64,000 bases of DNA, from contig NZ_JADQAQ010000001.1 in assembly GCF_022129445.1 (NCBI RefSeq), forward strand, positions 102,662 to 166,661, given 5' to 3'. The position numbers and the translations under genes are program-made. The notes under the pieces were generated by a model, which was given only the letters and a program-made list of their open reading frames with translations, was not told the DNA's origin and ran no database searches. Shown piece after piece: positions 1-64,000 of this stretch. How positions within the stretch are numbered: the stretch's first letter is position 1; the number at the start of each line of letters is the position of its first letter. The stretch is from Photobacterium sp. Ph5. Its GTDB lineage: Bacteria; Pseudomonadota; Gammaproteobacteria; Enterobacterales; Vibrionaceae.

Positions 1-890
1 GGCATGAAAGTAAAGCTTGGCTCTTGTTTAGTTTGAACAACCGTCTCAGTAACTTCAGACTTAGCGACTTCTTCCTCAGCAATAGGTGTTGTGACTTCAA
101 TTTGTTCAGGCTCTTCTGCAGGTACAAGTTGTACTTGAGGCTCAATAACAGGTTTTGAAATCGGTTGTTCAATAATTTCAGGCTCAGCGACAACAGGAGT
201 TTCAACGATAACTGGTTGTGCTTGCTGAATAACAGGCTCTGCCACTACGGGTTGTTGAACTGTTTCTTGAACTGGAGTATACGCTGTCTGCTGTGGTTGC
301 TGAATGATTTCAGGCTGTACTGGCGTTTGCGTTTCTACAACAGGCGCTACAGTCGCTGAGTTAATAGTTGCCGCAACCTGAGGCTGTATAACAGGTTCAA
401 CAGGAGCGCTATTCGGTTGAGCAGCCGATTGTTGAGCATTTACAGGTTGTACTGGTTGCTCAGATGTTTGTGCTGATACTTGCTGAGGTTGCTTAACCGT
501 TGCTGCTTGTGATTGAGCCTGTGTTACTTTAGCTGGTGCATCATCACTGTCTGTTGCTGACATTTTAGGAAGATCATCACTGTCATCAACAGTGACATCA
601 CCTAATAATGGATCTTGCTGTGGACGTTCACCAAAACTAAAACCAGGCTCTTTACGCTTTGTCGGTTTCGTTTTTTCAACCACGTCCTGTGGCTTACTTA
701 CAACACGCGCTTCGCTCACGCTTTCTTCTACGTCATCTTGAATATCAAGTGGCGTTTCATCGATTTTACCTACTGGCTTTTCACCAAACTTGGCCGGTTT
801 TTCTTTTCGACTTGTCCATAGACCATGAAAAAGAAGCGCTGTAATCGCAAGCGCACCAACAATAATAAGAACTAGACGCAATTCCTGCAT
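1..890 (-). CDS. zipA: Cell division protein ZipA (5' part, cut by window edge)
   Basis: ZipA is the inner-membrane protein that tethers FtsZ to the membrane at the division septum. The reverse-strand ORF opens with MQELRLVLIIVGALAITALL, an N-terminal membrane anchor, followed by a basic stretch (WTSRKEKPAKFGEKP) typical of ZipA. From about residue 100 it becomes a low-complexity linker rich in Pro, Gln and Val, as expected for the flexible arm of the family. The C-terminal FtsZ-binding domain lies beyond base 1, so 296 codons are visible and there is no stop. The gene is divergent from cysZ, the arrangement known from E. coli and Vibrio. The ATG at 890 has only a weak AGAG upstream but begins right at the membrane anchor. 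Confidence 0.93.
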   Translation of the reverse strand, partial: MQELRLVLIIVGALAITALLFHGLWTSRKEKPAKFGEKPVGKIDETPLDIQDDVEESVSEARVVSKPQDVVEKTKPTKRKEPGFSFGERPQQDPLLGDVTVDDSDDLPKMSATDSDDAPAKVTQAQSQAATVKQPQQVSAQTSEQPVQPVNAQQSAAQPNSAPVEPVIQPQVAATINSATVAPVVETQTPVQPEIIQQPQQTAYTPVQETVQQPVVAEPVIQQAQPVIVETPVVAEPEIIEQPISKPVIEPQVQLVPAEEPEQIEVTTPIAEEEVAKSEVTETVVQTKQEPSFTFM

Positions 891-1243
891 ACGAATACTC
901 TGAAATTAACTCGTTATCCCTAGACGGGGTTAATAATAGTAAAAAATCTACTAGGCAGACAAAATCTCTAGCTAGAATTTCTTGCCGATGACTTACTGTA
1001 CCAAAACTCAAATGATAATGAGAAGTTGAATATCGCTATTCAGTCAAGATAGTCTTTACAACGTGAGTTTTGTACACTTTTACACCATTTTTCATTATGA
1101 ATGATGTGGTTTAATGGTTTGTCAAAACTGTGACAACCATATTTTCATTTGATTCCATCCTATGTAGCCCGTTAACATACTATTTGTATAGCCTCTCTAT
1201 CCCTCATCAAAATAAACTTGAGAGATCCGATTAAGGAAACAGA
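891..1243. promoter_or_regulatory. Divergent zipA-cysZ intergenic region
   Basis: This 353-base AT-rich gap separates two divergent genes and must hold both promoters. I could not single out a convincing -35/-10 pair or operator. The cysZ ribosome-binding site AAGGAAAC sits just before its ATG. Confidence 0.4.
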
Positions 1244-2005
1244 ATGTCGCAACAACATGCCATAAAATCAACAACCAGCGGAGCTGGCTACTTTTTTAAA
1301 GGATTACAGTTGGTCACCCAACCAGGAACGCGTCGTTTTGTAATCATCCCACTGCTCATCAATATCTTATTATTAGGTGGCGCATTTGCAACCTTACTTA
1401 CTCAGTTGAATGGCTGGATTGATGGTTGGTTAAGTTACCTGCCTAGCTGGCTTGAGTGGCTATCTTATGTCTTGTGGCCATTACTTGCCATTGCTGCATT
1501 AGTTACCTTTTCTTATTTCTTCAGTACCATTGCTAACTGGATTGCAGCACCATTTAATGGACTATTAGCTGAATATTTAGAAGCTAAACTTACCGGTAAA
1601 AATCCACCTGACGATAGTTTTAAAGCGTTAATTAAAGATCTACCTCGAACGATGGGTCGAGAGTGGACTAAATTAAAATACTACTTACCTAAAGCTATCG
1701 GCTTATTGATCCTAATGTGGATTCCGGCTATCGGGCAAACACTTGGGCCTATTCTATGGTTCTTATTTAGCGCTTGGATGATGACGATTCAATATGTTGA
1801 TTATCCATTTGATAACCACAAAGTGCCATTTATTAATATGCGAGATGCACTGAAAGAACATCGTGGCCAAGCGTTAAGTTTTGGTGCTGTCGTCATGTTT
1901 TTCACTATGACGCCAATTCTTAACTTACTCGTCATGCCGGTTGCCGTTTGTGGCGCGACAGCAATGTGGGTTGATCATTACCGCGAACAATTTAAACGTT
2001 ATTAA
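1244..2005 (+). CDS. cysZ: Sulfate transporter CysZ
   Basis: CysZ is an inner-membrane sulfate permease that feeds cysteine synthesis. The product is 253 residues, the same length as E. coli CysZ, and has four strongly hydrophobic stretches (about residues 30-52, 67-95, 145-175 and 205-235). Family-typical segments visible are [14 protein letters not shown] near the start and [10 protein letters not shown] in the second half. The start is well placed behind AAGGAAAC. It is divergent from zipA and precedes cysK, as in enterics and vibrios, which supports a role in sulfur assimilation. A strong terminator follows, so it is probably transcribed separately from cysK. Confidence 0.93.
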
Positions 2006-2026
2006 GATCGATAATAATATTTAACG

Positions 2027-2060
2027 AAAGAGCGCTTATCTAGCGCTCTTTTCTTTTCCT
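2027..2060 (+). terminator. Rho-independent terminator after cysZ
   Basis: Ten-base-pair stem AAAGAGCGCT/AGCGCTCTTT with a five-base loop, followed by a T-rich run. It lies about 20 bases after the cysZ stop. Confidence 0.85.
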
Positions 2061-2274
2061 TTACACTTCCTGTAAACACCATTGTTTACTGTTATTTGAG
2101 TAAAACATATTTGTAAATTAGTCACTTGACGCCTTTCATCCCACTATATATCTTTAGTTCAATATAATTCACACATTGATAACAATAAGATATAACCATT
2201 AATTACTTTTCAAATCACTTATCCAGTATATTCTTAATTTATATTACTTTTAACGTGTCACGAAGGAACGAAGC

Positions 2275-3243
2275 ATGAGCAAGATTTATGAAGATAACTC
2301 ACTAACAATTGGTAATACTCCGCTAGTACGCCTTAACCGTGTCAGTAACGGTAAAGTGTTAGCAAAAGTAGAAGCTCGTAACCCTAGCTTTAGTGTTAAA
2401 TGTCGTATTGGCGCTAACATGATTTGGGATGCTGAGAAAAAAGGCCTTTTAAAAGAAGGTGTTGAACTTGTAGAGCCAACTAGTGGTAATACAGGTGTTG
2501 CACTTGCTTTTGTTGCTGCTGCACGTGGTTACAAACTAACATTAACCATGCCTGAGAGCATGAGCCTTGAGCGCCGTAAACTATTAAAAGCGTTAGGTGC
2601 AAATCTTGTACTAACTGAAGCACCTAAGGGCATGAAGGGCGCGATTGATAAAGCTGAAGAAATTGTAAATTCAGATCCAAGTAAATACCTACTGCTACAG
2701 CAATTTAATAACCCAGCAAATCCAGAGATCCACGAAAAAACCACAGGCCCTGAAATTTGGGATGCAACAGATGGTGAAATCGATGTGTTTATCTCAGGCG
2801 TAGGTACTGGCGGTACACTTACAGGTGTTAGCCGCTTTATTAAACAGCAAAAAGGCAAAGCAATTACTACCATTGCAGTTGAGCCACTAGAGTCTCCAGT
2901 GATTACCCAAACATTAAACGGTGACACGGTTCAACCAGCTCCACACAAAATCCAAGGTATTGGTGCTGGCTTTATTCCTGGTAACTTAGATTTATCATTG
3001 ATCGATGAAGTTGAAAAAGTAAGCTCAGATGACGCAATCGAAATGGCGCGTCGCCTAATGGAAGAAGAAGGTATTCTTGCTGGTATTTCTTCAGGTGCAG
3101 CGGTTGTTGCAGCAAATAACATTGCAGCACGTCCTGAGTTTGCCGACAAAAATATTGTTGTTGTATTACCAAGTTCAGGTGAACGTTACCTATCAACAGC
3201 ACTATTTGCAGGCATTTTCACAGAAAAAGAAACACAACAGTGA
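2275..3243 (+). CDS. cysK: Cysteine synthase A (O-acetylserine sulfhydrylase)
   Basis: CysK is a cytoplasmic PLP enzyme that makes cysteine from O-acetylserine and sulfide. The 322-residue product matches the family length. Visible signatures are the PLP-lysine region [14 protein letters not shown] (residues 36-49), the substrate loop EPTSGNTG, and the phosphate-binding loop GVGTGGT. Its start follows AAGGAA in GAAGGAACGAAGCATG. It sits between cysZ and the pts operon, as in other Vibrionaceae. Control by CysB is expected for the family, but I could not point to a specific CysB site in the 270-base upstream region. A terminator follows. Confidence 0.96.
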
Positions 3244-3279
3244 TCACACTTTATAATCTTTAATAGGTATATCACTATG

Positions 3280-3306
3280 AAAAAAGCCCCTTTGTGGGCT
3301 TTTTTG
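3280..3306 (+). terminator. Rho-independent terminator after cysK
   Basis: Stem AAAAAAGCCC/GGGCTTTTTT with loop CTTTGT, about 36 bases after the cysK stop. Confidence 0.88.
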
Positions 3307-3551
3307 TTGCATTTTGAACTGAGCTTTAATATAAAACTCGCACGCTTTATTTTTAGCTCCGAAATAAAGGAGCGAAAATACACTTTAGTCACTAACAAGT
3401 AAGTTTCTGATAAAACTTTGACTTGGATTAAAGCTAAGACATTATGCTATTAGGTAGTTTATACTGCAGCAGCACAAGCAAGATAACTATATTATGCTTG
3501 TCATAAATAAAGTAATTATTAAATAAAATACTATATCTATCGGGGTGAATT
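3307..3551 (+). promoter_or_regulatory. ptsH upstream region and G-rich ribosome-binding site
   Basis: The gap before ptsH should carry the operon promoter. A TTGACT with possible -10 elements ATTATG or TATGCT lies near 3418-3446, not decisive. The Shine-Dalgarno region is unusually G-rich: GGGGTGAA at 3542-3549, two bases before the ATG. This octamer is the exact complement of a C-rich segment of the small RNA encoded at 26547-26935 (minus strand), which suggests antisense control of ptsH translation. Confidence 0.5.
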
Positions 3552-3839
3552 ATGTATCAGAAGCAAGTTGAAATTACAGCACCAAATGGTCTACACACTC
3601 GTCCAGCGGCTCAGTTCGTTAAAGAAGCAAAATCATTTGATGCAGACGTAACTGTAACTGCTAATGGCAAAAGCGCTAGCGCAAAAAGCCTATTCAAGCT
3701 TCAAACTCTTGGCCTGATCAAAGGTGCACAAATCACTATCGCAGGTGAAGGCGCTCAAGCTCAAGAAGCTGTTGATGCTCTAATTCAACTGAAAGAAGAT
3801 CACGACGGTTCACCAGTTGCAATGTTCCGCGAGATCTAA
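3552..3839 (+). CDS. ptsH: Phosphocarrier protein HPr, with an extended C-terminus
   Basis: HPr accepts phosphate from Enzyme I on a histidine and passes it to the sugar-specific EII proteins. The active-site segment [18 protein letters not shown] (His15) and the regulatory serine segment [17 protein letters not shown] (Ser46) are intact. The product is 95 residues, about ten more than the usual 85. After the last helix (AVDALIQLK) it continues [14 protein letters not shown] instead of ending in a short MAELE-type tail. No frame change within the gene explains this. It is the first gene of ptsH-ptsI-crr, 54 bases before ptsI. Confidence 0.95.
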
Positions 3840-3893
3840 GCTACGTTTATATACAAACGGGTTTTCAGTTTTTAGTTAATTTAAGGTAAGGCT

Positions 3894-5618
3894 ATGATTT
3901 CAGGTATCTTGGCATCTCCAGGTATTGCTTTTGCTAAAGCACTACTGCTGCAAGAAGAAGAGGTTGTTCTAAACAAAGCACCAATCTCTGCAGACCAAAT
4001 CGATCACGAAATTCAACGTTTCTTCGACGCACGAAAGAAATCGTCTGAGCAGCTAGAAGTAATCAAAGAAAAAGCACGTGTCACCTTTGGTGAAGAGAAA
4101 GAAGCGATCTTTGAAGGTCACATCATGTTGCTTGAAGATGAGGAGCTTGAAGAAGAAATCATAGCCCTTATTAAAGATAAAATGTCTGCTGACTTTGCAA
4201 TTTACTCTGTTATCGAAGAGCAAGCACAAACACTTGAGTCTTTAGATGATGAGTACTTAAAAGAACGTGCAAGTGATATCCGCGATATCGGTAGCCGTTT
4301 TGTGAAGAATGCATTAGGCATTAACGTAATCAATCTAAGTGCTATTAACGAAGAAGTTATCCTTGTTGCTAACGATCTTACACCGTCTGAAACAGCACAG
4401 ATTAATCTTGATTATGTTCGTGGTTTTATCACTGATATCGGTGGTCGCACATCACACACTTCAATCATGGCACGCTCGCTTGAGATTCCAGCGATTGTAG
4501 GTACAAACGATATCACATCAAAAGTTAAGTCTGGCGATATGCTAGTGCTTGATGCAATCAATAATCAGATTGTTATCAATCCAACGGATGATGAGTTAAA
4601 TAAATTTAAAGCTATCAGCGACGCGCATAAAGCAGAACAAGAAGAACTAGCTAAACTGAAAGATCTTCCTGCAATCACGCTTGATGGTAAGCAAGTAGAA
4701 GTTTGCGGTAACATCGGTACAGTGAAAGACTGTGACGGCGTAAACCGTAATGGTGGTGAAGGCGTAGGTCTATACCGTACTGAATTCTTGTTCATGGATC
4801 GCGATTCTCTACCGACAGAAGAAGAGCAATACCAAGCGTACAAAGAAGTTGCAGAAGCGATGCACGGTGAACCAGTGATTATCCGTACTATGGATATCGG
4901 TGGTGACAAAGATCTACCATACTTAGATCTACCAAAAGAAATGAACCCGTTCTTGGGTTGGCGTGCAATCCGTATCAGCCTTGACCGTCGTGAAATTTTA
5001 CGTGATCAGTTCCGTGCTATTCTTCGTGCATCTGCACACGGTAAGATCCGTATCATGTTCCCAATGATTATTTCGGTTGAAGAAGTACGTACACTTAAAG
5101 ATGCAATTGAAGAGTTTAAAGTTGAATTAACAGCTGAAGGTTTAGCTTTTGACGCTAACATCGAGATCGGTGTTATGGTTGAAACACCAGCGGCTGCCGC
5201 AATTGCACACCACCTAGCGAAAGAAGTTTCTTTCTTTAGTATTGGTACCAACGACTTAACCCAGTATACTCTAGCAGTTGACCGTGGTAATGAGCTAATC
5301 TCTCATCTTTACAACCCACTATCGCCTGCTGTACTTACTGTGATCAAGCAAGTTATTGATGCTTCTCACGTTGAAGGTAAGTGGACAGGTATGTGTGGTG
5401 AGCTTGCCGGCGACGAACGTGCTACTCTACTTCTTTTAGGTATGGGTCTTGACGAATTCAGCATGAGTGCGATTTCTATCCCTCGCATCAAGAAAGTTAT
5501 CCGTAACGCTAACTTTGCTGATGTTAAAGCAATGGCAGAGTATGCATTAACTCTACCGACAGCTGCTGAAATCGAAGAGCACGTAGAAAAATTCATCGCA
5601 GAAAAGACCATCTGCTAA
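3894..5618 (+). CDS. ptsI: PTS Enzyme I (phosphoenolpyruvate-protein phosphotransferase)
   Basis: Enzyme I starts the phosphotransferase relay by moving phosphate from PEP to HPr in the cytoplasm. The 574-residue product has the expected length. The phosphorylated histidine lies in [17 protein letters not shown], the PEP-binding barrel contains [14 protein letters not shown] and [10 protein letters not shown], and the catalytic cysteine is in [10 protein letters not shown]. It is preceded by TAAGGTAAGG. It is the middle gene of the pts operon, 40 bases ahead of crr. Confidence 0.97.
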
Positions 5619-5658
5619 TATAGCTGCAGATAATATAACAACGCTTAGGAGCATCGAT

Positions 5659-6168
5659 ATGGGTCTGTTTGACAAATTGAAGAAACTGGTTTCTGACGAC
5701 AGCAGTGAAGCTGGTGCAATTGAAATCATCGCACCACTTTCTGGCGAAATCGTTAACATCGAAGATGTGCCAGATGTAGTATTTGCTGAGAAAATTGTTG
5801 GTGATGGTATTGCTATCAAACCAGCGGGCAACAAAATGGTTGCACCAGTAAACGGTACTATTGGTAAGATCTTTGAAACTAACCACGCTTTCTCTATTGA
5901 GTCTGACGATGGCATCGAACTTTTCGTTCACTTCGGTATTGATACTGTTGAACTTAAAGGCGAAGGTTTTACTCGCATCGCTGAAGAAGGCCAAACTGTT
6001 AAAGTTGGCGATACTATCATCGAATTCGATCTTGCACTATTAGAAGAGAAAGCGAAGTCAACTCTGACTCCAGTTGTTATCTCTAACATGGATGAGATCA
6101 AAGAGCTAACTAAGCTTTCTGGCGCTGTAAACGTTGGTGAAACACCAGTATTACGCGTTAAAAAATAA
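5659..6168 (+). CDS. crr: PTS glucose-specific IIA component (EIIA-Glc)
   Basis: EIIA-Glc relays phosphate from HPr to glucose-family permeases and signals carbon status to adenylate cyclase and other targets. The 169-residue product matches the family. Both histidines of the active site are visible: [30 protein letters not shown]. The N-terminus carries the short amphipathic membrane-binding stretch [13 protein letters not shown]. The Shine-Dalgarno TTAGGAGC precedes the ATG. It is the last gene of ptsHI-crr and is followed by a strong terminator. Confidence 0.97.
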
Positions 6169-6187
6169 GCTAAGTTCTATAGCTGAT

Positions 6188-6218
6188 AAAAAAGCGCTAC
6201 TTCGGTAGCGCTTTTTGT
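6188..6218 (+). terminator. Rho-independent terminator of the pts operon
   Basis: Stem AAAGCGCTAC/GTAGCGCTTT closed by a TTCG tetraloop and followed by T's. Confidence 0.9.
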
Positions 6219-6232
6219 TTATCTGAACCTAT

Positions 6233-6265
6233 AAAAAAACATGCTACAAACAAGTCCATAGCATG
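6233..6265 (-). terminator. Rho-independent terminator for the YfeX-type peroxidase gene
   Basis: On the minus strand, CATGCTA/TAGCATG forms a seven-pair stem with a 12-base loop, followed by seven T's. It lies just after the peroxidase stop codon. Confidence 0.7.
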
Positions 6266-6289
6266 CTTATATAAAATAGCGCTATCGAA

Positions 6290-7186
6290 TTACAGGCTAT
6301 TTAACATCGTCATTGATGGCGCAAAGAAATACGCACCAGTAACAGGTTTTGAGAAACGTAACATTTGATCTGTTTTACCATCCGTTTCACCAAACATGCT
6401 TTCAAGCTGCGCATCAAAGTGATGCTGACGCTGACAGTAAGCAATGAATAATAAACCGTGATCAGCAGTTACAGAGCCGTATGGCAAGCTGTGACGTAAA
6501 ATCTTTAAGCCTTTACCATTTTCTTTAATATCAACACGACCTACGTGTGATGCTGCTGGAACATCTTCTAGCTCTACAGAGTCTGCTTTCGTGCGACCAA
6601 TTACTTTCTCTTGAGCTTGAACATTTAAACGATGCCATGCTGGTAGGTTATGAACATAACGCTGTACCATTACGTAACTTCCCCCCGCAAACTCACCTTC
6701 AGCAATCACACCCACGTTAGCGCGATCTTCCGCTGTTTGTGGGTTCTCTGTTCCGTCAATGAAATCTGTCATGTCACGGTGATCTAAGTATTGAAAACCG
6801 TATGTTTCATCTAATACTTCTACATCTTGTGCCATTTTTTCGAAAAATACTCGGAATGCATAGAAGTTAAGATCATGGCGGTTAGAGTGGATATGTAGTA
6901 AGACATCGCCCCCTGTTGCAGGAGCAATAGTCTCACCTTCACCTAACTGACGAAACTCTGTTAATTCAGCAGGGCTTTGCTGACCTAAAGACTCCCAAAA
7001 TGCTTTACCGAAAGCAACGCTGGCGTGTAGTTTGGCGTCTTGCTGCTCTGCATTCAAATCAGCAAGTAATTGATGAATAGACTGGCATTGAGCAATAACA
7101 TTTTGCTTATTACCAACAACATTCATTACAACATAAAGGGCAAAGGCGCCACGATCTGGAACGATTGCTGGTTGGGCAATACTCAT
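6290..7186 (-). CDS. yfeX: Dyp-type haem peroxidase, YfeX-like
   Basis: This is a dye-decolourising peroxidase close to E. coli YfeX, a cytoplasmic haem protein with porphyrinogen-oxidising peroxidase activity. The 298 residues match YfeX in length. Signatures are DFIDGTENP (the GxxDG motif with the distal aspartate), GGSYVMVQRYVHNL, IGRTKADSVELED and the C-terminal FTKPVTG-type segment (RFSKPVTGAYFFAPS). Shine-Dalgarno AGGAGA precedes the ATG. E. coli yfeX lies beside yfeY and yfeZ; here a DUF2919 (YfeZ-like) gene stands two genes upstream, so the association is partly kept. Confidence 0.93.
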   Translation of the reverse strand: MSIAQPAIVPDRGAFALYVVMNVVGNKQNVIAQCQSIHQLLADLNAEQQDAKLHASVAFGKAFWESLGQQSPAELTEFRQLGEGETIAPATGGDVLLHIHSNRHDLNFYAFRVFFEKMAQDVEVLDETYGFQYLDHRDMTDFIDGTENPQTAEDRANVGVIAEGEFAGGSYVMVQRYVHNLPAWHRLNVQAQEKVIGRTKADSVELEDVPAASHVGRVDIKENGKGLKILRHSLPYGSVTADHGLLFIAYCQRQHHFDAQLESMFGETDGKTDQMLRFSKPVTGAYFFAPSMTMLNSL

Positions 7187-7388
7187 AGGTGTCTTCTCCT
7201 AACAGGATTTCTAATCAATAATGAAAAGTAATTATAACTATATAATTACGTAAATCATTTGATCCTGATGCATCACTTCCAGTTTTTACGCATTTTTACC
7301 ATATTATCAGTCAATAGATACAACAACGCCCTCTTATTAAAGAAGGCGTTATTAAAGGAGACACAGAGCACCGATCGATATTAATGTA

Positions 7389-7802
7389 TTATGCTGTCAT
7401 TATTTCAATTTGTAATTTGACACGCTCTTCTAAGTCACTATTTTCACTTTCAAATAATATCGGCATATTAAGCCCAGTAGATAAGGTTTTAGCTAAAATA
7501 GTACGCCAACCACCATCATCTAAACGCTCTTGGATCTGAAATGCAATTTTTACTTCATCTGGTGACACATCAAGTAATTGAGCGCGACCAACCACTTCAC
7601 GACACAAATTATGTTGGCTTTGACTTAGGCCATTAAAGAACACCGTCTCTTCACCTGGCAGTAATGATAGTGAGATATTCACAGTCTGTTTCGAATAACA
7701 GTAACTACTCAATTCAAAACTAACATCAAGCAACCAATCAGCCATCGCTAATGGGCTTAGTAACGTGCTTAATAGCAATTGTCCTCGACTAAAATCATTC
7801 AT
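7389..7802 (-). CDS. Conserved hypothetical protein (137 aa)
   Basis: I do not recognise this family. The protein has a hydrophobic start (RGQLLLSTLLSPLAMADWLLDV) but no convincing signal peptidase site, then mixed, acidic soluble sequence without obvious motifs. It follows the DUF2919 gene by 19 bases on the same strand, so the two are probably co-transcribed. Its Shine-Dalgarno is AAGGGGAA. It occupies the place of yfeY in the E. coli yfeX-yfeY-yfeZ cluster, but it is shorter than YfeY and lacks a lipobox, so I do not call it YfeY. Confidence 0.7.
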   Translation of the reverse strand: MNDFSRGQLLLSTLLSPLAMADWLLDVSFELSSYCYSKQTVNISLSLLPGEETVFFNGLSQSQHNLCREVVGRAQLLDVSPDEVKIAFQIQERLDDGGWRTILAKTLSTGLNMPILFESENSDLEERVKLQIEIMTA

Positions 7803-7821
7803 TACAGTTCCCCTTCACAGG

Positions 7822-8268
7822 CTAATCTGCAAATATATCTTTCACTCGCGAGCTCCTTAAAAGGTACAACCCAAGCCATGCCGTTAACAGTAATGTAGTC
7901 GCTCGTATCCAGCTAAACTCACCATGACTGATCACTAAATGATATATTTGCATTATAAAATCAAAACTATATACAGCAAGTAACACTCTCTTCCCTTGCC
8001 GCCACAGAAAATGTATTAATTTGTTATTTTTATTTCGTTGACCTGATAGCCACATTAAAAAAATTGCGGGGCTACCTATTGCCATACCTATGTATAAAAC
8101 ATCTCTTATTGGATAAATAAGCTCAAGTAATTCACCGCCTTGAGTACGGCTAACCCCAGCCATAATAAACACTAACCAGGCTTTGGCGTTAAACAGTAAA
8201 ACAAACCACAACATGGTATTAATTTTTAATTGTCCATGCTGATCATAAGCATCTATCGGATATAACAA
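7822..8268 (-). CDS. DUF2919 (YfeZ-like) inner-membrane protein
   Basis: A 148-residue integral membrane protein with about four hydrophobic segments and a conserved opening (YPIDAYDQHGQLK) that I associate with the DUF2919/YfeZ family. Its function is unknown. The start is TTG at 8268: GAGG lies eight bases upstream, whereas the nearby ATG at 8273 opens a six-codon dead-end frame. It probably forms a two-gene unit with the 137-residue protein downstream, near the yfeX-like gene as in E. coli. Confidence 0.75.
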   Translation of the reverse strand: MLYPIDAYDQHGQLKINTMLWFVLLFNAKAWLVFIMAGVSRTQGGELLELIYPIRDVLYIGMAIGSPAIFLMWLSGQRNKNNKLIHFLWRQGKRVLLAVYSFDFIMQIYHLVISHGEFSWIRATTLLLTAWLGLYLLRSSRVKDIFAD

Positions 8269-8281
8269 GCCATTTTCCTCA

Positions 8282-8693
8282 AACAGGTATCCAATGAAAT
8301 TTAGATCAGAGCTTAATAAACATCTCTGTGGTTCACAAACGACTCTAATCTATTCATTTATATTTTGAACAATAAGGACAAGGTTTTGTGCAGGACCGCA
8401 CTTTTCAGTTTTTTATATTGCCGTTACCGTCACATTTTTTGATCTAAAAAAAACAAATACACTGTTTTTTAAACATAGATCACAGACAGTAAAAGGTATA
8501 GGTAAATACTTAAAAAACATAAAGTTACACATTAAAAACACGTTTAACAAACCTTTTACCTATTTCTGAAATTTTCCTACATAATCAGTAAGATATACCG
8601 TAGCCTTTACTTTCTCTTTTATTGCTATCACCTCAACCTTTTTACTTATACGATATAATCAACGCTTAATTGTTATTTTCAGGGAGCTATACC
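8282..8693. other. Intergenic region between divergent DUF2919 and DUF2956 genes
   Basis: About 410 bases of AT-rich sequence. It must contain promoters for both flanking genes, but I see no convincing promoter pair, operator, small ORF or RNA structure in it. AGGGAGCT before 8694 is the DUF2956 ribosome-binding site. Confidence 0.4.
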
Positions 8694-9044
8694 ATGTCAA
8701 GTAGAAAACAATCCGCCCCTTCACCAGAAACACAAGCAGAAGCAATACGCATAGCAAAAGCTACACAAAAAGTAGGACAAACCAAAGAGCAGACAAGACT
8801 GGTTGCACAAGGGATTCAAAAAGGCATAGAGCAATATAAAAAACAACAAAAAGCTAAAGCTCGTGAGCAAGACAAATTGAAAAAGAAAGTGTCACGTAGT
8901 AAAGCCTCTAATGAGGCAGACACTCCCTCAGAAACCATAACTACTGAAACGGTAATATATAAACACAATAAACTCGCTTGGGGCCTTTTAATTGCATCAT
9001 GGGTAGGTTTTGCCGTGTATTTATTATTGCCACCGATACAATAA
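8694..9044 (+). CDS. DUF2956 family protein with C-terminal membrane anchor
   Basis: A 116-residue protein of unknown function of the kind listed as DUF2956 in Vibrionaceae. The first 85 residues are basic and helical (SPETQAEAIRIAKATQKVGQTKEQTRLVAQGIQKG..., Lys/Gln-rich, probably a coiled coil). One hydrophobic helix near the C-terminus (LAWGLLIASWVGFAVYLLLP) looks like a tail anchor. The ATG at 8694 is preferred over the in-frame codon 24 bases upstream because AGGGAGCT lies at the right distance. The DUF1499 lipoprotein gene follows after 16 bases. Confidence 0.8.
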   Translation: MSSRKQSAPSPETQAEAIRIAKATQKVGQTKEQTRLVAQGIQKGIEQYKKQQKAKAREQDKLKKKVSRSKASNEADTPSETITTETVIYKHNKLAWGLLIASWVGFAVYLLLPPIQ

Positions 9045-9060
9045 AAAGAGGAGAGTCTGA

Positions 9061-9501
9061 ATGCTAACTACTAGATTATTATTGCTTGTACTCTTCCCTC
9101 TTGTTGGCTGTAGCGATTCTAATCCAGCAGCCTGGCAACAACGAATTAATCAACCTTGTGGCAAAAAGCCAAATTGTGTTTCTACCCAAGATCAGCGAGA
9201 CGATTTTACTGTGTCACCGTTTACCTTAACGGCGAAAGGTATGAAAGACTGGCAAGGGATTAAACAAGCAGCTTTATCTCTTCCTGGGACAAAAATAACG
9301 GATGAGAGTCATCATTACCTTCATGTTGAAGCCACCAGCAAAATTTTTCGTTTTACCGATGATCTTGAAATAAAACAAGTCGATGATCATCTTAATGTTC
9401 GTTCAGCCTCGCGGGTTGGATATTCTGATTTTGGTGTGAATAGAAAAAGAGTAGAAGCATTCCGTAACCAATTAATAAAGCACGAACTGATTAAGCAATA
9501 A
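9061..9501 (+). CDS. DUF1499 family lipoprotein
   Basis: A 146-residue exported protein. The signal sequence MLTTRLLLLVLFPLVGCS ends in a lipobox (LVGC), so it should be lipid-anchored in the envelope. The mature part has DUF1499 features: a CGKKPNCVST cysteine pair, LPGTKI and a basic RVGYSDFGVNRKRVEAFRNQL end. The family's function is unknown. AGAGGAGAG precedes the ATG. It is probably co-transcribed with the DUF2956 gene. Confidence 0.85.
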   Translation: MLTTRLLLLVLFPLVGCSDSNPAAWQQRINQPCGKKPNCVSTQDQRDDFTVSPFTLTAKGMKDWQGIKQAALSLPGTKITDESHHYLHVEATSKIFRFTDDLEIKQVDDHLNVRSASRVGYSDFGVNRKRVEAFRNQLIKHELIKQ

Positions 9502-9511
9502 AAAATAATTT

Positions 9512-9530
9512 GATAATAATTCTCATTTGC
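9512..9530 (+). promoter_or_regulatory. Candidate Fur box
   Basis: GATAATAATTCTCATTTGC matches 14 of 19 positions of the Fur consensus GATAATGATAATCATTATC. It lies 40 bases before the ATG of the 58-residue membrane protein, with AT-rich -10-like sequence (TATTCTAAT) after it. A match, not proof of Fur binding. Confidence 0.45.
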
Positions 9531-9569
9531 ATGTATATTCTAATATCATTCGAAATAGGATTAACTATC

Positions 9570-9746
9570 ATGGATAAGAAAACGTTTAAGCTCTTCACGC
9601 TATTAGGACTGAGCGTTATTCTTGGGTTGCATTTTTTTGAAATCAACACAAATGAAAGTCAGTCATTCTCTATCACTTATTTTATGTTTGAATGGCTGCC
9701 GCTCTACCTTACTTGGCGGATGTTGTTTGCGATTGGGTACCGCTAA
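9570..9746 (+). CDS. Small membrane protein (58 aa), unknown
   Basis: A short protein, MDKKTFKLFTLLGLSVILG..., with one clear N-terminal membrane helix (about residues 8-24) and a second hydrophobic stretch (YFMFEWLPLYLTWRMLFAI) near the end. I do not recognise the family. The ATG at 9570 has AGGA nine bases upstream; an in-frame TTG at 9510 would add 20 residues but overlaps the candidate Fur box. If that box is real, this is an iron-responsive small membrane protein. Confidence 0.6.
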   Translation: MDKKTFKLFTLLGLSVILGLHFFEINTNESQSFSITYFMFEWLPLYLTWRMLFAIGYR

Positions 9747-9850
9747 TGGAAGCGAAATCCCCTGCGAAAAAACAACAAAAGCCGCCCTTCTATAACGCAC
9801 TAACGTATTAAAAGGACAGCTTATTCTTTACTGATTCAAAGAGTGATCTT

Positions 9851-9991
9851 CTATTCGTTGATTTTCTTATCTTTACCCAATGACAGTAACCATATACTTA
9901 CAGCCGCAACCGCAACAAACCCGGATAAAATAATCACAGGCATCGCTGCATAGCCTAGTATGTGCCAGATCACCGATTCTAATGTGCTCAT
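9851..9991 (-). CDS. Small membrane protein of the TIGR02808 type, nap-linked
   Basis: A 46-residue ORF starting MSTLESVIWHILGYAAMPVI and ending SLGKDKKINE. It has a single hydrophobic helix (about residues 12-38) and a basic tail. AAGGAGAG lies at ideal distance before the ATG. It starts 15 bases after napC on the same strand, so it is the likely last gene of the nap transcript. I recall short proteins of this kind (TIGR02808) in marine gammaproteobacteria; the function is unknown. Confidence 0.78.
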   Translation of the reverse strand: MSTLESVIWHILGYAAMPVIILSGFVAVAAVSIWLLSLGKDKKINE

Positions 9992-10006
9992 TTTCTCTCC
10001 TTTGGT

Positions 10007-10582
10007 TTATTGCCAACCTTCAATATTTTTCATATCAGGTAATTTATGTGCAATACCTTTATGGCAATCAACACAGGTTTTATCCCCTGAGGCTAACGCT
10101 GTTGAGTGTAATTTAGCACTACGAGGCGCTTGCTCTGAAAAATCCATATAATTGAATTCATGACAATTACGGCACTCTTGCGAGTTATTGTCTTTCATTC
10201 GTTTCCATTCTCGTTCAGCTAAGTGGCCACGACGCTCAGCAAATTTTTCAGGCGTATCAATCGTTCCCATCAAGTGAGCCACAATTTCTTTAGAGGCTTG
10301 CACCTTACGCACAATCTTATCTGTCCAATTGTGTGGCACATGGCAATCAGAGCAAATTGCACGCACGCCGGAGCGGTTAGAAAAGTGAATAGTTTCTTTG
10401 ATCTCTTTTACAATTGGCGCATGACAACCAGCACAGAACTCTTCAGTATTGGTTTTTTCCATTACGGTATTAAAACCGCCCCAGAACAATAAACCACCGA
10501 TAAATCCCATGAAGAGTACTAAACCTACCGCAACCTTGCTGGGTGTTTTTAAGCGCAACCAAAACGTTTTTAATAACTTCAT
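10007..10582 (-). CDS. napC: Tetrahaem c-type cytochrome NapC
   Basis: NapC is the membrane-anchored tetrahaem quinol dehydrogenase that passes electrons from the quinol pool to NapAB. The 191-residue product has an N-terminal membrane helix (VAVGLVLFMGFIGGLLFWGG) and four CXXCH haem sites: CAGCH, CSDCH, CRNCH and CVDCH. It lies 20 bases after napB. There is no napG or napH in the cluster, so NapC is the only evident quinol-oxidising partner. Confidence 0.96.
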   Translation of the reverse strand: MKLLKTFWLRLKTPSKVAVGLVLFMGFIGGLLFWGGFNTVMEKTNTEEFCAGCHAPIVKEIKETIHFSNRSGVRAICSDCHVPHNWTDKIVRKVQASKEIVAHLMGTIDTPEKFAERRGHLAEREWKRMKDNNSQECRNCHEFNYMDFSEQAPRSAKLHSTALASGDKTCVDCHKGIAHKLPDMKNIEGWQ

Positions 10583-10602
10583 ATATCATCCCTTACCTAT
10601 GG

Positions 10603-11115
10603 TTATTGCAAAGCACTAACACGTTTGAAGTCATTTTCAACTAATGGCTTAGCATCGGCTTGTGGCACATGACATTGCTGACAGAAATAACGACTCGGTG
10701 ATACGTCAGACAATACTTGTCCTTCTTGTGGCGAAATATAGTGTGTAACGCTGATCTTAGTTGCGCCCATTTCTTTAGCATTTTTCCAACTGTGACATGC
10801 TAAACACTTATTCGCGTTAAGTGACACTTCATAATTACGGATCGTATGTGGGATCAATGGTGGCTGATACACATAATCACTGTCAATGACGCCTTGATCT
10901 TTAGGATAATGCTTCATCGGATCCGCTGGACGCGTAGTTTCTAGTTCAGCAGAGCCACGTAATGATTCAAGACCACCGATACCACCCGGATTAAAGATTT
11001 CTGTTTTTGCTACTGCTTCTGATACAGGTTTAGCTGGTGTTGTTGATTCTTCACTTTGTACAACTCCCGCCATTAATGCACTCACCGCTAATACAGCCAA
11101 TAAGATTCTTTTCAT
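10603..11115 (-). CDS. napB: Periplasmic nitrate reductase small subunit NapB
   Basis: NapB is the dihaem cytochrome c that gives electrons to NapA in the periplasm. It has a cleavable signal peptide (MKRILLAVLAVSALMAGVVQS) and two haem motifs, CLACH and CQQCH. I place the start at ATG 11115 because GGAG is six bases upstream and the signal peptide begins there; a TTG five codons earlier is unlikely. 170 residues. It sits between napA and napC. Confidence 0.95.
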   Translation of the reverse strand: MKRILLAVLAVSALMAGVVQSEESTTPAKPVSEAVAKTEIFNPGGIGGLESLRGSAELETTRPADPMKHYPKDQGVIDSDYVYQPPLIPHTIRNYEVSLNANKCLACHSWKNAKEMGATKISVTHYISPQEGQVLSDVSPSRYFCQQCHVPQADAKPLVENDFKRVSALQ

Positions 11116-11182
11116 GATGTTCTCCGCCAACAGGCTAATTCTGAAATGAGGCGAGTGTGCTATTCACTCGCCATAGGCAGGG

Positions 11183-13669
11183 TTAAACCTTGCTAATTTT
11201 CACAGGGCACTTTTTAAAGTCAGTCTGTTTTGATAACGGATCAGTCGCATCAAGGATCAGCTTATTCACTAAAATTCGTGCATCAAAGAATGGGATAAAG
11301 ATCAAACCTTCTGGCGGACGATTACGACCACGAGTTTCAATACGACAGCGAACTTCACCACGACGAGAAGCGACATTCACTTCATCACCTCGGCGCAAAC
11401 CACGCTTTTTCGCATCATCTGGATGTAAGTAACACAGTGCATCAGGCACCGCTTTATACAGTTCAGGTACACGACGTGTCATGGTACCTGTATGCCAATG
11501 CTCAAGTACACGCCCCGTACATAGCCACATGTCGTATTCACTATCTGGCACTTCTGGTGGTGCTTCGTAAGGTGCTGAAATAATCCATGCTTTACCATCT
11601 GGTTTACCATAGAAATCCCAGTCAGTGCCTTTTTTAGCATAAGGATCAGAGCCTTCTTTAAAACGCCACAAGGTTTCTTTGCCATCAACGACCGGCCATC
11701 GCAAACCACGTACTTGGTGGTAAGTATCATACGGTGCTAAATCATGCCCATGACCACGACCAAATTCTGCATATTCTTCAAACAAGCCTTTTTGGACATA
11801 GAAACCTTGCGCTTGTGCGTCATCATTAAGCTCTTGCGCTTCACTTAATGGAAATTTATCAGTCTGTCCATTACGGAATAAAATGTCATACATGGTTTTG
11901 CCACGATACTGAGGCATTTTATTGATCAGCTCTTCTCCCCACACTTCTTCTACTTTGAAGCGTTTAGAGAACTCCATGATTTGCCATAAATCTGATTTTG
12001 CTTCACCTGGTGCTTTAACTTGTTGATACCAAGCTTGTGTACGACGCTCGGCATTGCCGTAAGCCCCTTCTTTTTCTACCCACATTGCGGTTGGTAAAAT
12101 CAGATCGGCAGCTTGAGCTGTCACTGTTGGGTATGGATCAGAACAAACAATGAAGTTTTCAGGGTTACGGTAACCCGGTAAACGCTCTTCATTAATATTT
12201 GGTCCCGCTTGCATATTGTTATTACACATTACCCAATACGCATTTAACTTGCCGTCTTTTAACATGCGATCTTGTAAGACTGCGTGATAACCAGGTTTTG
12301 GCGGAATCGTACCTGCTGGCAGTTTCCAAATTTTCTCTGCTATTTCACGGTGTTTAGGATTTGCCACAACCATATCTGCTGGTAAACGGTGTGCAAAAGT
12401 CCCCACTTCACGTGCGGTACCACATGCCGATGGCTGACCGGTTAATGAGAATGGGCTATTCCCTGGCGTTGCAATTTTACCTGTCAGTAAGTGCAAGTTA
12501 TAAACGAGGCTTTGCATCCACACGCCACGGGTATGTTGGTTCATTCCCATAGTCCAAAGTGACATCACTTTTAACTTTGGATCGGCATAATATTTTGCAA
12601 GTTCAATCAATTTCTCAGGCTCAACACCTGACATTTCTGACGCTTTCTCTACCGTATAATCAGCAACAGAAGCTTTGTATTCCTCAAAATTCATTGGGAA
12701 AATATCACCGGAATTCGGGTTAGCAGCTTGCTGTTGTAGTGGATTATCGTCACGTAGACCATAACCAATGTCGGTTTGTGCACGTTTAAAGTGGGTATGC
12801 TTATTCACAAAATCCCAATTCACCGCATCATTTTGGATAATGTAGTTGGCAATAAAGTTGGCAATAGCTAAGTCGGTTTGCGGTTCAAAGATCATGCCGT
12901 TATCTGCAAGTTCAAAAGAACGGTGTTGATACGTTGATAGCACATTCACTTTAACATGAGGGTGGCTTAAGCGACGATCTGTCATACGCGTCCATAGTAC
13001 AGGGTGCATTTCAGCCATGTTCGAGCCCCATAGAACAAAGACATCCGCATGTTCTAAATCATCATAACAACCCATTGGTTCATCGATACCAAAGGTACGC
13101 ATGAAGCCAACCACCGCCGATGCCATACAGTGACGTGCATTAGGATCGATATTGTTAGAACGGAAACCGGCTTTCATCATTTTTGATGCCGCATAACCTT
13201 CCATGACAGTCCATTGGCCGGAGCCGAACATACCTACACCTGACGGACCTTGTTTTTTCAGTGCTGCCTTCCATTTTTCAGCCATGACATCAAACGCGGT
13301 ATCCCACGATACAGACGTGAATTCACCTTCTTTATCGTACTGACCATTCTTCATTCGAAGCATTGGTGTTTGTAGGCGATCTTTGCCGTACATAATTTTT
13401 GAGAGGAAGTAACCTTTTATACAGTTAAGTCCTTTATTTACTGGCGCTTTAGGATCGCCTTGAGTGGCAACAACTCGACCGTTTTGGGTACCCACCAAAA
13501 CAGAACAGCCTGTACCACAAAAACGACACGGCGCTTTATCCCATTTAATTTTTGTTTCATCAGAACTTACAATTAAGTTAGTTGCTGACGCGGGTAAGGT
13601 AATACCTGCAACAGCCGCAGCTGAAGCGGCAGCATTTGCTTTAACAAATGCGCGTCTTGTCATTTTCAT
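11183..13669 (-). CDS. napA: Periplasmic nitrate reductase catalytic subunit NapA
   Basis: NapA reduces nitrate to nitrite in the periplasm with a bis-MGD molybdenum cofactor and one [4Fe-4S] cluster. The 828-residue product starts with a twin-arginine signal ([20 protein letters not shown]). The cluster ligands follow in [13 protein letters not shown] and LNCIKGYFL. The molybdenum-ligand cysteine is in [26 protein letters not shown] lies before the ATG, and the gene overlaps the napD stop by four bases (ATGA), which indicates translational coupling with its export chaperone. Confidence 0.97.
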
Positions 13670-13938
13670 GAGTTGCCCTCTGGTTGCGTCTCAAAGTGCT
13701 CTATTTGGTGGTACACCAAAAAAGTAATTAACACATTTTCTAAATTATTGATTTTATCTATGGTATCGGTCACGTAGCCTTGGTTCTCTGTCTCAAGTAC
13801 TACAATGATTTTCCCTTCTTCACTGTCGCCCGGTATTTCAGTATTCGGCATTGCTAAAATCTGTTGCTTTATTTCTTGTAAATGCTCGGGTTTCACATGC
13901 ACCACGAGGCTTGATATATGCACTTCTTGTAAAGACAT
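13666..13938 (-). CDS. napD: NapA-specific chaperone NapD
   Basis: NapD binds the twin-arginine signal of NapA and delays export until cofactor loading is complete. The 90-residue product has the family opening ([22 protein letters not shown]) and an [15 protein letters not shown] core. It overlaps napA by four bases and follows napF by 21 bases, the usual napFDA order. Confidence 0.93.
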
Positions 13939-13959
13939 ACAGACTCTCTTTGATGTGTA

Positions 13960-14457
13960 CTACTGTGTGTCGTGAGCCACACGAGTAATTGTTATTGCAG
14001 ATGTAGGGCACCCCGATAAACAGGCTCCACATCCAGTACAGTCTTTATCTGTAATGGTTGGCATAGCGACGTTTCCAACCTGCAATTGAAATTTTATCGC
14101 TTGGGGATCGCACATATCACCGCAGCTTCTACATTCAATATTTTTAGATGCCATGCAACTTTCATTAATCGCTGCAATGATGTTCCATGGCAATTCTGAT
14201 TGCGGAAGAAATAACGGTTCAGGACAAGCATCGGCACACTGATAACAAAAAGTGCATTCTCCTTCACCTTGGCTGAAATCCACTTGAGGAAAACCGCCAT
14301 CACCTTTCACTATGATGTTTGTCTCACAATTTTCGATACAGCGTTCACAACGAGAACAAAGATCAGTAAAAGTATCTGCATGACTCAGCCAAGGTAAGCG
14401 TGGAATGTTTGATGGTGTTTTGCGTGTAAATAATGAACGTCTTAAACGATCAACCAT
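13960..14457 (-). CDS. napF: Ferredoxin-type protein NapF
   Basis: NapF is a cytoplasmic iron-sulfur protein linked to NapA maturation. The 165-residue product carries clustered cysteine motifs for [4Fe-4S] centres: CSRCERCIENCE, CTFCYQCADACPE, CRSCGDMCDP and CTGCGACLSGCP. I start it at ATG 14457 (MVDRLRRSLF), close to E. coli NapF length, with AGAGGT five bases upstream; the ATG at 14460 is an alternative. It is the first gene of napFDABC. Confidence 0.93.
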   Translation of the reverse strand: MVDRLRRSLFTRKTPSNIPRLPWLSHADTFTDLCSRCERCIENCETNIIVKGDGGFPQVDFSQGEGECTFCYQCADACPEPLFLPQSELPWNIIAAINESCMASKNIECRSCGDMCDPQAIKFQLQVGNVAMPTITDKDCTGCGACLSGCPTSAITITRVAHDTQ

Positions 14458-14589
14458 CATTACCTCTATCGTTGTACTGTTTATATTACATAGCTGACAA
14501 AACATTCAGTAAATAACTCAAACAGCATCTATTAATAAACCATTAATGTTTTTATATATTAATTTTAAATAATGAAATAATTGCTTAAA

Positions 14590-14605
14590 TACCCCCTAAG
14601 GGGTA
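14590..14605. promoter_or_regulatory. NarP/NarL-type operator (7-2-7 heptamer pair)
   Basis: TACCCCC-TA-AGGGGTA is a near-perfect inverted heptamer pair matching the NarP/NarL 7-2-7 consensus. It lies 133 bases before napF and 124 bases before narQ, so it can serve the nap promoter and perhaps narQP itself. Confidence 0.8.
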
Positions 14606-14619
14606 ATTGATAGGGTTGT

Positions 14620-14633
14620 TTGTTCTAGATCAA
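14620..14633. promoter_or_regulatory. FNR-type site
   Basis: TTGTT-CTAG-ATCAA matches 9 of 10 consensus positions of TTGATnnnnATCAA. Seen from napF, it is upstream of the NarP site, the order known from E. coli napF, with centres about 29 bases apart. Confidence 0.65.
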
Positions 14634-14729
14634 TAAATCGAGCCGATAAAGCTCACATTATTCGTTAGAACATCTATATCAAAAATTGAGCAATTAATAA
14701 TTTCAGGGTAAGTAACAAGAAGGACTAAT

Positions 14730-16430
14730 GTGAATAGGAAAAAAACGACACATTCTGTAACAGCGACGATAGCGCGCTCTTTAGTACTAATTTTAATTAT
14801 TTCAATAATAACGACTGTACTTGCATTAATGACATTGGTTTCAAGTCAAAATGATGCTGAAGCTATTAATATTGCAGGCTCTTTACGTATGCAAAGCTAT
14901 CGATTAGCTTTTGATGTTGAAACCGAATCACCTCTTTTATCTGATCATATTGAACAATTTGAACATTCACTTTATTCAACACCAATGAAAGAACTCTCCT
15001 ATTGGTTTGTATCAACAGATATTCAACAAGACTACAATCAATTAATCCTACGTTGGGAAGAACTGCATCCGATCCTTAAAACCGACAACAACACTGTATT
15101 TATTCAACATGTCGCACCATTTGTCCATCGTATTAATAGCTTTGTTGCTGAACTGCAAAAATCATCTGAGCTTAAACTCCAACGCCTCGCTTTTATTGGT
15201 GCTATAGGGCTTAGTCTTATTTTTCTTATCGTCTTCTACACCATTCGTTATACACGCCAACAAATAGTTGCACCTTTAAATGATCTTGTTGATGCCTGTA
15301 AGCAAGTCAAGCGTAAAAATTTTCGATTAAACTTATTAAACAATAACAACAATGAACTGGGTATTTTAGCTCATACATTTAGTAAAATGTCATCAGAGCT
15401 AGAGCTGCTTTATCAAGGATTAGAACGCAGTGTCAATGAAAAAACCCACCGTTTACGTCATGCAAACGAATCACTTCAGGTGCTTTATAATTGCTCACAA
15501 CAACTTTCAGTGAGTCGTCTAACCCGTGAGCAATTCATAAATATGCTTGAAACTATGATTACGATTAATGGTTTAATTGGCGTAAAACTGATCATTGTAG
15601 AGCCCAATGGCAGCACATCAGAAATTCAAGTCGGTCAACAAGCAGGTAAACATTGGCAATACAATGAACTGTATATTGATGGTGAGTTAATGGGGCAACT
15701 TTGGTGGCAGTACACGTTACCTTGCCCTGATAAGGCATTAATTAATAATATCTCTCAGATCCTTGCTCGTGCTATCTATTACAACCGCGCCCAAAAACAA
15801 GCGGAATATTTATTATTAATGGAAGAGCGCGCGACCATTGCCCGTGAACTGCATGATTCATTAGCACAATCTCTCTCTTATTTAAAAATTCAATTAGCCT
15901 TATTGAAAAGAGAACTCAACCAAAACGCTCAGAATGAAAATACCCATCAGACAGTTCATGATATCGAAGAAGGGTTAGGTAATGCTTATACCCAACTACG
16001 CGAATTACTCAGTACATTTCGTTTGACGATTAAAGATGCCAATTTTGGTGAAGCCTTAAATCAAATGTTAGAACCATTAGAAGAGCAAACCGATGCACTC
16101 TTAATTATAGATAATCAAATTTCATCCATGGCGTTAGATGCCCATAACCAAGTTCACCTGTTACAAATTATTCGAGAAGCAGTATTAAATGCGATTAAAC
16201 ATGCAGACGCCGATGAAATTACCGTAAACTGTCAACAAACCGATCAGCATATTCATGTCACGATCATCGATGACGGTAAAGGATTCGACCTTAACGAAAG
16301 TAAACGTGATCATTACGGTTTAAGTATTATGCAAGAGCGCGCATCACGGCTACAGGGTGAATTAAACATACAATCGGGAATCGATCAAGGTAGCTCTATC
16401 TGCCTATTATTCCCATTACAGAAAGGATAA
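14730..16430 (+). CDS. narQ: Nitrate/nitrite sensor histidine kinase NarQ
   Basis: NarQ is the membrane kinase that senses nitrate and nitrite and phosphorylates NarP. The 566 residues equal E. coli NarQ. Order: first membrane helix (about 14-36), periplasmic domain beginning with the ligand-binding P-box (AGSLRMQSYRLAFDVE), second helix (about 148-168), HAMP linker, a GAF-like middle part, the HisKA_3 dimerisation helix with the phospho-histidine in ERATIARELHDSLAQSLSYLKIQLALL, and an ATPase domain (EAVLNAIKHA, DDGKGFD, YGLSIMQERA). The start is GTG behind AAGAAGGA. It is divergent from nap and five bases ahead of narP. Confidence 0.95.
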   Translation: MNRKKTTHSVTATIARSLVLILIISIITTVLALMTLVSSQNDAEAINIAGSLRMQSYRLAFDVETESPLLSDHIEQFEHSLYSTPMKELSYWFVSTDIQQDYNQLILRWEELHPILKTDNNTVFIQHVAPFVHRINSFVAELQKSSELKLQRLAFIGAIGLSLIFLIVFYTIRYTRQQIVAPLNDLVDACKQVKRKNFRLNLLNNNNNELGILAHTFSKMSSELELLYQGLERSVNEKTHRLRHANESLQVLYNCSQQLSVSRLTREQFINMLETMITINGLIGVKLIIVEPNGSTSEIQVGQQAGKHWQYNELYIDGELMGQLWWQYTLPCPDKALINNISQILARAIYYNRAQKQAEYLLLMEERATIARELHDSLAQSLSYLKIQLALLKRELNQNAQNENTHQTVHDIEEGLGNAYTQLRELLSTFRLTIKDANFGEALNQMLEPLEEQTDALLIIDNQISSMALDAHNQVHLLQIIREAVLNAIKHADADEITVNCQQTDQHIHVTIIDDGKGFDLNESKRDHYGLSIMQERASRLQGELNIQSGIDQGSSICLLFPLQKG

Positions 16431-16434
16431 AACT

Positions 16435-17061
16435 ATGACATGCTGGAAAGTCATGATTGTTGATGATCACCCTCTCATGCGTCGAGGGATAGGCCAACTA
16501 TTAAGCCTTGAATCAGACTTCCAATTAGTAGGTGAAGCCAGTAATGGTAATGATGCTATCGCACTCGCCCATGAAAAATCACCAGATTTGATCTTACTTG
16601 ATTTAAACATGAAGGGGTTGTCCGGTCTCGATACCCTAATAGCGATGCGTAATGAAGGTATCCTTGCTTGTATTGTCGTGTTAACCGTCTCTGATAGTCG
16701 AAGCGATATTAAAACAGTACTCAATGCTGGGGCTGATGGTTATTTGCTCAAAGATACCGAACCGGATGAGTTAATCGAACAGCTAAAATCTGCATTATGT
16801 GGCGGGAAAGCCTACAGTGATATCGTAAAAGAGTGTCTTGAATCACCCAGTACCCCGACGAATATCTTGTCACAATTAACAGACCGTGAGACGCAAATAT
16901 TGCAAGAAGTGGCAAAAGGACAACGTAATCGCCAAATCGCCGAGCAGCTCTTTATCTCAGAGGCAACGGTTAAAGTTCATATGAAAAGTTTACTCAAAAA
17001 GCTACAAGTAAAATCTCGTACCGCAGCAACGATTTTATATCTTGAAGCCCAAGATCAATAA
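16435..17061 (+). CDS. narP: Nitrate/nitrite response regulator NarP
   Basis: NarP is the DNA-binding partner of NarQ and activates nap operons. The 208-residue protein has a receiver domain (VMIVDDHPLMRRGI, phospho-aspartate in LILLDLNMKGLSG, VLTVSDS, LLKD) and a LuxR-type helix-turn-helix (LTDRETQILQEVAKGQRNRQIAEQLFISEATVKVHMKSLLKKL). It is coupled to narQ. The NarP-type operator 1.8 kb away in the nap-narQ gap fits it as local regulator. Confidence 0.95.
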   Translation: MTCWKVMIVDDHPLMRRGIGQLLSLESDFQLVGEASNGNDAIALAHEKSPDLILLDLNMKGLSGLDTLIAMRNEGILACIVVLTVSDSRSDIKTVLNAGADGYLLKDTEPDELIEQLKSALCGGKAYSDIVKECLESPSTPTNILSQLTDRETQILQEVAKGQRNRQIAEQLFISEATVKVHMKSLLKKLQVKSRTAATILYLEAQDQ

Positions 17062-17071
17062 ATACCATACT

Positions 17072-17108
17072 AAAAAAACGCATAACACCTGACGTCTTAT
17101 GCGTTTTA
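17072..17108. terminator. Bidirectional terminator between narP and the winged-helix gene
   Basis: Stem AAAACGCATAA/TTATGCGTTTT with an 11-base loop and A/T runs on both sides; it can serve both convergent genes. Confidence 0.8.
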
Positions 17109-17113
17109 ATTCT

Positions 17114-17392
17114 TTAGGATAATGCCGCTAATAAATAGGGTTCTTTCTCTTTAATCCATTCCAAATCAAAGGGTCCCCAATCATTCAATGTATAGTAACC
17201 ATCATTATGACGGCGACCATCTTGAATAAAAGCCAGCTCAATACCAATGCTAGGTAGCGCTTTTAATACATCTTGAATAGTTCGACGCGGCCAGCCTGTT
17301 TGCTCAACCAACCGAGGGACATTAGGTCTCTCTGTATGTTCTACTAACAATGCTAAATAAAGTCGACGGGCAAAAACCGGATTCAGTTCCAT
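17114..17392 (-). CDS. Winged helix-turn-helix domain protein
   Basis: A 92-residue protein with a likely DNA-binding fold: ARRLYLALLVEHTERPNVPRLVEQTGWPRRTIQDVLKALPSIGIELAF reads as helix-turn-helix, followed by a short wing (DGRRHNDGYYTLNDWGPFD). I recall small conserved proteins of this kind in vibrios; no target is known to me. The ATG at 17392 (MELNPVFARR) has TGGAGG six bases upstream. An ATG at 17404 and a GTG at 17416 are in frame, each with weaker context. Confidence 0.75.
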   Translation of the reverse strand: MELNPVFARRLYLALLVEHTERPNVPRLVEQTGWPRRTIQDVLKALPSIGIELAFIQDGRRHNDGYYTLNDWGPFDLEWIKEKEPYLLAALS

Positions 17393-17633
17393 TGAGGCCT
17401 CCATAAAATACTCCACATATTATTAAGCAGTGGAAAATATTTATGTTGAGTTTGATCAAGCCAGCTTTATCTTTACTTCGATTAAATAGAAAAAGAAAAA
17501 AAGTATTATTGTTTTTATTAACAGTGCCGTTTTCAATCCATTACAATCCTCTCACAAACAACAACACTTGCGGTCATTGTGTAATCTCGTTATAAAAGAC
17601 TATTCATTAAAATATAATCAAGTCAGATCCTTT

Positions 17634-19131
<1,498 letters not shown>

Positions 19132-19152
19132 TCACAAACGCATTCAATACTC

Positions 19153-19205
19153 AAAGCAGCTAACATATTTTTACTTAAACAGTGAAATATGTGGCTGCTT
19201 TTTTA
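19153..19205 (+). terminator. Terminator hairpin after dapE
   Basis: An interrupted long hairpin: AAAGCAGC pairs with GCTGCTTT and, inside it, ACATATTT with AAATATGT, followed by a T run. Confidence 0.7.
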
Positions 19206-19293
19206 TTGTCATTAATGGCTAATATACAAGCTAAGTATTCGATAAAAGTGCTATCCTGAAAATACTCTTTATCACTAAATCAGTGAGGCTAAT

Positions 19294-19488
19294 ATGGAAT
19301 GGCTTTTTAACCCTTGGGTGATCTCCTTTATTATTGTTGCCGTCATAGCTAGCAACATTGCAGCGCTAAAATATACCGCTTATATGAAGATTGGGATGCA
19401 GAAAAAGAACAAGCTGTTTGACGACAAACACCCTCTCAGTAAACAAGAAGATCCTGTATATCAATATAAAGAAGACAATAAAGAATAA
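19294..19488 (+). CDS. Small membrane protein, DUF2897-like
   Basis: A 64-residue protein with one N-terminal membrane helix (WVISFIIVAVIASNIAALKY) and a hydrophilic, Lys/Asp-rich tail. It resembles the short DUF2897 proteins of vibrios; E. coli also has a small membrane protein (YpfN) next to dapE, of another family. Function unknown. It has its own 160-base upstream region after the dapE terminator, so it is probably transcribed alone. Confidence 0.7.
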   Translation: MEWLFNPWVISFIIVAVIASNIAALKYTAYMKIGMQKKNKLFDDKHPLSKQEDPVYQYKEDNKE

Positions 19489-19511
19489 GACAAAGCAAAA
19501 ATTACAGACAC

Positions 19512-19553
19512 AAAAAAAGCTGCCAATTAGTTATTACTAGCAGGCAGCTTTTT
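19512..19553. terminator. Bidirectional terminator between the DUF2897-like gene and proA
   Basis: AAAAAGCTGCC pairs with GGCAGCTTTTT across an 18-base loop, with A and T runs outside. Confidence 0.75.
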
Positions 19554-19569
19554 ACATTTTATTTAACGA

Positions 19570-20826
19570 TTAAGCGCGGCTTAAGTAATCAGCTACACCA
19601 ACCCACTTATAACTCGTTAGCTCTTCTAAGCCCATTGGGCCACGAGCATGCAGTTTCTGAGTAGATACAGCAACTTCTGCACCTAAACCAAATTGTGCGC
19701 CGTCAGTAAAACGTGTAGACGCATTTACATATACAGCCGCAGATCCAGCCGCATTAACAAAGCGTTCAGCCGACTGTAGGTTATTGGTTAAGATCGAATC
19801 TGAATGGCTCGCATTGTGTTTACGCATATGGAAAATGGCTTCATCCACATCGTTTACCACTTTAATACCCAATGTGTAACTTAACCACTCGGTATCAAAA
19901 TCACCTTCAGTGATTTTACGTAATGAAGAAGCTTTACCTTTAAGTAGATTATAGGCTGCTTCATCAGCAACCAACTCGACCTTAGCTTTATTCATACGCT
20001 CAACTAAACGCGATAAGAAAGCTTCCGCTACTTTCTCATTTACCAATAAGGTATCTAACGCATTACAGGCTGATGGACGCTGTACTTTGGCATTTTCAAC
20101 CACATCTAAAGAACGAGTAAGATCGGCACTTTCATCAACATAGATATGGCTAATACCAAAACCGCCGATGATCACAGGAATAGTGCTGTTTTCTTTACAC
20201 ATTTTATGTAAACCTGCACCACCACGAGGAATGATCATATCAACGTATTGATCAAGCTTGAGCAGTTGTGAAACAAGTTCGCGATCGGGTTGCTCTATGT
20301 ACTGTACAGAAGCGGCGGGTAGTCCTGCTTTTTCCAATGCCACTTGAATCACTTTTACCAGTGCCATATTAGAATGGAATGTCTCGCGCCCACCGCGAAG
20401 AATGCTAGCGTTACCTGTTTTTAAGCATAAAGCCGCAATATCAATAGTTACATTCGGACGTGCTTCATAAATCACACCAACAACACCTAATGGAACACGA
20501 CGACGACTTAAACGCATACCATTTTCAAGTACGCGGCTATCAAGCTCTGCACCAACAGGATCGTTTAGGTTAATTACGTTACGAACATCATTCGCGATAC
20601 CCGCTAAACGTGATTCATTCAGTAATAGACGATCAACTAAGGCATCTGACATACCTGATTCAAGTGCGGCGTCAATATCTTGTTTGTTCGCTGCTAAGAT
20701 AACGTCTTTATTACTTTCTAATTCATCAGCAATAATCGCTAAAGCATTATTTTTTACTGCAGTCGGCGTTGTTGCTAACTCGAAAGCCGCTTGTTGCGCC
20801 GCTTGTCCCATTAATTCAAGATTCAC
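19570..20826 (-). CDS. proA: Glutamate-5-semialdehyde dehydrogenase (gamma-glutamyl phosphate reductase)
   Basis: ProA reduces gamma-glutamyl phosphate to the semialdehyde with NADPH, the second step of proline synthesis. The 418 residues match the family. Visible are [32 protein letters not shown], the catalytic cysteine in [13 protein letters not shown], and the end [13 protein letters not shown]. It is the second gene of proB-proA, 67 bases after proB. Confidence 0.96.
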
Positions 20827-20893
20827 AATAATTCCTCTATTAATCCCTGTCGTGATGCCAATACTTATCTGTATTTATACATACATGTCGTTT

Positions 20894-22048
20894 TTAAATA
20901 ACTACCATATCATCACGGTGAATAGCCACGTGACCATGTTCGTAACCCAAAACAAGGTGAATTTCTTGGCTATGCTTTCCTGCAATCTTTGCCATATCTA
21001 CACTCGAGTAGCGGCAAATACCACGTGCTAATAGGTTATTTTGTTTATCAAAGATACGCACAACTTCACCGCGTTCAAAATCACCTTTTACCATGGTGAT
21101 CCCTTTTGCGAGTAAACTACTCCCACGTTGTTGCACAGCAATGACAGCACCATCATCAATAACAATGTCACCCGCAGGAGGAGGCCCTGCTAAAATCCAA
21201 CGCTTACGGCTTTCTAATGGTGATTCCAATGGTAAGAAACGCGTACCAACAGATTTACCTTCCGCTAAATCAATAATCACATCAGGACGACGACCGGCAG
21301 CAATAATTACTTCGATACCAGCTCGACGAGCCACATCGGCTGCCTGTAGTTTTGTTGCCATACCACCAGTACCTAAACCACCAACAGTACCACCCGCTAA
21401 TTTACGTAATGTTTCATCAATAGTATGTACTTCACGGATAAGCTCTGCGTCAGGGTTATTACGTGGATCGGCAGTGAATAAACCTGGCTGATCGGTCATC
21501 AATAATAATTTATCTGCACCGCCTAAAATACCAACAAGCGCGGATAAGTTATCGTTATCACCCACTTTAATTTCGGTTGTTGCTACCGCATCATTTTCAT
21601 TCACAACAGGAACAATGCCGTTATCCAGTAAAGCGACTAACATATCACGCGCATTTAAATAACGTTCACGATCATTTAAATCTGCACGCGTTAGTAACAT
21701 TTGACCGATATTAATCCCATAAATACCAAATAAGGTTTCCCATTCTTGAATTAAGCGACCTTGCCCAACCGCTGCCAGTAATTGCTTACTCGCCATTGTT
21801 TTGGGCAGTTCGGGGTAACCTAAATGCTCACGTCCTGCCGCAATTGCACCAGATGTGACAATAATAATTTTATGTCCTTGACGACGAAGCATCGCACACT
21901 GACGGACAAGCTCAACCATGTGGGCGCGATCTAACTTCAGCGTACCGCCAGTTAGAACACTGGTGCCCAGCTTAACAACAATTGTTTGTGATGCAGCAGA
22001 TGCTGCAAGGTCTTGCTCTCGAGCATTAGTATTTTTGGTATCTGCCAT
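20894..22048 (-). CDS. proB: Glutamate 5-kinase
   Basis: ProB phosphorylates glutamate, the first and proline-inhibited step of proline synthesis. It has the kinase domain ([69 protein letters not shown]) and a C-terminal PUA domain (about residues 290-384). I start it at ATG 22048 ([12 protein letters not shown]), giving 384 residues; there is no good Shine-Dalgarno, and 20 more residues are possible but look non-native. It is co-transcribed with proA. Confidence 0.94.
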
Positions 22049-22253
22049 AGGGATCAAACAAAATATAAAGAAATAAAAAGTACTTTGTTTTATCAATACC
22101 GCTAACAAAGCACAAGAGAAAAACAGTGACTAAATAAATATAAATACGCAAATATTTAGTTAACAAGCTGAAACGCTTACAAATCAAACAAATTTATCAT
22201 TAAGCCGCTAAATTCAGTTGTCTCAGACAACAATATGTAAAAAAAAGATACAA

Positions 22254-22284
22254 AAAAACCCATCACTTCTTCGGATGGGTTTTA
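22254..22284 (-). terminator. Rho-independent terminator after crl
   Basis: On the minus strand ACCCATC/GATGGGT forms a stem with a nine-base loop, followed by TTTTTTT; 20 bases after the crl stop. Confidence 0.85.
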
Positions 22285-22303
22285 TAAATTCAGGACGAAT
22301 TAT

Positions 22304-22708
22304 TTATGACAACTCAGTAAGCGGTATTTGCGTAAGTTCTGAAGATGAAGACAAAGTTAATTGGCATTCATCAACAATAAATGGCGTCAACTTACCATGG
22401 AAATCTGATAACGTTTTCATTACCGCATCTTTATGCTTTGCTGGTAACTTTCCGTTATTCCACTCACCATTTAAATCAAAACGACCAAAATCATAGCAGT
22501 ATTCATAACCATTATCGCTAGCTGTTAAGATTAACCACCAGCCCCAAAACTCACGTTGTTCAGGCTCTTTATCGGCATTAACACAACTGGCTAAACAATC
22601 AAAAAAGAACAGACCTTCTTTTGATTTCTTCTCACGTAAGTAAGGACCAAGCGCAGTTAATTTTGTCATTAAACGCCCATGAGGCGGAAAAAGAGTTGTC
22701 GAAGTCAT
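22304..22708 (-). CDS. crl: Sigma factor-binding protein Crl
   Basis: Crl binds sigma-S and helps it assemble with RNA polymerase. The 134-residue product matches family length. Signatures are LMTKLTALGPYLREKK, FFFDCLASCVN and QREFWGWWLILTA, which include the aromatic core used to contact the sigma factor. I choose the ATG at 22708 (MTSTTLF) because GGAT is eight bases upstream and length fits; an ATG at 22723 is in frame with a poor site. Confidence 0.92.
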   Translation of the reverse strand: MTSTTLFPPHGRLMTKLTALGPYLREKKSKEGLFFFDCLASCVNADKEPEQREFWGWWLILTASDNGYEYCYDFGRFDLNGEWNNGKLPAKHKDAVMKTLSDFHGKLTPFIVDECQLTLSSSSELTQIPLTELS

Positions 22709-22938
22709 TGCAAATCCATCCATAGTCAACTGCAGTTATGAGTATGCTAATACTCAAAATCATATACTTCTAATAACGTTTTTTTAATCATGTTGTTTAT
22801 GTGCAACAAGATAGTTATCAGTATTTATATATTATGGTTGAACATAGATAAAATGCCAATGACGATGATGATATTTTGTTAACAATATCATAGCGGTATA
22901 AAACAAGAAGCGATATCGTTACTATACGCTGTCAAGGT

Positions 22939-22967
22939 TTTGGCTGTATTTAGTTAATACAGCCAAA
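22939..22967. repeat. Perfect 12-bp inverted repeat downstream of frsA
   Basis: TTTGGCTGTATT/AATACAGCCAAA with a five-base loop (TAGTT), 16 bases beyond the frsA stop. Neither side has a proper T run, so a classic terminator is not certain; it may protect the frsA mRNA 3' end. Confidence 0.6.
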
Positions 22968-22982
22968 TAGTTGTCGACTTGA

Positions 22983-24242
22983 TTACCCTAACTGATCATT
23001 TAGCCATTCGACCACTGTCGTTAATGAGCGGTGATAGCCATCATGAATCGGCTTTTCTGGTAACGTTATCGCTTTGCCACCATAACTGGATAACGCAATT
23101 AACTGATTATCACTTTCTGGGCATACCGGATCATTTTTTAGACTTATCCCCAGCATTGGCATATCAATACGACGGCGACCTAAAATCCCTTGGTGCTTTA
23201 ACGACCATGCCGGAAGATGAGAAATGATGCTGGTTTCTGATTGACCATTTTTTCCCATTCGAGAAGCTAAAACATCAAGATACATCCGAGGGATCTGCTC
23301 AATCAGCTTAGGTTGAGTCAACACACTATGAATTGCGCCACCCAAGCTAATACAAGTCTTTAAACGTGTTGGCTCCATAAAACCTAAACGAATGGCTGCA
23401 TTACCGCCCATTCGTAATCCTAGCATTGCAACTTTATGGTGATCGACCCAAGGTACATCACGTATCTGCTGCAATAGCGCTTGATGAAGTCGGCTGGTAT
23501 CTTCTGTTAAATTCCAACGATCACAATGACCGACAGATGGCATATCCAGTGTGACCATCGCATAACCTGCCGGCCCTAAATAATCTTCATATAAGCGCCA
23601 CAAATCACACTGCAATGTATCTAACCCACCACTGACTATCACTGTCGGTAACAGTTTATCGGTACGCGGTAAATGAATAAAAGCCTCAAAGGTTTTACCT
23701 TCATACTTCACATTAATTGTTCGCATATCATGTGGACGTAATTCTATCGCTTCACGATAACTTTGATTAGCTTGCAACTCTGCTTGATCAGCCAATTGAT
23801 CGCCTTTGATATATGGATACGCGGCAATACTGTAATGCGTGCTGGCTTTTAATAACAACTCAGAAGCTTTAAGTTTCTCACCATCATTTAATAGAAGACG
23901 TGCTTGCTTTTGATAGTTTGCGCCCAACTGCGACCATTCGTATGTCCAGTTACCAGGCTTATAGCCAATCACCGTATCAAGTAAATGTTCACTCGTACGT
24001 GGAGCTTTCGCACTCGCGATACGAGCAAGTACCGCTTCAAGCTCTATCGGATCGACGCCCTGCCAAATCCATTGTGGACGGCGTAAAACGCGGTACCAAC
24101 CAGTTTCACTTTCGCCATCAAGTGCATTATTCACTTTTCCACTTCGCACATGGGCAATTTTCACTAAATTCGAGGTTTCTTTTGACGTCGGTCTCGGGGC
24201 AAATAGCTTTTCTGATAAATTCTCAGGGGATGGCTCTGACAC
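22983..24242 (-). CDS. frsA: FrsA, alpha/beta-hydrolase-fold fermentation/respiration switch protein
   Basis: FrsA binds unphosphorylated EIIA-Glc in enterics and vibrios and tilts metabolism toward fermentation. The 419-residue product has the family N-terminal part (SENLSEKLF-type start, QWIWQGVDPIELEAVLARIA) and an alpha/beta-hydrolase core (TVIVSGGLDTLQCD, VTLDMPSVG, CISLGGAIH). The nucleophile elbow reads GLRMGGN, without the usual serine, which is normal for FrsA. I start at GTG 24242 (MSEPSPENLSEK) with GGAG about seven bases upstream; the TTG at 24254 has no site. Confidence 0.93.
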   Translation of the reverse strand: MSEPSPENLSEKLFAPRPTSKETSNLVKIAHVRSGKVNNALDGESETGWYRVLRRPQWIWQGVDPIELEAVLARIASAKAPRTSEHLLDTVIGYKPGNWTYEWSQLGANYQKQARLLLNDGEKLKASELLLKASTHYSIAAYPYIKGDQLADQAELQANQSYREAIELRPHDMRTINVKYEGKTFEAFIHLPRTDKLLPTVIVSGGLDTLQCDLWRLYEDYLGPAGYAMVTLDMPSVGHCDRWNLTEDTSRLHQALLQQIRDVPWVDHHKVAMLGLRMGGNAAIRLGFMEPTRLKTCISLGGAIHSVLTQPKLIEQIPRMYLDVLASRMGKNGQSETSIISHLPAWSLKHQGILGRRRIDMPMLGISLKNDPVCPESDNQLIALSSYGGKAITLPEKPIHDGYHRSLTTVVEWLNDQLG

Positions 24243-24316
24243 AGCACTCTCCAACGTAGGCGTGATAATTGTTAAGATGATATACCCAAAAAGGGTTGAA
24301 TATGTCGATTTAACGC

Positions 24317-24345
24317 AAAAAAAAGACGCCTTTATGGCGTCTTTA
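24317..24345 (-). terminator. Rho-independent terminator after gpt
   Basis: Minus strand: AAAGACGCC/GGCGTCTTT stem with a five-base loop and a following eight-T run. Confidence 0.88.
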
Positions 24346-24406
24346 AAAACAATCTTAGTTTACAGTAGCGAGTAGCACGACTCTATACTGTGAGAGATTA
24401 AGCGAC

Positions 24407-24865
24407 TTATTTTTTAGCAATTGGATCGACAAAAGTAACCGCCATGTCCCATGGTTGTTCAATCCACGTATCTTGTGGAATATCAACAACATAATCATCA
24501 ACCAAATGTTGACCAGCAGGCTTTGCACATACTGTTACAAATTTACCACGTGGGTACATTTCACGAATTTTTTCAGCTGTACCGCCAGTGTCGACTAAAT
24601 CATCAACAATAATAAAGCCTTCACCATCACCTTCTGCTTTCTTGATCACACGCATATCACGCTGGTGATCATGATCGTAGCTTGAGATACATACGGTATC
24701 TACATGACGGATACCCAGTTCACGCGCCAAAATAGCAGCAGGAACAAGACCGCCACGGCTAACAGCAATAATACCTGTCCACTGCTCAGCAGGTAGTAAC
24801 TTTTCAGCTAGCTGACGAGTGTAAGTTTGCATGTTATCCCAAGTGATGATGAATTTATTACTCAT
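24407..24865 (-). CDS. gpt: Xanthine-guanine phosphoribosyltransferase
   Basis: Gpt salvages guanine and xanthine by joining them to PRPP. The 152 residues equal E. coli Gpt. The PRPP loop [15 protein letters not shown] and the early [18 protein letters not shown] are present. AGGTTC is upstream of the ATG. The purine permease gene lies just upstream on the same strand (69-base gap), giving an uptake-and-salvage pair. Confidence 0.96.
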
Positions 24866-24934
24866 AGATAAAGAACCTCTGGATCAACGATGTTAAATCG
24901 CCATAAATAAATAAAGCTTTATGAAATCTAAAAC

Positions 24935-26224
24935 TTAAAGAAAAATTATTTTCGCAAGGAACAATGCTGAAATAACCCAAACACTGATATTTACATCACG
25001 TCCCTTACCACTCATAGCTTTAACCGCAGCATAAGTGATAAAACCAAGGCCGATACCTTCAGCGATAGAATAAGTTAAAGGCATCAACAAACAAACCACA
25101 ACAACAGGTGCAGCTTCTGTTAGATCACGCCAATCAATTGCCACTAACCCCGACATCATCAAAATCGCGACGTAGAATAATGCGCCAGCCGTTGCGTAGG
25201 CAGGTACCATGCCTGCTAATGGAGCAAAAAATAGAGCAAGTAAGAATAATACACCAACCGTTACCGCAGTAAGACCTGTACGACCTCCGACTGCGACACC
25301 GGACACACTCTCGACAAAAGAAGTAGTATTCGATGTACCCAATAAGGCACCAACAGAGGTTGCAGTACTATCGGCAAGTAACGCACGATTTAAGCGTGGC
25401 AACTTACCATCTTCACCGATTAAGTTTGCTTTTGTAGCAACACCGACAAGCGTCCCTGCGGTATCAAATAAATCGACAAACAAGAAAGCAAACACAATTG
25501 AAATCAGGCCAACTTCCATTGCACCCGCAAAATCTAATTGCATAAAGGTTGGCGCAATGCTTGGTGGCATTGACATAATGCCGCCATAAGTCACTTCACC
25601 AAATGCAATACTCAAGCCTGTAACAATTAAGATTGCAATCAATACTGCAGCTTTAAAGCCACGGTGAACAAGTGCTATTGTTAGAAAGAAGCCGAGTGCC
25701 GCCATCACAACAGGAAAACTGGTTAGATCGCCTACTTGTACTAACGTTGCAGGATTATCTACGACAATGCCTGAACTCTGTAATGCGATGAAAGCAAGAA
25801 ATAAACCTATACCCGCAGAGATACCGGTTCGCAGCGCTAACGGTATGGAGTTTATGATCCATTCCCGTACTTTTAATAAACTTAACGCAATAAAACACAA
25901 GCCTGATAAGAAAACAGCGGCTAACGCGACTTGCCATGTATACCCCATGCCTAGCACTACGGTATAAGTAAAGAAGGCATTTAAGCCCATGCCAGGTGCT
26001 TGTGCTACAGGATAGTTAGCAAAAAATCCCATCACAAAACAACCGATCATCGCAGCTAAACAGGTCGCAACAAATACTGCACCTTTATCCATTCCCGTAT
26101 TGGCTAGCATAGTGGGGTTTACAAAAATGATGTAAGCCATGGTAAGGAATGTTGTTAAGCCAGCAAGCAACTCCGTTCGCACATTCGTGCCGTGTTCCTT
26201 TAGTTTAAATAACTTCTCAAGCAT
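24935..26224 (-). CDS. NCS2/AzgA-type purine permease
   Basis: A 429-residue integral membrane protein of the NCS2 family, closest in features to the AzgA-like hypoxanthine/adenine/guanine proton symporters. Marks are ELLAGLTTFLTMAYIIFVNPTML, APGMGLNAFFTYTVV, FLFVDLFDTAGTLVGVATKA and LGTSNTTSFVESVSGVAVGGRTGLTAV. About 12-13 hydrophobic segments can be counted. I start at ATG 26224 (MLEKLFKLKEHG). A PurR-type operator lies 43 bases before it and gpt follows it, which supports purine uptake. Exact substrate not decidable here. Confidence 0.9.
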   Translation of the reverse strand: MLEKLFKLKEHGTNVRTELLAGLTTFLTMAYIIFVNPTMLANTGMDKGAVFVATCLAAMIGCFVMGFFANYPVAQAPGMGLNAFFTYTVVLGMGYTWQVALAAVFLSGLCFIALSLLKVREWIINSIPLALRTGISAGIGLFLAFIALQSSGIVVDNPATLVQVGDLTSFPVVMAALGFFLTIALVHRGFKAAVLIAILIVTGLSIAFGEVTYGGIMSMPPSIAPTFMQLDFAGAMEVGLISIVFAFLFVDLFDTAGTLVGVATKANLIGEDGKLPRLNRALLADSTATSVGALLGTSNTTSFVESVSGVAVGGRTGLTAVTVGVLFLLALFFAPLAGMVPAYATAGALFYVAILMMSGLVAIDWRDLTEAAPVVVVCLLMPLTYSIAEGIGLGFITYAAVKAMSGKGRDVNISVWVISALFLAKIIFL

Positions 26225-26266
26225 GTTTCTCAGTTCCTTGGAGATTGACACGTTAGTATTAGCAAA

Positions 26267-26282
26267 AAGAAAACGTTTGCGT
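26267..26282. promoter_or_regulatory. PurR-type operator before the purine permease
   Basis: The 16-mer matches 14 of 16 positions of the PurR box ACGCAAACGTTTGCGT; the right half AACGTTTGCGT is perfect. It lies 43 bases upstream of the permease ATG. Confidence 0.7.
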
Positions 26283-26546
26283 TCTCAATTCGAGCGCGAT
26301 TATAAACATCAGATCTATCAATTTCCAGAAAATATCGAGTAAATGCACAAAACTAAGACTAATAAATTTAATTTTGTTTTTTTGACTTTTAAGAACAGAT
26401 AATTAGCAATATAAAATCAATGCATTAGCTAAAATATGCCAAATTAATATATTTCATCTATTTTATATTTATGAGATCTACAGCAATAAAACGTTTCTAA
26501 GGATCACATCGGCTGTGTGACTAACTTGTTATGACGATTTAAAGGT

Positions 26547-26577
26547 AAAAAAAACGCCGCTTCAAAACGAAGCGGCG
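26547..26577 (-). terminator. Strong terminator of the vcdRP transcript
   Basis: Minus strand: nine-pair stem CGCCGCTTC/GAAGCGGCG with a five-base loop and then eight T's. It isolates the RNA gene from the downstream permease gene. Confidence 0.92.
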
Positions 26578-26677
26578 GCGAATGTGGCAAATAATCGATC
26601 ACGATTATTTAGTATTCTCAAGTTAGGGGGTGAACAAACTGTTCAGTTAACTAGTCAACGACTAGATAACAAAAATC

Positions 26678-26767
26678 TTAGTAACCGAAGTAATTAGGAT
26701 AAGTAAAATTACCTGTGTATACAGATCGGTTATTCCAAAAATGTGTAATTGAATCAAAAATTTTCAT
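26678..26767 (-). CDS. vcdP: 29-residue small protein, VcdP-like
   Basis: The ORF begins MKIFDSITHFW and ends TGNFTYPNYFGY. Nine of 29 residues are aromatic (Phe, Tyr, Trp). AAGGTGA lies seven bases before the ATG, an excellent site, so translation is likely. No membrane helix or signal is apparent; a soluble, protein-binding peptide is plausible. Length and gene context match VcdP of V. cholerae, which is described as binding citrate synthase GltA. The ORF is framed by its own promoter and terminator and is not joined to any larger gene. The call rests on length, context and architecture, since I cannot align it here. Confidence 0.75.
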   Translation of the reverse strand: MKIFDSITHFWNNRSVYTGNFTYPNYFGY

Positions 26768-26935
26768 TTTAAATCACCTTATAAATAAGTAATCCAAATT
26801 AACTACATAACTATTATGTATTTAATCCTTGGAGGGTAAAGACCATCGTGGTCGCACTTATCTCGGTTCCATGGAGGCGATATCTCGGGTTCATCCTGAA
26901 CGTGTACAGTGTTTTCTCATAACCTTTATGAGATT
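26768..26935 (-). promoter_or_regulatory. Structured 5' leader of the vcdRP transcript
   Basis: Two perfect small hairpins are visible: GACCA-TCG-TGGTC at 26841-26853 and GTTCA-TCC-TGAAC at 26889-26901 (plus-strand letters). On the RNA the second loop shows GGA, as in CsrA-type sites. The octamer TATCTCGG occurs twice (26859-26866 and 26881-26888), each followed by a TTC-AT element. The function of this leader is not known to me. Confidence 0.5.
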
Positions 26936-26941
26936 GTTGAA

Positions 26942-26970
26942 ATCATAACCATTTCGTAATTAACTTTCAA
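26942..26970 (-). promoter_or_regulatory. Promoter of vcdRP
   Basis: TTGAAA (26965-26970) and TATGAT (26942-26947) with a 17-base spacer on the minus strand, four and five of six consensus bases. Transcription should start near 26935. Confidence 0.75.
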
Positions 26971-27324
26971 GAGTTTTTTTAACTTCGTCACACTTTTTAC
27001 AAAAAAACATTGTTAAATAACCCTTAGTGTAATTTTTTTTCAGTATTTGAACGGTAAATCATTTTTTAATGTTCATAATAAAACAAATGAATATCAGAAA
27101 TAATGACAAACTAAATCGTTTAACATATTAACTCCAAGCATAGTTAATACTTATTCATTATCGTATTCGTGGTTTAAGATTTTACTTTTTTCTCTACCTC
27201 CACCGAAGTCTGAATGATATGCTAAAAAAAATGCGATAGTGTAAATCGCTACTTATATATGTCATTTGGCGGCTAATAGCCTGACAAGTGCCACTGGACC
27301 AATATTATATAAAGGTAGGCTTCC
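26971..27324. other. Intergenic region between vcdRP and pepD
   Basis: About 350 AT-rich bases between divergent units. A lone CRP half-site (TGTGA, minus strand 26988-26992) lies upstream of the vcdRP promoter. AAAGGTAGG before 27325 is the pepD ribosome-binding site. I see no other ORF or RNA structure. Confidence 0.35.
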
Positions 27325-28785
27325 GTGTCTGAAATCAGTCAACTATCTCCTCAAGCTGTATGGCAATTTTTCGATCAAATTTGTTCCATTCCTCACCCTT
27401 CAAAATATGAAGAGCAATTAGCACAATTCATTGTTGAATTTGCTAAAAAAGAAGGATTAGACGTTCGCCGTGATGAAACAGGTAACGTTATTATTAAAAA
27501 GCCAGCAACAGCAGGCATGGAAAACCGTAAAGGTGTAGTACTTCAAGCACACATCGATATGGTTCCACAGAAAAATGAAGAAACCGTTCACGACTTCACA
27601 ACAGATCCTATCCAACCTTTCATTGACGGTGAATGGGTAACAGCAAAAGGTACAACGTTAGGTGCTGATAACGGTATGGGTATGGCAAGCTGTCTTGCGG
27701 TACTAGCTGCTAAAGATATCGAACATGGCCCATTAGAAGTACTACTTACTATTGATGAAGAAGCGGGCATGACAGGTGCTTTTGGTCTTAAGGAAGGTTG
27801 GTTAGAAGGCGACATCCTACTAAACACTGACTCAGAGCAAGAAGGCGAAGTCTACATGGGTTGTGCTGGCGGTGTAGATGGCGCAATCACACTTGATATT
27901 AAACGTGAAGCAGTACCAGCTACTCACCAAGCAATTAAACTGGTACTAAAGGGCTTAAAAGGCGGTCACTCTGGTTGTGATATTCATACAGGTCGTGGTA
28001 ACGCAAACAAATTAATGACTCGCTTTTTAGTCGGTCATGCAGACGAGCTAGGCTTACGTATTAACAACTTCACAGGCGGTAGCCTACGTAACGCAATTCC
28101 TCGTGAAGCGTCTGCGATTGTTACTCTGCCAGCGGAAAATGTTGATCAATTAAATACATTGTTCGCCCATTACCAAACACTACTAAATGCTGAGCTTGGT
28201 CATGTTGAAACAGATATCAACCTATTTACTGAATCAGCTGAATTACCAACAGATGTGATGGTAATGGCAGATCAAACACGTCTAATCAATGTATTAAACG
28301 TCTGCCCTAACGGTGTTATCCGTATGAGCGATGACATTGAGGGCGTTGTTGAAACATCTCTAAATATGGGTGTTATCACGACAGAAAACGATAAAGTTAT
28401 CGTACTTTGCTTAGTCCGTTCTTTAACTGACTCTGGTCGTAGCTATGTAGAAAGCATGTTGCAATCATTAGCAACATTAGCAGGCGCACAATGTGAGTTT
28501 TCAGGTACATACCCAGGTTGGAAGCCAAACGCCGATTCTGAAATCATGCACGTATTCCGTGACATGTACCAAGAGATGTACGGTAACAAACCCAACATCA
28601 TGGTGATCCACGCAGGTCTTGAGTGCGGCTTATTTAAAGAACCGTACCCTAAGATGGACATGTTATCATTTGGTCCTACCATCAAGTTCCCACACTCACC
28701 TGATGAGAAAGTGAAAATTGATACGGTTCAAATGTTCTGGGATCAAATGATTGCAGTACTTAAAAATATTCCTGTTAAAAAATAA
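27325..28785 (+). CDS. pepD: Beta-alanyl/aminoacyl-histidine dipeptidase PepD
   Basis: PepD is a cytoplasmic zinc dipeptidase (M20 family) that cleaves Xaa-His dipeptides such as carnosine. The 486-residue product matches E. coli PepD. Motifs seen: SIPHPSKYEEQLAQFIVEFA, VVLQAHIDMVPQK (first zinc/catalytic Asp), GADNGMGMAS, TIDEEAGMTGAFGL, NTDSEQEGEVYMGCAGG and HAGLECGLF. The start is GTG behind AAGGTAGG. A terminator follows, and the gene is convergent with dinB. Confidence 0.96.
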   Translation: MSEISQLSPQAVWQFFDQICSIPHPSKYEEQLAQFIVEFAKKEGLDVRRDETGNVIIKKPATAGMENRKGVVLQAHIDMVPQKNEETVHDFTTDPIQPFIDGEWVTAKGTTLGADNGMGMASCLAVLAAKDIEHGPLEVLLTIDEEAGMTGAFGLKEGWLEGDILLNTDSEQEGEVYMGCAGGVDGAITLDIKREAVPATHQAIKLVLKGLKGGHSGCDIHTGRGNANKLMTRFLVGHADELGLRINNFTGGSLRNAIPREASAIVTLPAENVDQLNTLFAHYQTLLNAELGHVETDINLFTESAELPTDVMVMADQTRLINVLNVCPNGVIRMSDDIEGVVETSLNMGVITTENDKVIVLCLVRSLTDSGRSYVESMLQSLATLAGAQCEFSGTYPGWKPNADSEIMHVFRDMYQEMYGNKPNIMVIHAGLECGLFKEPYPKMDMLSFGPTIKFPHSPDEKVKIDTVQMFWDQMIAVLKNIPVKK

Positions 28786-28799
28786 ACTGACGGAATAAC

Positions 28800-28840
28800 A
28801 AAAATGGGCTTAACGTAATTTCACGTTAAGCCCGTTTTTA
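28800..28840. terminator. Terminator between pepD and dinB
   Basis: Eleven-pair stem GGGCTTAACGT/ACGTTAAGCCC, six-base loop, then GTTTTTA on the plus strand. An A run on the left may let it serve dinB as well. Confidence 0.85.
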
Positions 28841-28885
28841 TATGCACTGCAATGAAATCGTTAACAGAATAGGTTCTGTGTTTAT

Positions 28886-29986
28886 TTAATCAAAACCAAA
28901 AGAAAGCTGTTGCGCTTTTAAACCGACCTCTAACCCAACACTTAAGCCTATTAAACGTATCTCACGATCATTTTGTCGGGTCATCGCTTCTTTTAATAGA
29001 TCCACAAACTGCGTTTTATCTAATTTAGGGTAAATATGCTCAACCGTGGTTTGTTGAAAATCTGCAAATTTTAACTTCACCCCTTGCTTTGCAATATCAA
29101 GCTCAGGACGAACTTTACGTAATCGCTGCTCTAGCTCAGGATATAACTGCTCTACCACTTGCCAACATTGCTCAAAGCTGGAAATATTTTGACTAAAGGT
29201 ACGTTCAACACCGACTGATTTTCGTTGTCGTTCAACAATCACTTCTCTCTCATCAATACCATGTGCTCGAGACCATAATGATTGTCCAAATTTACCAAAT
29301 TGCTGTAGCAATAAATGGCGATCATAATTTTGTACATCACGACCTACATACAGGCCTTTCTCATGAAGTTTTTGGATAGTTACCTTTCCTACCCCAGGTA
29401 TTTTTTCTAGTTTTAGTTCCGCAACAAAGCTATCTACATCTTCAGGTGTTACCACATATTGGCCATTAGGCTTATTCAGATCTGAAGCAACTTTGGCAAT
29501 AAACTTCACCGGAGCCACACCCGCAGAAGCGGTGAGCTGTAATTCACTTTCAATTGCACGACGAATATCTTGAGCAATCAGCGTGGCTGAACCATAAAAG
29601 ATTTCGCAATCTGAGACATCTAAATACGCTTCATCTAATGATAACGGTTCAATTTTATCGGTATAGCGTTCAAAGATAGCGCGTATTTGCTGGGAAACCT
29701 GACGATATACCTGCATTCGTCCCGGTACTAAGGTTAAATGTGGACATAATTTTAAAGCATGAGCAGTTGGCATGGCTGAATGAATACCATATTTACGCGC
29801 AAGGTAATTACAAGTACTCACCACCCCACGGGCAGAGCGACCACTGATCGCTATAGGGACATCGCGCAAAGCTGGATCGTCTCTCATCTCGACGGCAGCA
29901 TAGAAGCAATCCATATCGACGTGGATGATCTTTCGCTGTACAGCTTTTTGCTCTGCTACTTCTGCCACATTCACGCCCACACTCAC
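28886..29986 (-). CDS. dinB: DNA polymerase IV
   Basis: DinB is the error-prone Y-family polymerase used to bypass lesions. The core start KIIHVDMDCFYAAVEMRDDPALRDVPIAISG holds the first catalytic aspartates, EPLSLDEAYLDVSD the second acidic pair, and KFIAKVASDLNKPNGQ and the little-finger part follow. The C-terminal QLSFGF is a beta-clamp-binding motif. The GTG at 29986 gives 366 residues, but this codon lies on the edge of the LexA box; in-frame GTG codons at 29980, 29974 and 29968 are alternatives and none has a clear ribosome-binding site. Confidence 0.93.
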   Translation of the reverse strand: MSVGVNVAEVAEQKAVQRKIIHVDMDCFYAAVEMRDDPALRDVPIAISGRSARGVVSTCNYLARKYGIHSAMPTAHALKLCPHLTLVPGRMQVYRQVSQQIRAIFERYTDKIEPLSLDEAYLDVSDCEIFYGSATLIAQDIRRAIESELQLTASAGVAPVKFIAKVASDLNKPNGQYVVTPEDVDSFVAELKLEKIPGVGKVTIQKLHEKGLYVGRDVQNYDRHLLLQQFGKFGQSLWSRAHGIDEREVIVERQRKSVGVERTFSQNISSFEQCWQVVEQLYPELEQRLRKVRPELDIAKQGVKLKFADFQQTTVEHIYPKLDKTQFVDLLKEAMTRQNDREIRLIGLSVGLEVGLKAQQLSFGFD

Positions 29987-30008
29987 TGTTTATACATACA
30001 GCTATTAT
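29986..30008 (-). promoter_or_regulatory. LexA (SOS) box and -10 element of dinB
   Basis: CTGT-N8-ACAG at 29986-30001, CTGTATGTATAAACAG on the minus strand, is a good LexA box. A perfect TATAAT (minus strand 30003-30008) lies just upstream, so LexA would sit on the transcription start. Confidence 0.85.
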
Positions 30009-30202
30009 AACGATGAATTACGATAGTTGGAAAATTAAAAATTTTCATCTAATAAGAAACACAAATTAAGTTTGATATTTCACCAACAAGATCACAAAAA
30101 TGCAACCAAACTAAATATTTGATAATCAACCCATTACATCTAATGTTATATATATCAATATACAACCAAATGTATTATGCGTATTGCTAAAAGGAGTTGA
30201 CT

Positions 30203-31423
30203 TTGCAACATCAGGTACTTGTTGTCGAAGATAGCCGCGCATTTCGTCACTATCTTGATGACCAACTGAAACAGGCTGGCTTCAAGGCTATTTTTGCCGA
30301 AAACTTATCACAAGCTAAAAAGTTATTAGCTGAACCACAACGTTATCTTTGTGCAGTACTCGATTATTGCCTTCCGGATGGTCAAGATGGTGAAATCATC
30401 GATTTAGTATTAAGCCACAAAATCAAATCGATTGTTTTAACCGCCCAATTTAATGACACAATCCGTGAAAAAGTCTTAGCAAAAGGAGTATTAGATTATT
30501 TGCTCAAAGATAGTGCCGCTTCTGTTGCCTATCTTGTACCACTATTACTTCGCTTAGAATCCAATTTAGAACATAAAGCACTCGTTGTTGATGACTCTGA
30601 TATGGTACGAAATCATGTGAGTCATTTATTAGAAAAACAGAATCTCACTGTATATGAAGCCTCTGACGGTAATGAAGCGCTACAAATCATTGACGATAAC
30701 CCAGATATAAGCTTAGTTATTACCGATAACGATATGCCAGAGAAAGACGGCATTACCATGACCCGTGAAATTAGACGTGAGCACAGTCGAAATAAAATGG
30801 CAGTATTGGGTTTATCTGGCAGTAATGACAGCACGATGACGGCACAGTTTCTAAAAGCCGGTGCCAACGATTTTCTCTATAAACCCTTTAACCAAGAAGA
30901 GTTTAACTGCCGTATTCATCATATTCTAAATATGAAAGATACCTCAGATAAACTGTATCGTATGGCCAACCAAGATGCATTAACAGGGCTTTGGAATCGT
31001 CGTTACTTCTTCACTCATAGCTGTTGTCAAACTGAAGATGAGCAACTAAATATCGCGATGATTGATATCGACTTTTTTAAAAAAGTAAACGATACGTATG
31101 GTCATGATGGTGGCGATGCTGTGCTCATTAGCATCAGTAAAATCATTGATGCTCACTTTCCAGAATCGATTGTTGCCCGATTTGGCGGAGAGGAGTTCTG
31201 TATTCAGCATTGTGGTCACTTCCACAGCTTTTTATCAACCTTAGAACTTGTTCGACAACGTATTGAATCAATTACTATTCCCTACCTTGATCAGCAGATA
31301 AAAATCACTATTAGTATTGGTGCTGCAACAAATTTAAAAACACTGGATAGCCTAATTAAACAAGCTGACGATAATCTTTACACCGCCAAGAAAAACGGTA
31401 GAAATCAATTAATTAGTAATTAA
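30203..31423 (+). CDS. Double-receiver diguanylate cyclase (REC-REC-GGDEF)
   Basis: A 406-residue cytoplasmic signalling protein. The first receiver (about 3-118) has VLVVEDSRAF and the phospho-acceptor in VLDYCLPDG; the second (about 126-240) has ALVVDDSDMV, VITDNDMPEKDG and LYKPF; the GGDEF domain (about 255-406) has DALTGLWNRRYFF, IDIDFFKKVNDTYGHDGGD and the active-site RFGGEEF. It should make cyclic di-GMP. The inhibitory I-site RxxD is replaced by FPES, so product feedback is probably absent. TTG at 30203 is the best start: AAGGAG lies six bases before it, while the TTG at 30197 abuts AAGGAG directly. Confidence 0.9.
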   Translation: MQHQVLVVEDSRAFRHYLDDQLKQAGFKAIFAENLSQAKKLLAEPQRYLCAVLDYCLPDGQDGEIIDLVLSHKIKSIVLTAQFNDTIREKVLAKGVLDYLLKDSAASVAYLVPLLLRLESNLEHKALVVDDSDMVRNHVSHLLEKQNLTVYEASDGNEALQIIDDNPDISLVITDNDMPEKDGITMTREIRREHSRNKMAVLGLSGSNDSTMTAQFLKAGANDFLYKPFNQEEFNCRIHHILNMKDTSDKLYRMANQDALTGLWNRRYFFTHSCCQTEDEQLNIAMIDIDFFKKVNDTYGHDGGDAVLISISKIIDAHFPESIVARFGGEEFCIQHCGHFHSFLSTLELVRQRIESITIPYLDQQIKITISIGAATNLKTLDSLIKQADDNLYTAKKNGRNQLISN

Positions 31424-31430
31424 ACAGTAC

Positions 31431-31458
31431 AAAAAAGCCTGAGATAACTCAGGCTTTT
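31431..31458. terminator. Bidirectional terminator between the GGDEF gene and nqrM
   Basis: AAAAGCCTGAG-ATAA-CTCAGGCTTTT, a long perfect stem with A and T runs on both sides. Confidence 0.9.
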
Positions 31459-31482
31459 CTTTCTTCATTAATCAAAATACCG

Positions 31483-31704
31483 TTAGATAATTTGATTCTT
31501 TTTCCATTCAGCTTGACGAGCGGCACGGGCTTCACGCTTTTTACGTGCATCACACGGCTCAGGGCAATCACATTCTTTTGCAATACCAATACCGTCTAAA
31601 CCACCACAACTGCCACTCACGGTTTTACGTTGGAAGATGTAGCCAACTGCCATTGCGACAATCACTAATAAGAAAACAGAAAATGTGACTAAGTAAATAA
31701 CCAT
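31483..31704 (-). CDS. nqrM: Na+-NQR maturation protein NqrM
   Basis: NqrM helps build the membrane iron centre between NqrD and NqrE. The 73-residue protein has one N-terminal membrane helix (VTFSVFLLVIVAMAVGYIF) and the four conserved cysteines in SCGGLDGIGIAKECDCPEPC. The basic tail is typical. It follows apbE by 11 bases, the standard place at the end of the nqr cluster. Confidence 0.93.
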   Translation of the reverse strand: MVIYLVTFSVFLLVIVAMAVGYIFQRKTVSGSCGGLDGIGIAKECDCPEPCDARKKREARAARQAEWKKNQII

Positions 31705-31715
31705 GACTACCTCAT

Positions 31716-32741
31716 TTATTTTTTAACAACGTATTGCTCAAACGTATCTGACTTATATTCAACGAAGCCATCTTGGGTTTTTACAATCAACATTACAGGT
31801 AACTTTTCTTTATTGGCTAATGCAATTGACTCTTCCTCTCCCATAACAGAAAAAGTGGTCGCATATGCATCTGCCGTCATGCAAGACGGCGCAATAACCG
31901 TAACCGACACAACATGGTTAGCAATTGGTTTACCGGTTTGAGGATTAATTAAATGAGAATAACGCACCCCATTTTCTTCAAAGTAATTACGATAATCGCC
32001 CGATGTTGCTATTGCCATATCGCCAGCTTGAATAATATCTTGTACCGCACGCTCACTTGCAACAGGTTTTTCAATCGCAATACGCCATGGTACATCAGAA
32101 CGGTTCTTACCTTGTAGGCGAACTTCCCCCCCAACATCGACCATGAAATCTTTAACATGCAGATCATCTTTTAAATAATCCGCAACGACATCAACGCCAT
32201 AGCCTTTTGCGATAGATGAAAGATCCACATACAGATCAGGCAGATCTTTCACTAACTTATTATCATCAATAACGCTGAGATGTTGATAACCGATCTCGGC
32301 TTTTCGAGTCGTAATCTCTTTATCTGTAGGGGTAGATTCTGGGCGCGCTTCAGGACCAAAACTCCACAAGTTTACTAATGGGCCAACCGTAACATCATAA
32401 GCCCCATTGCTTAGCTTAGAAATTCGTAGCGCTTCACTGATCACTTTTGCTGTGGCCGCAGAAACCTCAAAAGGTTGTGTAGATTGTTGTTGGTTAAATA
32501 GGCTTAATTCAGAGTCAGGGCGATAAGTCGACATTTGATCATTCACAAGCTCTAAACGCTTATCAATTTCTTTTTGGATAACTTCAGCGCTTGGTAATCC
32601 TTCTTGCTTAATGAGTTTAACTGAATAGTAAGTCCCCATTGTTTGCCCATTAATATCAATCTGTTGACGACTATCACCACAGCCCGTCAGCAGCATTAAC
32701 GTTGATAACACCAACGTACTACACAGCAGGAAACGCTTCAC
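31716..32741 (-). CDS. apbE: FAD:protein FMN transferase ApbE
   Basis: ApbE attaches FMN from FAD to threonines of NqrB and NqrC outside the inner membrane. The 341-residue product is a lipoprotein: KRFLLCSTLVLSTLMLLTGCG carries the signal and lipobox. Core motifs are NGQTMGTYYSVKL, DVTVGPLVNLWSFGPEA, DLSSIAKGYGVDVVADYL, ATSGDYRNYFE and ADAYATTFSVMG. I prefer GTG 32741 because GGAG lies six bases upstream; ATG 32753 lacks a site. It is separated from nqrF by a terminator but followed directly by nqrM. Confidence 0.94.
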   Translation of the reverse strand: MKRFLLCSTLVLSTLMLLTGCGDSRQQIDINGQTMGTYYSVKLIKQEGLPSAEVIQKEIDKRLELVNDQMSTYRPDSELSLFNQQQSTQPFEVSAATAKVISEALRISKLSNGAYDVTVGPLVNLWSFGPEARPESTPTDKEITTRKAEIGYQHLSVIDDNKLVKDLPDLYVDLSSIAKGYGVDVVADYLKDDLHVKDFMVDVGGEVRLQGKNRSDVPWRIAIEKPVASERAVQDIIQAGDMAIATSGDYRNYFEENGVRYSHLINPQTGKPIANHVVSVTVIAPSCMTADAYATTFSVMGEEESIALANKEKLPVMLIVKTQDGFVEYKSDTFEQYVVKK

Positions 32742-32838
32742 TTCATACTCCATCGTTCATGTTGTTTTTTAGTCTGATCACTTAGTCACCATTGATAAAT
32801 AACCACAATAAAAAACAGGTTTATTAAAGATTAATAAG

Positions 32839-32867
32839 AAAAAAGGCTGACCATTAACTGGTCAGCC
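32839..32867 (-). terminator. Terminator after nqrF
   Basis: Minus strand: nine-pair stem GGCTGACCA/TGGTCAGCC, five-base loop, then six T's. Confidence 0.88.
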
Positions 32868-32895
32868 AATTTAATTGTGATAGAAGAGCTATTGA

Positions 32896-34122
32896 TTAGC
32901 CACCGAAATCATCAAGTAGGATGTTTTCATCTTCTACACCAAGATCTTTAAGCATGCTGATAACAGCGGCGTTCATCATTGGTGGACCACACATGTAGTA
33001 TTCACAGTCTTCAGGTGCTTCGTGATCACGTAAGTAGTTTTCATAAAGCACGTTATGAATGAAGCCAGTGTAACCATCCCAGTTATCTTCTGGTTGTGGA
33101 TCAGACAGTGCACAGTGCCATACGAAGTTATCGTTTTCAGCAGCAAGCATATCGAAATCTTCAACGTAGAACATTTCACGCTTAGAACGCGCACCGTACC
33201 AGTAAGACATCTTACGCTTAGAGTGCAGACGCTTAAGTTGGTCAAAGATGTGAGAACGCATTGGCGCCATACCAGCACCACCGCCCACAAAAACCATCTC
33301 ATTGTCTGTATCTTTTGCGAAGAACTCGCCAAATGGACCTGAAATCGTACACTTGTCACCTTCTTTAAGTGACCAAATGAATGATGACATCTGACCTGGA
33401 GCAACATCTGGATTATTAGGCGGCGGCGTAGCAATACGCACGTTTAGCATAATAATACCGAACTCTTCAGGGTAGTTCGCCATTGAGTAAGCACGGATGA
33501 TATCTTCATCAACCTTAGACTCGTAACGGAATAGGTTAAACTTATCCCAGTCTTCACGGTACTCTTCTGGAACATCAAAGTCAGAGTACTTAATGTGGTG
33601 AGCAGGTGCTTCAATCTGGATGTAACCACCAGCACGGAAAGGTACTGATTCGCCATCAGGGATCTGAAGCTTAAGCTCTTTGATGAAGGTCGCTTTGTTA
33701 TCGTTAGAGATAACAGAACATTCCCACTTCTTCACACCAAAAATTTCTTCAGGTAATTCGATGTCCATATCAGACTTAACGTTAACCTGACACGCAAGAC
33801 GCTCGCCTTCACGTGCTTCACCTTTGGTGATGTGATCTAATTCTGTTGGCAGAATATCACCGCCGCCAGATTTAACTTTTACACGACACTGACCACAAGA
33901 GCCACCGCCACCACATGCTGATGATACGAAGATACCGTTACCCGCTAGAGCACTTAGTAGCTTGCCACCTGCACCTGTGGTGATCGCTTTCTCTGGATCG
34001 CCGTTTACTGAAATAGTGATGTCACCTGTTGGTACTAGCTTAGATTTAGCAAATAGAATTACTAAAACTAGAGCCAGGATAATCAAGGTGAACATGACTA
34101 CGCCAAGAAGAATAATATCCAT
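32896..34122 (-). CDS. nqrF: Na+-NQR subunit F (NADH-oxidising)
   Basis: NqrF takes electrons from NADH through FAD to a [2Fe-2S] cluster. The 408-residue protein has one N-terminal membrane helix (about 3-24), a ferredoxin domain with [20 protein letters not shown] and ERLACQV as cluster ligands, and a flavin reductase domain ([23 protein letters not shown] for [23 protein letters not shown] for [19 protein letters not shown]). It is the last structural gene of nqrABCDEF, 22 bases after nqrE. Confidence 0.97.
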
Positions 34123-34144
34123 TGATATTCCTTACTTATCCTGA

Positions 34145-34741
34145 TTACAGCTGTACGCCAGAGAAAGACATGAAGCCTAACGCCATCAAACCTACTGTGA
34201 TAAAGGTAATACCTAAACCACGAAGACCTGCCGGTACATCTGAATATTTCATCTTTTCACGGATACCCGCAAGTGCAACGATCGCTAACATCCAACCTGT
34301 ACCAGAGCCGAAGCCGTATACGATTGATTCAACAAAGTTGTAGTCACGCTGTACCATGAACGATACACCACCGAAGATTGCACAGTTCACTGTGATCAAC
34401 GGAAGGAAAATACCTAGTGCGTTATATAGCGGCGGGAAGAAGCGATCTAGAATCATTTCTAGGATCTGTACTAACGCTGCGATAACACCGATGAAAGTAA
34501 TAAAGTTCAGGAAGCTAAGGTCAACACCTTGAACTAATGCACCATCTTTCAATAAGTAAGTGTAAACAAGGTTGTTTACAGGTACTGCAATCGTAAGTAC
34601 TACGATTACTGCAACACCAAGACCAAACGAGGTCTTAACTTTCTTAGATACCGCAAGGAATGTACACATACCTAAGAAGAAAGATAATGCCATGTTCTCG
34701 ATAAAAATCGAACGAACTAATAGGCTAAGATAATGTTCCAT
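34145..34741 (-). CDS. nqrE: Na+-NQR subunit E
   Basis: NqrE is a six-helix membrane subunit that shares an iron centre with NqrD. The 198 residues equal the family length. The ligand cysteines are visible: Cys26 in [18 protein letters not shown] and the later one in [13 protein letters not shown]. It lies 7 bases after nqrD. Confidence 0.97.
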
Positions 34742-34748
34742 GTTCCCC

Positions 34749-35381
34749 TTACTCCTTCGCTTCTACTTGTTCTGGACGGAAAGTACGAATCACCCAGATC
34801 ATGAAACCAATTAGGAAGAAAGCAGACGGAGCTAACAGCATTAGACCGTTAGGCTGGTACCAACCACCATCAGACGTTAGTGGTAATACTTGCATACCGA
34901 ATAGCTTGCCAGAACCTAGTAGTTCACGGAAGAAAGCAACTGTAATCAGAACAAAACCATAGCCTAAACCGTTACCAATACCATCTAAGAAAGATGGAAG
35001 TGGTGCTGATTTCATTGCGTATGCTTCTGCACGACCCATTACGATACAGTTAGTAATGATAAGACCAACGAATACAGATAGCTGCTTAGAGATATCGTAT
35101 AGGTACGCTTTTAATACCTGATCTACCACGATTACTAGTGATGCGATAATTGCCATCTGAGCAATGATACGCACGCTGTTCGGGATTTGATTACGTACAA
35201 GTGAAACAAATAAGTTAGAGAATGCAGTTACTACTGTTACTGCGATTGTCATAACAAATGCTGTTTCTAGCTTAGTTGTTACCGCTAGCGCCGAACATAC
35301 ACCAAGGATCTGAAGGGCGATTGGGTTATTACTAATAAAAGGTCCAAATAGGATCTTTTTCATTTCTTTAGCATCAGCCAT
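34749..35381 (-). CDS. nqrD: Na+-NQR subunit D
   Basis: NqrD is the homologous partner of NqrE, also with six membrane helices. The 210-residue protein keeps Cys29 in [16 protein letters not shown] and the second ligand in [15 protein letters not shown]. Its start overlaps the nqrC end by 8 bases, which suggests translational coupling. Confidence 0.97.
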
Positions 35382-36165
35382 TATTCAGATCTCCTGCACG
35401 TAGCTTAGCAAGGTAAGGACCGAAGCCTTGAGCACCAAACCAGAAGTCGAAGGTGTGCTGTACACCATTACTTGTTAATGTTGCACCAGAAAGACCATCA
35501 ACACCGTGTTCGCTACCCGCTGGCGCGCCACCTTTAACAATCTTAATTGCAGGCTTGAAGTTCATGTCGTACAACTTCTTACCAACAAATTGGTCACGCC
35601 AAGTTGGGTTTTCAACTTCACCACCCAGTCCCGGAGTTTCAGCTTGATCGTAGTAAGTGATACCGTCAACAGTGTTACCGTCCATACCAACAGCAACAAA
35701 TGCGTACATCATTGACCATAGACCGTTACCGTGGATAGGTAAGATCACTTTGGTTGTTTGACCTGCAGCATCTTTTACAAGATATACAGTCGCAACGTTA
35801 GCACGACGAATGATCTTCGCTAAATCTTCGTTCGCTGGAAGCTTAGTAGATTCAGTCGGATCTTTCGCAGCCGCACGCTGGTCGTATTGTGCCGCAGTTT
35901 GACCATCAACTTCAGAAACATAAGTACCGGTTTTAATGTTAACAAGCTTAGGCTCGATGAACTTACCGTATGTTTCTTTAACGTTTGTTGTTGGTGTTAG
36001 CAAACCTGCAACAGAAAGAATATTACGCTGTACATCAAGTACCGCATTTTCTTCTTGCTTAGGGCGTAATGAAACAGCTGCTACTGATACGATGATTGAA
36101 CACACTAGGCTCAATACAACAACAAAAAGCAGCGTTCTTTTCATGCTATCTTTATTACTTGCCAT
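35374..36165 (-). CDS. nqrC: Na+-NQR subunit C
   Basis: NqrC carries a covalent FMN on the periplasmic side. The product (263 residues from ATG 36165, [13 protein letters not shown]) has one membrane helix ([20 protein letters not shown]) and the FMN-attachment motif SGAT in [20 protein letters not shown]. The ATG chosen matches known NqrC starts and overlaps the nqrB stop by 11 bases; a longer frame from 36201 is not needed. Confidence 0.96.
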
Positions 36166-37399
36166 GGCGAGCCAGTCTCCGTTTGATATTGCCTTGAACA
36201 ACTAGGTTGTCAAATAGAGGTGCAAATAAGTTAGCGAATAGGATCGCTAGCATCATGCCTTCTGGGTACGCTGGGTTAACAACACGAACCATCACAGCCA
36301 TTGCACCGATCAATGCGCCATACCACCATTTTGCTTTGTTGGTAAACGCTGCAGAAACAGGATCAGTTGCCATGAACATCATACCGAATGCAAAACCACC
36401 TAATACTAGGTGCCACTGCCAAGGCATGCTGAACATTGGGTTCGTATCAGAACCAATGATATTAAATAGCGTTGCTGCTGCAATCATACCGATCATCGTA
36501 CCGGCAATAATACGCCATGAAGCAATACCCATAACAACGATGAATGCACCGCCGATCAGGATAGCTAATGTTGATACTTCACCAATAGAACCTGGGATGT
36601 GACCGATGAACGCGTCCATCCAAGTAATTGTTTGACCAGTGATAGTGTTAACAACACCTGCTTCACCACCTTGAGCCCACTGACTTAGCGGAGTCGCACC
36701 AGAGAAACCATCCGCCGCAGTCCAAACTAGATCACCAGAGATCTGAGCTGGGTATGCGAAGAATAGGAACGCACGACCTGCAAGTGCAGGGTTAAGGAAG
36801 TTACGACCGGTACCACCAAAGATTTCTTTTGCGACAACAACACCAAAGGTAATACCTAGTGCTGCTTGCCAAAGCGGTAATGTAGGTGGAACGATCAATG
36901 CGAAAAGAATAGAAGTAACAAAGAAACCTTCGTTAACTTCATGCTTACGCACCATACAGAACAACACTTCCCAGAAACCGCCTACAGCAAAGACTACTGC
37001 GTAGATAGGTAGGAAATAGGTTGCACCAAGCAGCATCTTACTGCCCCAACCTGCGTCAACGGATAATGTTCCGCCTAGCATTTGAGTAAACCAGTAATGC
37101 CAATCTGCAGCAATAATTGCTGTTAGCTTGTCTGCTGTGTATAAGTGGTTAAGACCAGCAATAGCTTGGTCACCCACGTTGTACATACCCCAGAACATTG
37201 CTGGAAAGACCGCAAGCCAAACCATGATCATCAGGCGCTTAAGGTCGATGCTGTCACGAACGTGCGCAGAAGTACGCGTTACTTGACCTGGTGTGTACAT
37301 GATAGTTGCAAACGCTTCATATAGCGCAAACCAACGTTCATGCTTACCACCTGGTTCAAAGTGATGTTCAATATCTTCGAGGAAATTCTTGAGACCCAT
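36155..37399 (-). CDS. nqrB: Na+-NQR subunit B
   Basis: NqrB is the largest membrane subunit, carries covalent FMN and riboflavin and forms the sodium path. The 414-residue protein has about ten hydrophobic helices. The FMN threonine is in the SGAT motif of [16 protein letters not shown]. The start [20 protein letters not shown] is characteristic. It follows nqrA by 3 bases. Confidence 0.97.
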
Positions 37400-37402
37400 G
37401 AA

Positions 37403-38743
37403 TTACCCTTCCTTCTCAATTTTGTCCAAGCACTCACGTAGCAATGGACCAAACTCATACTTACCAGGGCAAACAAATGTACATAGTGCTAGATCTTCTT
37501 CATCTAGTTCTAATGCACCAAGTTGTTGCGCGCTGTCTGAATCACCAGCACATAGATCACGAAGCAGTAATGTCGGCTCGATATCTAGTGGCATTACTTT
37601 TTCGTAATTACCAATAGGCACCATTGAACGCTCAGAACCATTCGTTGTTGTTGTCATATTGAACAACTGACCAGGGAAGAACTGGCTTAAGAATGTGCGA
37701 GTTACAGAAAATTTATTTTTACCAGGTACAATCCAGCCCATGAATTCTTTCTCATAGCCTTCACGTAACGCCGACACTTGTAGGTGGTAGCGACCTAGGT
37801 ATGCATGTGGACCTTCTGCTTTAAAGCCATTAAGCACTGAACCAGATAGCACACGTAATTGACCAGGCATCATTTCGGAATCAGTCAATTGCTCAATAGA
37901 AGCACCAATGCGAGTACGCACTAAACGCGGCTTATTAACAACAGGACCGGCAATAGAAACAACGCGATCTGTATATAGCTCACCTGTTAGGAATAACTTA
38001 CCGAACGCAATAACGTCTTGGTAATTAATACCCCAAGCAATGTGATTTGCATCAGCGCCATAAAGCATGTGAATGTGCGTACCAACAAGACCCGCAGGGT
38101 GCGGACCGTTAAATACGTGCTCTTCAACATTCGCTTCAGATGAACGCGGAAGACTAGCACCAGATTTACAAACGTAAACTTTACCGCTGGTTAGACTAGA
38201 AAGAACCGTCAAACCTGCAATGAAAGCATCACTTTGTTCATTGATGATAACTTCTGGATTAGCAGCCAATGGATTGGTATCCATAGCCGTCACAAAAATA
38301 GCTTGAGACTCAGAACCAACAGCTGGAACTTTGCTAAATGGACGAGTACGAAGCGCAGTCCATAGACCAGATTCAACTAATTGATCAACCACTACAGCAC
38401 GATCAAGTTGAGCAAGTTGAGCTGACTCATACTTATTAAATGTGATTTGCTCATCGCCTTCGATATCAATCACTACAGATTGAAGAACGCGTTTCGCACC
38501 ACGGTTAATTTCCGCTACCTTGCCACTAGCTGGAGCAGTGAATTTAACGCCAGGGTTCTTTTTATCTTCAAAAAGAATCTGACCTTTTTTCACTACATCC
38601 CCTACGCGAGCATGCATTGTAGGACGCATACCAACATATTCTTCGCCAAGCAAGGCGACTTTAGAGATGGCATTACCATCATGTATCGCCTGGGTAGGAG
38701 TCCCTGAAATTGGGATATCCAAACCCTTTTTTATTGTAATCAT
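37403..38743 (-). CDS. nqrA: Na+-NQR subunit A
   Basis: NqrA is the cytoplasmic-side subunit that binds ubiquinone. The 446-residue protein begins [20 protein letters not shown] and contains [18 protein letters not shown] and [19 protein letters not shown], both typical. I use ATG 38743; sixteen residues could be added upstream but do not belong to the family. It is the first gene of the nqr operon, whose promoter should lie in the 570-base gap upstream. Confidence 0.96.
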
Positions 38744-39263
38744 ACGCACTTGCACTACATTAAAGGGAAAAAAGAATTTTCTATTGCGCAATTAAGACAC
38801 GACTTTTCATAGTTCGAAATCGGTCTACAGGTGAATTTCACCCGCAAAGTACCAATACCGCAACATCTAGTTAACCACTTCACCACAATCATTCTAGGTG
38901 AGTAGTTTTTCAAGGCGGCGATTCTACCATTAATCGTGTCGTTTTTTCTATGCTATTCCGCTCGATTCCGACTGAAAACCAAGCAACAATTGAAGCGCAA
39001 TAGTTTAATAACTCAATAAATTTGACAAGGCGCACATTTATTAAAAATAACGTCATTCAAGCTTGCATTTATTTGAAGGCGTTTTTTTAACAAAACTGTC
39101 ATCATCAACCGTATTGAGATAATCAAAATAATACATACAGTTAACAAATGAGTATTATCTATGTCATCAGTTACAAATATGCTCAAACATTGACCTTGCC
39201 AGTAATTTTAAACAAATTTCGGAGCTGTTTATGTATGCACACTCCGCTTTATGTTAACGATTA
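38744..39263. promoter_or_regulatory. Region upstream of the nqr operon
   Basis: About 520 bases between nqrA and the bolA-like gene, both minus strand. It must hold the nqr promoter. I see no ORF with a ribosome-binding site, no confident operator and no RNA motif. A TTGACA at 39022-39027 faces the plus strand, where no gene follows. Confidence 0.35.
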
Positions 39264-39298
39264 ATAATAAAAAAGGCCGTTATAAAAACGACCTTTTA
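39264..39298 (-). terminator. Terminator after the bolA-like gene
   Basis: AAAAGGTCGTT/AACGGCCTTTT on the minus strand with a TTTAT loop; one G-U pair exists only on the minus-strand RNA, which fixes the direction. Confidence 0.75.
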
Positions 39299-39316
39299 TT
39301 CAATATTTTTCACTGA

Positions 39317-39628
39317 TTATCCAATTTGTGAGCCACCACGACAAGATGGTGATGCCGGTGCTGCTATTAATTCAGACCACTCAGCTTCAGTGTAAGTATG
39401 AATAGCTAAAGCATGAATATTATTTGCTAATTCATCAGCAAGTATGCTGTTAATTGCGCGGTGTCTAGCAATTAAACGCTGATCATTAAATTGATCGCTC
39501 ACAACAACCACTTTAAAATGGCTCTCAGAGCCAGGAGGAACATTATGCATGTAACTTTCATTAAGCACTTCTAAATGCTTAGGCGAAAATGCATCATTAA
39601 GCTTATGCTCTATACGTTGTTGAATCAT
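39317..39628 (-). CDS. bolA: BolA family protein
   Basis: BolA proteins act in stress morphology and pair with monothiol glutaredoxins. The 103-residue product starts [29 protein letters not shown] and has the family segments [24 protein letters not shown] and [23 protein letters not shown] is five bases before ATG 39628; the six upstream in-frame residues are not needed. It lies near yajG and ampG, as in E. coli (bolA-yajG-ampG). Confidence 0.94.
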
Positions 39629-39772
39629 TTTTACCTCCGCTGACAATATCGCGTCTTATTGCCAAGCCTTCTCGACTTTATTGTTATTTTAATGCCGTAT
39701 TTCCTTTGCACTCGCGTAGTGTTCTGCGAAAATAGCCGACTATTTTGTAAACATACCTGAAAGTTATCCGCA

Positions 39773-40897
39773 ATGAAACCAGAGCTAACCTTACATCAAC
39801 GCACCTTGACGCTAACACGCTTTCCAGTAAGGAAAAATGAAACTCTGCAAGCATGGGACGCCGCAGATGAGTACCTGATCAATTATTGTCAAGAGATGGA
39901 ACTCGATCCTGAACGCCCAATTCTGATCATGAACGATAGCTTTGGCGCGCTAGGTTGTTGGTTTGCTAATCAAACACCTGTCACTAGCGTGACGGACTCC
40001 TTTATTGCAAAACAAGCATGCCAAGAGAATTTAGAGCGCAACCAATTACCACCAATCTCTATTCTTGATTGCCTTACGGAATTGCCTAAGAACCCTCAGT
40101 TAGTTTTGCTAAAACAACCTAAAAACAACCGCTTATTAAGCTGGCAATTGCAGCAACTTTGCCATTTACTTCCAGCTGATTGCATAGTGATCGCCGCTGG
40201 TAAAGTAAAAGAAATTCACACTTCAACATTAAAGTTATTTGAAAAATTTTTAGGTGAAACAAAAACATCGTTGGCGGTTAAAAAAGCACGTTTGATCTTT
40301 TGTAAAGCCAATCCAAGCTTAGCCAAGCCCCTCCCCCGCCCAACACAATGGGATGTGCCCGAGCATAAATTAACAATTACTAACCATGCCAATGTGTTTT
40401 CTAGCGACAGTTTAGATATTGGCGGTCGTTTACTGTTAGATTTCATTCCACAAGATACAAAGTATAACGATATTATCGATCTTGGTTGTGGTAATGGTGT
40501 CATTGGTATAAAGGCCGCGCAATTAAACCCACAAGCTAACGTTGTTTGTGTCGATGAAAGCTTCATGGCGACAGCATCATGCCGTGAAAATGCTGATTTA
40601 AATTTAGTAACGCCTAAGCAATTACAGGTAGTCACAGCTAACTGTTTAGATAATTTCCCACTTGATAGTGCCGATTTAGTCTTATGTAATCCTCCTTTCC
40701 ACCAACAAAATACCGTTACCGATCACATTGCTTGGCAAATGTTCTGCGATGCACAACGCGTATTACGTCAAGGTGGCGAACTGATTGTAATTGGTAATCG
40801 ACAATTGGGTTACCATGAGAAATTAAAGCGTGTTTTTGGTAATGTAAAACTTATCGGCCAGAATAATAAATTTGTGGTTTTACAATCATCAAAATAA
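39773..40897 (+). CDS. rlmG: 23S rRNA (guanine-1835-N2)-methyltransferase RlmG
   Basis: RlmG methylates G1835 of 23S rRNA. The 374-residue protein has an inactive N-terminal methyltransferase-like half and a C-terminal SAM-dependent half with IIDLGCGNGVIGIKAAQLNP, VCVDES and the catalytic NPPF in LVLCNPPFHQQ. Length matches E. coli RlmG. The start has a weak ribosome-binding site. It is divergent from bolA. Confidence 0.93.
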   Translation: MKPELTLHQRTLTLTRFPVRKNETLQAWDAADEYLINYCQEMELDPERPILIMNDSFGALGCWFANQTPVTSVTDSFIAKQACQENLERNQLPPISILDCLTELPKNPQLVLLKQPKNNRLLSWQLQQLCHLLPADCIVIAAGKVKEIHTSTLKLFEKFLGETKTSLAVKKARLIFCKANPSLAKPLPRPTQWDVPEHKLTITNHANVFSSDSLDIGGRLLLDFIPQDTKYNDIIDLGCGNGVIGIKAAQLNPQANVVCVDESFMATASCRENADLNLVTPKQLQVVTANCLDNFPLDSADLVLCNPPFHQQNTVTDHIAWQMFCDAQRVLRQGGELIVIGNRQLGYHEKLKRVFGNVKLIGQNNKFVVLQSSK

Positions 40898-40995
40898 TCT
40901 AACGTGCTCATGACGTTAATTTATTGCTTGTGATATTTAATACGACATTGATTTTTCGTTTATATTTAAACAACGAATACAAGGAAATGGAGAGC

Positions 40996-41565
40996 ATGAA
41001 AAAATATATTGTAATTGCTACAGCGTTATTACTAAGCGCATGTGCAAGTACCCCTGTACAGCCACCATTAGCTCTAACTCTTGCACCTGTGATTGCATCA
41101 CAAACGACTAACGACCTAAGCGTACAGGTGTCGAGCAAAGACTCTCGTAGTCATCAATATATTGCTGTGATCGATAGTGGTGCTCAAAATGTTGAAGAAT
41201 TCCAACCCGCTGAAAATATTGCAGCAACATTCCAGAGTGCTTTAACGAAACAGTTCGCCAGTGAAGGGATCAAAGTAAGCCCTTCTGCACCATCGAATAT
41301 TGCTATCAATATTGAAAAAGCGTTAGTTAACGTAAAGCAAGGTCTTGTTAAATACGATATGAATAGTGAATTACAAATTGCACTTCTGGTGACAACATCA
41401 AAAGGCACATTTAGTAAGAAATATTCAGCCCGTTCTACTAAGCAAGAACCGCTAAAAGCAAAGCCTGAAGACATCGCGCAAAGCTTAGAAAAAATGATGA
41501 ATTCAGTTCTAAATGAAATCGCCAATGACGGCGAATTAAATCAATATCTAACGGAGAATCTTTAA
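40996..41565 (+). CDS. yajG: YajG-family lipoprotein
   Basis: An envelope lipoprotein of unknown role, found with bolA and ampG in gammaproteobacteria. The 189-residue product has a signal and lipobox (KKYIVIATALLLSACAST). The mature part contains VQVSSKDSRSHQYIAVI and LQIALLVTTSKGTFSKKYSARSTKQEPLKAKPEDI. The ATG at 40996 is four bases after GGAGAG; the ATG at 40987 abuts AAGGAA and is less likely. Its stop overlaps the next start (TAATG). Confidence 0.92.
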   Translation: MKKYIVIATALLLSACASTPVQPPLALTLAPVIASQTTNDLSVQVSSKDSRSHQYIAVIDSGAQNVEEFQPAENIAATFQSALTKQFASEGIKVSPSAPSNIAINIEKALVNVKQGLVKYDMNSELQIALLVTTSKGTFSKKYSARSTKQEPLKAKPEDIAQSLEKMMNSVLNEIANDGELNQYLTENL

Positions 41566-42116
41566 TGCCTCGTTTTTTACTCGCACTATGCTTACTTATC
41601 GCATTACCCGTGAGTGCTGCCACTAAGGTGTTAGTTACAACTAACCTTGGTGATTTCACCATCCAACTAAACGATGAAAAAGCACCTGTTACAAGTAAAA
41701 ACTTCTTACGCTATGTGGAAGAAGGAAACTACAACGGTACTATTTTTCACCGTGTGATCCCTGGCTTTATGGCCCAAGGCGGCGGTTTTGATAAAGAGAT
41801 GAATAAACGCCCAACTCATGCTCCTATTAAAAATGAAGCAAGTAATGGCTTAAAAAATGATACAGCAACTGTTGCGATGGCACGCACACAAAATCCAAAC
41901 TCAGCAACGAACCAATTTTTTATTAACTATAAAGACAATTCATTTTTAAATGCTGCAGGTAATAACCCAGGTTATGCTGTATTTGGTAAAGTGATTAAAG
42001 GTTTTTCCGTTATACAAGATATGGCGAAAATCCCAACAGGTTCAGATAGAACAACGGGTATGCAAGATGTACCTCAGCAGCCTATCATTATTGAATCAAT
42101 GAAAGTTATTAAATAA
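41565..42116 (+). CDS. ppiA: Periplasmic cyclophilin-type prolyl isomerase
   Basis: A 183-residue cyclophilin with a cleavable signal peptide (MPRFLLALCLLIALPVSAA), so it acts in the periplasm. Active-site motifs are intact: YNGTIFHRVIPGFMAQGGGF, AMARTQNPNSATNQFFINYKDN and YAVFGKVIKGFSV. It begins inside the yajG stop codon, so the two are coupled. Confidence 0.93.
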   Translation: MPRFLLALCLLIALPVSAATKVLVTTNLGDFTIQLNDEKAPVTSKNFLRYVEEGNYNGTIFHRVIPGFMAQGGGFDKEMNKRPTHAPIKNEASNGLKNDTATVAMARTQNPNSATNQFFINYKDNSFLNAAGNNPGYAVFGKVIKGFSVIQDMAKIPTGSDRTTGMQDVPQQPIIIESMKVIK

Positions 42117-42159
42117 ATTGATTACGTCATCTGTGCGCAATCAAGCACAGGTGACGTAA

Positions 42160-42526
42160 ATGATCACTCCTATCTATCAATCTTCTCTTTCTTATCGTCA
42201 AAATAAACGAATTCAACAGGTTGTTTTTGAGCAAGCCCCTTCTTTTACTATGTCAGCTATTGCAACTATTCGTGGTGGTATTCCTTTTACCATATGAAAA
42301 ACGATGCCCATGAATGCCTTGCTCTATGGTAGAAAATGAATATAGCAGATGAAGATCCAGTCATCATTGCAAAGCTGCTTTTGGACTACAGCTTCAATAC
42401 ATTATTCAAATCGAAGACTATCAGTTATTTAGCGATTTTTATCTCCAACAAAAGATTGTCAATTATGCTCATTGCTTACTCAATCTCGCTCCTTGCCCTG
42501 AACTAACATCAATTCATCGTCCTTAA
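42160..42526 (+). pseudogene. Broken gene, family not recognised
   Basis: A readable frame (MITPIYQSSLSYRQNKRIQQ, 45 codons) stops at 42295-42297. A one-base shift continues as MKNDAHECLALW, a second shift gives VENEYSR then a stop, and the same frame then runs on as CKAAFGLQLQYIIQIEDYQL to LNLAPCPELTSIHRP before TAA at 42524-42526. Joined, the pieces suggest a protein of about 120 residues with two frameshifts and a nonsense codon. I do not know the family. Sequencing error cannot be excluded. Confidence 0.55.
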
Positions 42527-42710
42527 TTATTTATCCTCAGATTTATACCCGTTTTCACTGTTTATGAATTTACAGCACAACTTGTTGTCGAATTGACAAT
42601 GAAGCAATGCGTACAGAGCGGATTGCTGCTAAGATCTGATTTATAAAGAAAAATAACAGTTTTATACTTTACCTAGTCTCCATCCTAGGTACTTGTGTTA
42701 CGAGGAAAAT

Positions 42711-44105
42711 ATGGACAAAGCCATACATCAAAATAATACCACCGGTTGGCGTGTGTATTTAAACCCCAAAGCACTGATCATGTTTGCACTTGGGTTCTCC
42801 TCGGGCTTACCTATTCTATTGGTCTTTGGTACGCTTTCTTTTTGGCTTCGTGAGGCTGATGTAAGCCGTACAAGTATTGGCTTTTTCAGCTGGGTTGCAC
42901 TTGCTTATGGTTTTAAATGGGCATGGTCACCACTTGTTGATCGCTTCCCTTTACCCATTTTTTCCAGATTATTTGGTCGGCGTCGTGGCTGGATGTTGTT
43001 TTCACAACTGATCATTATTTTGTCACTGTGTGGTATGGCAACTAGCAATCCCCAAACAGATCTCGTTCAGTTTGCTTTATTTGCTATCGTTGTTGCCTTT
43101 GCTTCTGCTACACAAGACATTGTTATTGATGCTTTTCGTATCGAGCTTGCCACCGTACGTTTACAAGCAGCATTGTCTGCAACCTATATGGCAGGCTATC
43201 GATTAGCAATGATCATGGCAGGGGCTGGCGCGCTGGCTTTTGCGGCGTGGTTTGGCTCTGATAGTGGTTATGATCCCGCAGGCTGGAAAGCAGCCTATTT
43301 CATCATGTCGGGTATGATGTTAATTGGTGTGTTTACCACTCTCTTTGTTAAAGAGCCTAATATCGACAGTTCATCAATTCAAAAGATCGAACATGATTAT
43401 CAACAAAAATTACAACAAAAAGGGATCGGTAAAAAACAAGCAAGGCTCGCCGCGTGGTTTTATACCGCTGTTGTTATGCCTTTCCAAGACTTCTTTCAGC
43501 GCTATGGTAAAAACGCGCTACTGATCTTGTTACTCATTAGTTGTTATCGTATTTCTGATGTTGTGATGGGGGTAATGTCCAATGCCTTTTATGTTGATAT
43601 GGGCTTTACCAAAAGTGAAGTTGCGTCTATTTCAAAAATTTTTGGCGTGATCATGACTTTAGTCGGTGCTGGCTTAGGCGGTATTCTTGTCAGTAAATTT
43701 GGCACCTTACGTATTCTTGCCTTGGGCGCTTTATTATCTGCAATTACCAATCTACTATTTATGATATTTACCTATGTCGGTAATAACCTCGAGATGCTAA
43801 CTTTAGTTATTTCAGCAGATAACTTAGGCGCAGGTATTGCAACAGCAGCCTTCATCACTTTCATGTCTAGCCTAACCAATGTAGCTTTCTCTGCAACCCA
43901 GTACGCATTATTTAGCTCTATCATGCTACTATTCCCTAAGTTTATTGCGGGATTTTCTGGCGTTTATGTCGATCATTTCGGCTATAATATCTTTTTCCTG
44001 ACTACTGCATTAATAGGTATTCCGGTACTATTTTTAATCCGACTTGTTGCTAAAAATAATGCCTTATCCCTGACAACTGCACCCGATAAGTTAGAAGAAC
44101 AATAA
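42711..44105 (+). CDS. ampG: Muropeptide permease AmpG
   Basis: AmpG imports anhydro-muropeptides for cell-wall recycling and, where present, beta-lactamase induction. The 464-residue protein of the major facilitator type has about 12-14 membrane segments and the family opening NPKALIMFALGFSSGLPILLVFGTLSFWLRE, then DRFPLPIFSRLFGRRRGWM and ATQDIVIDAFRIE. ATG 42711 is placed after GAGGAAAAT; six upstream in-frame residues are excluded. It is near yajG and bolA, as in E. coli. Confidence 0.95.
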   Translation: MDKAIHQNNTTGWRVYLNPKALIMFALGFSSGLPILLVFGTLSFWLREADVSRTSIGFFSWVALAYGFKWAWSPLVDRFPLPIFSRLFGRRRGWMLFSQLIIILSLCGMATSNPQTDLVQFALFAIVVAFASATQDIVIDAFRIELATVRLQAALSATYMAGYRLAMIMAGAGALAFAAWFGSDSGYDPAGWKAAYFIMSGMMLIGVFTTLFVKEPNIDSSSIQKIEHDYQQKLQQKGIGKKQARLAAWFYTAVVMPFQDFFQRYGKNALLILLLISCYRISDVVMGVMSNAFYVDMGFTKSEVASISKIFGVIMTLVGAGLGGILVSKFGTLRILALGALLSAITNLLFMIFTYVGNNLEMLTLVISADNLGAGIATAAFITFMSSLTNVAFSATQYALFSSIMLLFPKFIAGFSGVYVDHFGYNIFFLTTALIGIPVLFLIRLVAKNNALSLTTAPDKLEEQ

Positions 44106-44121
44106 CCTCACCTGTAATAAA

Positions 44122-44163
44122 TAAGGTTTCTGTTGAAAACGGAAACCTTAACTCACCTTTTTT
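44122..44163 (+). terminator. Probable terminator after ampG
   Basis: Stem TAAGGTTTC/GAAACCTTA with an 11-base loop, then T's only after seven bases (ACTCACCTTTTTT). Moderate support. Confidence 0.5.
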
Positions 44164-44266
44164 ATTTAAACTGCGTATTTTTGCCATTAAAAAAATCACT
44201 AAAGAGTATTAAACTCAAAAAAAGTTCAGTTAAATCGTAATAAATATTCACACACCTCACATTTTT

Positions 44267-44334
44267 AATGCAAATGTAACCGTTTACATCAGATCGAGAT
44301 CACAAAAAGCAAAGGTTTGCGCAAACGTTACATT
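44267..44334. promoter_or_regulatory. CytR/CRP-like operator cluster upstream of the porin gene
   Basis: AATGTAAC (44273-44280) and its exact inverse GTTACATT (44327-44334) each match the CytR octamer (GTTGCATT or its inverse) at 7 of 8 positions. AATGCAAA (44267-44274) is another 7 of 8. Between them are the palindrome GTTTGCGCAAAC (44315-44326) and a CRP-like element ending ATCACA (near 44288-44303). The pattern resembles the CRP-CytR control of E. coli tsx. Confidence 0.5.
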
Positions 44335-44425
44335 CCCAAACGCGACATAACACACTAGAATCAGCGCCAGAAAAACGGGGCGGCCAAAATCCCTACATTT
44401 AGACCATAATGAGTGAGATAAAAAC

Positions 44426-45172
44426 ATGCGCAAATCACTAGTAGCTTTAAGCGTTTTAACAGCAGCATCAGCATTCCCAGCACATGCAGAGTACCTGTAT
44501 GGTTTTGGTGATATGAGCGTTAACTACTTAGATTGGTCTAACGGTACAGAAGAGCGTGCAAACGGCTTTAAAAAAGATTTCTGGTACCTAGAGCTTGAAG
44601 GTGGTGCGGGGTTTAGCTGGGGTGAATTATACGGTTTCGCAGATTTGGAAAACTTAGAAAAAGGTTCTGAAAAAGTAAGTACATCTGTTAAAGGTTCAGT
44701 TGCTTACAAAACGGGTATTGCAGAGCTTCGTCTATACGGCCAAGTTTACAACACCAACAGTAAAGACTTCACAGCACAAAATAACGTGCTAGGCCTATCA
44801 TATGCATTCAACGGTGATGGCTGGTTCTTCAACCCATTTATCGGCTTCCACCACACAATGACAACTCCTGGAGAAAATTCTTTTGGTGGTATGAACGGTG
44901 GTATGTTCGGTTGGTCTGCAGGCTATAACTTTGATGCATTCGGCGAGAAGTTCATGATCAGCAACTGGCACGAATCTGAATTTGGCCGCAATGACAAATA
45001 CATGATCGTTTCAGGTGAAGGCGATGATGTAAGCGCAAACGGTGCATTAGCACTATGGTGGAACGCAACGGATCACGTAACAACAGGTGTTCAGTACCGT
45101 TATGCTTACAACAAGCTCGGTAACAAGGGCAACCAAAACGCGATGATTTATACAGTTAAATATAACTTCTAA
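44426..45172 (+). CDS. Tsx/OmpK-type outer-membrane channel
   Basis: A 248-residue outer-membrane beta-barrel. It has a signal peptide (RKSLVALSVLTAASAFPAHA) ending AHA-E, alternating aromatic strands (YLYGFGDMSVNYLDW, GELYGFADLEN, FNPFIGFHH) and a C-terminal phenylalanine (YTVKYNF) as required for barrel insertion. It resembles the nucleoside-specific Tsx/OmpK family. The CytR/CRP-like sites upstream and the terminator downstream fit an independent nucleoside-responsive unit. Which substrate it passes is inference. Confidence 0.82.
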   Translation: MRKSLVALSVLTAASAFPAHAEYLYGFGDMSVNYLDWSNGTEERANGFKKDFWYLELEGGAGFSWGELYGFADLENLEKGSEKVSTSVKGSVAYKTGIAELRLYGQVYNTNSKDFTAQNNVLGLSYAFNGDGWFFNPFIGFHHTMTTPGENSFGGMNGGMFGWSAGYNFDAFGEKFMISNWHESEFGRNDKYMIVSGEGDDVSANGALALWWNATDHVTTGVQYRYAYNKLGNKGNQNAMIYTVKYNF

Positions 45173-45201
45173 TCAATAAGTTATTGAGTAATTAATGAGA
45201 G

Positions 45202-45226
45202 AAGGCGCTATAACAGCGCCTTTTTT
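45202..45226 (+). terminator. Terminator after the porin gene
   Basis: AAGGCGCT-ATAAC-AGCGCCTT followed by T's. Confidence 0.88.
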
Positions 45227-45288
45227 GATCCTGCACTATTTGAACAATGTTACTATCAACATAAATATAGTTAACAATGGATTGCTGT

Positions 45289-46233
45289 GTGAAAATCACA
45301 ATATTGGGTGCAGGTGCAATCGGCTCACTATGGGCTGTCGCTTTGCAACCGCAACATGATGTTCAAGTTTGGACCCGTTCATCAATAACCCGCTATCCAC
45401 TCACCTTTCAATCTTTGAATGGTGAAGTAGGATCTTACTGTTTCAATGCTAATCACGCAGATCATTTACAACAAAGTGATGTACTCCTTGTGACAGTAAA
45501 ATCGTTTCAAGTCATCACCGCCTTACAACCCCTTGTTAACGATCTTTCAGCGCGATGCAAGATAGTGATCATGCACAACGGGATTGGTAGCCATGATACC
45601 GTTAAGCAACTCTTTCCTAAACATACGATTTGTTATGCCACCACATCCCATGCAGCGTTAAAAACAGCAGAAAGTACGCTACGCCATACTGGGCTTGGAC
45701 AAACTTTTATTGGCGCAATATCCTCCGCCATATCTGATGGTAGCTCTACCGCTGACATACTCAATCAAGCGTTATCACCGTGCTATTGGCAAGATGACAT
45801 CATGGAACCATTATGGAAGAAACTCGCCATTAATTGTGCGATTAACCCATTAACTGCCATTCATCAATGTACGAACGGTGAGCTTGCTAATGAAGACTAT
45901 CAAGATCAATTAATCCAAATTTGTAATGAAGTCACACTCGTTATGCGAGCAGAAGGCTACAGTGTAAAAAATGGTGAGCTTTATCAACAAGCACTGACGG
46001 TAATAAATGCGACCGCTGATAATTATTCCTCGATGAATAGAGATATTTTTTATCAGCGCCAAACAGAAATCGACTATATTACGGGCTATCTTATTCACCG
46101 AGCGAAAAAATTCGATATTGCTGTGCCTGTAAATACCCAGTTATGGCAAACCATTACATCTATGGAGTCCTCATATCATGCTAGAACCAATAACGACTGC
46201 TCCTCGCGTTGCTGTTTGCCTTGCTCCTGGTAG
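45289..46233 (+). CDS. panE: 2-dehydropantoate 2-reductase with odd C-terminus
   Basis: PanE reduces ketopantoate to pantoate with NADPH for coenzyme A synthesis. The Rossmann motif KITILGAGAIGSLWAVAL opens the protein; LVTVKSFQV and HNGIGSHD follow, the catalytic lysine lies in EPLWKKLAINCAINPLTA, and SSMNRDIFYQRQTEIDYITGYL contains the late substrate residues. GTG 45289 is preferred (GGA eight bases before) over ATG 45277. The last 18 residues or so (ARTNNDCSSRCCLPCSW region) are cysteine-rich and atypical and overlap yajL by 56 bases. Confidence 0.9.
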   Translation: MKITILGAGAIGSLWAVALQPQHDVQVWTRSSITRYPLTFQSLNGEVGSYCFNANHADHLQQSDVLLVTVKSFQVITALQPLVNDLSARCKIVIMHNGIGSHDTVKQLFPKHTICYATTSHAALKTAESTLRHTGLGQTFIGAISSAISDGSSTADILNQALSPCYWQDDIMEPLWKKLAINCAINPLTAIHQCTNGELANEDYQDQLIQICNEVTLVMRAEGYSVKNGELYQQALTVINATADNYSSMNRDIFYQRQTEIDYITGYLIHRAKKFDIAVPVNTQLWQTITSMESSYHARTNNDCSSRCCLPCSW

Positions 46234-46795
46234 CGAAGAAATGGAAGCAATTAACACTATTGCGATTTTAAAGCGGGCTGGATTTGAAGTAACAATTGCA
46301 AGTACCGCAGAAGATGGCGCACTAATTTTAGAAGGATCTCGCGGCATCAAGCTGGTAGCAGACGTGCCTTTGATCAATGTTGCCGATGAGCCATTTGATT
46401 GCGTGGTGTTACCCGGCGGTTTAAAAGGCGCGGAACATTTTCGTGATAGCCCACTAGTGGTTGAATTTGTAAAGCAGCATCACTATGACGGTAAACTGAT
46501 CGCCGCGATTTGTGCAACACCTGCAGTTATGTTTATTCCACATCAATTGTTCACACATTCAATCATGACGTGTCATCCTGCTTTTCAACATCAGATACCA
46601 ACACATCAATTACGCGTTAAGCGTGTGGTGTATGATAAAAATACACGTCTATTAACTAGTCAAGGCCCCGGAACTGCACAAGAGTTTGCGCTAGAGATAG
46701 TGACGCAATTAGAAAATAAAGCCAAAGCGGCTGAAGTTGCAGAGCCTATGGTTGTATGGCCGAATATGCATTACGACGTATTACCACGCACTTAA
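46178..46795 (+). CDS. yajL: DJ-1/PfpI family protein YajL
   Basis: YajL is a cytoplasmic DJ-1-type protein with chaperone and reported deglycase activity toward oxidative and carbonyl damage. The 205-residue product has the conserved glutamate in APGSEEMEAINTIAILKRAGF and the nucleophilic cysteine in IAAICATPAVM, plus TSQGPGTAQEFALEIV. GGAG is seven bases before the ATG. It overlaps the end of panE, with a terminator downstream. Confidence 0.94.
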   Translation: MLEPITTAPRVAVCLAPGSEEMEAINTIAILKRAGFEVTIASTAEDGALILEGSRGIKLVADVPLINVADEPFDCVVLPGGLKGAEHFRDSPLVVEFVKQHHYDGKLIAAICATPAVMFIPHQLFTHSIMTCHPAFQHQIPTHQLRVKRVVYDKNTRLLTSQGPGTAQEFALEIVTQLENKAKAAEVAEPMVVWPNMHYDVLPRT

Positions 46796-46832
46796 TCTAT
46801 TGAGATTAAGTGATGTAAACTCACCAGATAAC

Positions 46833-46862
46833 AAAAAGCCTCGCAATTGCGAGGCTTCTTTT
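46833..46862. terminator. Bidirectional terminator between yajL and thiI
   Basis: Perfect palindrome GCCTCGCAATTGCGAGGC (46838-46855) with A's before and T's after; serves two convergent genes. Confidence 0.85.
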
Positions 46863-46883
46863 ATTTAGACACAGCGATGGCGA

Positions 46884-48335
46884 TTATAAAGGACGGTAAA
46901 CTTTTACGTTCTCGAAACCATTCTCTTTTAGGTACAGCGCTTGTAAGCGGCTCATTACGCCACGATCACAGTACAGAAGGTACGTCTTATCCTGCGGTAA
47001 GTCACCAAACTGTGTTGCCAGCTTGTAGAAAGGTAAGTGCTTAACTTCGATCCCTTCAAGCTCTAGTGGGCTTTCATCTTCTTCGTCAGGGCTACGAATA
47101 TCAAGTACAATTGCGTCACCCGCTACCTGCTCAACTAACTCAACTTCAGGAGCTTGTTCTTGGCTTTGCTTTTCGATGTCACGAATATCCATCACACGCG
47201 CCTCATCAACAACACGATCAAGAATAGAGAAATCAAATTTATCTTCTTCAATTTCAAGCTTCGCTTTCACCGCTTTCACTGTTGGGCTCTTAGAAATCAC
47301 GCCACAGAACTCTGGCATCGTTTTCGCAAAGTCTTCAGTGCCAATTTCACGTGCAACATTAATGATATCTTCTTTATCCCAGTTAATCAGTGGACGAAGA
47401 ATTAGACTATCTGTTACGCCGTCAATGTGACGAAGGTTAGTTAATGTTTGGCTTGAAACCTGACCTAGCGCTTCACCCGTTACTAATGCTTCGATACCGA
47501 ATTTATCAGCAACTTTACCCGCAGCACGCATAAACATACGCTTAAGGATAACGCCCATCTGACCATCGTCGACTTTCTCTAAAATCTCACCAACAACAGG
47601 CTCAAAATCAATAGCGATAAATTTAACTTTTGCTGAAGAGCCAAACTTGTTCCAAATATAATGCGCAACCTGCTTAACACCGATCTCGTGTGCAGGCCCA
47701 CCTAAATTAAAGAAACAGTAATGGACTTTACTACCACGTTTAATATGCAAGTAGCTTGAAACACCAGAATCAAAACCACCAGAAATTAAACTTAGTACGT
47801 CTTCTTGTGTTCCTAAAGGAAAACCACCTAGACCTTTATGGCGGAATAACACAAGGTTTAATAAGTTGTGTTCAATTTCAATATTAACCGTTACATCTGG
47901 CTTTTTCAGTCTTACTTTTGCAGATTCAATCGCTTGATTAAGACCACCACCCACATAACGCTCAGCTTCAATAGAGGTAAAGTCATGCTTGCCAACACGC
48001 TTTGCACGAACGCAGAATGTTTTACCTTCCAGCTCTGGGCCAACAAGCGCTAATGTTTGTTCATAAACATTATGAAGATCAGTAAATTCCGTTTGCTGTA
48101 CTTCAAGGGTATGATGAATACCAGGTGTTTGCGTCAATGTTGCTAAGATCATATCGCGCTTTGATTCATCAGGCTCATTAACTTCCAATGAAAAACGACG
48201 GTTATAAACGCTAACAGACTCTGACTGGCGCTTTAAGATGATGCGTAAATTAGACTCAAGAATTTTGATAAAACGCTTACGCACTGAATCACTTTTAACA
48301 AAAATCTCTGGATGTGGCTTAACAATAAATTTCAT
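46884..48335 (-). CDS. thiI: tRNA 4-thiouridine synthase / thiamine sulfur carrier ThiI
   Basis: ThiI makes 4-thiouridine at tRNA position 8 and supplies sulfur for the thiazole of thiamine. The 483-residue product has THUMP (about 60-165), the PP-loop ([16 protein letters not shown]) and a C-terminal rhodanese domain with the active cysteine in [11 protein letters not shown]. Length equals E. coli ThiI (482). A TATAAT on the minus strand (48455-48460) could be its -10 element. Confidence 0.96.
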
Positions 48336-48649
48336 AACACGCTTCGCTTCACAGGGCTAACAGTACAGAACAGAATCAATTCATTAACGGATGATTTTTA
48401 ACAGATCATATCGTGAAAATTGACAGAGAGTACCAAACGGAATTAAAGGCGCGAATTATACAGCAAGCTACCGACCACTGAAACAAAGATATGAAAACTC
48501 ACGACGTTATCTTCGATTAGACTTACCGCATGCGATTGGCTTTCAATTATATTTACCTTAGTCATGATCATCTCTGCCAGCAACTCTCATCGGCGAAATT
48601 CAGCGTAAATATCTAAAACACTTATCAGCAAGAGCAACATCTCTCCCAA
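48336..48649. other. Intergenic region between thiI and pomB
   Basis: About 310 bases. Apart from the candidate TATAAT for thiI near 48455, I see no ORF with a ribosome-binding site and no RNA structure until the pomB terminator. Confidence 0.35.
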
Positions 48650-48676
48650 TAAAAATGGCAGCGCTATCGCTGCCAT
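48650..48676 (-). terminator. Terminator after pomB
   Basis: Minus strand: ATGGCAGCG/CGCTGCCAT stem, four-base loop, T run. Confidence 0.88.
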
Positions 48677-48703
48677 TATGTGAATAACCTTAAGCGCTAC
48701 AAT

Positions 48704-49627
48704 CTATTGAGCACTAAAGTTACTGCTGATCTCATCACTGAAATGTGGCTTACCTTGCATTATAGATATTTCCACTCGACGGTTTTTAGCTTGTCCTTCT
48801 CGAGTTTTGTTATCAGCAATAGGCTGAGTATCTGCCAATCCAACCACCCGCATTTTAGTATGATCAAACCCTTCAACTTTTTCCATTTCTTGCGCGACTG
48901 ATACTGCCCGTTGTGCTGATAAATCCCAGTTAGATCGGTATAACTCTGAATCCAATTTATCACTCGCGGTATGTCCCGTTACTCGAATAATGCCAGGCAC
49001 ATCTTTAACTAACATCGCAACTTGACGTACTAACGGCTTAAATTTGGGTTGTAAAAACGCAGAGCCTTCAGGAAATGCGCCTTTTTCACGAATACGAATA
49101 ACCAACTGTTGTCCAAGGTTTTCAATTTCTATAATTTTGTCACTGATCTCACGCTCTAATGCTTTAGTCAGTACTTCTTTTAGTTTCTCTTGCATTTGAT
49201 CGGCTTCAGATTCATCATTTTCATTATTTTGTGTCGCCGTTTTTTTACTTTGTCCGCCCGTCAACTTACCAGCATCTCGTTGTGTGCCACCAGCTCGATC
49301 AAAATCTCCTTCATGAAAATCTAATGATCGTTGTGTCATATCAATTGTTTGTTGCATGATCACTTCTATCGGCGTTGGCTCAGGACGACCCGGTCTAAAC
49401 TCTTGCGCAATAACACTTGTACCTTTGGGTATGTCGTTGACCTCAAGCATATTTTGCACTCCGAAAGCATATTTCATCGAACCTGCAATTTGCTTAAATT
49501 TCAGTACATCCATTTCAGAAAAAGAAAGCAATAAAACAAAGAAACACATTAATAGTGTGGCAAGATCAGCAAAGGTTGCCATCCATGGAGGCGCACCTTT
49601 TTTACATTTACAAGATTGCTCTTCCAT
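48704..49627 (-). CDS. pomB: Sodium-driven flagellar motor protein PomB
   Basis: PomB is the stator subunit that binds Na+ and anchors the stator to peptidoglycan. The 307-residue protein has a single membrane helix with the ion-binding aspartate Asp21 in WMATFADLATLLMCFFVLLLSFSEMDVLKFKQ, a variable charged linker, and a C-terminal OmpA/MotB domain (TGHTASDKLDSELYRSNWDLSAQRAVSVAQEM, NRRVEI). It follows pomA by 11 bases. Confidence 0.95.
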   Translation of the reverse strand: MEEQSCKCKKGAPPWMATFADLATLLMCFFVLLLSFSEMDVLKFKQIAGSMKYAFGVQNMLEVNDIPKGTSVIAQEFRPGRPEPTPIEVIMQQTIDMTQRSLDFHEGDFDRAGGTQRDAGKLTGGQSKKTATQNNENDESEADQMQEKLKEVLTKALEREISDKIIEIENLGQQLVIRIREKGAFPEGSAFLQPKFKPLVRQVAMLVKDVPGIIRVTGHTASDKLDSELYRSNWDLSAQRAVSVAQEMEKVEGFDHTKMRVVGLADTQPIADNKTREGQAKNRRVEISIMQGKPHFSDEISSNFSAQ

Positions 49628-49638
49628 TCAACTGTCTC

Positions 49639-50400
49639 TTACTCGTCAAGGATCACGCTGCGTTTTTTCTCATGAAGGTAGTTTTTCAAATAGCCATCAA
49701 TAACCCGAGGGTTCTGACCATCTTGAATAGCTAGCACACCATCTAAGATTAAACGCTTATTTAAACGCTCTTGCTCTTTACGCAGGTTCAATTTATCTGC
49801 AATAGGTATTGCAACCATATTCGCTAACATCGAACCGTATAACGTCGTTAATAAGGCAACCGCCATTGCGGGACCTATGGATTTGGGATCATCCATATTA
49901 GATAGCATGGCAACTAAGCCAATCAGCGTACCAATCATCCCCATTGCTGGCGCAACATCACCAAAAGAAGAAAATATCCCCACCCCTTGCTCATGACGTT
50001 CATTGGTTAATGAGATATCTTTTTGTAAAGTACCGCGCACAACATCAGCATCATGGCCATCCACCAACATATCAATGCCTTTGCGCATAAAAGGGTTAGT
50101 AATTTCCATCTCTTCTAAGGCTAAAAATCCACCTTTACGTGCGGCATCAGCCATTTCGACAATTTTTGCAATTAACTCTTCGGGATTGTCCGTTTTAAAC
50201 ATAAAAGCTTTAATAGCGATTTTTGCAGCGCCAAAAAATTGCCCAATGTTGTATTTCATTAACACCACAAAGGTACTGCCACCTAATACAATCAAAATCG
50301 ATGATGTATCGTAAAACATCACCAAATCGCCGCCGAGCAGCATAGCCATAACAATGAATGCGAATGCACCAAGCAATCCTATAAGCGTCGCCAAATCCAA
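49639..50400 (-). CDS. pomA: Sodium-driven flagellar motor protein PomA
   Basis: PomA forms the Na+ channel with PomB and turns the polar flagellum. I start at TTG 50400 (MDLATLIGLLGAFAF): GAGG is eight bases upstream, and the product is then 253 residues, the length of known PomA. Four membrane segments are visible, with the charged cytoplasmic loop between helices 2 and 3 and the conserved prolines in VAPAMGMIGTLIGLV. It is the first gene of pomAB. Confidence 0.95.
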   Translation of the reverse strand: MDLATLIGLLGAFAFIVMAMLLGGDLVMFYDTSSILIVLGGSTFVVLMKYNIGQFFGAAKIAIKAFMFKTDNPEELIAKIVEMADAARKGGFLALEEMEITNPFMRKGIDMLVDGHDADVVRGTLQKDISLTNERHEQGVGIFSSFGDVAPAMGMIGTLIGLVAMLSNMDDPKSIGPAMAVALLTTLYGSMLANMVAIPIADKLNLRKEQERLNKRLILDGVLAIQDGQNPRVIDGYLKNYLHEKKRSVILDE

Positions 50401-50747
50401 AGCATGATCCTCTTTTGCTAGGTAAATATAATGGCTTGCGTTTATTGACAATCAATTAACACATCTGAATCTATCACTGAGATAATACGCTCTAAAGACA
50501 GCCAAAACTTTAAAGCCACCGCCATATTCACTATTTCGCCAAGACTCTTCTTAGCATTAAATGATGAATGTCATCAGCAAAGTAACTCTTTATCGACCAA
50601 TTCATCTTTTCATTTAGCTTTTTCTTAACCAATTAATTAAGACTATTTATGAAAATTACTGTCTGCGACACAGATTACTGTGACATAATTTGACCCCAGT
50701 AATTCTCTACGTTATTTTTCCTGCACTTAGATAAGAGTGAAAATGAT
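50401..50747. other. Divergent pomA-xseB intergenic region
   Basis: About 350 AT-rich bases with promoters for both units expected. A TTGACC near 50690 faces xseB but has no clear -10 partner. I see nothing else in it. Confidence 0.35.
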
Positions 50748-50993
50748 ATGGCAGCAAAAAAACCAGAAAATATGGCATTCGAAGCCGCCCTTGATGAGCT
50801 AGATGCCATTGTCAATGAACTAGAATCTGGCGATATCCCACTGGAAGATGCGCTAAAAAAATTCGAACGAGGTATTTCTCTTGCTCGTAGTAGTCAACAA
50901 AAACTGACACAGGCAGAGCAACGTGTAGAAATTTTGCTTCAGGCTGATGATGAAGCTCCACTGACTGATTTTGAACCAAGCCATGACCAATAG
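50748..50993 (+). CDS. xseB: Exodeoxyribonuclease VII small subunit
   Basis: XseB binds XseA to form the single-strand exonuclease VII. The 81-residue helical protein shows [55 protein letters not shown], the full family core. It overlaps ispA by 11 bases, the usual xseB-ispA-dxs order. Confidence 0.96.
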
Positions 50994-51885
50994 TTCTTCT
51001 TTATCGCTATCCCTTAAGTGCTATCAACAACGTAGTAATGACGTATTGGCAAACTGGTTATCAACTCAACCATTTGCAGATAAAGCCCTACTTAAAGCCA
51101 TGCAGTACGGAACACTGCTGGGTGGCAAACGTGCGCGCCCGTTTCTGACCTATGTAACAGGTGAGATGTTGGGTGTGACGCAAGGCGATCTTGATACCCC
51201 TGCTGCAGCAGTAGAATGTATTCATGCTTACTCATTAATCCATGACGATTTACCGGCAATGGATGATGACGCTTTGCGCCGTGGCCAACCTACCTGCCAC
51301 ATTGCTTTTGATGAAGCCGTTGCCATTCTTGCAGGTGACGCGCTACAAACACTGGCTTTTGATATTTTAGCGAATGGGCAATTGAGCCAAGATGGCAACA
51401 CCCAACGTATTACTATGGTAAGTGAGCTTGCAAAAGCATCAGGAGCTGCCGGAATGTGCCTAGGTCAAGCCTTAGATCTTGAGGCTGAAGGCAAACATGT
51501 TGGATTAGAACAACTAGAATTAATCCACAGACACAAAACAGGGGCATTGATCCGCTGTGCCGTTCGCTTGGGAGCATTAGCTGCTGGTGATAAAGGCGTA
51601 GCAATTTTGCCGCAACTTGATAAATATGCTGAAGCTATTGGTCTTGCATTCCAAGTACAAGATGACATTTTAGATGTGATCAGCGATACAGAAACCTTAG
51701 GGAAACCGCAAGGTTCTGATCTTGCCTTGGATAAAAGTACCTATCCTGCATTGCTTGGCTTAGATGGTGCACAAGAAAAAGCACAACTACTTTATCAAGA
51801 AGCACTACAAGCATTAGCGGCTATACCCTACAATACATCCCAATTAGAAGTTTTTGCCCGATATATTATCGAACGCAAGAGCTAA
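50983..51885 (+). CDS. ispA: Farnesyl diphosphate synthase IspA
   Basis: IspA joins C5 units to geranyl and farnesyl diphosphate. The 300-residue product has both aspartate-rich motifs: [14 protein letters not shown] (first) and [10 protein letters not shown] (second), with GGKRARPFL and [10 protein letters not shown] use ATG 50983 (MTNSSSLS), inside the xseB end. dxs follows after 24 bases. Confidence 0.96.
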
Positions 51886-51909
51886 ATCTGTATAAGCGCC
51901 GACACTGTT

Positions 51910-53775
51910 ATGACTTTGGATATCTCAAAATACCCTCATCTGGCCCTTGCAAACACGCCAGATGAATTACGATTATTGCCAGCTGAAAGCCTTCCACAAG
52001 TATGCGATGAACTTCGTACTTATTTGTTGAAGTCTGTGAGTCAGACCAGCGGCCACTTTGCCTCCGGACTCGGTACTGTCGAGCTTACCGTTGCGCTTCA
52101 CTACGTCTACAATACGCCTTTTGATAAAGTTATTTGGGATGTTGGTCATCAAGCCTACCCACATAAAATTTTAACAGGACGTCGTGATGATATGGCAACT
52201 ATTCGCCAAAAAGGCGGTTTACACCCATTTCCATGGCGTGGCGAAAGTGAATACGACACACTTTCTGTAGGTCACTCATCAACTTCCATTAGCGCTGGTC
52301 TAGGCATGGCAATTGCGGCTGAAAAAGAAGGTCTCAATCGTAAAGTCGTTAGCATTATTGGCGATGGTGCTATCACTGCCGGTATGGCATTCGAAGCCAT
52401 GAACCACGCAGGTGATGTCCACAGCGACATGCTAGTGATCCTAAATGATAATGAAATGTCGATTTCTGAAAACGTTGGCGCATTAAATAATCATTTAGCC
52501 CATTTGCTTTCAGGCAACTTCTACACGTCGATCCGTGAAGGTGGTAAAAAAGTACTATCTGGTGCGCCACCTATCAAAGAAATGGTAAAACGCGCAGAAG
52601 AGCACATTAAAGGCATGGTTGTACCAAGCACAATGTTTGAAGAGTTAGGGTTTAATTACATTGGTCCTATTGATGGTCACGATGTACATGAGCTTGTTAA
52701 AACACTGAAAAACATGCGTAACCTAAAAGGCCCACAATTTCTTCATATTATGACGAAAAAAGGCAAAGGTTATGCGCCGGCTGAAGCGGATCCAATTAAT
52801 TACCATGCCGTTCCTAAATTTGATTTAAGCCAAAAGCCATTACCCAAAGCGAAGGATGCAAGTCCAACGTTTTCTAAGATTTTCGGTGATTGGCTATGCG
52901 ATATGGCAGCTGTTGATGACAAATTGATGGCTATCACACCCGCTATGCGTGAAGGCTCAGGCATGGTGCGCTTTTCTAAAGAGTTCCCAGATCAATACTT
53001 CGATGTTGCCATTGCAGAACAACATGCTGTGACACTAGCAACGGGTATGGCAATTGGTGGTTATCATCCTATTGTCGCTATCTACTCAACTTTCCTTCAG
53101 CGTGGATATGATCAATTAATTCATGATGTGGCTATCATGGATTTACCTGTGATGTTTGCCATTGATCGTGCAGGCTTAGTAGGTGCTGATGGTCAAACTC
53201 ACCAAGGGGCATTTGATATTAGCTTTATGCGCTGTATTCCTAATATGGTGATTATGGCACCGAGTGACGAAAATGAATGTCGTCAAATGCTCTATACTGG
53301 TCACCAATATCAAGGACCAAGTGCAGTCCGTTACCCTCGTGGTTGCGGTATGGAAGTTGATGTCGATCCTACAATGACAGAGCTTGAAATCGGTAAAGGT
53401 ATCATTCGCCGTCAAGGTGAAAAAGTCGCGATTTTAAACTTTGGCAGTATGCTTGGCTATGCATTAGAAGCGGCAGAAAACTTAAATGCAACTGTTGCTG
53501 ACATGCGCTTTGTGAAACCGCTTGATGAAGCCTTAGTACTTGAATTAGCAAAAAATCATGATGTTCTTGTTACTGTAGAAGAAAATACGATTGCTGGCGG
53601 TGCAGGTAGCGGCGTTATTGAATTTTTAATGAAAGAGAAGACACTGAAGCCCGTACTGAATATTGGTTTACCTGATCGATTCATTGAACAAGGTACACAA
53701 GCCGAACTGCATGAAATGTTAGAAATTGATGGTGCAGGTATCGAAAAACAAATTCGTGCTTATTTAGATAAGTAA
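51910..53775 (+). CDS. dxs: 1-deoxy-D-xylulose-5-phosphate synthase
   Basis: Dxs makes deoxyxylulose phosphate from pyruvate and glyceraldehyde 3-phosphate, the entry to the MEP isoprenoid route and also to thiamine and pyridoxal synthesis. The 621-residue protein has the thiamine diphosphate motif [18 protein letters not shown] to LNDNEMSIS, the catalytic glutamate in [16 protein letters not shown], and [15 protein letters not shown]. It ends the xseB-ispA-dxs operon. Confidence 0.97.
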
Positions 53776-53800
53776 TTTCACCGTTTAATTAAGCACTATG

Positions 53801-53840
53801 AAAAAGGTTTTCGCTGTTATTAGGCAGGAAAACCTTTTTC
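53801..53840. terminator. Bidirectional terminator after dxs
   Basis: AAAAAGGTTTTC/GAAAACCTTTTT, a 12-pair stem with a 15-base loop; it can serve both convergent genes. Confidence 0.85.
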
Positions 53841-53863
53841 TTTTTTAGCCTCACATTCATTGT

Positions 53864-55957
53864 TTATCTCAGCCCTTTCTCTACTTTCTTTAAAATCACG
53901 CCCTCATAGCCATTCACTTCAACATACTGTGTCGGCTCACCGAGTGAACCATCGTAATTTACTTTTTGATACAAGCCAGATAATGGTACGCGTATTGAAT
54001 CAGCTTGATAAAATTCAGCGTAATTACGGTATTTAGAACCGCGATATAGCACTAACCCTTGCGTATATTGCCGCGCGATAACCCCATCTTTTGGGACATC
54101 ATCAAACCATCCTGTTCGATATAACCAAAACCAATTGGCGGAATCTAATGAAATACCCCCAATCTTTGTATCATCTGTTGCTGCTTTCCCTGTTTTAGAT
54201 AGCCATTTAACCGCTTCAAAACCGTTAGGTATAGTGGTTGGTTTACCAATATCGACCGACAGTAATTTTTGTGGCTGATATGCCCAGTTTTTAGGCTCTC
54301 CAGTACGATACCAAATTGTTTTATTTAGCTGGTCAGGATCTGCATAAGTATTGCTACTGCCATAGATAAAGGTTTGATTCCAACTATGGTAATAAGTTTT
54401 ATTGGGGATATTAAACAAATAATACAGCGCTAACCCGGTATAAATATCGTCTTCCCATGCCTGCTTACTTAATGGACTTTGCTGACTTTTACCACCTCGA
54501 GTTGTGGTCATTATTAGGCTTTTATCACCGAGTGCTGCTAACGCATAGCTATCCCAATACGACTGTAAGCGCTCTAAACCAATCGCAGGGCTTAAATAAT
54601 GCTCTCGCAACCAAACATCAACCACACCTCTTAATTGTTTAGGCCAGTCAGGATATTCCCACAAGTTAAGCTCAGAGATATTGGCAGATAACCACCGACT
54701 GCCAGTAGTCGTTTTTACTAATTCAAAAAAATCAGACATTTTCGCCGCATAATAACCTGCAGCTTTTGAGGTTCCGGCACGAATAGGCGCTTCTAATATT
54801 TGCCCGCCAAATTGAACATTAAATTGGTTGATACTGAACAGTTTTGCCATATCATCATTGTAAGCACCTGTTAAACCTTGACGCTTCCAATCATATTTAT
54901 ACCAGTTCGCATGATTTTGATTAAAAGAGTCATCATTAAAATTAGTCCGATACCAGCAACTGCCTGCCCACATTTTACCCGTAGGGATCACTCTCGCTTG
55001 ATGTTTAAACCTCGCACTTGCCGATTGATTGACTCTTGCTAAAAACTCATCATCATCAACATAGCCATCATTATTAGGATCGTTTTTAGGATCCCAACCG
55101 GGGAACAACATCGTCGCAGCAGATTGCTTACCGGATATCTTCACAATTGATAACCAAGGCTCAATATTAACGTTTTTAACCTCTATCGTATCCTGCCAGT
55201 TTAAAGCCACTACCCAACTACGATAGCCTGCCTTTAATGCCTTATTTCCAGTATTCAACTCACGCCCTTGGAACTTAGCGTTTGTCGGTAACCAGCGCTG
55301 ATTAATATGGCCAAACCATTTTCCTTCCCGCTGGATCCAATGCACATCTGCTTTTTCTAAACCACCAATATCACCATCATCATTTACAACTGTAACCCAT
55401 AACTCTGGATGCTGATTGCTATCAATGACGATATTTTCAAACGGGTAAGCAGCATGAAAAATAATTTGTTCATTATCATTAACTGTTAAAGGAAAGCGCG
55501 CAGTAGAAAAGTTATTATTACGAATAAGCAAACTTAACATCGGTTCGCCATTTAACAGGTAATCTAACCCTTGGCTTTGATCGGGAACGGTAAGCTGAGT
55601 ATCGTTTTTATAATGCATATAACCCTTTTCAGGATCATATCCATTTAAGTAAGAATGACGATGAAGCCAGCCTTGCTGTTCATCTGGTCGGCAATCAAGT
55701 TTATGTACATAGATATAGCCCATCGCAATGGTCTTTTGGTTTAACGCAACATCTTGTAAGCTACCAAATACAACATCAGCATGATCCGCTTCCCAGCGCC
55801 TAACCTCTTTAATCGTATTTAATTCCGAGATTGCGGTCGGCTGTTGCCAGTTGCCCGTTAACACCCAAGCCGTTTCCGTTGATGGATAAACTTGTCCATC
55901 AGCCACAAAACTTACCAATAAAGCACTAGCACAAATAACGTTAAGATAACCGCCCAT
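53864..55957 (-). CDS. Large exported protein, possible glycoside-hydrolase-like; accessory
   Basis: I do not recognise this 697-residue protein with certainty. It has a probable signal peptide (LNVICASALLVSFVADG) and no other membrane helix, so it is periplasmic or secreted. It is rich in Trp, Tyr and Asn, as are carbohydrate-active proteins. A canonical calcium-binding EF-hand loop occurs at residues 293-304 (DPNNDGYVDDDE). The C-terminus (ADSIRVPLSGLYQKVNYDG to YVEVNGYEGVILKK) resembles the last domain of some glycoside-hydrolase-like proteins. Its Shine-Dalgarno AAAGG is eight bases before the ATG. It separates dxs from pgpA, which I expect to be close neighbours in related genomes. Confidence 0.6.
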   Translation of the reverse strand: MGGYLNVICASALLVSFVADGQVYPSTETAWVLTGNWQQPTAISELNTIKEVRRWEADHADVVFGSLQDVALNQKTIAMGYIYVHKLDCRPDEQQGWLHRHSYLNGYDPEKGYMHYKNDTQLTVPDQSQGLDYLLNGEPMLSLLIRNNNFSTARFPLTVNDNEQIIFHAAYPFENIVIDSNQHPELWVTVVNDDGDIGGLEKADVHWIQREGKWFGHINQRWLPTNAKFQGRELNTGNKALKAGYRSWVVALNWQDTIEVKNVNIEPWLSIVKISGKQSAATMLFPGWDPKNDPNNDGYVDDDEFLARVNQSASARFKHQARVIPTGKMWAGSCWYRTNFNDDSFNQNHANWYKYDWKRQGLTGAYNDDMAKLFSINQFNVQFGGQILEAPIRAGTSKAAGYYAAKMSDFFELVKTTTGSRWLSANISELNLWEYPDWPKQLRGVVDVWLREHYLSPAIGLERLQSYWDSYALAALGDKSLIMTTTRGGKSQQSPLSKQAWEDDIYTGLALYYLFNIPNKTYYHSWNQTFIYGSSNTYADPDQLNKTIWYRTGEPKNWAYQPQKLLSVDIGKPTTIPNGFEAVKWLSKTGKAATDDTKIGGISLDSANWFWLYRTGWFDDVPKDGVIARQYTQGLVLYRGSKYRNYAEFYQADSIRVPLSGLYQKVNYDGSLGEPTQYVEVNGYEGVILKKVEKGLR

Positions 55958-56085
55958 TAAATAAACCTTTATTTGTCTATTACTGTTATTTGAGCCTAGT
56001 TAATCTCTTCTTTCTTATAGGTATAAATAGCCAATTTATCATTTATGCGACAATGTTATATATGTAAAGTTGAGGAGATAAAAAC

Positions 56086-56108
56086 AAAAAAGCTGCACGA
56101 ATGCAGCT
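56086..56108 (-). terminator. Terminator after pgpA
   Basis: Minus strand: AGCTGCA/TGCAGCT stem, four-base loop, then T's. Confidence 0.8.
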
Positions 56109-56135
56109 CTAAATTAACGTAATAATTAAATCGAC

Positions 56136-56624
56136 TTAAAAACCAAGCCAGTAACCAACGCCCCATAGCGCAATCATTGCCATAAAACCGGCAAGAATAT
56201 CGTCAACCATAATGCCAAAGCCACCTTTAACATGTTTATCTAGCCAACTAATTGGCCATGGTTTTAACATGTCGAAGAAACGGAATAAAATAAAGCCCGT
56301 TAATACCCACTGCCAAGTGGCTTCTGGTGCGATAGCCATTGTGATCCAAAAACCAACAAACTCATCCCACACAATACTGCCATGATCATGTACCTTCATA
56401 TCGTTAGAGGTAATGGTACAAATTTTTATACCAATCAACGCAGCAATAAATACGACAACTAAGTACCAGCTAAATGGTAACTGTGCTAACAGTAGATAGA
56501 GTGGGACAGCGGCTAATGTTCCCATCGTACCTGGTACATACTTCGCTAAACCACTGCCAAACCCTGTTGCCAATAAATGCCAAGGGTTACTCATTTTCAA
56601 TAAATCTTTAGGATTTGTAGACAC
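56136..56624 (-). CDS. pgpA: Phosphatidylglycerophosphatase A
   Basis: PgpA removes phosphate from phosphatidylglycerol phosphate in the inner membrane. The 162-residue product has KMSNPWHLLATGFGSGLAKYVPGTMGTLAAVPLY, HDHGSIVWDEFVGFW and GGFGIMVDDILAGFMA, with four hydrophobic stretches. The start is GTG with AAGGTA upstream. It follows thiL by 9 bases. Confidence 0.95.
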   Translation of the reverse strand: MSTNPKDLLKMSNPWHLLATGFGSGLAKYVPGTMGTLAAVPLYLLLAQLPFSWYLVVVFIAALIGIKICTITSNDMKVHDHGSIVWDEFVGFWITMAIAPEATWQWVLTGFILFRFFDMLKPWPISWLDKHVKGGFGIMVDDILAGFMAMIALWGVGYWLGF

Positions 56625-56633
56625 GCTGATACC

Positions 56634-57617
56634 TTACTTATTTGAACTTACAAAATGATCCCATCCTGACACTTGCCAATCAATAGGTTCACCTTGTTGT
56701 AATAAAACAATACCACTAGATTGAGTTAACTGACCGATATAAGAAACCTGAATACCTTTTGCCATCATTAAGGATTCAATTTCAATACATTGATGCTTCG
56801 GTACCGTAAAACACAATTGATATTCTTCACCACTGCTTAATGCCAATTGCTGGGCTTGCTCTTGTGTCGAACAAAAGGCGATTAACTCAGAAGATAAAGG
56901 AAGCTGCTCAATATAAATTTCAGCTCCGACACCTGAACGTTTAACTATATGACCGAGATCAGCAATTAAACCATCGGAAATATCTAACGCTGCAGATGCG
57001 ATGCCACGCAATGCAATCCCAGCTTCTACCTGCGGTGTCATCATAAAATGACGTTCTTTTAATGCATGAGAAAGAGCAAGATCATCACATGGTGTATCTG
57101 CTAATAATAACGCCAAACCTGCCGCACTATCACCTAATTGACCGGTAACATATATTGCATCACCTACATTTGCACCACTACGTGTCAACGCCTGTCCAGT
57201 AGGAACAAATCCTTGTACTGTTAGGGTTATACTGAGAGGACCTTTGGTTGTATCCCCACCAATAAGCTGAACATTATACTGTTCAGCTAATTGGAAGAAA
57301 CCATCACAAAACTGATTAAGCCAATGATCATCAAACGTCGGTAATGTTAACGCTAATGAAACCCAAGCAGGCGTTGCGCCCATTGCTGCTAAATCACTTA
57401 AATTTGAGGCTAATGCTTTATGTGCGACTAACTTAGGATCAGCATCTTCCAGAAAATGCGTGCCTGCAACTAACGAATCGGTACTGATCGCTAACTGACA
57501 TCCGTCAGGAACACGCACTAAGGCACAATCATCACCAATAGCAAGATCAACATCTTCTCGCTTAACATTTTGATGTTCAAAATACAGACCAATTAAATCA
57601 AATTCACCTTGTGCCAT
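56634..57617 (-). CDS. thiL: Thiamine-monophosphate kinase
   Basis: ThiL phosphorylates thiamine monophosphate to the active diphosphate. The 327-residue protein begins MAQGEFDLIGLYFEH and has DLAIGDDCALVRVPDG, AISTDSLVAGTHFL, NLSDLAAMGATPAW and QLIGGDTTKGPLSITLT. ATG 57617 fits the family and has GGA six bases upstream; ATG 57632 is in frame. It precedes pgpA as in E. coli. Confidence 0.95.
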   Translation of the reverse strand: MAQGEFDLIGLYFEHQNVKREDVDLAIGDDCALVRVPDGCQLAISTDSLVAGTHFLEDADPKLVAHKALASNLSDLAAMGATPAWVSLALTLPTFDDHWLNQFCDGFFQLAEQYNVQLIGGDTTKGPLSITLTVQGFVPTGQALTRSGANVGDAIYVTGQLGDSAAGLALLLADTPCDDLALSHALKERHFMMTPQVEAGIALRGIASAALDISDGLIADLGHIVKRSGVGAEIYIEQLPLSSELIAFCSTQEQAQQLALSSGEEYQLCFTVPKHQCIEIESLMMAKGIQVSYIGQLTQSSGIVLLQQGEPIDWQVSGWDHFVSSNK

Positions 57618-57695
57618 AATCGTCCAACTCATCCATTATCAGCCACTATTATAATGCGCTTATCTTCACGATTGCTTCATATCAATACAGTAGAT

Positions 57696-57722
57696 AAAAA
57701 AAAAGCCAGCTAAGCTGACTTC
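57696..57722 (-). terminator. Terminator between nusB and thiL
   Basis: Minus strand: AGTCAGC/GCTGGCT with one G-U pair and a three-base loop, then nine T's. It may only partly block read-through to thiL. Confidence 0.75.
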
Positions 57723-57749
57723 TTTTATCTACTTTCGTTATTTTGAAAA

Positions 57750-58220
57750 TTACTTTTCTTTACGAAGTGTTGGTGCAGCTTTATCAAGTACACCATTAAC
57801 GAACTTGTGGCTATCTTCCGCACCGAATAGCTTCGCTAATTCGATTGCTTCGTTAATAACAACTTTAAATGGTACGTCTTCACGCTTAACCATTTCGTAC
57901 ATTGCAAGACGAAGTAGCGCAAGTTCCATCTGATCAAGATCCTGTAGCGGACGAGATAAGTATGGACGCATCTTGCTATCAAGTTCTTGGTGGCTTAGTA
58001 CTACGCCTGTGAACAGATCACGGAAGTAGCTAACATCAGTATGTGGTGCAGCAAGAACTGGCGCATCAGCTTGATATTCTTCTTCTTCAAACTTATCGCC
58101 AGAAAGAAAATGTTGTTCAATATCAGCAACATTACCTTTAGTAAGTTGCCAAGAGTAAATAGCTTGTACAGCAAACTGACGTGCATTACGACGTGCGGCT
58201 GGTTTCACAGTAACCCCCAT
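57750..58220 (-). CDS. nusB: Transcription antitermination factor NusB
   Basis: NusB with NusE binds boxA RNA and supports rRNA transcription. The 156-residue helical protein has [61 protein letters not shown] and [10 protein letters not shown]. Its start is directly after the ribH stop (2 bases between them), the standard ribH-nusB pair. Confidence 0.96.
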
Positions 58221-58222
58221 TA

Positions 58223-58693
58223 TTAGGATTCGATTTGGGACAGGACATTAACCATTTCGAGCGCGCTTAGTGCAGCCTCTGCCCCTTTATTACCAGCCTT
58301 GGTACCGGCACGCTCAATGGCTTGTTCAATAGAATCTACAGTCAAAACACCAAAAGCAACTGGAGTATTATACTCTAGTGCAACTTGTGCTAGACCTTTA
58401 TTACACTCACCGGCAACATAATCGAAGTGCGGTGTACCGCCACGAATAACTGAGCCTAGAGCAACGATTGCATCATAACGGTCGCTTTTAGCAACCTGTT
58501 GAGCAACAAGTGGTAGCTCGTAAGCACCAGGACAACGAACAACAGTAATGTTGTCTTCGCTAACCTGTCCTTGACGTTTCAGCGCATCTAATGCACCTGA
58601 AAGTAAGCTTTCGTTAATAAAGCTGTTGAAGCGTGCAATTACGATAGCAACTTTTGCGTTTGGTGCCGCGATGGCGCCTTCAATTACCTTCAT
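58223..58693 (-). CDS. ribH: 6,7-dimethyl-8-ribityllumazine synthase
   Basis: RibH condenses the pyrimidine intermediate with dihydroxybutanone phosphate. The 156-residue subunit has [56 protein letters not shown] and [27 protein letters not shown] 58693 behind AGGAAGG gives the usual length. Confidence 0.96.
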
Positions 58694-58718
58694 GGGCCTT
58701 CCTGTGACTATGTCTTTC

Positions 58719-58733
58719 CGGTTTGAGAAACCG
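58719..58733. repeat. Hairpin in the ribH leader
   Basis: CGGTTT-GAG-AAACCG, a perfect six-pair hairpin about 26 bases before the ribH ATG. Role unknown; it lacks a T run. Confidence 0.4.
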
Positions 58734-58927
58734 CGGGAGTCTATCACACTTTGCAATATCTCTGCTATGGACAACCGTCGGTTTCAACAGATTTGTTAAT
58801 ATTTATTGCTTATCTGTCCTTGATACGACCAATAAACAGTATTGAAAGCGGTAGTTAAAAATAATAATTGTGTTTAGCTACCGCTGATATCAGTTATTTT
58901 ATCACTAGCGTCTAACATTTGGTGAAT

Positions 58928-60031
58928 TTAATCACAAATATACTCAACAACTTCTAAACCAAAGCCAGACAATGAATGATAACGTTGTGTACTTGATGAC
59001 AATAAGCGCATTTTACTTACGCCTAAATCAGAAAGGATTTGTGAACCGACACCGACTTGTCGAGACGGATCTTTCTGTGTCACTTTCACTTTAGGCTGAC
59101 CCGATTCTTCTGCTGCAATATTTTTCACTTTATGAATAATAGACTCGGTTGATTCTTGCTTGCTTAGAATAACCAATACACCATTTTCTTCGCTAATGCG
59201 CTTCATCGCAGCAGGTAATGTCCACTGCGTCGCACCTGATTGCAGAATATCTTTAAACGTATCTTGCAAGTGAACACGCACAAGTGTTTCTTCACCTGGC
59301 TTGATATCACCTTTACGCAATGCGTAATGCACTTCGTTATCAATCTTGTCGCGATAAGTGATCATATCAAAGTCACCAAACTCAGTTGGTAAACGACACT
59401 CAGCAACACGCTCAATCGTAGTTTCGTGATTGTTACGATATTCAATCAAATCTGCAATCGTACCTAGCTTCAAGCCATGTTTTTCAGCAAATACTTCAAG
59501 CTGTGGGCGACGTGCCATCGTGCCATCTTCATTTAAGATCTCAACAATCACACTTGATGGCTCAAGGCCTGCCAAACGCGCAACATCACACCCCGCTTCA
59601 GTATGACCAGCACGGGTTAACACGCCACCTTCTTGTGCCATTAAAGGGAAAATATGCCCAGGCATAACAATATCAGCCGCTGTTGCACCAGCAGCAACAG
59701 CTGCTTGTACTGTACGAGAACGATCTGCAGCGGAAATACCCGTTGTTACGCCTTGTGCTGCCTCAATTGAAACAGTGAAAGGCGTGCCAAACTGTTCAGT
59801 ATTTTCTTGAACCATTAAAGGCAGGTTTAATTTTTGACAACGGGCTTTGCTCAATGTTAAACAAATCAGACCACGGCCATAGGTCGCCATAAAATTAATA
59901 GCTTCAGGGGTGATTTTTTCAGATGCAATAATCAGATCGCCTTCATTTTCACGATCTTCATCATCCATCAGAATAACCATTTTGCCCTGACGAATATCAT
60001 CAATTATTTCTTTTGCGCTGCTTAAAGCCAT
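58928..60031 (-). CDS. ribB: 3,4-dihydroxy-2-butanone-4-phosphate synthase fused to an inactive RibA-like domain (RibBX)
   Basis: The N-terminal half (about 1-205) is an intact Rib[63 protein letters not shown]. The C-terminal half follows the GTP cyclohydrolase II fold, but the zinc-ligand cysteines (the CDCG region) are absent: [15 protein letters not shown] stands where RibA has its zinc segment. This RibBX form is known in gammaproteobacteria with a separate ribA. So the protein supplies dihydroxybutanone phosphate only. 367 residues. Confidence 0.93.
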
Positions 60032-60082
60032 AACACTACCCTTAATTCATATGTACCTTAGCTAATTAGCTAACAATCGTAT

Positions 60083-60739
60083 TTAGCCAAGAAAGCCCGT
60101 TCTTGCTAATAAATCCATAGTAACTTGTGATTTTTTGTCAGCAGCCTTATCACCCAGCATTAAGCGCTCTAGGTAACGTGCTATCACGTCCACTTCGAGG
60201 TTAATTTTACGTCCAGGCTTGAAGGCATTCATGGTGGTTTCTAATGCTGTATGCGGAACAATGGTCAACTTAAACTCATCACCGTTAATTTCATTCACTG
60301 TTAAGCTAATACCATCAACTGCAACTGAGCCTTTTTCTGAAATGTATTTTGCAAGATGTGCAGGTGTTTTTACCCAAAACTCAATCGCACGACCTGTTTG
60401 GTGACGCTCGATAATTTCTGCTACCGCATCAACGTGACCTGACACCATATGACCGCCAAAGCGCGTCGTTGGTAACATCGCTTTTTCTAAGTTGACGACC
60501 TGACCGGCTTGATAATGAGCAAAAGCAGTACGTTTTAAAGTTTCTAATGACAGATCAGCAACATAGCCTTTACCTGTCAATTTAACCACAGTTAAGCACA
60601 CACCATTTGTCGCAATACTGTCACCCAATTTAACATCAGACAAATCAAGATTGCCTGAGTCGACAGTCACAGAAATATCAGCGCCTTTAGGTGTTAAAGC
60701 GGTAATGGTTCCAATTGCTTCAATAATACCGGTGAACAT
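60083..60739 (-). CDS. ribE: Riboflavin synthase (alpha subunit)
   Basis: This enzyme makes riboflavin from two lumazine molecules. The 218-residue protein has the N-terminal signature MFTGIIEAIGTI and two lumazine-binding repeats: GDSIATNGVCLTVVKL with GGHMVSGHVDAVAEI, and GSVAVDGISLTVNEI. It lies between ribD and ribBX. Confidence 0.96.
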   Translation of the reverse strand: MFTGIIEAIGTITALTPKGADISVTVDSGNLDLSDVKLGDSIATNGVCLTVVKLTGKGYVADLSLETLKRTAFAHYQAGQVVNLEKAMLPTTRFGGHMVSGHVDAVAEIIERHQTGRAIEFWVKTPAHLAKYISEKGSVAVDGISLTVNEINGDEFKLTIVPHTALETTMNAFKPGRKINLEVDVIARYLERLMLGDKAADKKSQVTMDLLARTGFLG

Positions 60740-60768
60740 GGAAAATCCTTGCTTCTTTATTCTATTGA

Positions 60769-61893
60769 TTAACAGCGTTTAACGGTGGCTGTAATTTTCA
60801 CATCACAATCAACCATACGTATATCTGTAATATTCAGATCGATAACTTGATCCATCGCGGTTAATGGCGATAGATTTATTAAACTGCGACTATCTGACCC
60901 CATTAATTTGGGGGCCTGATACAAAATCAAACAATCAACTAATTGTGCTTCAAGTAACCCACCCGCAAGCCCAGCGCCAGCTTCAACCCAAATATGGTTT
61001 ATGCCATTTTCTGCTAACTTGCGCATGAGTAATGTGAGATCGAGTTGTTGGCTGTTTTCTCGGGTAGGAATTAACCACTGAGACACAGAGTCAGGCCAAT
61101 CTTCATTACCTATCTCTGCGCGTGCCAAAATCGTTTCTCCCGGAAGGTGAAATAACTGATATGCCGGGGTTAATCGGTTTTGGCTGTCAATGATAACGCG
61201 AATAGGTTGACGAACATCTGCTTGTGGATATTCATCTTGAATCTGTGTACCCAACTCACTCCAACGTACATTCAGTGATGGATCATCAGCGATAACCGTG
61301 GCACTGGTTGATAATATTGCACCAGCTTGTGCACGATGACGTTGAACATCAGCACGAGCATAAGACCCAGTGATCCATTTGCTTTCACCGTTAGCTAGCG
61401 CTGTTTTACCATCAAGACTCGATGCCAGTTTTAATTCAACATATGGCATCTTGGTTGTCATTTGTTTAATGAACGCTTTATTAATGGCTTGAGCCTCTTC
61501 TTTAAGAAGCCCTACTTGCACATCAATACCCGCTTTTTGTAGCATTTCAACGCCACGTCCAGCTACTAGCGGGTTAGGATCAACCATAGCGCAAATAACT
61601 CTGCTTACGCCTGATTTAATTAATGCTTCGGCACAAGGTGGCGTACGTCCGTAATGAGAGCAAGGTTCTAAAGTGACATAGGCTGTTGCCCCTTTCGCGC
61701 GCTTTCCAGCTTGCTTTAATGCAAACACCTCGGCATGGGGTTCTCCCGCACGATAATGAAAGCCTTCACCAAGGATTTCATCACCATTAGCAATAACACA
61801 CCCCACATTCGGATTCGGCGTTGTCGTAAAACAGCCACGTTTAGCTAACTGAATAGCGCGTAGCATCAACCGTGTATCAAGGTTAGTAAACAT
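60769..61893 (-). CDS. ribD: Bifunctional riboflavin deaminase-reductase RibD
   Basis: RibD performs the second and third steps of riboflavin synthesis. The deaminase part has the zinc motif HAEVFALKQAGKRAKG to TLEPCSHYGRTPPCAEAL; the reductase part begins near residue 147 (YVELKLASSLDGKTALANGESKWITG) and ends with VEAGAGLAGGLLEAQLVD. 374 residues. nrdR is 9 bases upstream, the usual nrdR-ribD pair. Confidence 0.96.
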   Translation of the reverse strand: MFTNLDTRLMLRAIQLAKRGCFTTTPNPNVGCVIANGDEILGEGFHYRAGEPHAEVFALKQAGKRAKGATAYVTLEPCSHYGRTPPCAEALIKSGVSRVICAMVDPNPLVAGRGVEMLQKAGIDVQVGLLKEEAQAINKAFIKQMTTKMPYVELKLASSLDGKTALANGESKWITGSYARADVQRHRAQAGAILSTSATVIADDPSLNVRWSELGTQIQDEYPQADVRQPIRVIIDSQNRLTPAYQLFHLPGETILARAEIGNEDWPDSVSQWLIPTRENSQQLDLTLLMRKLAENGINHIWVEAGAGLAGGLLEAQLVDCLILYQAPKLMGSDSRSLINLSPLTAMDQVIDLNITDIRMVDCDVKITATVKRC

Positions 61894-61902
61894 TACACTC
61901 GC

Positions 61903-62352
61903 TTAACGTTCTAATTTGGCAATTTCTTCACCAAACTCACGAATATCTTCAAAGCTACGGTAAACTGATGCAAAGCGAATATAAGCTACTTTATCGAGCT
62001 CTTTTAATGCTTCCATCACTAAGTTACCGATCATCTCTGAAGGCACTTCACGCTCTCCAGTTGCACGTAAACGTGATTTAATATTATTAATCGCACGTTC
62101 GATATCATCAGTACTCACAGGACGCTTTTCTAATGCCCGTTGAATACCACCACGAAGCTTTTCTTCATTAAACGGGTCACGATTACCATTGGTTTTTACC
62201 ACCCGAGGCATCACCAATTCGGCCGTTTCAAAGGTCGTATAACGTTCATTACAAGCTAAACATTGGCGGCGTCGGCGCACTTGGTGGCCATCCGCAACCA
62301 ATCGTGAATCGATTACTTTGGTGTCATTCGCACCGCAAAAAGGACAATGCAT
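61903..62352 (-). CDS. nrdR: Transcriptional repressor NrdR
   Basis: NrdR represses ribonucleotide reductase genes in response to ATP/dATP. The 149-residue protein has a zinc ribbon ([17 protein letters not shown] and [17 protein letters not shown]) and an ATP-cone ([30 protein letters not shown]). It leads the nrdR-rib genes. No second NrdR box pair was identified here. Confidence 0.96.
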
Positions 62353-62491
62353 TTAGCCTCCTACATTTAATCGGTTCAGTGTAACTCATTTCAAACCGTT
62401 AATGAGTATATTCGCCCTTTTTTTCTACTCATTCTGGTTAAAAAGCCACTAATAGTCGGTTTCTTGTTCGCTCAGAAAAAGAGCAAATATT

Positions 62492-62521
62492 AAAAAAGGC
62501 TTACCATTATGGTAAGCCTTT
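62492..62521 (-). terminator. Terminator after glyA
   Basis: Minus strand: GGCTTACC/GGTAAGCC stem, five-base loop, then T's. Confidence 0.88.
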
Positions 62522-62566
62522 ATCTTCATAACTCGACAGTTATGTTACTTAATGCATGTTAATAGA

Positions 62567-63817
62567 TTAAGCGTAAACAGGTAGACGCTTACAAATATCT
62601 AAAACTTTTGCTTTTGTTGCTGCAATAACTTCTTCGTTATCAACATTGTCTAAAACATCACACATCCAACCTGCAAGTTGACGCGCGTCATCAGCAGTAA
62701 AGCCACGACGAGTAATAGATGGTGTACCCACACGGATACCTGATGTTACGAATGGGCTACGTGGATCATTGGGTACACTATTTTTATTAACCGTAATGTT
62801 TGCAGCGCCAAGTGCAGCATCAGCTTCTTTACCAGTAATGCCTTTATCGATCAAATCAACAAGGAATAAGTGGTTTTCAGTGCTACCTGATACGATCTTA
62901 TAACCGCGCTCAAGGAATTCACCGACCATTACTTTTGCGTTTTCAACAACACGTGCTTGGTAATCTTTAAACTCTGGTTCCATTGCTTCTTTGAATGCTA
63001 CTGCTTTTGCGGCAATAACATGCATTAGAGGACCACCTTGACCACCAGGGAATACTGCAGAGTTCAGCTTCTTGTATAGCTCTTCACCTTCATTAGAAAG
63101 GATAAGACCACCACGAGGACCTGCTAGTGTTTTGTGCGTTGTGGTTGTAACAACATGTGCATGTGGCACTGGGTTAGGATAAACACCCGCCGCAATCAGA
63201 CCCGCTACGTGCGCCATATCAACAAAGAAGTACGCGCCAACTTTGTCTGCGATTTCACGCATGCGTTTCCAATCAACAATTTGAGAGTAAGCGGAAAAAC
63301 CACCGATAATCATCTTTGGTTTGTGCTCTAGCGCTAACGCTTCAACTTCAGCATAATCAATTTGACCGCTTTCATCGATACCATATGGGATCACGTTGTA
63401 AAGCTTACCAGAGAAGTTTACAGGTGAACCGTGAGTTAAGTGACCACCGTGAGCAAGACTCATACCTAATACGGTATCACCAGCATTCAGAAGTGCCATG
63501 TAAACAGCATTGTTCGCTTGTGAGCCTGAGTGAGGCTGAACGTTCGCGTATTCTGCACCAAATAGCTGACAAGCACGGTCGATAGCCAGTTGCTCAGCTT
63601 TATCAACAAACTCACAACCACCGTAATAACGCTTGCCTGGGTAACCTTCAGCATATTTGTTTGTTAGCTGAGATCCTTGCGCTTCCATTACACGTGGGCT
63701 TGTGTAGTTTTCAGAAGCAATCAACTCGATGTGTTCTTCCTGACGAGCTGTTTCTTCCTGAATGGCTGCAAATAGTTCCGCATCATAATCAGCAATATTC
63801 ATATCGCGCTTTAGCAT
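62567..63817 (-). CDS. glyA: Serine hydroxymethyltransferase
   Basis: GlyA converts serine to glycine and charges tetrahydrofolate with one-carbon units for purine and other syntheses. The 416-residue product begins [22 protein letters not shown] and has the PLP-lysine in [16 protein letters not shown], the tetrahydrofolate-side [16 protein letters not shown] and the [15 protein letters not shown] loop. AGGAGAT precedes the ATG. A PurR-type operator upstream matches its known control in enterics. Confidence 0.97.
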
Positions 63818-63894
63818 CTGTATCTCCTAACTCAGCTAAGTTAAATACCATTTTGAGCAAAAACTGAAAAATCGCAATGCTAGGCGCCACGTAG

Positions 63895-63910
63895 ACGCAA
63901 ACGTTTTCGT
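63895..63910. promoter_or_regulatory. PurR-type operator before glyA
   Basis: ACGCAAACGTTTTCGT matches 15 of 16 positions of the PurR box. It lies 78 bases upstream of the glyA ATG. Confidence 0.8.
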
Positions 63911-64000
63911 CTTGCTTGTTAATTATCGCCTATCTTACATAAATTGATCTAAATCAGGTAGTCCTAATTGTTCTTTTTCTTAATGATTAACGCGGTTTAT

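Follow-up and report, generated by a model that had tools for sequence, protein, structure and literature searches.

The closest described system is VcdRP of V. cholerae (formerly Vcr082), a dual-function RNA reported by Venkat et al. in 2021 and encoded between vc2278 and vc2279 (PMC8672173). Its gene is 306 nt long; the ORF occupies 104-193, and a conserved stretch ending in four Cs follows at 223-232. The RNA binds Hfq, is processed by RNase E, carries a rho-independent terminator and pairs with the start sites of ptsG, nagE, treB and ptsHI (PMC8672173). The encoded peptide, VcdP, binds citrate synthase (GltA) and raises its activity, and replacement of its residues 15-18 (SVYT) with alanine abolishes GltA activation; the gene is repressed by CRP and has a CRP site upstream of the -35 box (PMC8672173). 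The SgrST system of Enterobacteriaceae also places a small ORF upstream of a distal pairing segment that represses PTS mRNAs (PMC8672173), but it differs from the gene studied here in its locus and in its regulator, SgrR. In the literature covered, VcdRP has been described only in Vibrio, and Photobacterium is not mentioned in the main text of the VcdRP paper (PMC8672173). What is new in this study is the presence of the gene across the Vibrionaceae and in Aeromonas.

The gene lies in a 64-kb stretch of Photobacterium sp. Ph5 DNA (NZ_JADQAQ010000001.1), hereafter the window, and all coordinates are positions within it. The minus strand at 26547-26992 carries, in order, a TGTGA half-site, a promoter, a leader, the ribosome-binding site AAGGTGAT (26773-26780), a 29-codon ORF, a C-run and a terminator, with pepD on the plus strand as one neighbour and an NCS2 permease gene and gpt downstream on the minus strand. 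A preliminary description of this DNA had placed the promoter, a leader of about 170 bases, an ORF of 29 codons behind an excellent ribosome-binding site, a C-rich segment and a terminator on this strand in a gap that looked empty of longer ORFs; all were found at those positions, and no longer convincing ORF was seen between pepD and the permease gene. The promoter, TTGAAA-N17-TATGAT (26942-26970, minus strand), has its -35 box at 26970-26965 and its -10 box at 26947-26942. A scan with the promoter pattern gave six matches against 5.9 expected, so that the match alone is at chance level; in the alignment, the -35 and -10 positions and the upstream TGTGA are kept across genera. The CRP-like site, TGTGA-N6-TAAAA (26977-26992, minus strand), has a perfect first and a degenerate second half-site, and the place of TGTGA upstream of the -35 box is conserved in the genera aligned, with a symmetric TGTGA-N6-TCAC(C/T) in Vibrio. 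Provided that transcription starts near 26935, a position that we infer, the predicted transcript would be about 388 nt long. The intrinsic terminator (26547-26577, minus strand) consists of a stem at 26577-26555 and a T-run to 26547; the terminator scan found three against 0.4 expected, which is above chance, and the folding of the RNA beats that of shuffled sequence (z = -3.55). The RNA is single copy in its own genome, and no family covering it was found in Rfam.

The arrangement follows that of V. cholerae. With the start of a V. cholerae-like locus (L053) placed 103 nt ahead of its ATG, its CCCC falls at 229-232 and its T-run ends near 306; these numbers are the published V. cholerae vcdRP coordinates, and the parts of the window gene come in the same order. 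Contigs of V. mimicus (L076) and V. metoecus (L081) match the pattern search as well. The ORF of the window (26678-26767, minus strand, stop TAA) encodes MKIFDSITHFWNNRSVYTGNFTYPNYFGY, a VcdP orthologue judging from peptide comparison and codon differences. The gene resembles V. cholerae VcdRP in its locus, in a 29-residue peptide with SVYT at 15-18, in a downstream C-run, in a terminator, in TGTGA upstream of the promoter and in ptsH as a predicted target, and differs from it in a leader of about 168 nt with extra GGA motifs, compared with 103 nt in V. cholerae, in a run of five Cs, in the degenerate second CRP half-site and in a peptide identity of 59% to the V. cholerae-like copy. We consider it highly probable, on comparison of sequences, that the window gene is the vcdRP orthologue and has its two known functions, peptide and base pairing. 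The gene belongs to a Photobacterium of the angustum/SKA34 group; among named strains and species, Photobacterium sp. GB-56, SKA34 and P. angustum carry close relatives of the window copy. The preliminary description, pointing to VcdRP, had taken the gene for its Photobacterium-type homologue. The homology was supported by the same locus, the intact SVYT, the order of parts, the C-run with its ptsH complement and the terminator, and the proposed comparison of ORF and RNA with V. cholerae, made here with L053, gave 17 of 29 residues in common and the same geometry. The notion of a special Photobacterium type had to be given up, since the gene is family-wide and occurs in Aeromonas.

At E<=10, the peptide search matched 286 of 330 Vibrionaceae genomes, spread over 10 of 13 genera; so permissive a cut-off also admits some matches due to chance. 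With a related member as query, 258 of the 330 genomes passed the stricter E<=0.01. Alignment of 23 diverse peptides reveals eight invariant residues (M1, W11, F21, Y23, P24, F27, G28 and Y29) and three nearly invariant ones (N12, Y17 and T18). The C-terminal half is the conserved part of the peptide and the N-terminal third is variable. The residues S15, V16, Y17 and T18 of the window peptide are identical to those of L053, and a named V. parahaemolyticus locus (L073) agrees. Four sister species with an identical peptide (L003-L006) each differ from the window at six or seven ORF positions, all of them silent third positions, and the median dN/dS is 0.16 for Photobacterium-type and 0.22 for Vibrio-type ORFs. 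By these codon comparisons the ORF is under purifying selection, and its recurrence in 286 of 330 family genomes together with the exclusively third-position differences among the four sister species argues that it is not a chance ORF. A Photobacterium clade (L118-L125, L130 and L131) has a peptide ending in YP.PYRY, not YP.SFGY, and thus alters otherwise invariant positions. Two Vibrio copies (L190 and L191) have divergent peptide ends (FAYTVYFGK and FAYNVYYGR) and still carry the leader and the C-run. The genome encodes one type I citrate synthase.

Outside the family, a peptide profile search over the order gave matches in a single genus of family f25 (20 genomes among the matches listed, with E mostly 1e-4 to 6e-3, the lowest being 1.5e-6) and in two f11-family genomes (E of 2.5e-12 and 6e-10). 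These matches are convincing despite weak scores, because the loci retrieved from the two groups had pepD and gpt on either side as well as the leader element described below. The f25 genus is Aeromonas: its locus aligns with an A. caviae chromosome at 87% identity across 99% of the query, and the same leader is found there. The order pepD-ORF-permease-gpt recurs in the genera sampled; in some of them an additional gap or gene intervenes. The remaining match outside the family (f8/g100), with an internal stop and no leader element, was taken as chance, and reading of the E. coli pepD-gpt gap, where the genes are divergent, revealed no similar ORF or leader element. No phage copies were found in GenBank or IMG/VR phage sequences, and the sole plasmid match comes from V. 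parahaemolyticus, in a record that is filed as a plasmid but looks like part of a chromosome. We found no paper naming VcdRP with Aeromonas in a search that missed most subscription journals. The comparisons thus show the vcdRP gene to be older and wider than published, present across the Vibrionaceae and also in Aeromonas. Additional copies occur as well, though rarely. Two Photobacterium genomes have a second vcdP copy away from pepD (L033:4041-4124, minus strand; L035:2679-2762, plus strand), each with promoter, leader and peptide kept and with the terminator directly after the ORF, without a C-run. The L035 paralogue adjoins ORFs that by eye resemble AbiEi/AbiEii. A Vibrio genome (G288, loci L092 and L132) carries a tandem vcdRP duplicate about 250 bp apart, in which the first copy lacks the C-run.

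CCCC lies between the stop codon and the terminator in 105 of the 110 distinct loci, that of the window included. The predicted VcdR base-pairing segment, TTCACCCCC (26626-26634, minus strand), contains the C-run at 26630-26626, and its sequence TTCACCCC is exactly complementary over 8 nt to GGGGTGAA at the ptsH ribosome site (3542-3549, plus strand), its proposed target; the ptsH start region reads GGGGTGAATTATG. The genes ptsH (3552-3839), ptsI (3894-5618) and crr (5659-6168) form an operon on the plus strand of the same window (3552-6168). A matching run as long as that of ptsH is found at 1.9% of 311 background start sites, and among 14 PTS genes, 4 have GGGG at the ribosome site, compared with 14 of 311 other genes (Fisher p = 0.005). 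One gene of nagE type (L135), which scores above the NCBIfam cut-off, has AGGGGGAACTAAGGGTG. Duplex energies of all PTS genes did not differ from background (p = 0.24); therefore, only a subset of PTS genes are plausible targets. No clear ptsG or treB orthologue above the cut-off was found in the genome, and the other PTS genes mostly have no G-run. The best predicted target operon is cysK-ptsH-ptsI-crr, about 20 kb from vcdRP in the same window.

Could this be an ordinary small-protein mRNA that is unrelated to VcdRP and resembles it by chance? The N-terminal third of the peptide differs from the Vibrio sequences and the leader exceeds that of V. cholerae by about 65 nt, as such an origin would allow, but locus, invariant residues, leader element, C-run and terminator are all held in common and in one order, and the peptide matches the profile at E = 4e-16, a value that is inflated because the window peptide is included in the profile. 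We regard this explanation as ruled out by synteny and alignment, its probability being very small. A narrower proposal accepts the orthology and holds that only the peptide function is kept here, the C-run being incidental. The paralogues L033 and L035, which keep leader and peptide without a C-run, give it some ground and suggest that the peptide and pairing functions can part. However, CCCC is kept in nearly all distinct loci, this one among them, and its exact 8-nt complement stands at the ptsH ribosome site, so we consider an incidental C-run improbable and retain a gene in which both functions would be preserved.

The leader is a further conserved part of this gene. It holds a near-invariant module, CGCCTCCANGGAACCGAG, whose element CTCCANGGAAC[CT]GAG is near-invariant across genera and exceeds the ORF DNA in conservation; the expectation in the preliminary description that the peptide would be the most conserved part of the RNA was therefore not upheld. 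In the window the element reads TCGCCTCCATGGAACCGAG (26862-26880, minus strand), and it was reported in all 110 distinct loci tabulated by a regular expression that was itself derived from an earlier leader alignment. The element occurs once in its own genome, with none elsewhere at three or fewer mismatches, and we therefore rejected the idea of a repeated regulon motif. Just upstream of the element lies a hairpin, GTTC-AGGAT-GAAC, with GGA in its loop (26889-26901, minus strand). Such GGA-loop hairpins are found in 66 of 67 distinct leaders versus 34% of GGA-holding shuffles, a count of leaders that are related to one another and hence not independent. The paired changes in the stems (GCUC/GAGC, GUUC/GAAC, GUUU/AAGC, GUUU/AAAC and GCAC/GUGC) are, as a comparative argument, stronger than this count; they were tabulated by script, because loop length varies and MAFFT misplaces the stems. 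GGA motifs average 2.4 per leader (minimum 2) versus 1.4 in shuffles, an excess that is partly due to selection of the leaders by an element holding one GGA, and the window leader has four. The third of these, CTCCAAGGAT (26825-26834, minus strand), is a degenerate second copy of the element, which is present in several Photobacterium in the clear form GCTCCAAGGAATTGAGC. In Aeromonas the leader has two tandem element copies with GGA hairpins, seen by eye, on both sides, one of these hairpins now lying downstream.

Element copies that come in differing numbers and orders around GGA loops point to a protein site, and the protein bound would most simply be CsrA, one of which is encoded in the genome. 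The leader resembles CsrA/RsmA-binding leaders and CsrB-type RNAs in having several GGA motifs, one of them in a covarying hairpin loop, but differs from them in that the motifs are few and the invariant flanks (CTCC...CCGAG) exceed what a CsrA site needs. The main text of the VcdRP paper has no mention of CsrA or of a leader function (PMC8672173), so that the CsrA part of our reading draws entirely on motif and covariation; VC2278 and VC2279 are not named in the main text of a V. cholerae CsrA paper (PMC7858070). The element might otherwise be a cis translation switch, in which ATCGCCT would base-pair with AGGTGAT, the ribosome site, and keep it covered until a signal arrives. The AUCGCCU/AGGUGAU pairing is possible over 7 bp, and two changes look compensatory: ATTGCC in the element (L016, L017, L025 and L026) goes with GGTAAT at the ribosome site, and TTCG (L039) with GGTGAA. 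Against these stand the ensemble foldings, in which the expected number of pairs reaches three in just 26% of the 110 loci and is about 0.6 for the window gene, the two element copies of Aeromonas, and the position of the invariant part, CCANGGAACCGAG, outside the pairing part. A helix between leader and ribosome site as the dominant structure was rejected, as ensemble folding gives it no support in most loci, and we hold a cis switch to be unlikely. For the GGA leader as a candidate CsrA landing site, through which the Csr system would act on the translation of vcdP or on the stability of the RNA, we judge the case to be nearly in balance.

A mechanism may be proposed from these parts. If the gene behaves as in V. 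cholerae, the transcript of about 390 nt would be made at low cAMP-CRP, and its ORF would yield the 29-residue peptide, which would bind and stimulate citrate synthase as its counterpart has been shown to do in that species. The 3' C-run, with Hfq, could pair with G-rich ribosome sites of PTS mRNAs, as the computed pairing predicts, with ptsHI and the nagE-type gene as putative first targets whose translation would be blocked. The leader, with its several GGA motifs, may serve as the point at which CsrA connects vcdP translation or RNA stability to Csr. More broadly, we tentatively propose, with slightly more doubt than belief, a third function of VcdRP: an ancient array of GGA modules, rearranged and duplicated between Vibrio, Photobacterium and Aeromonas, would bind CsrA and link GltA activation and PTS repression to Csr. 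By the same tentative reading, which falls a little short of an even balance, CsrA binding would either control vcdP translation or titrate CsrA.

The presence of the gene at the same locus across the Vibrionaceae and Aeromonas points to a widely kept dual-function RNA, and its wider spread offers more species for the study of a peptide that tunes citrate synthase. This distribution and the strongly conserved leader raise the finding above routine annotation. If the leader does bind CsrA, three routes of carbon control, namely CRP, Hfq-dependent pairing and CsrA, would meet on one small gene.

Some minor observations concern other records and another part of the window. Two PLSDB entries look chromosomal though filed as plasmids: NZ_CP099936.1, which comprises 32 kb of V. 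parahaemolyticus DNA and includes housekeeping genes, and NZ_AP026896.1, a 4.9-Mb Aeromonas caviae record. The window also contains an Rfam match to V_AS9 (Vibrio RNA AS9) at 59834-59934 on the plus strand, with 61.1 bits.
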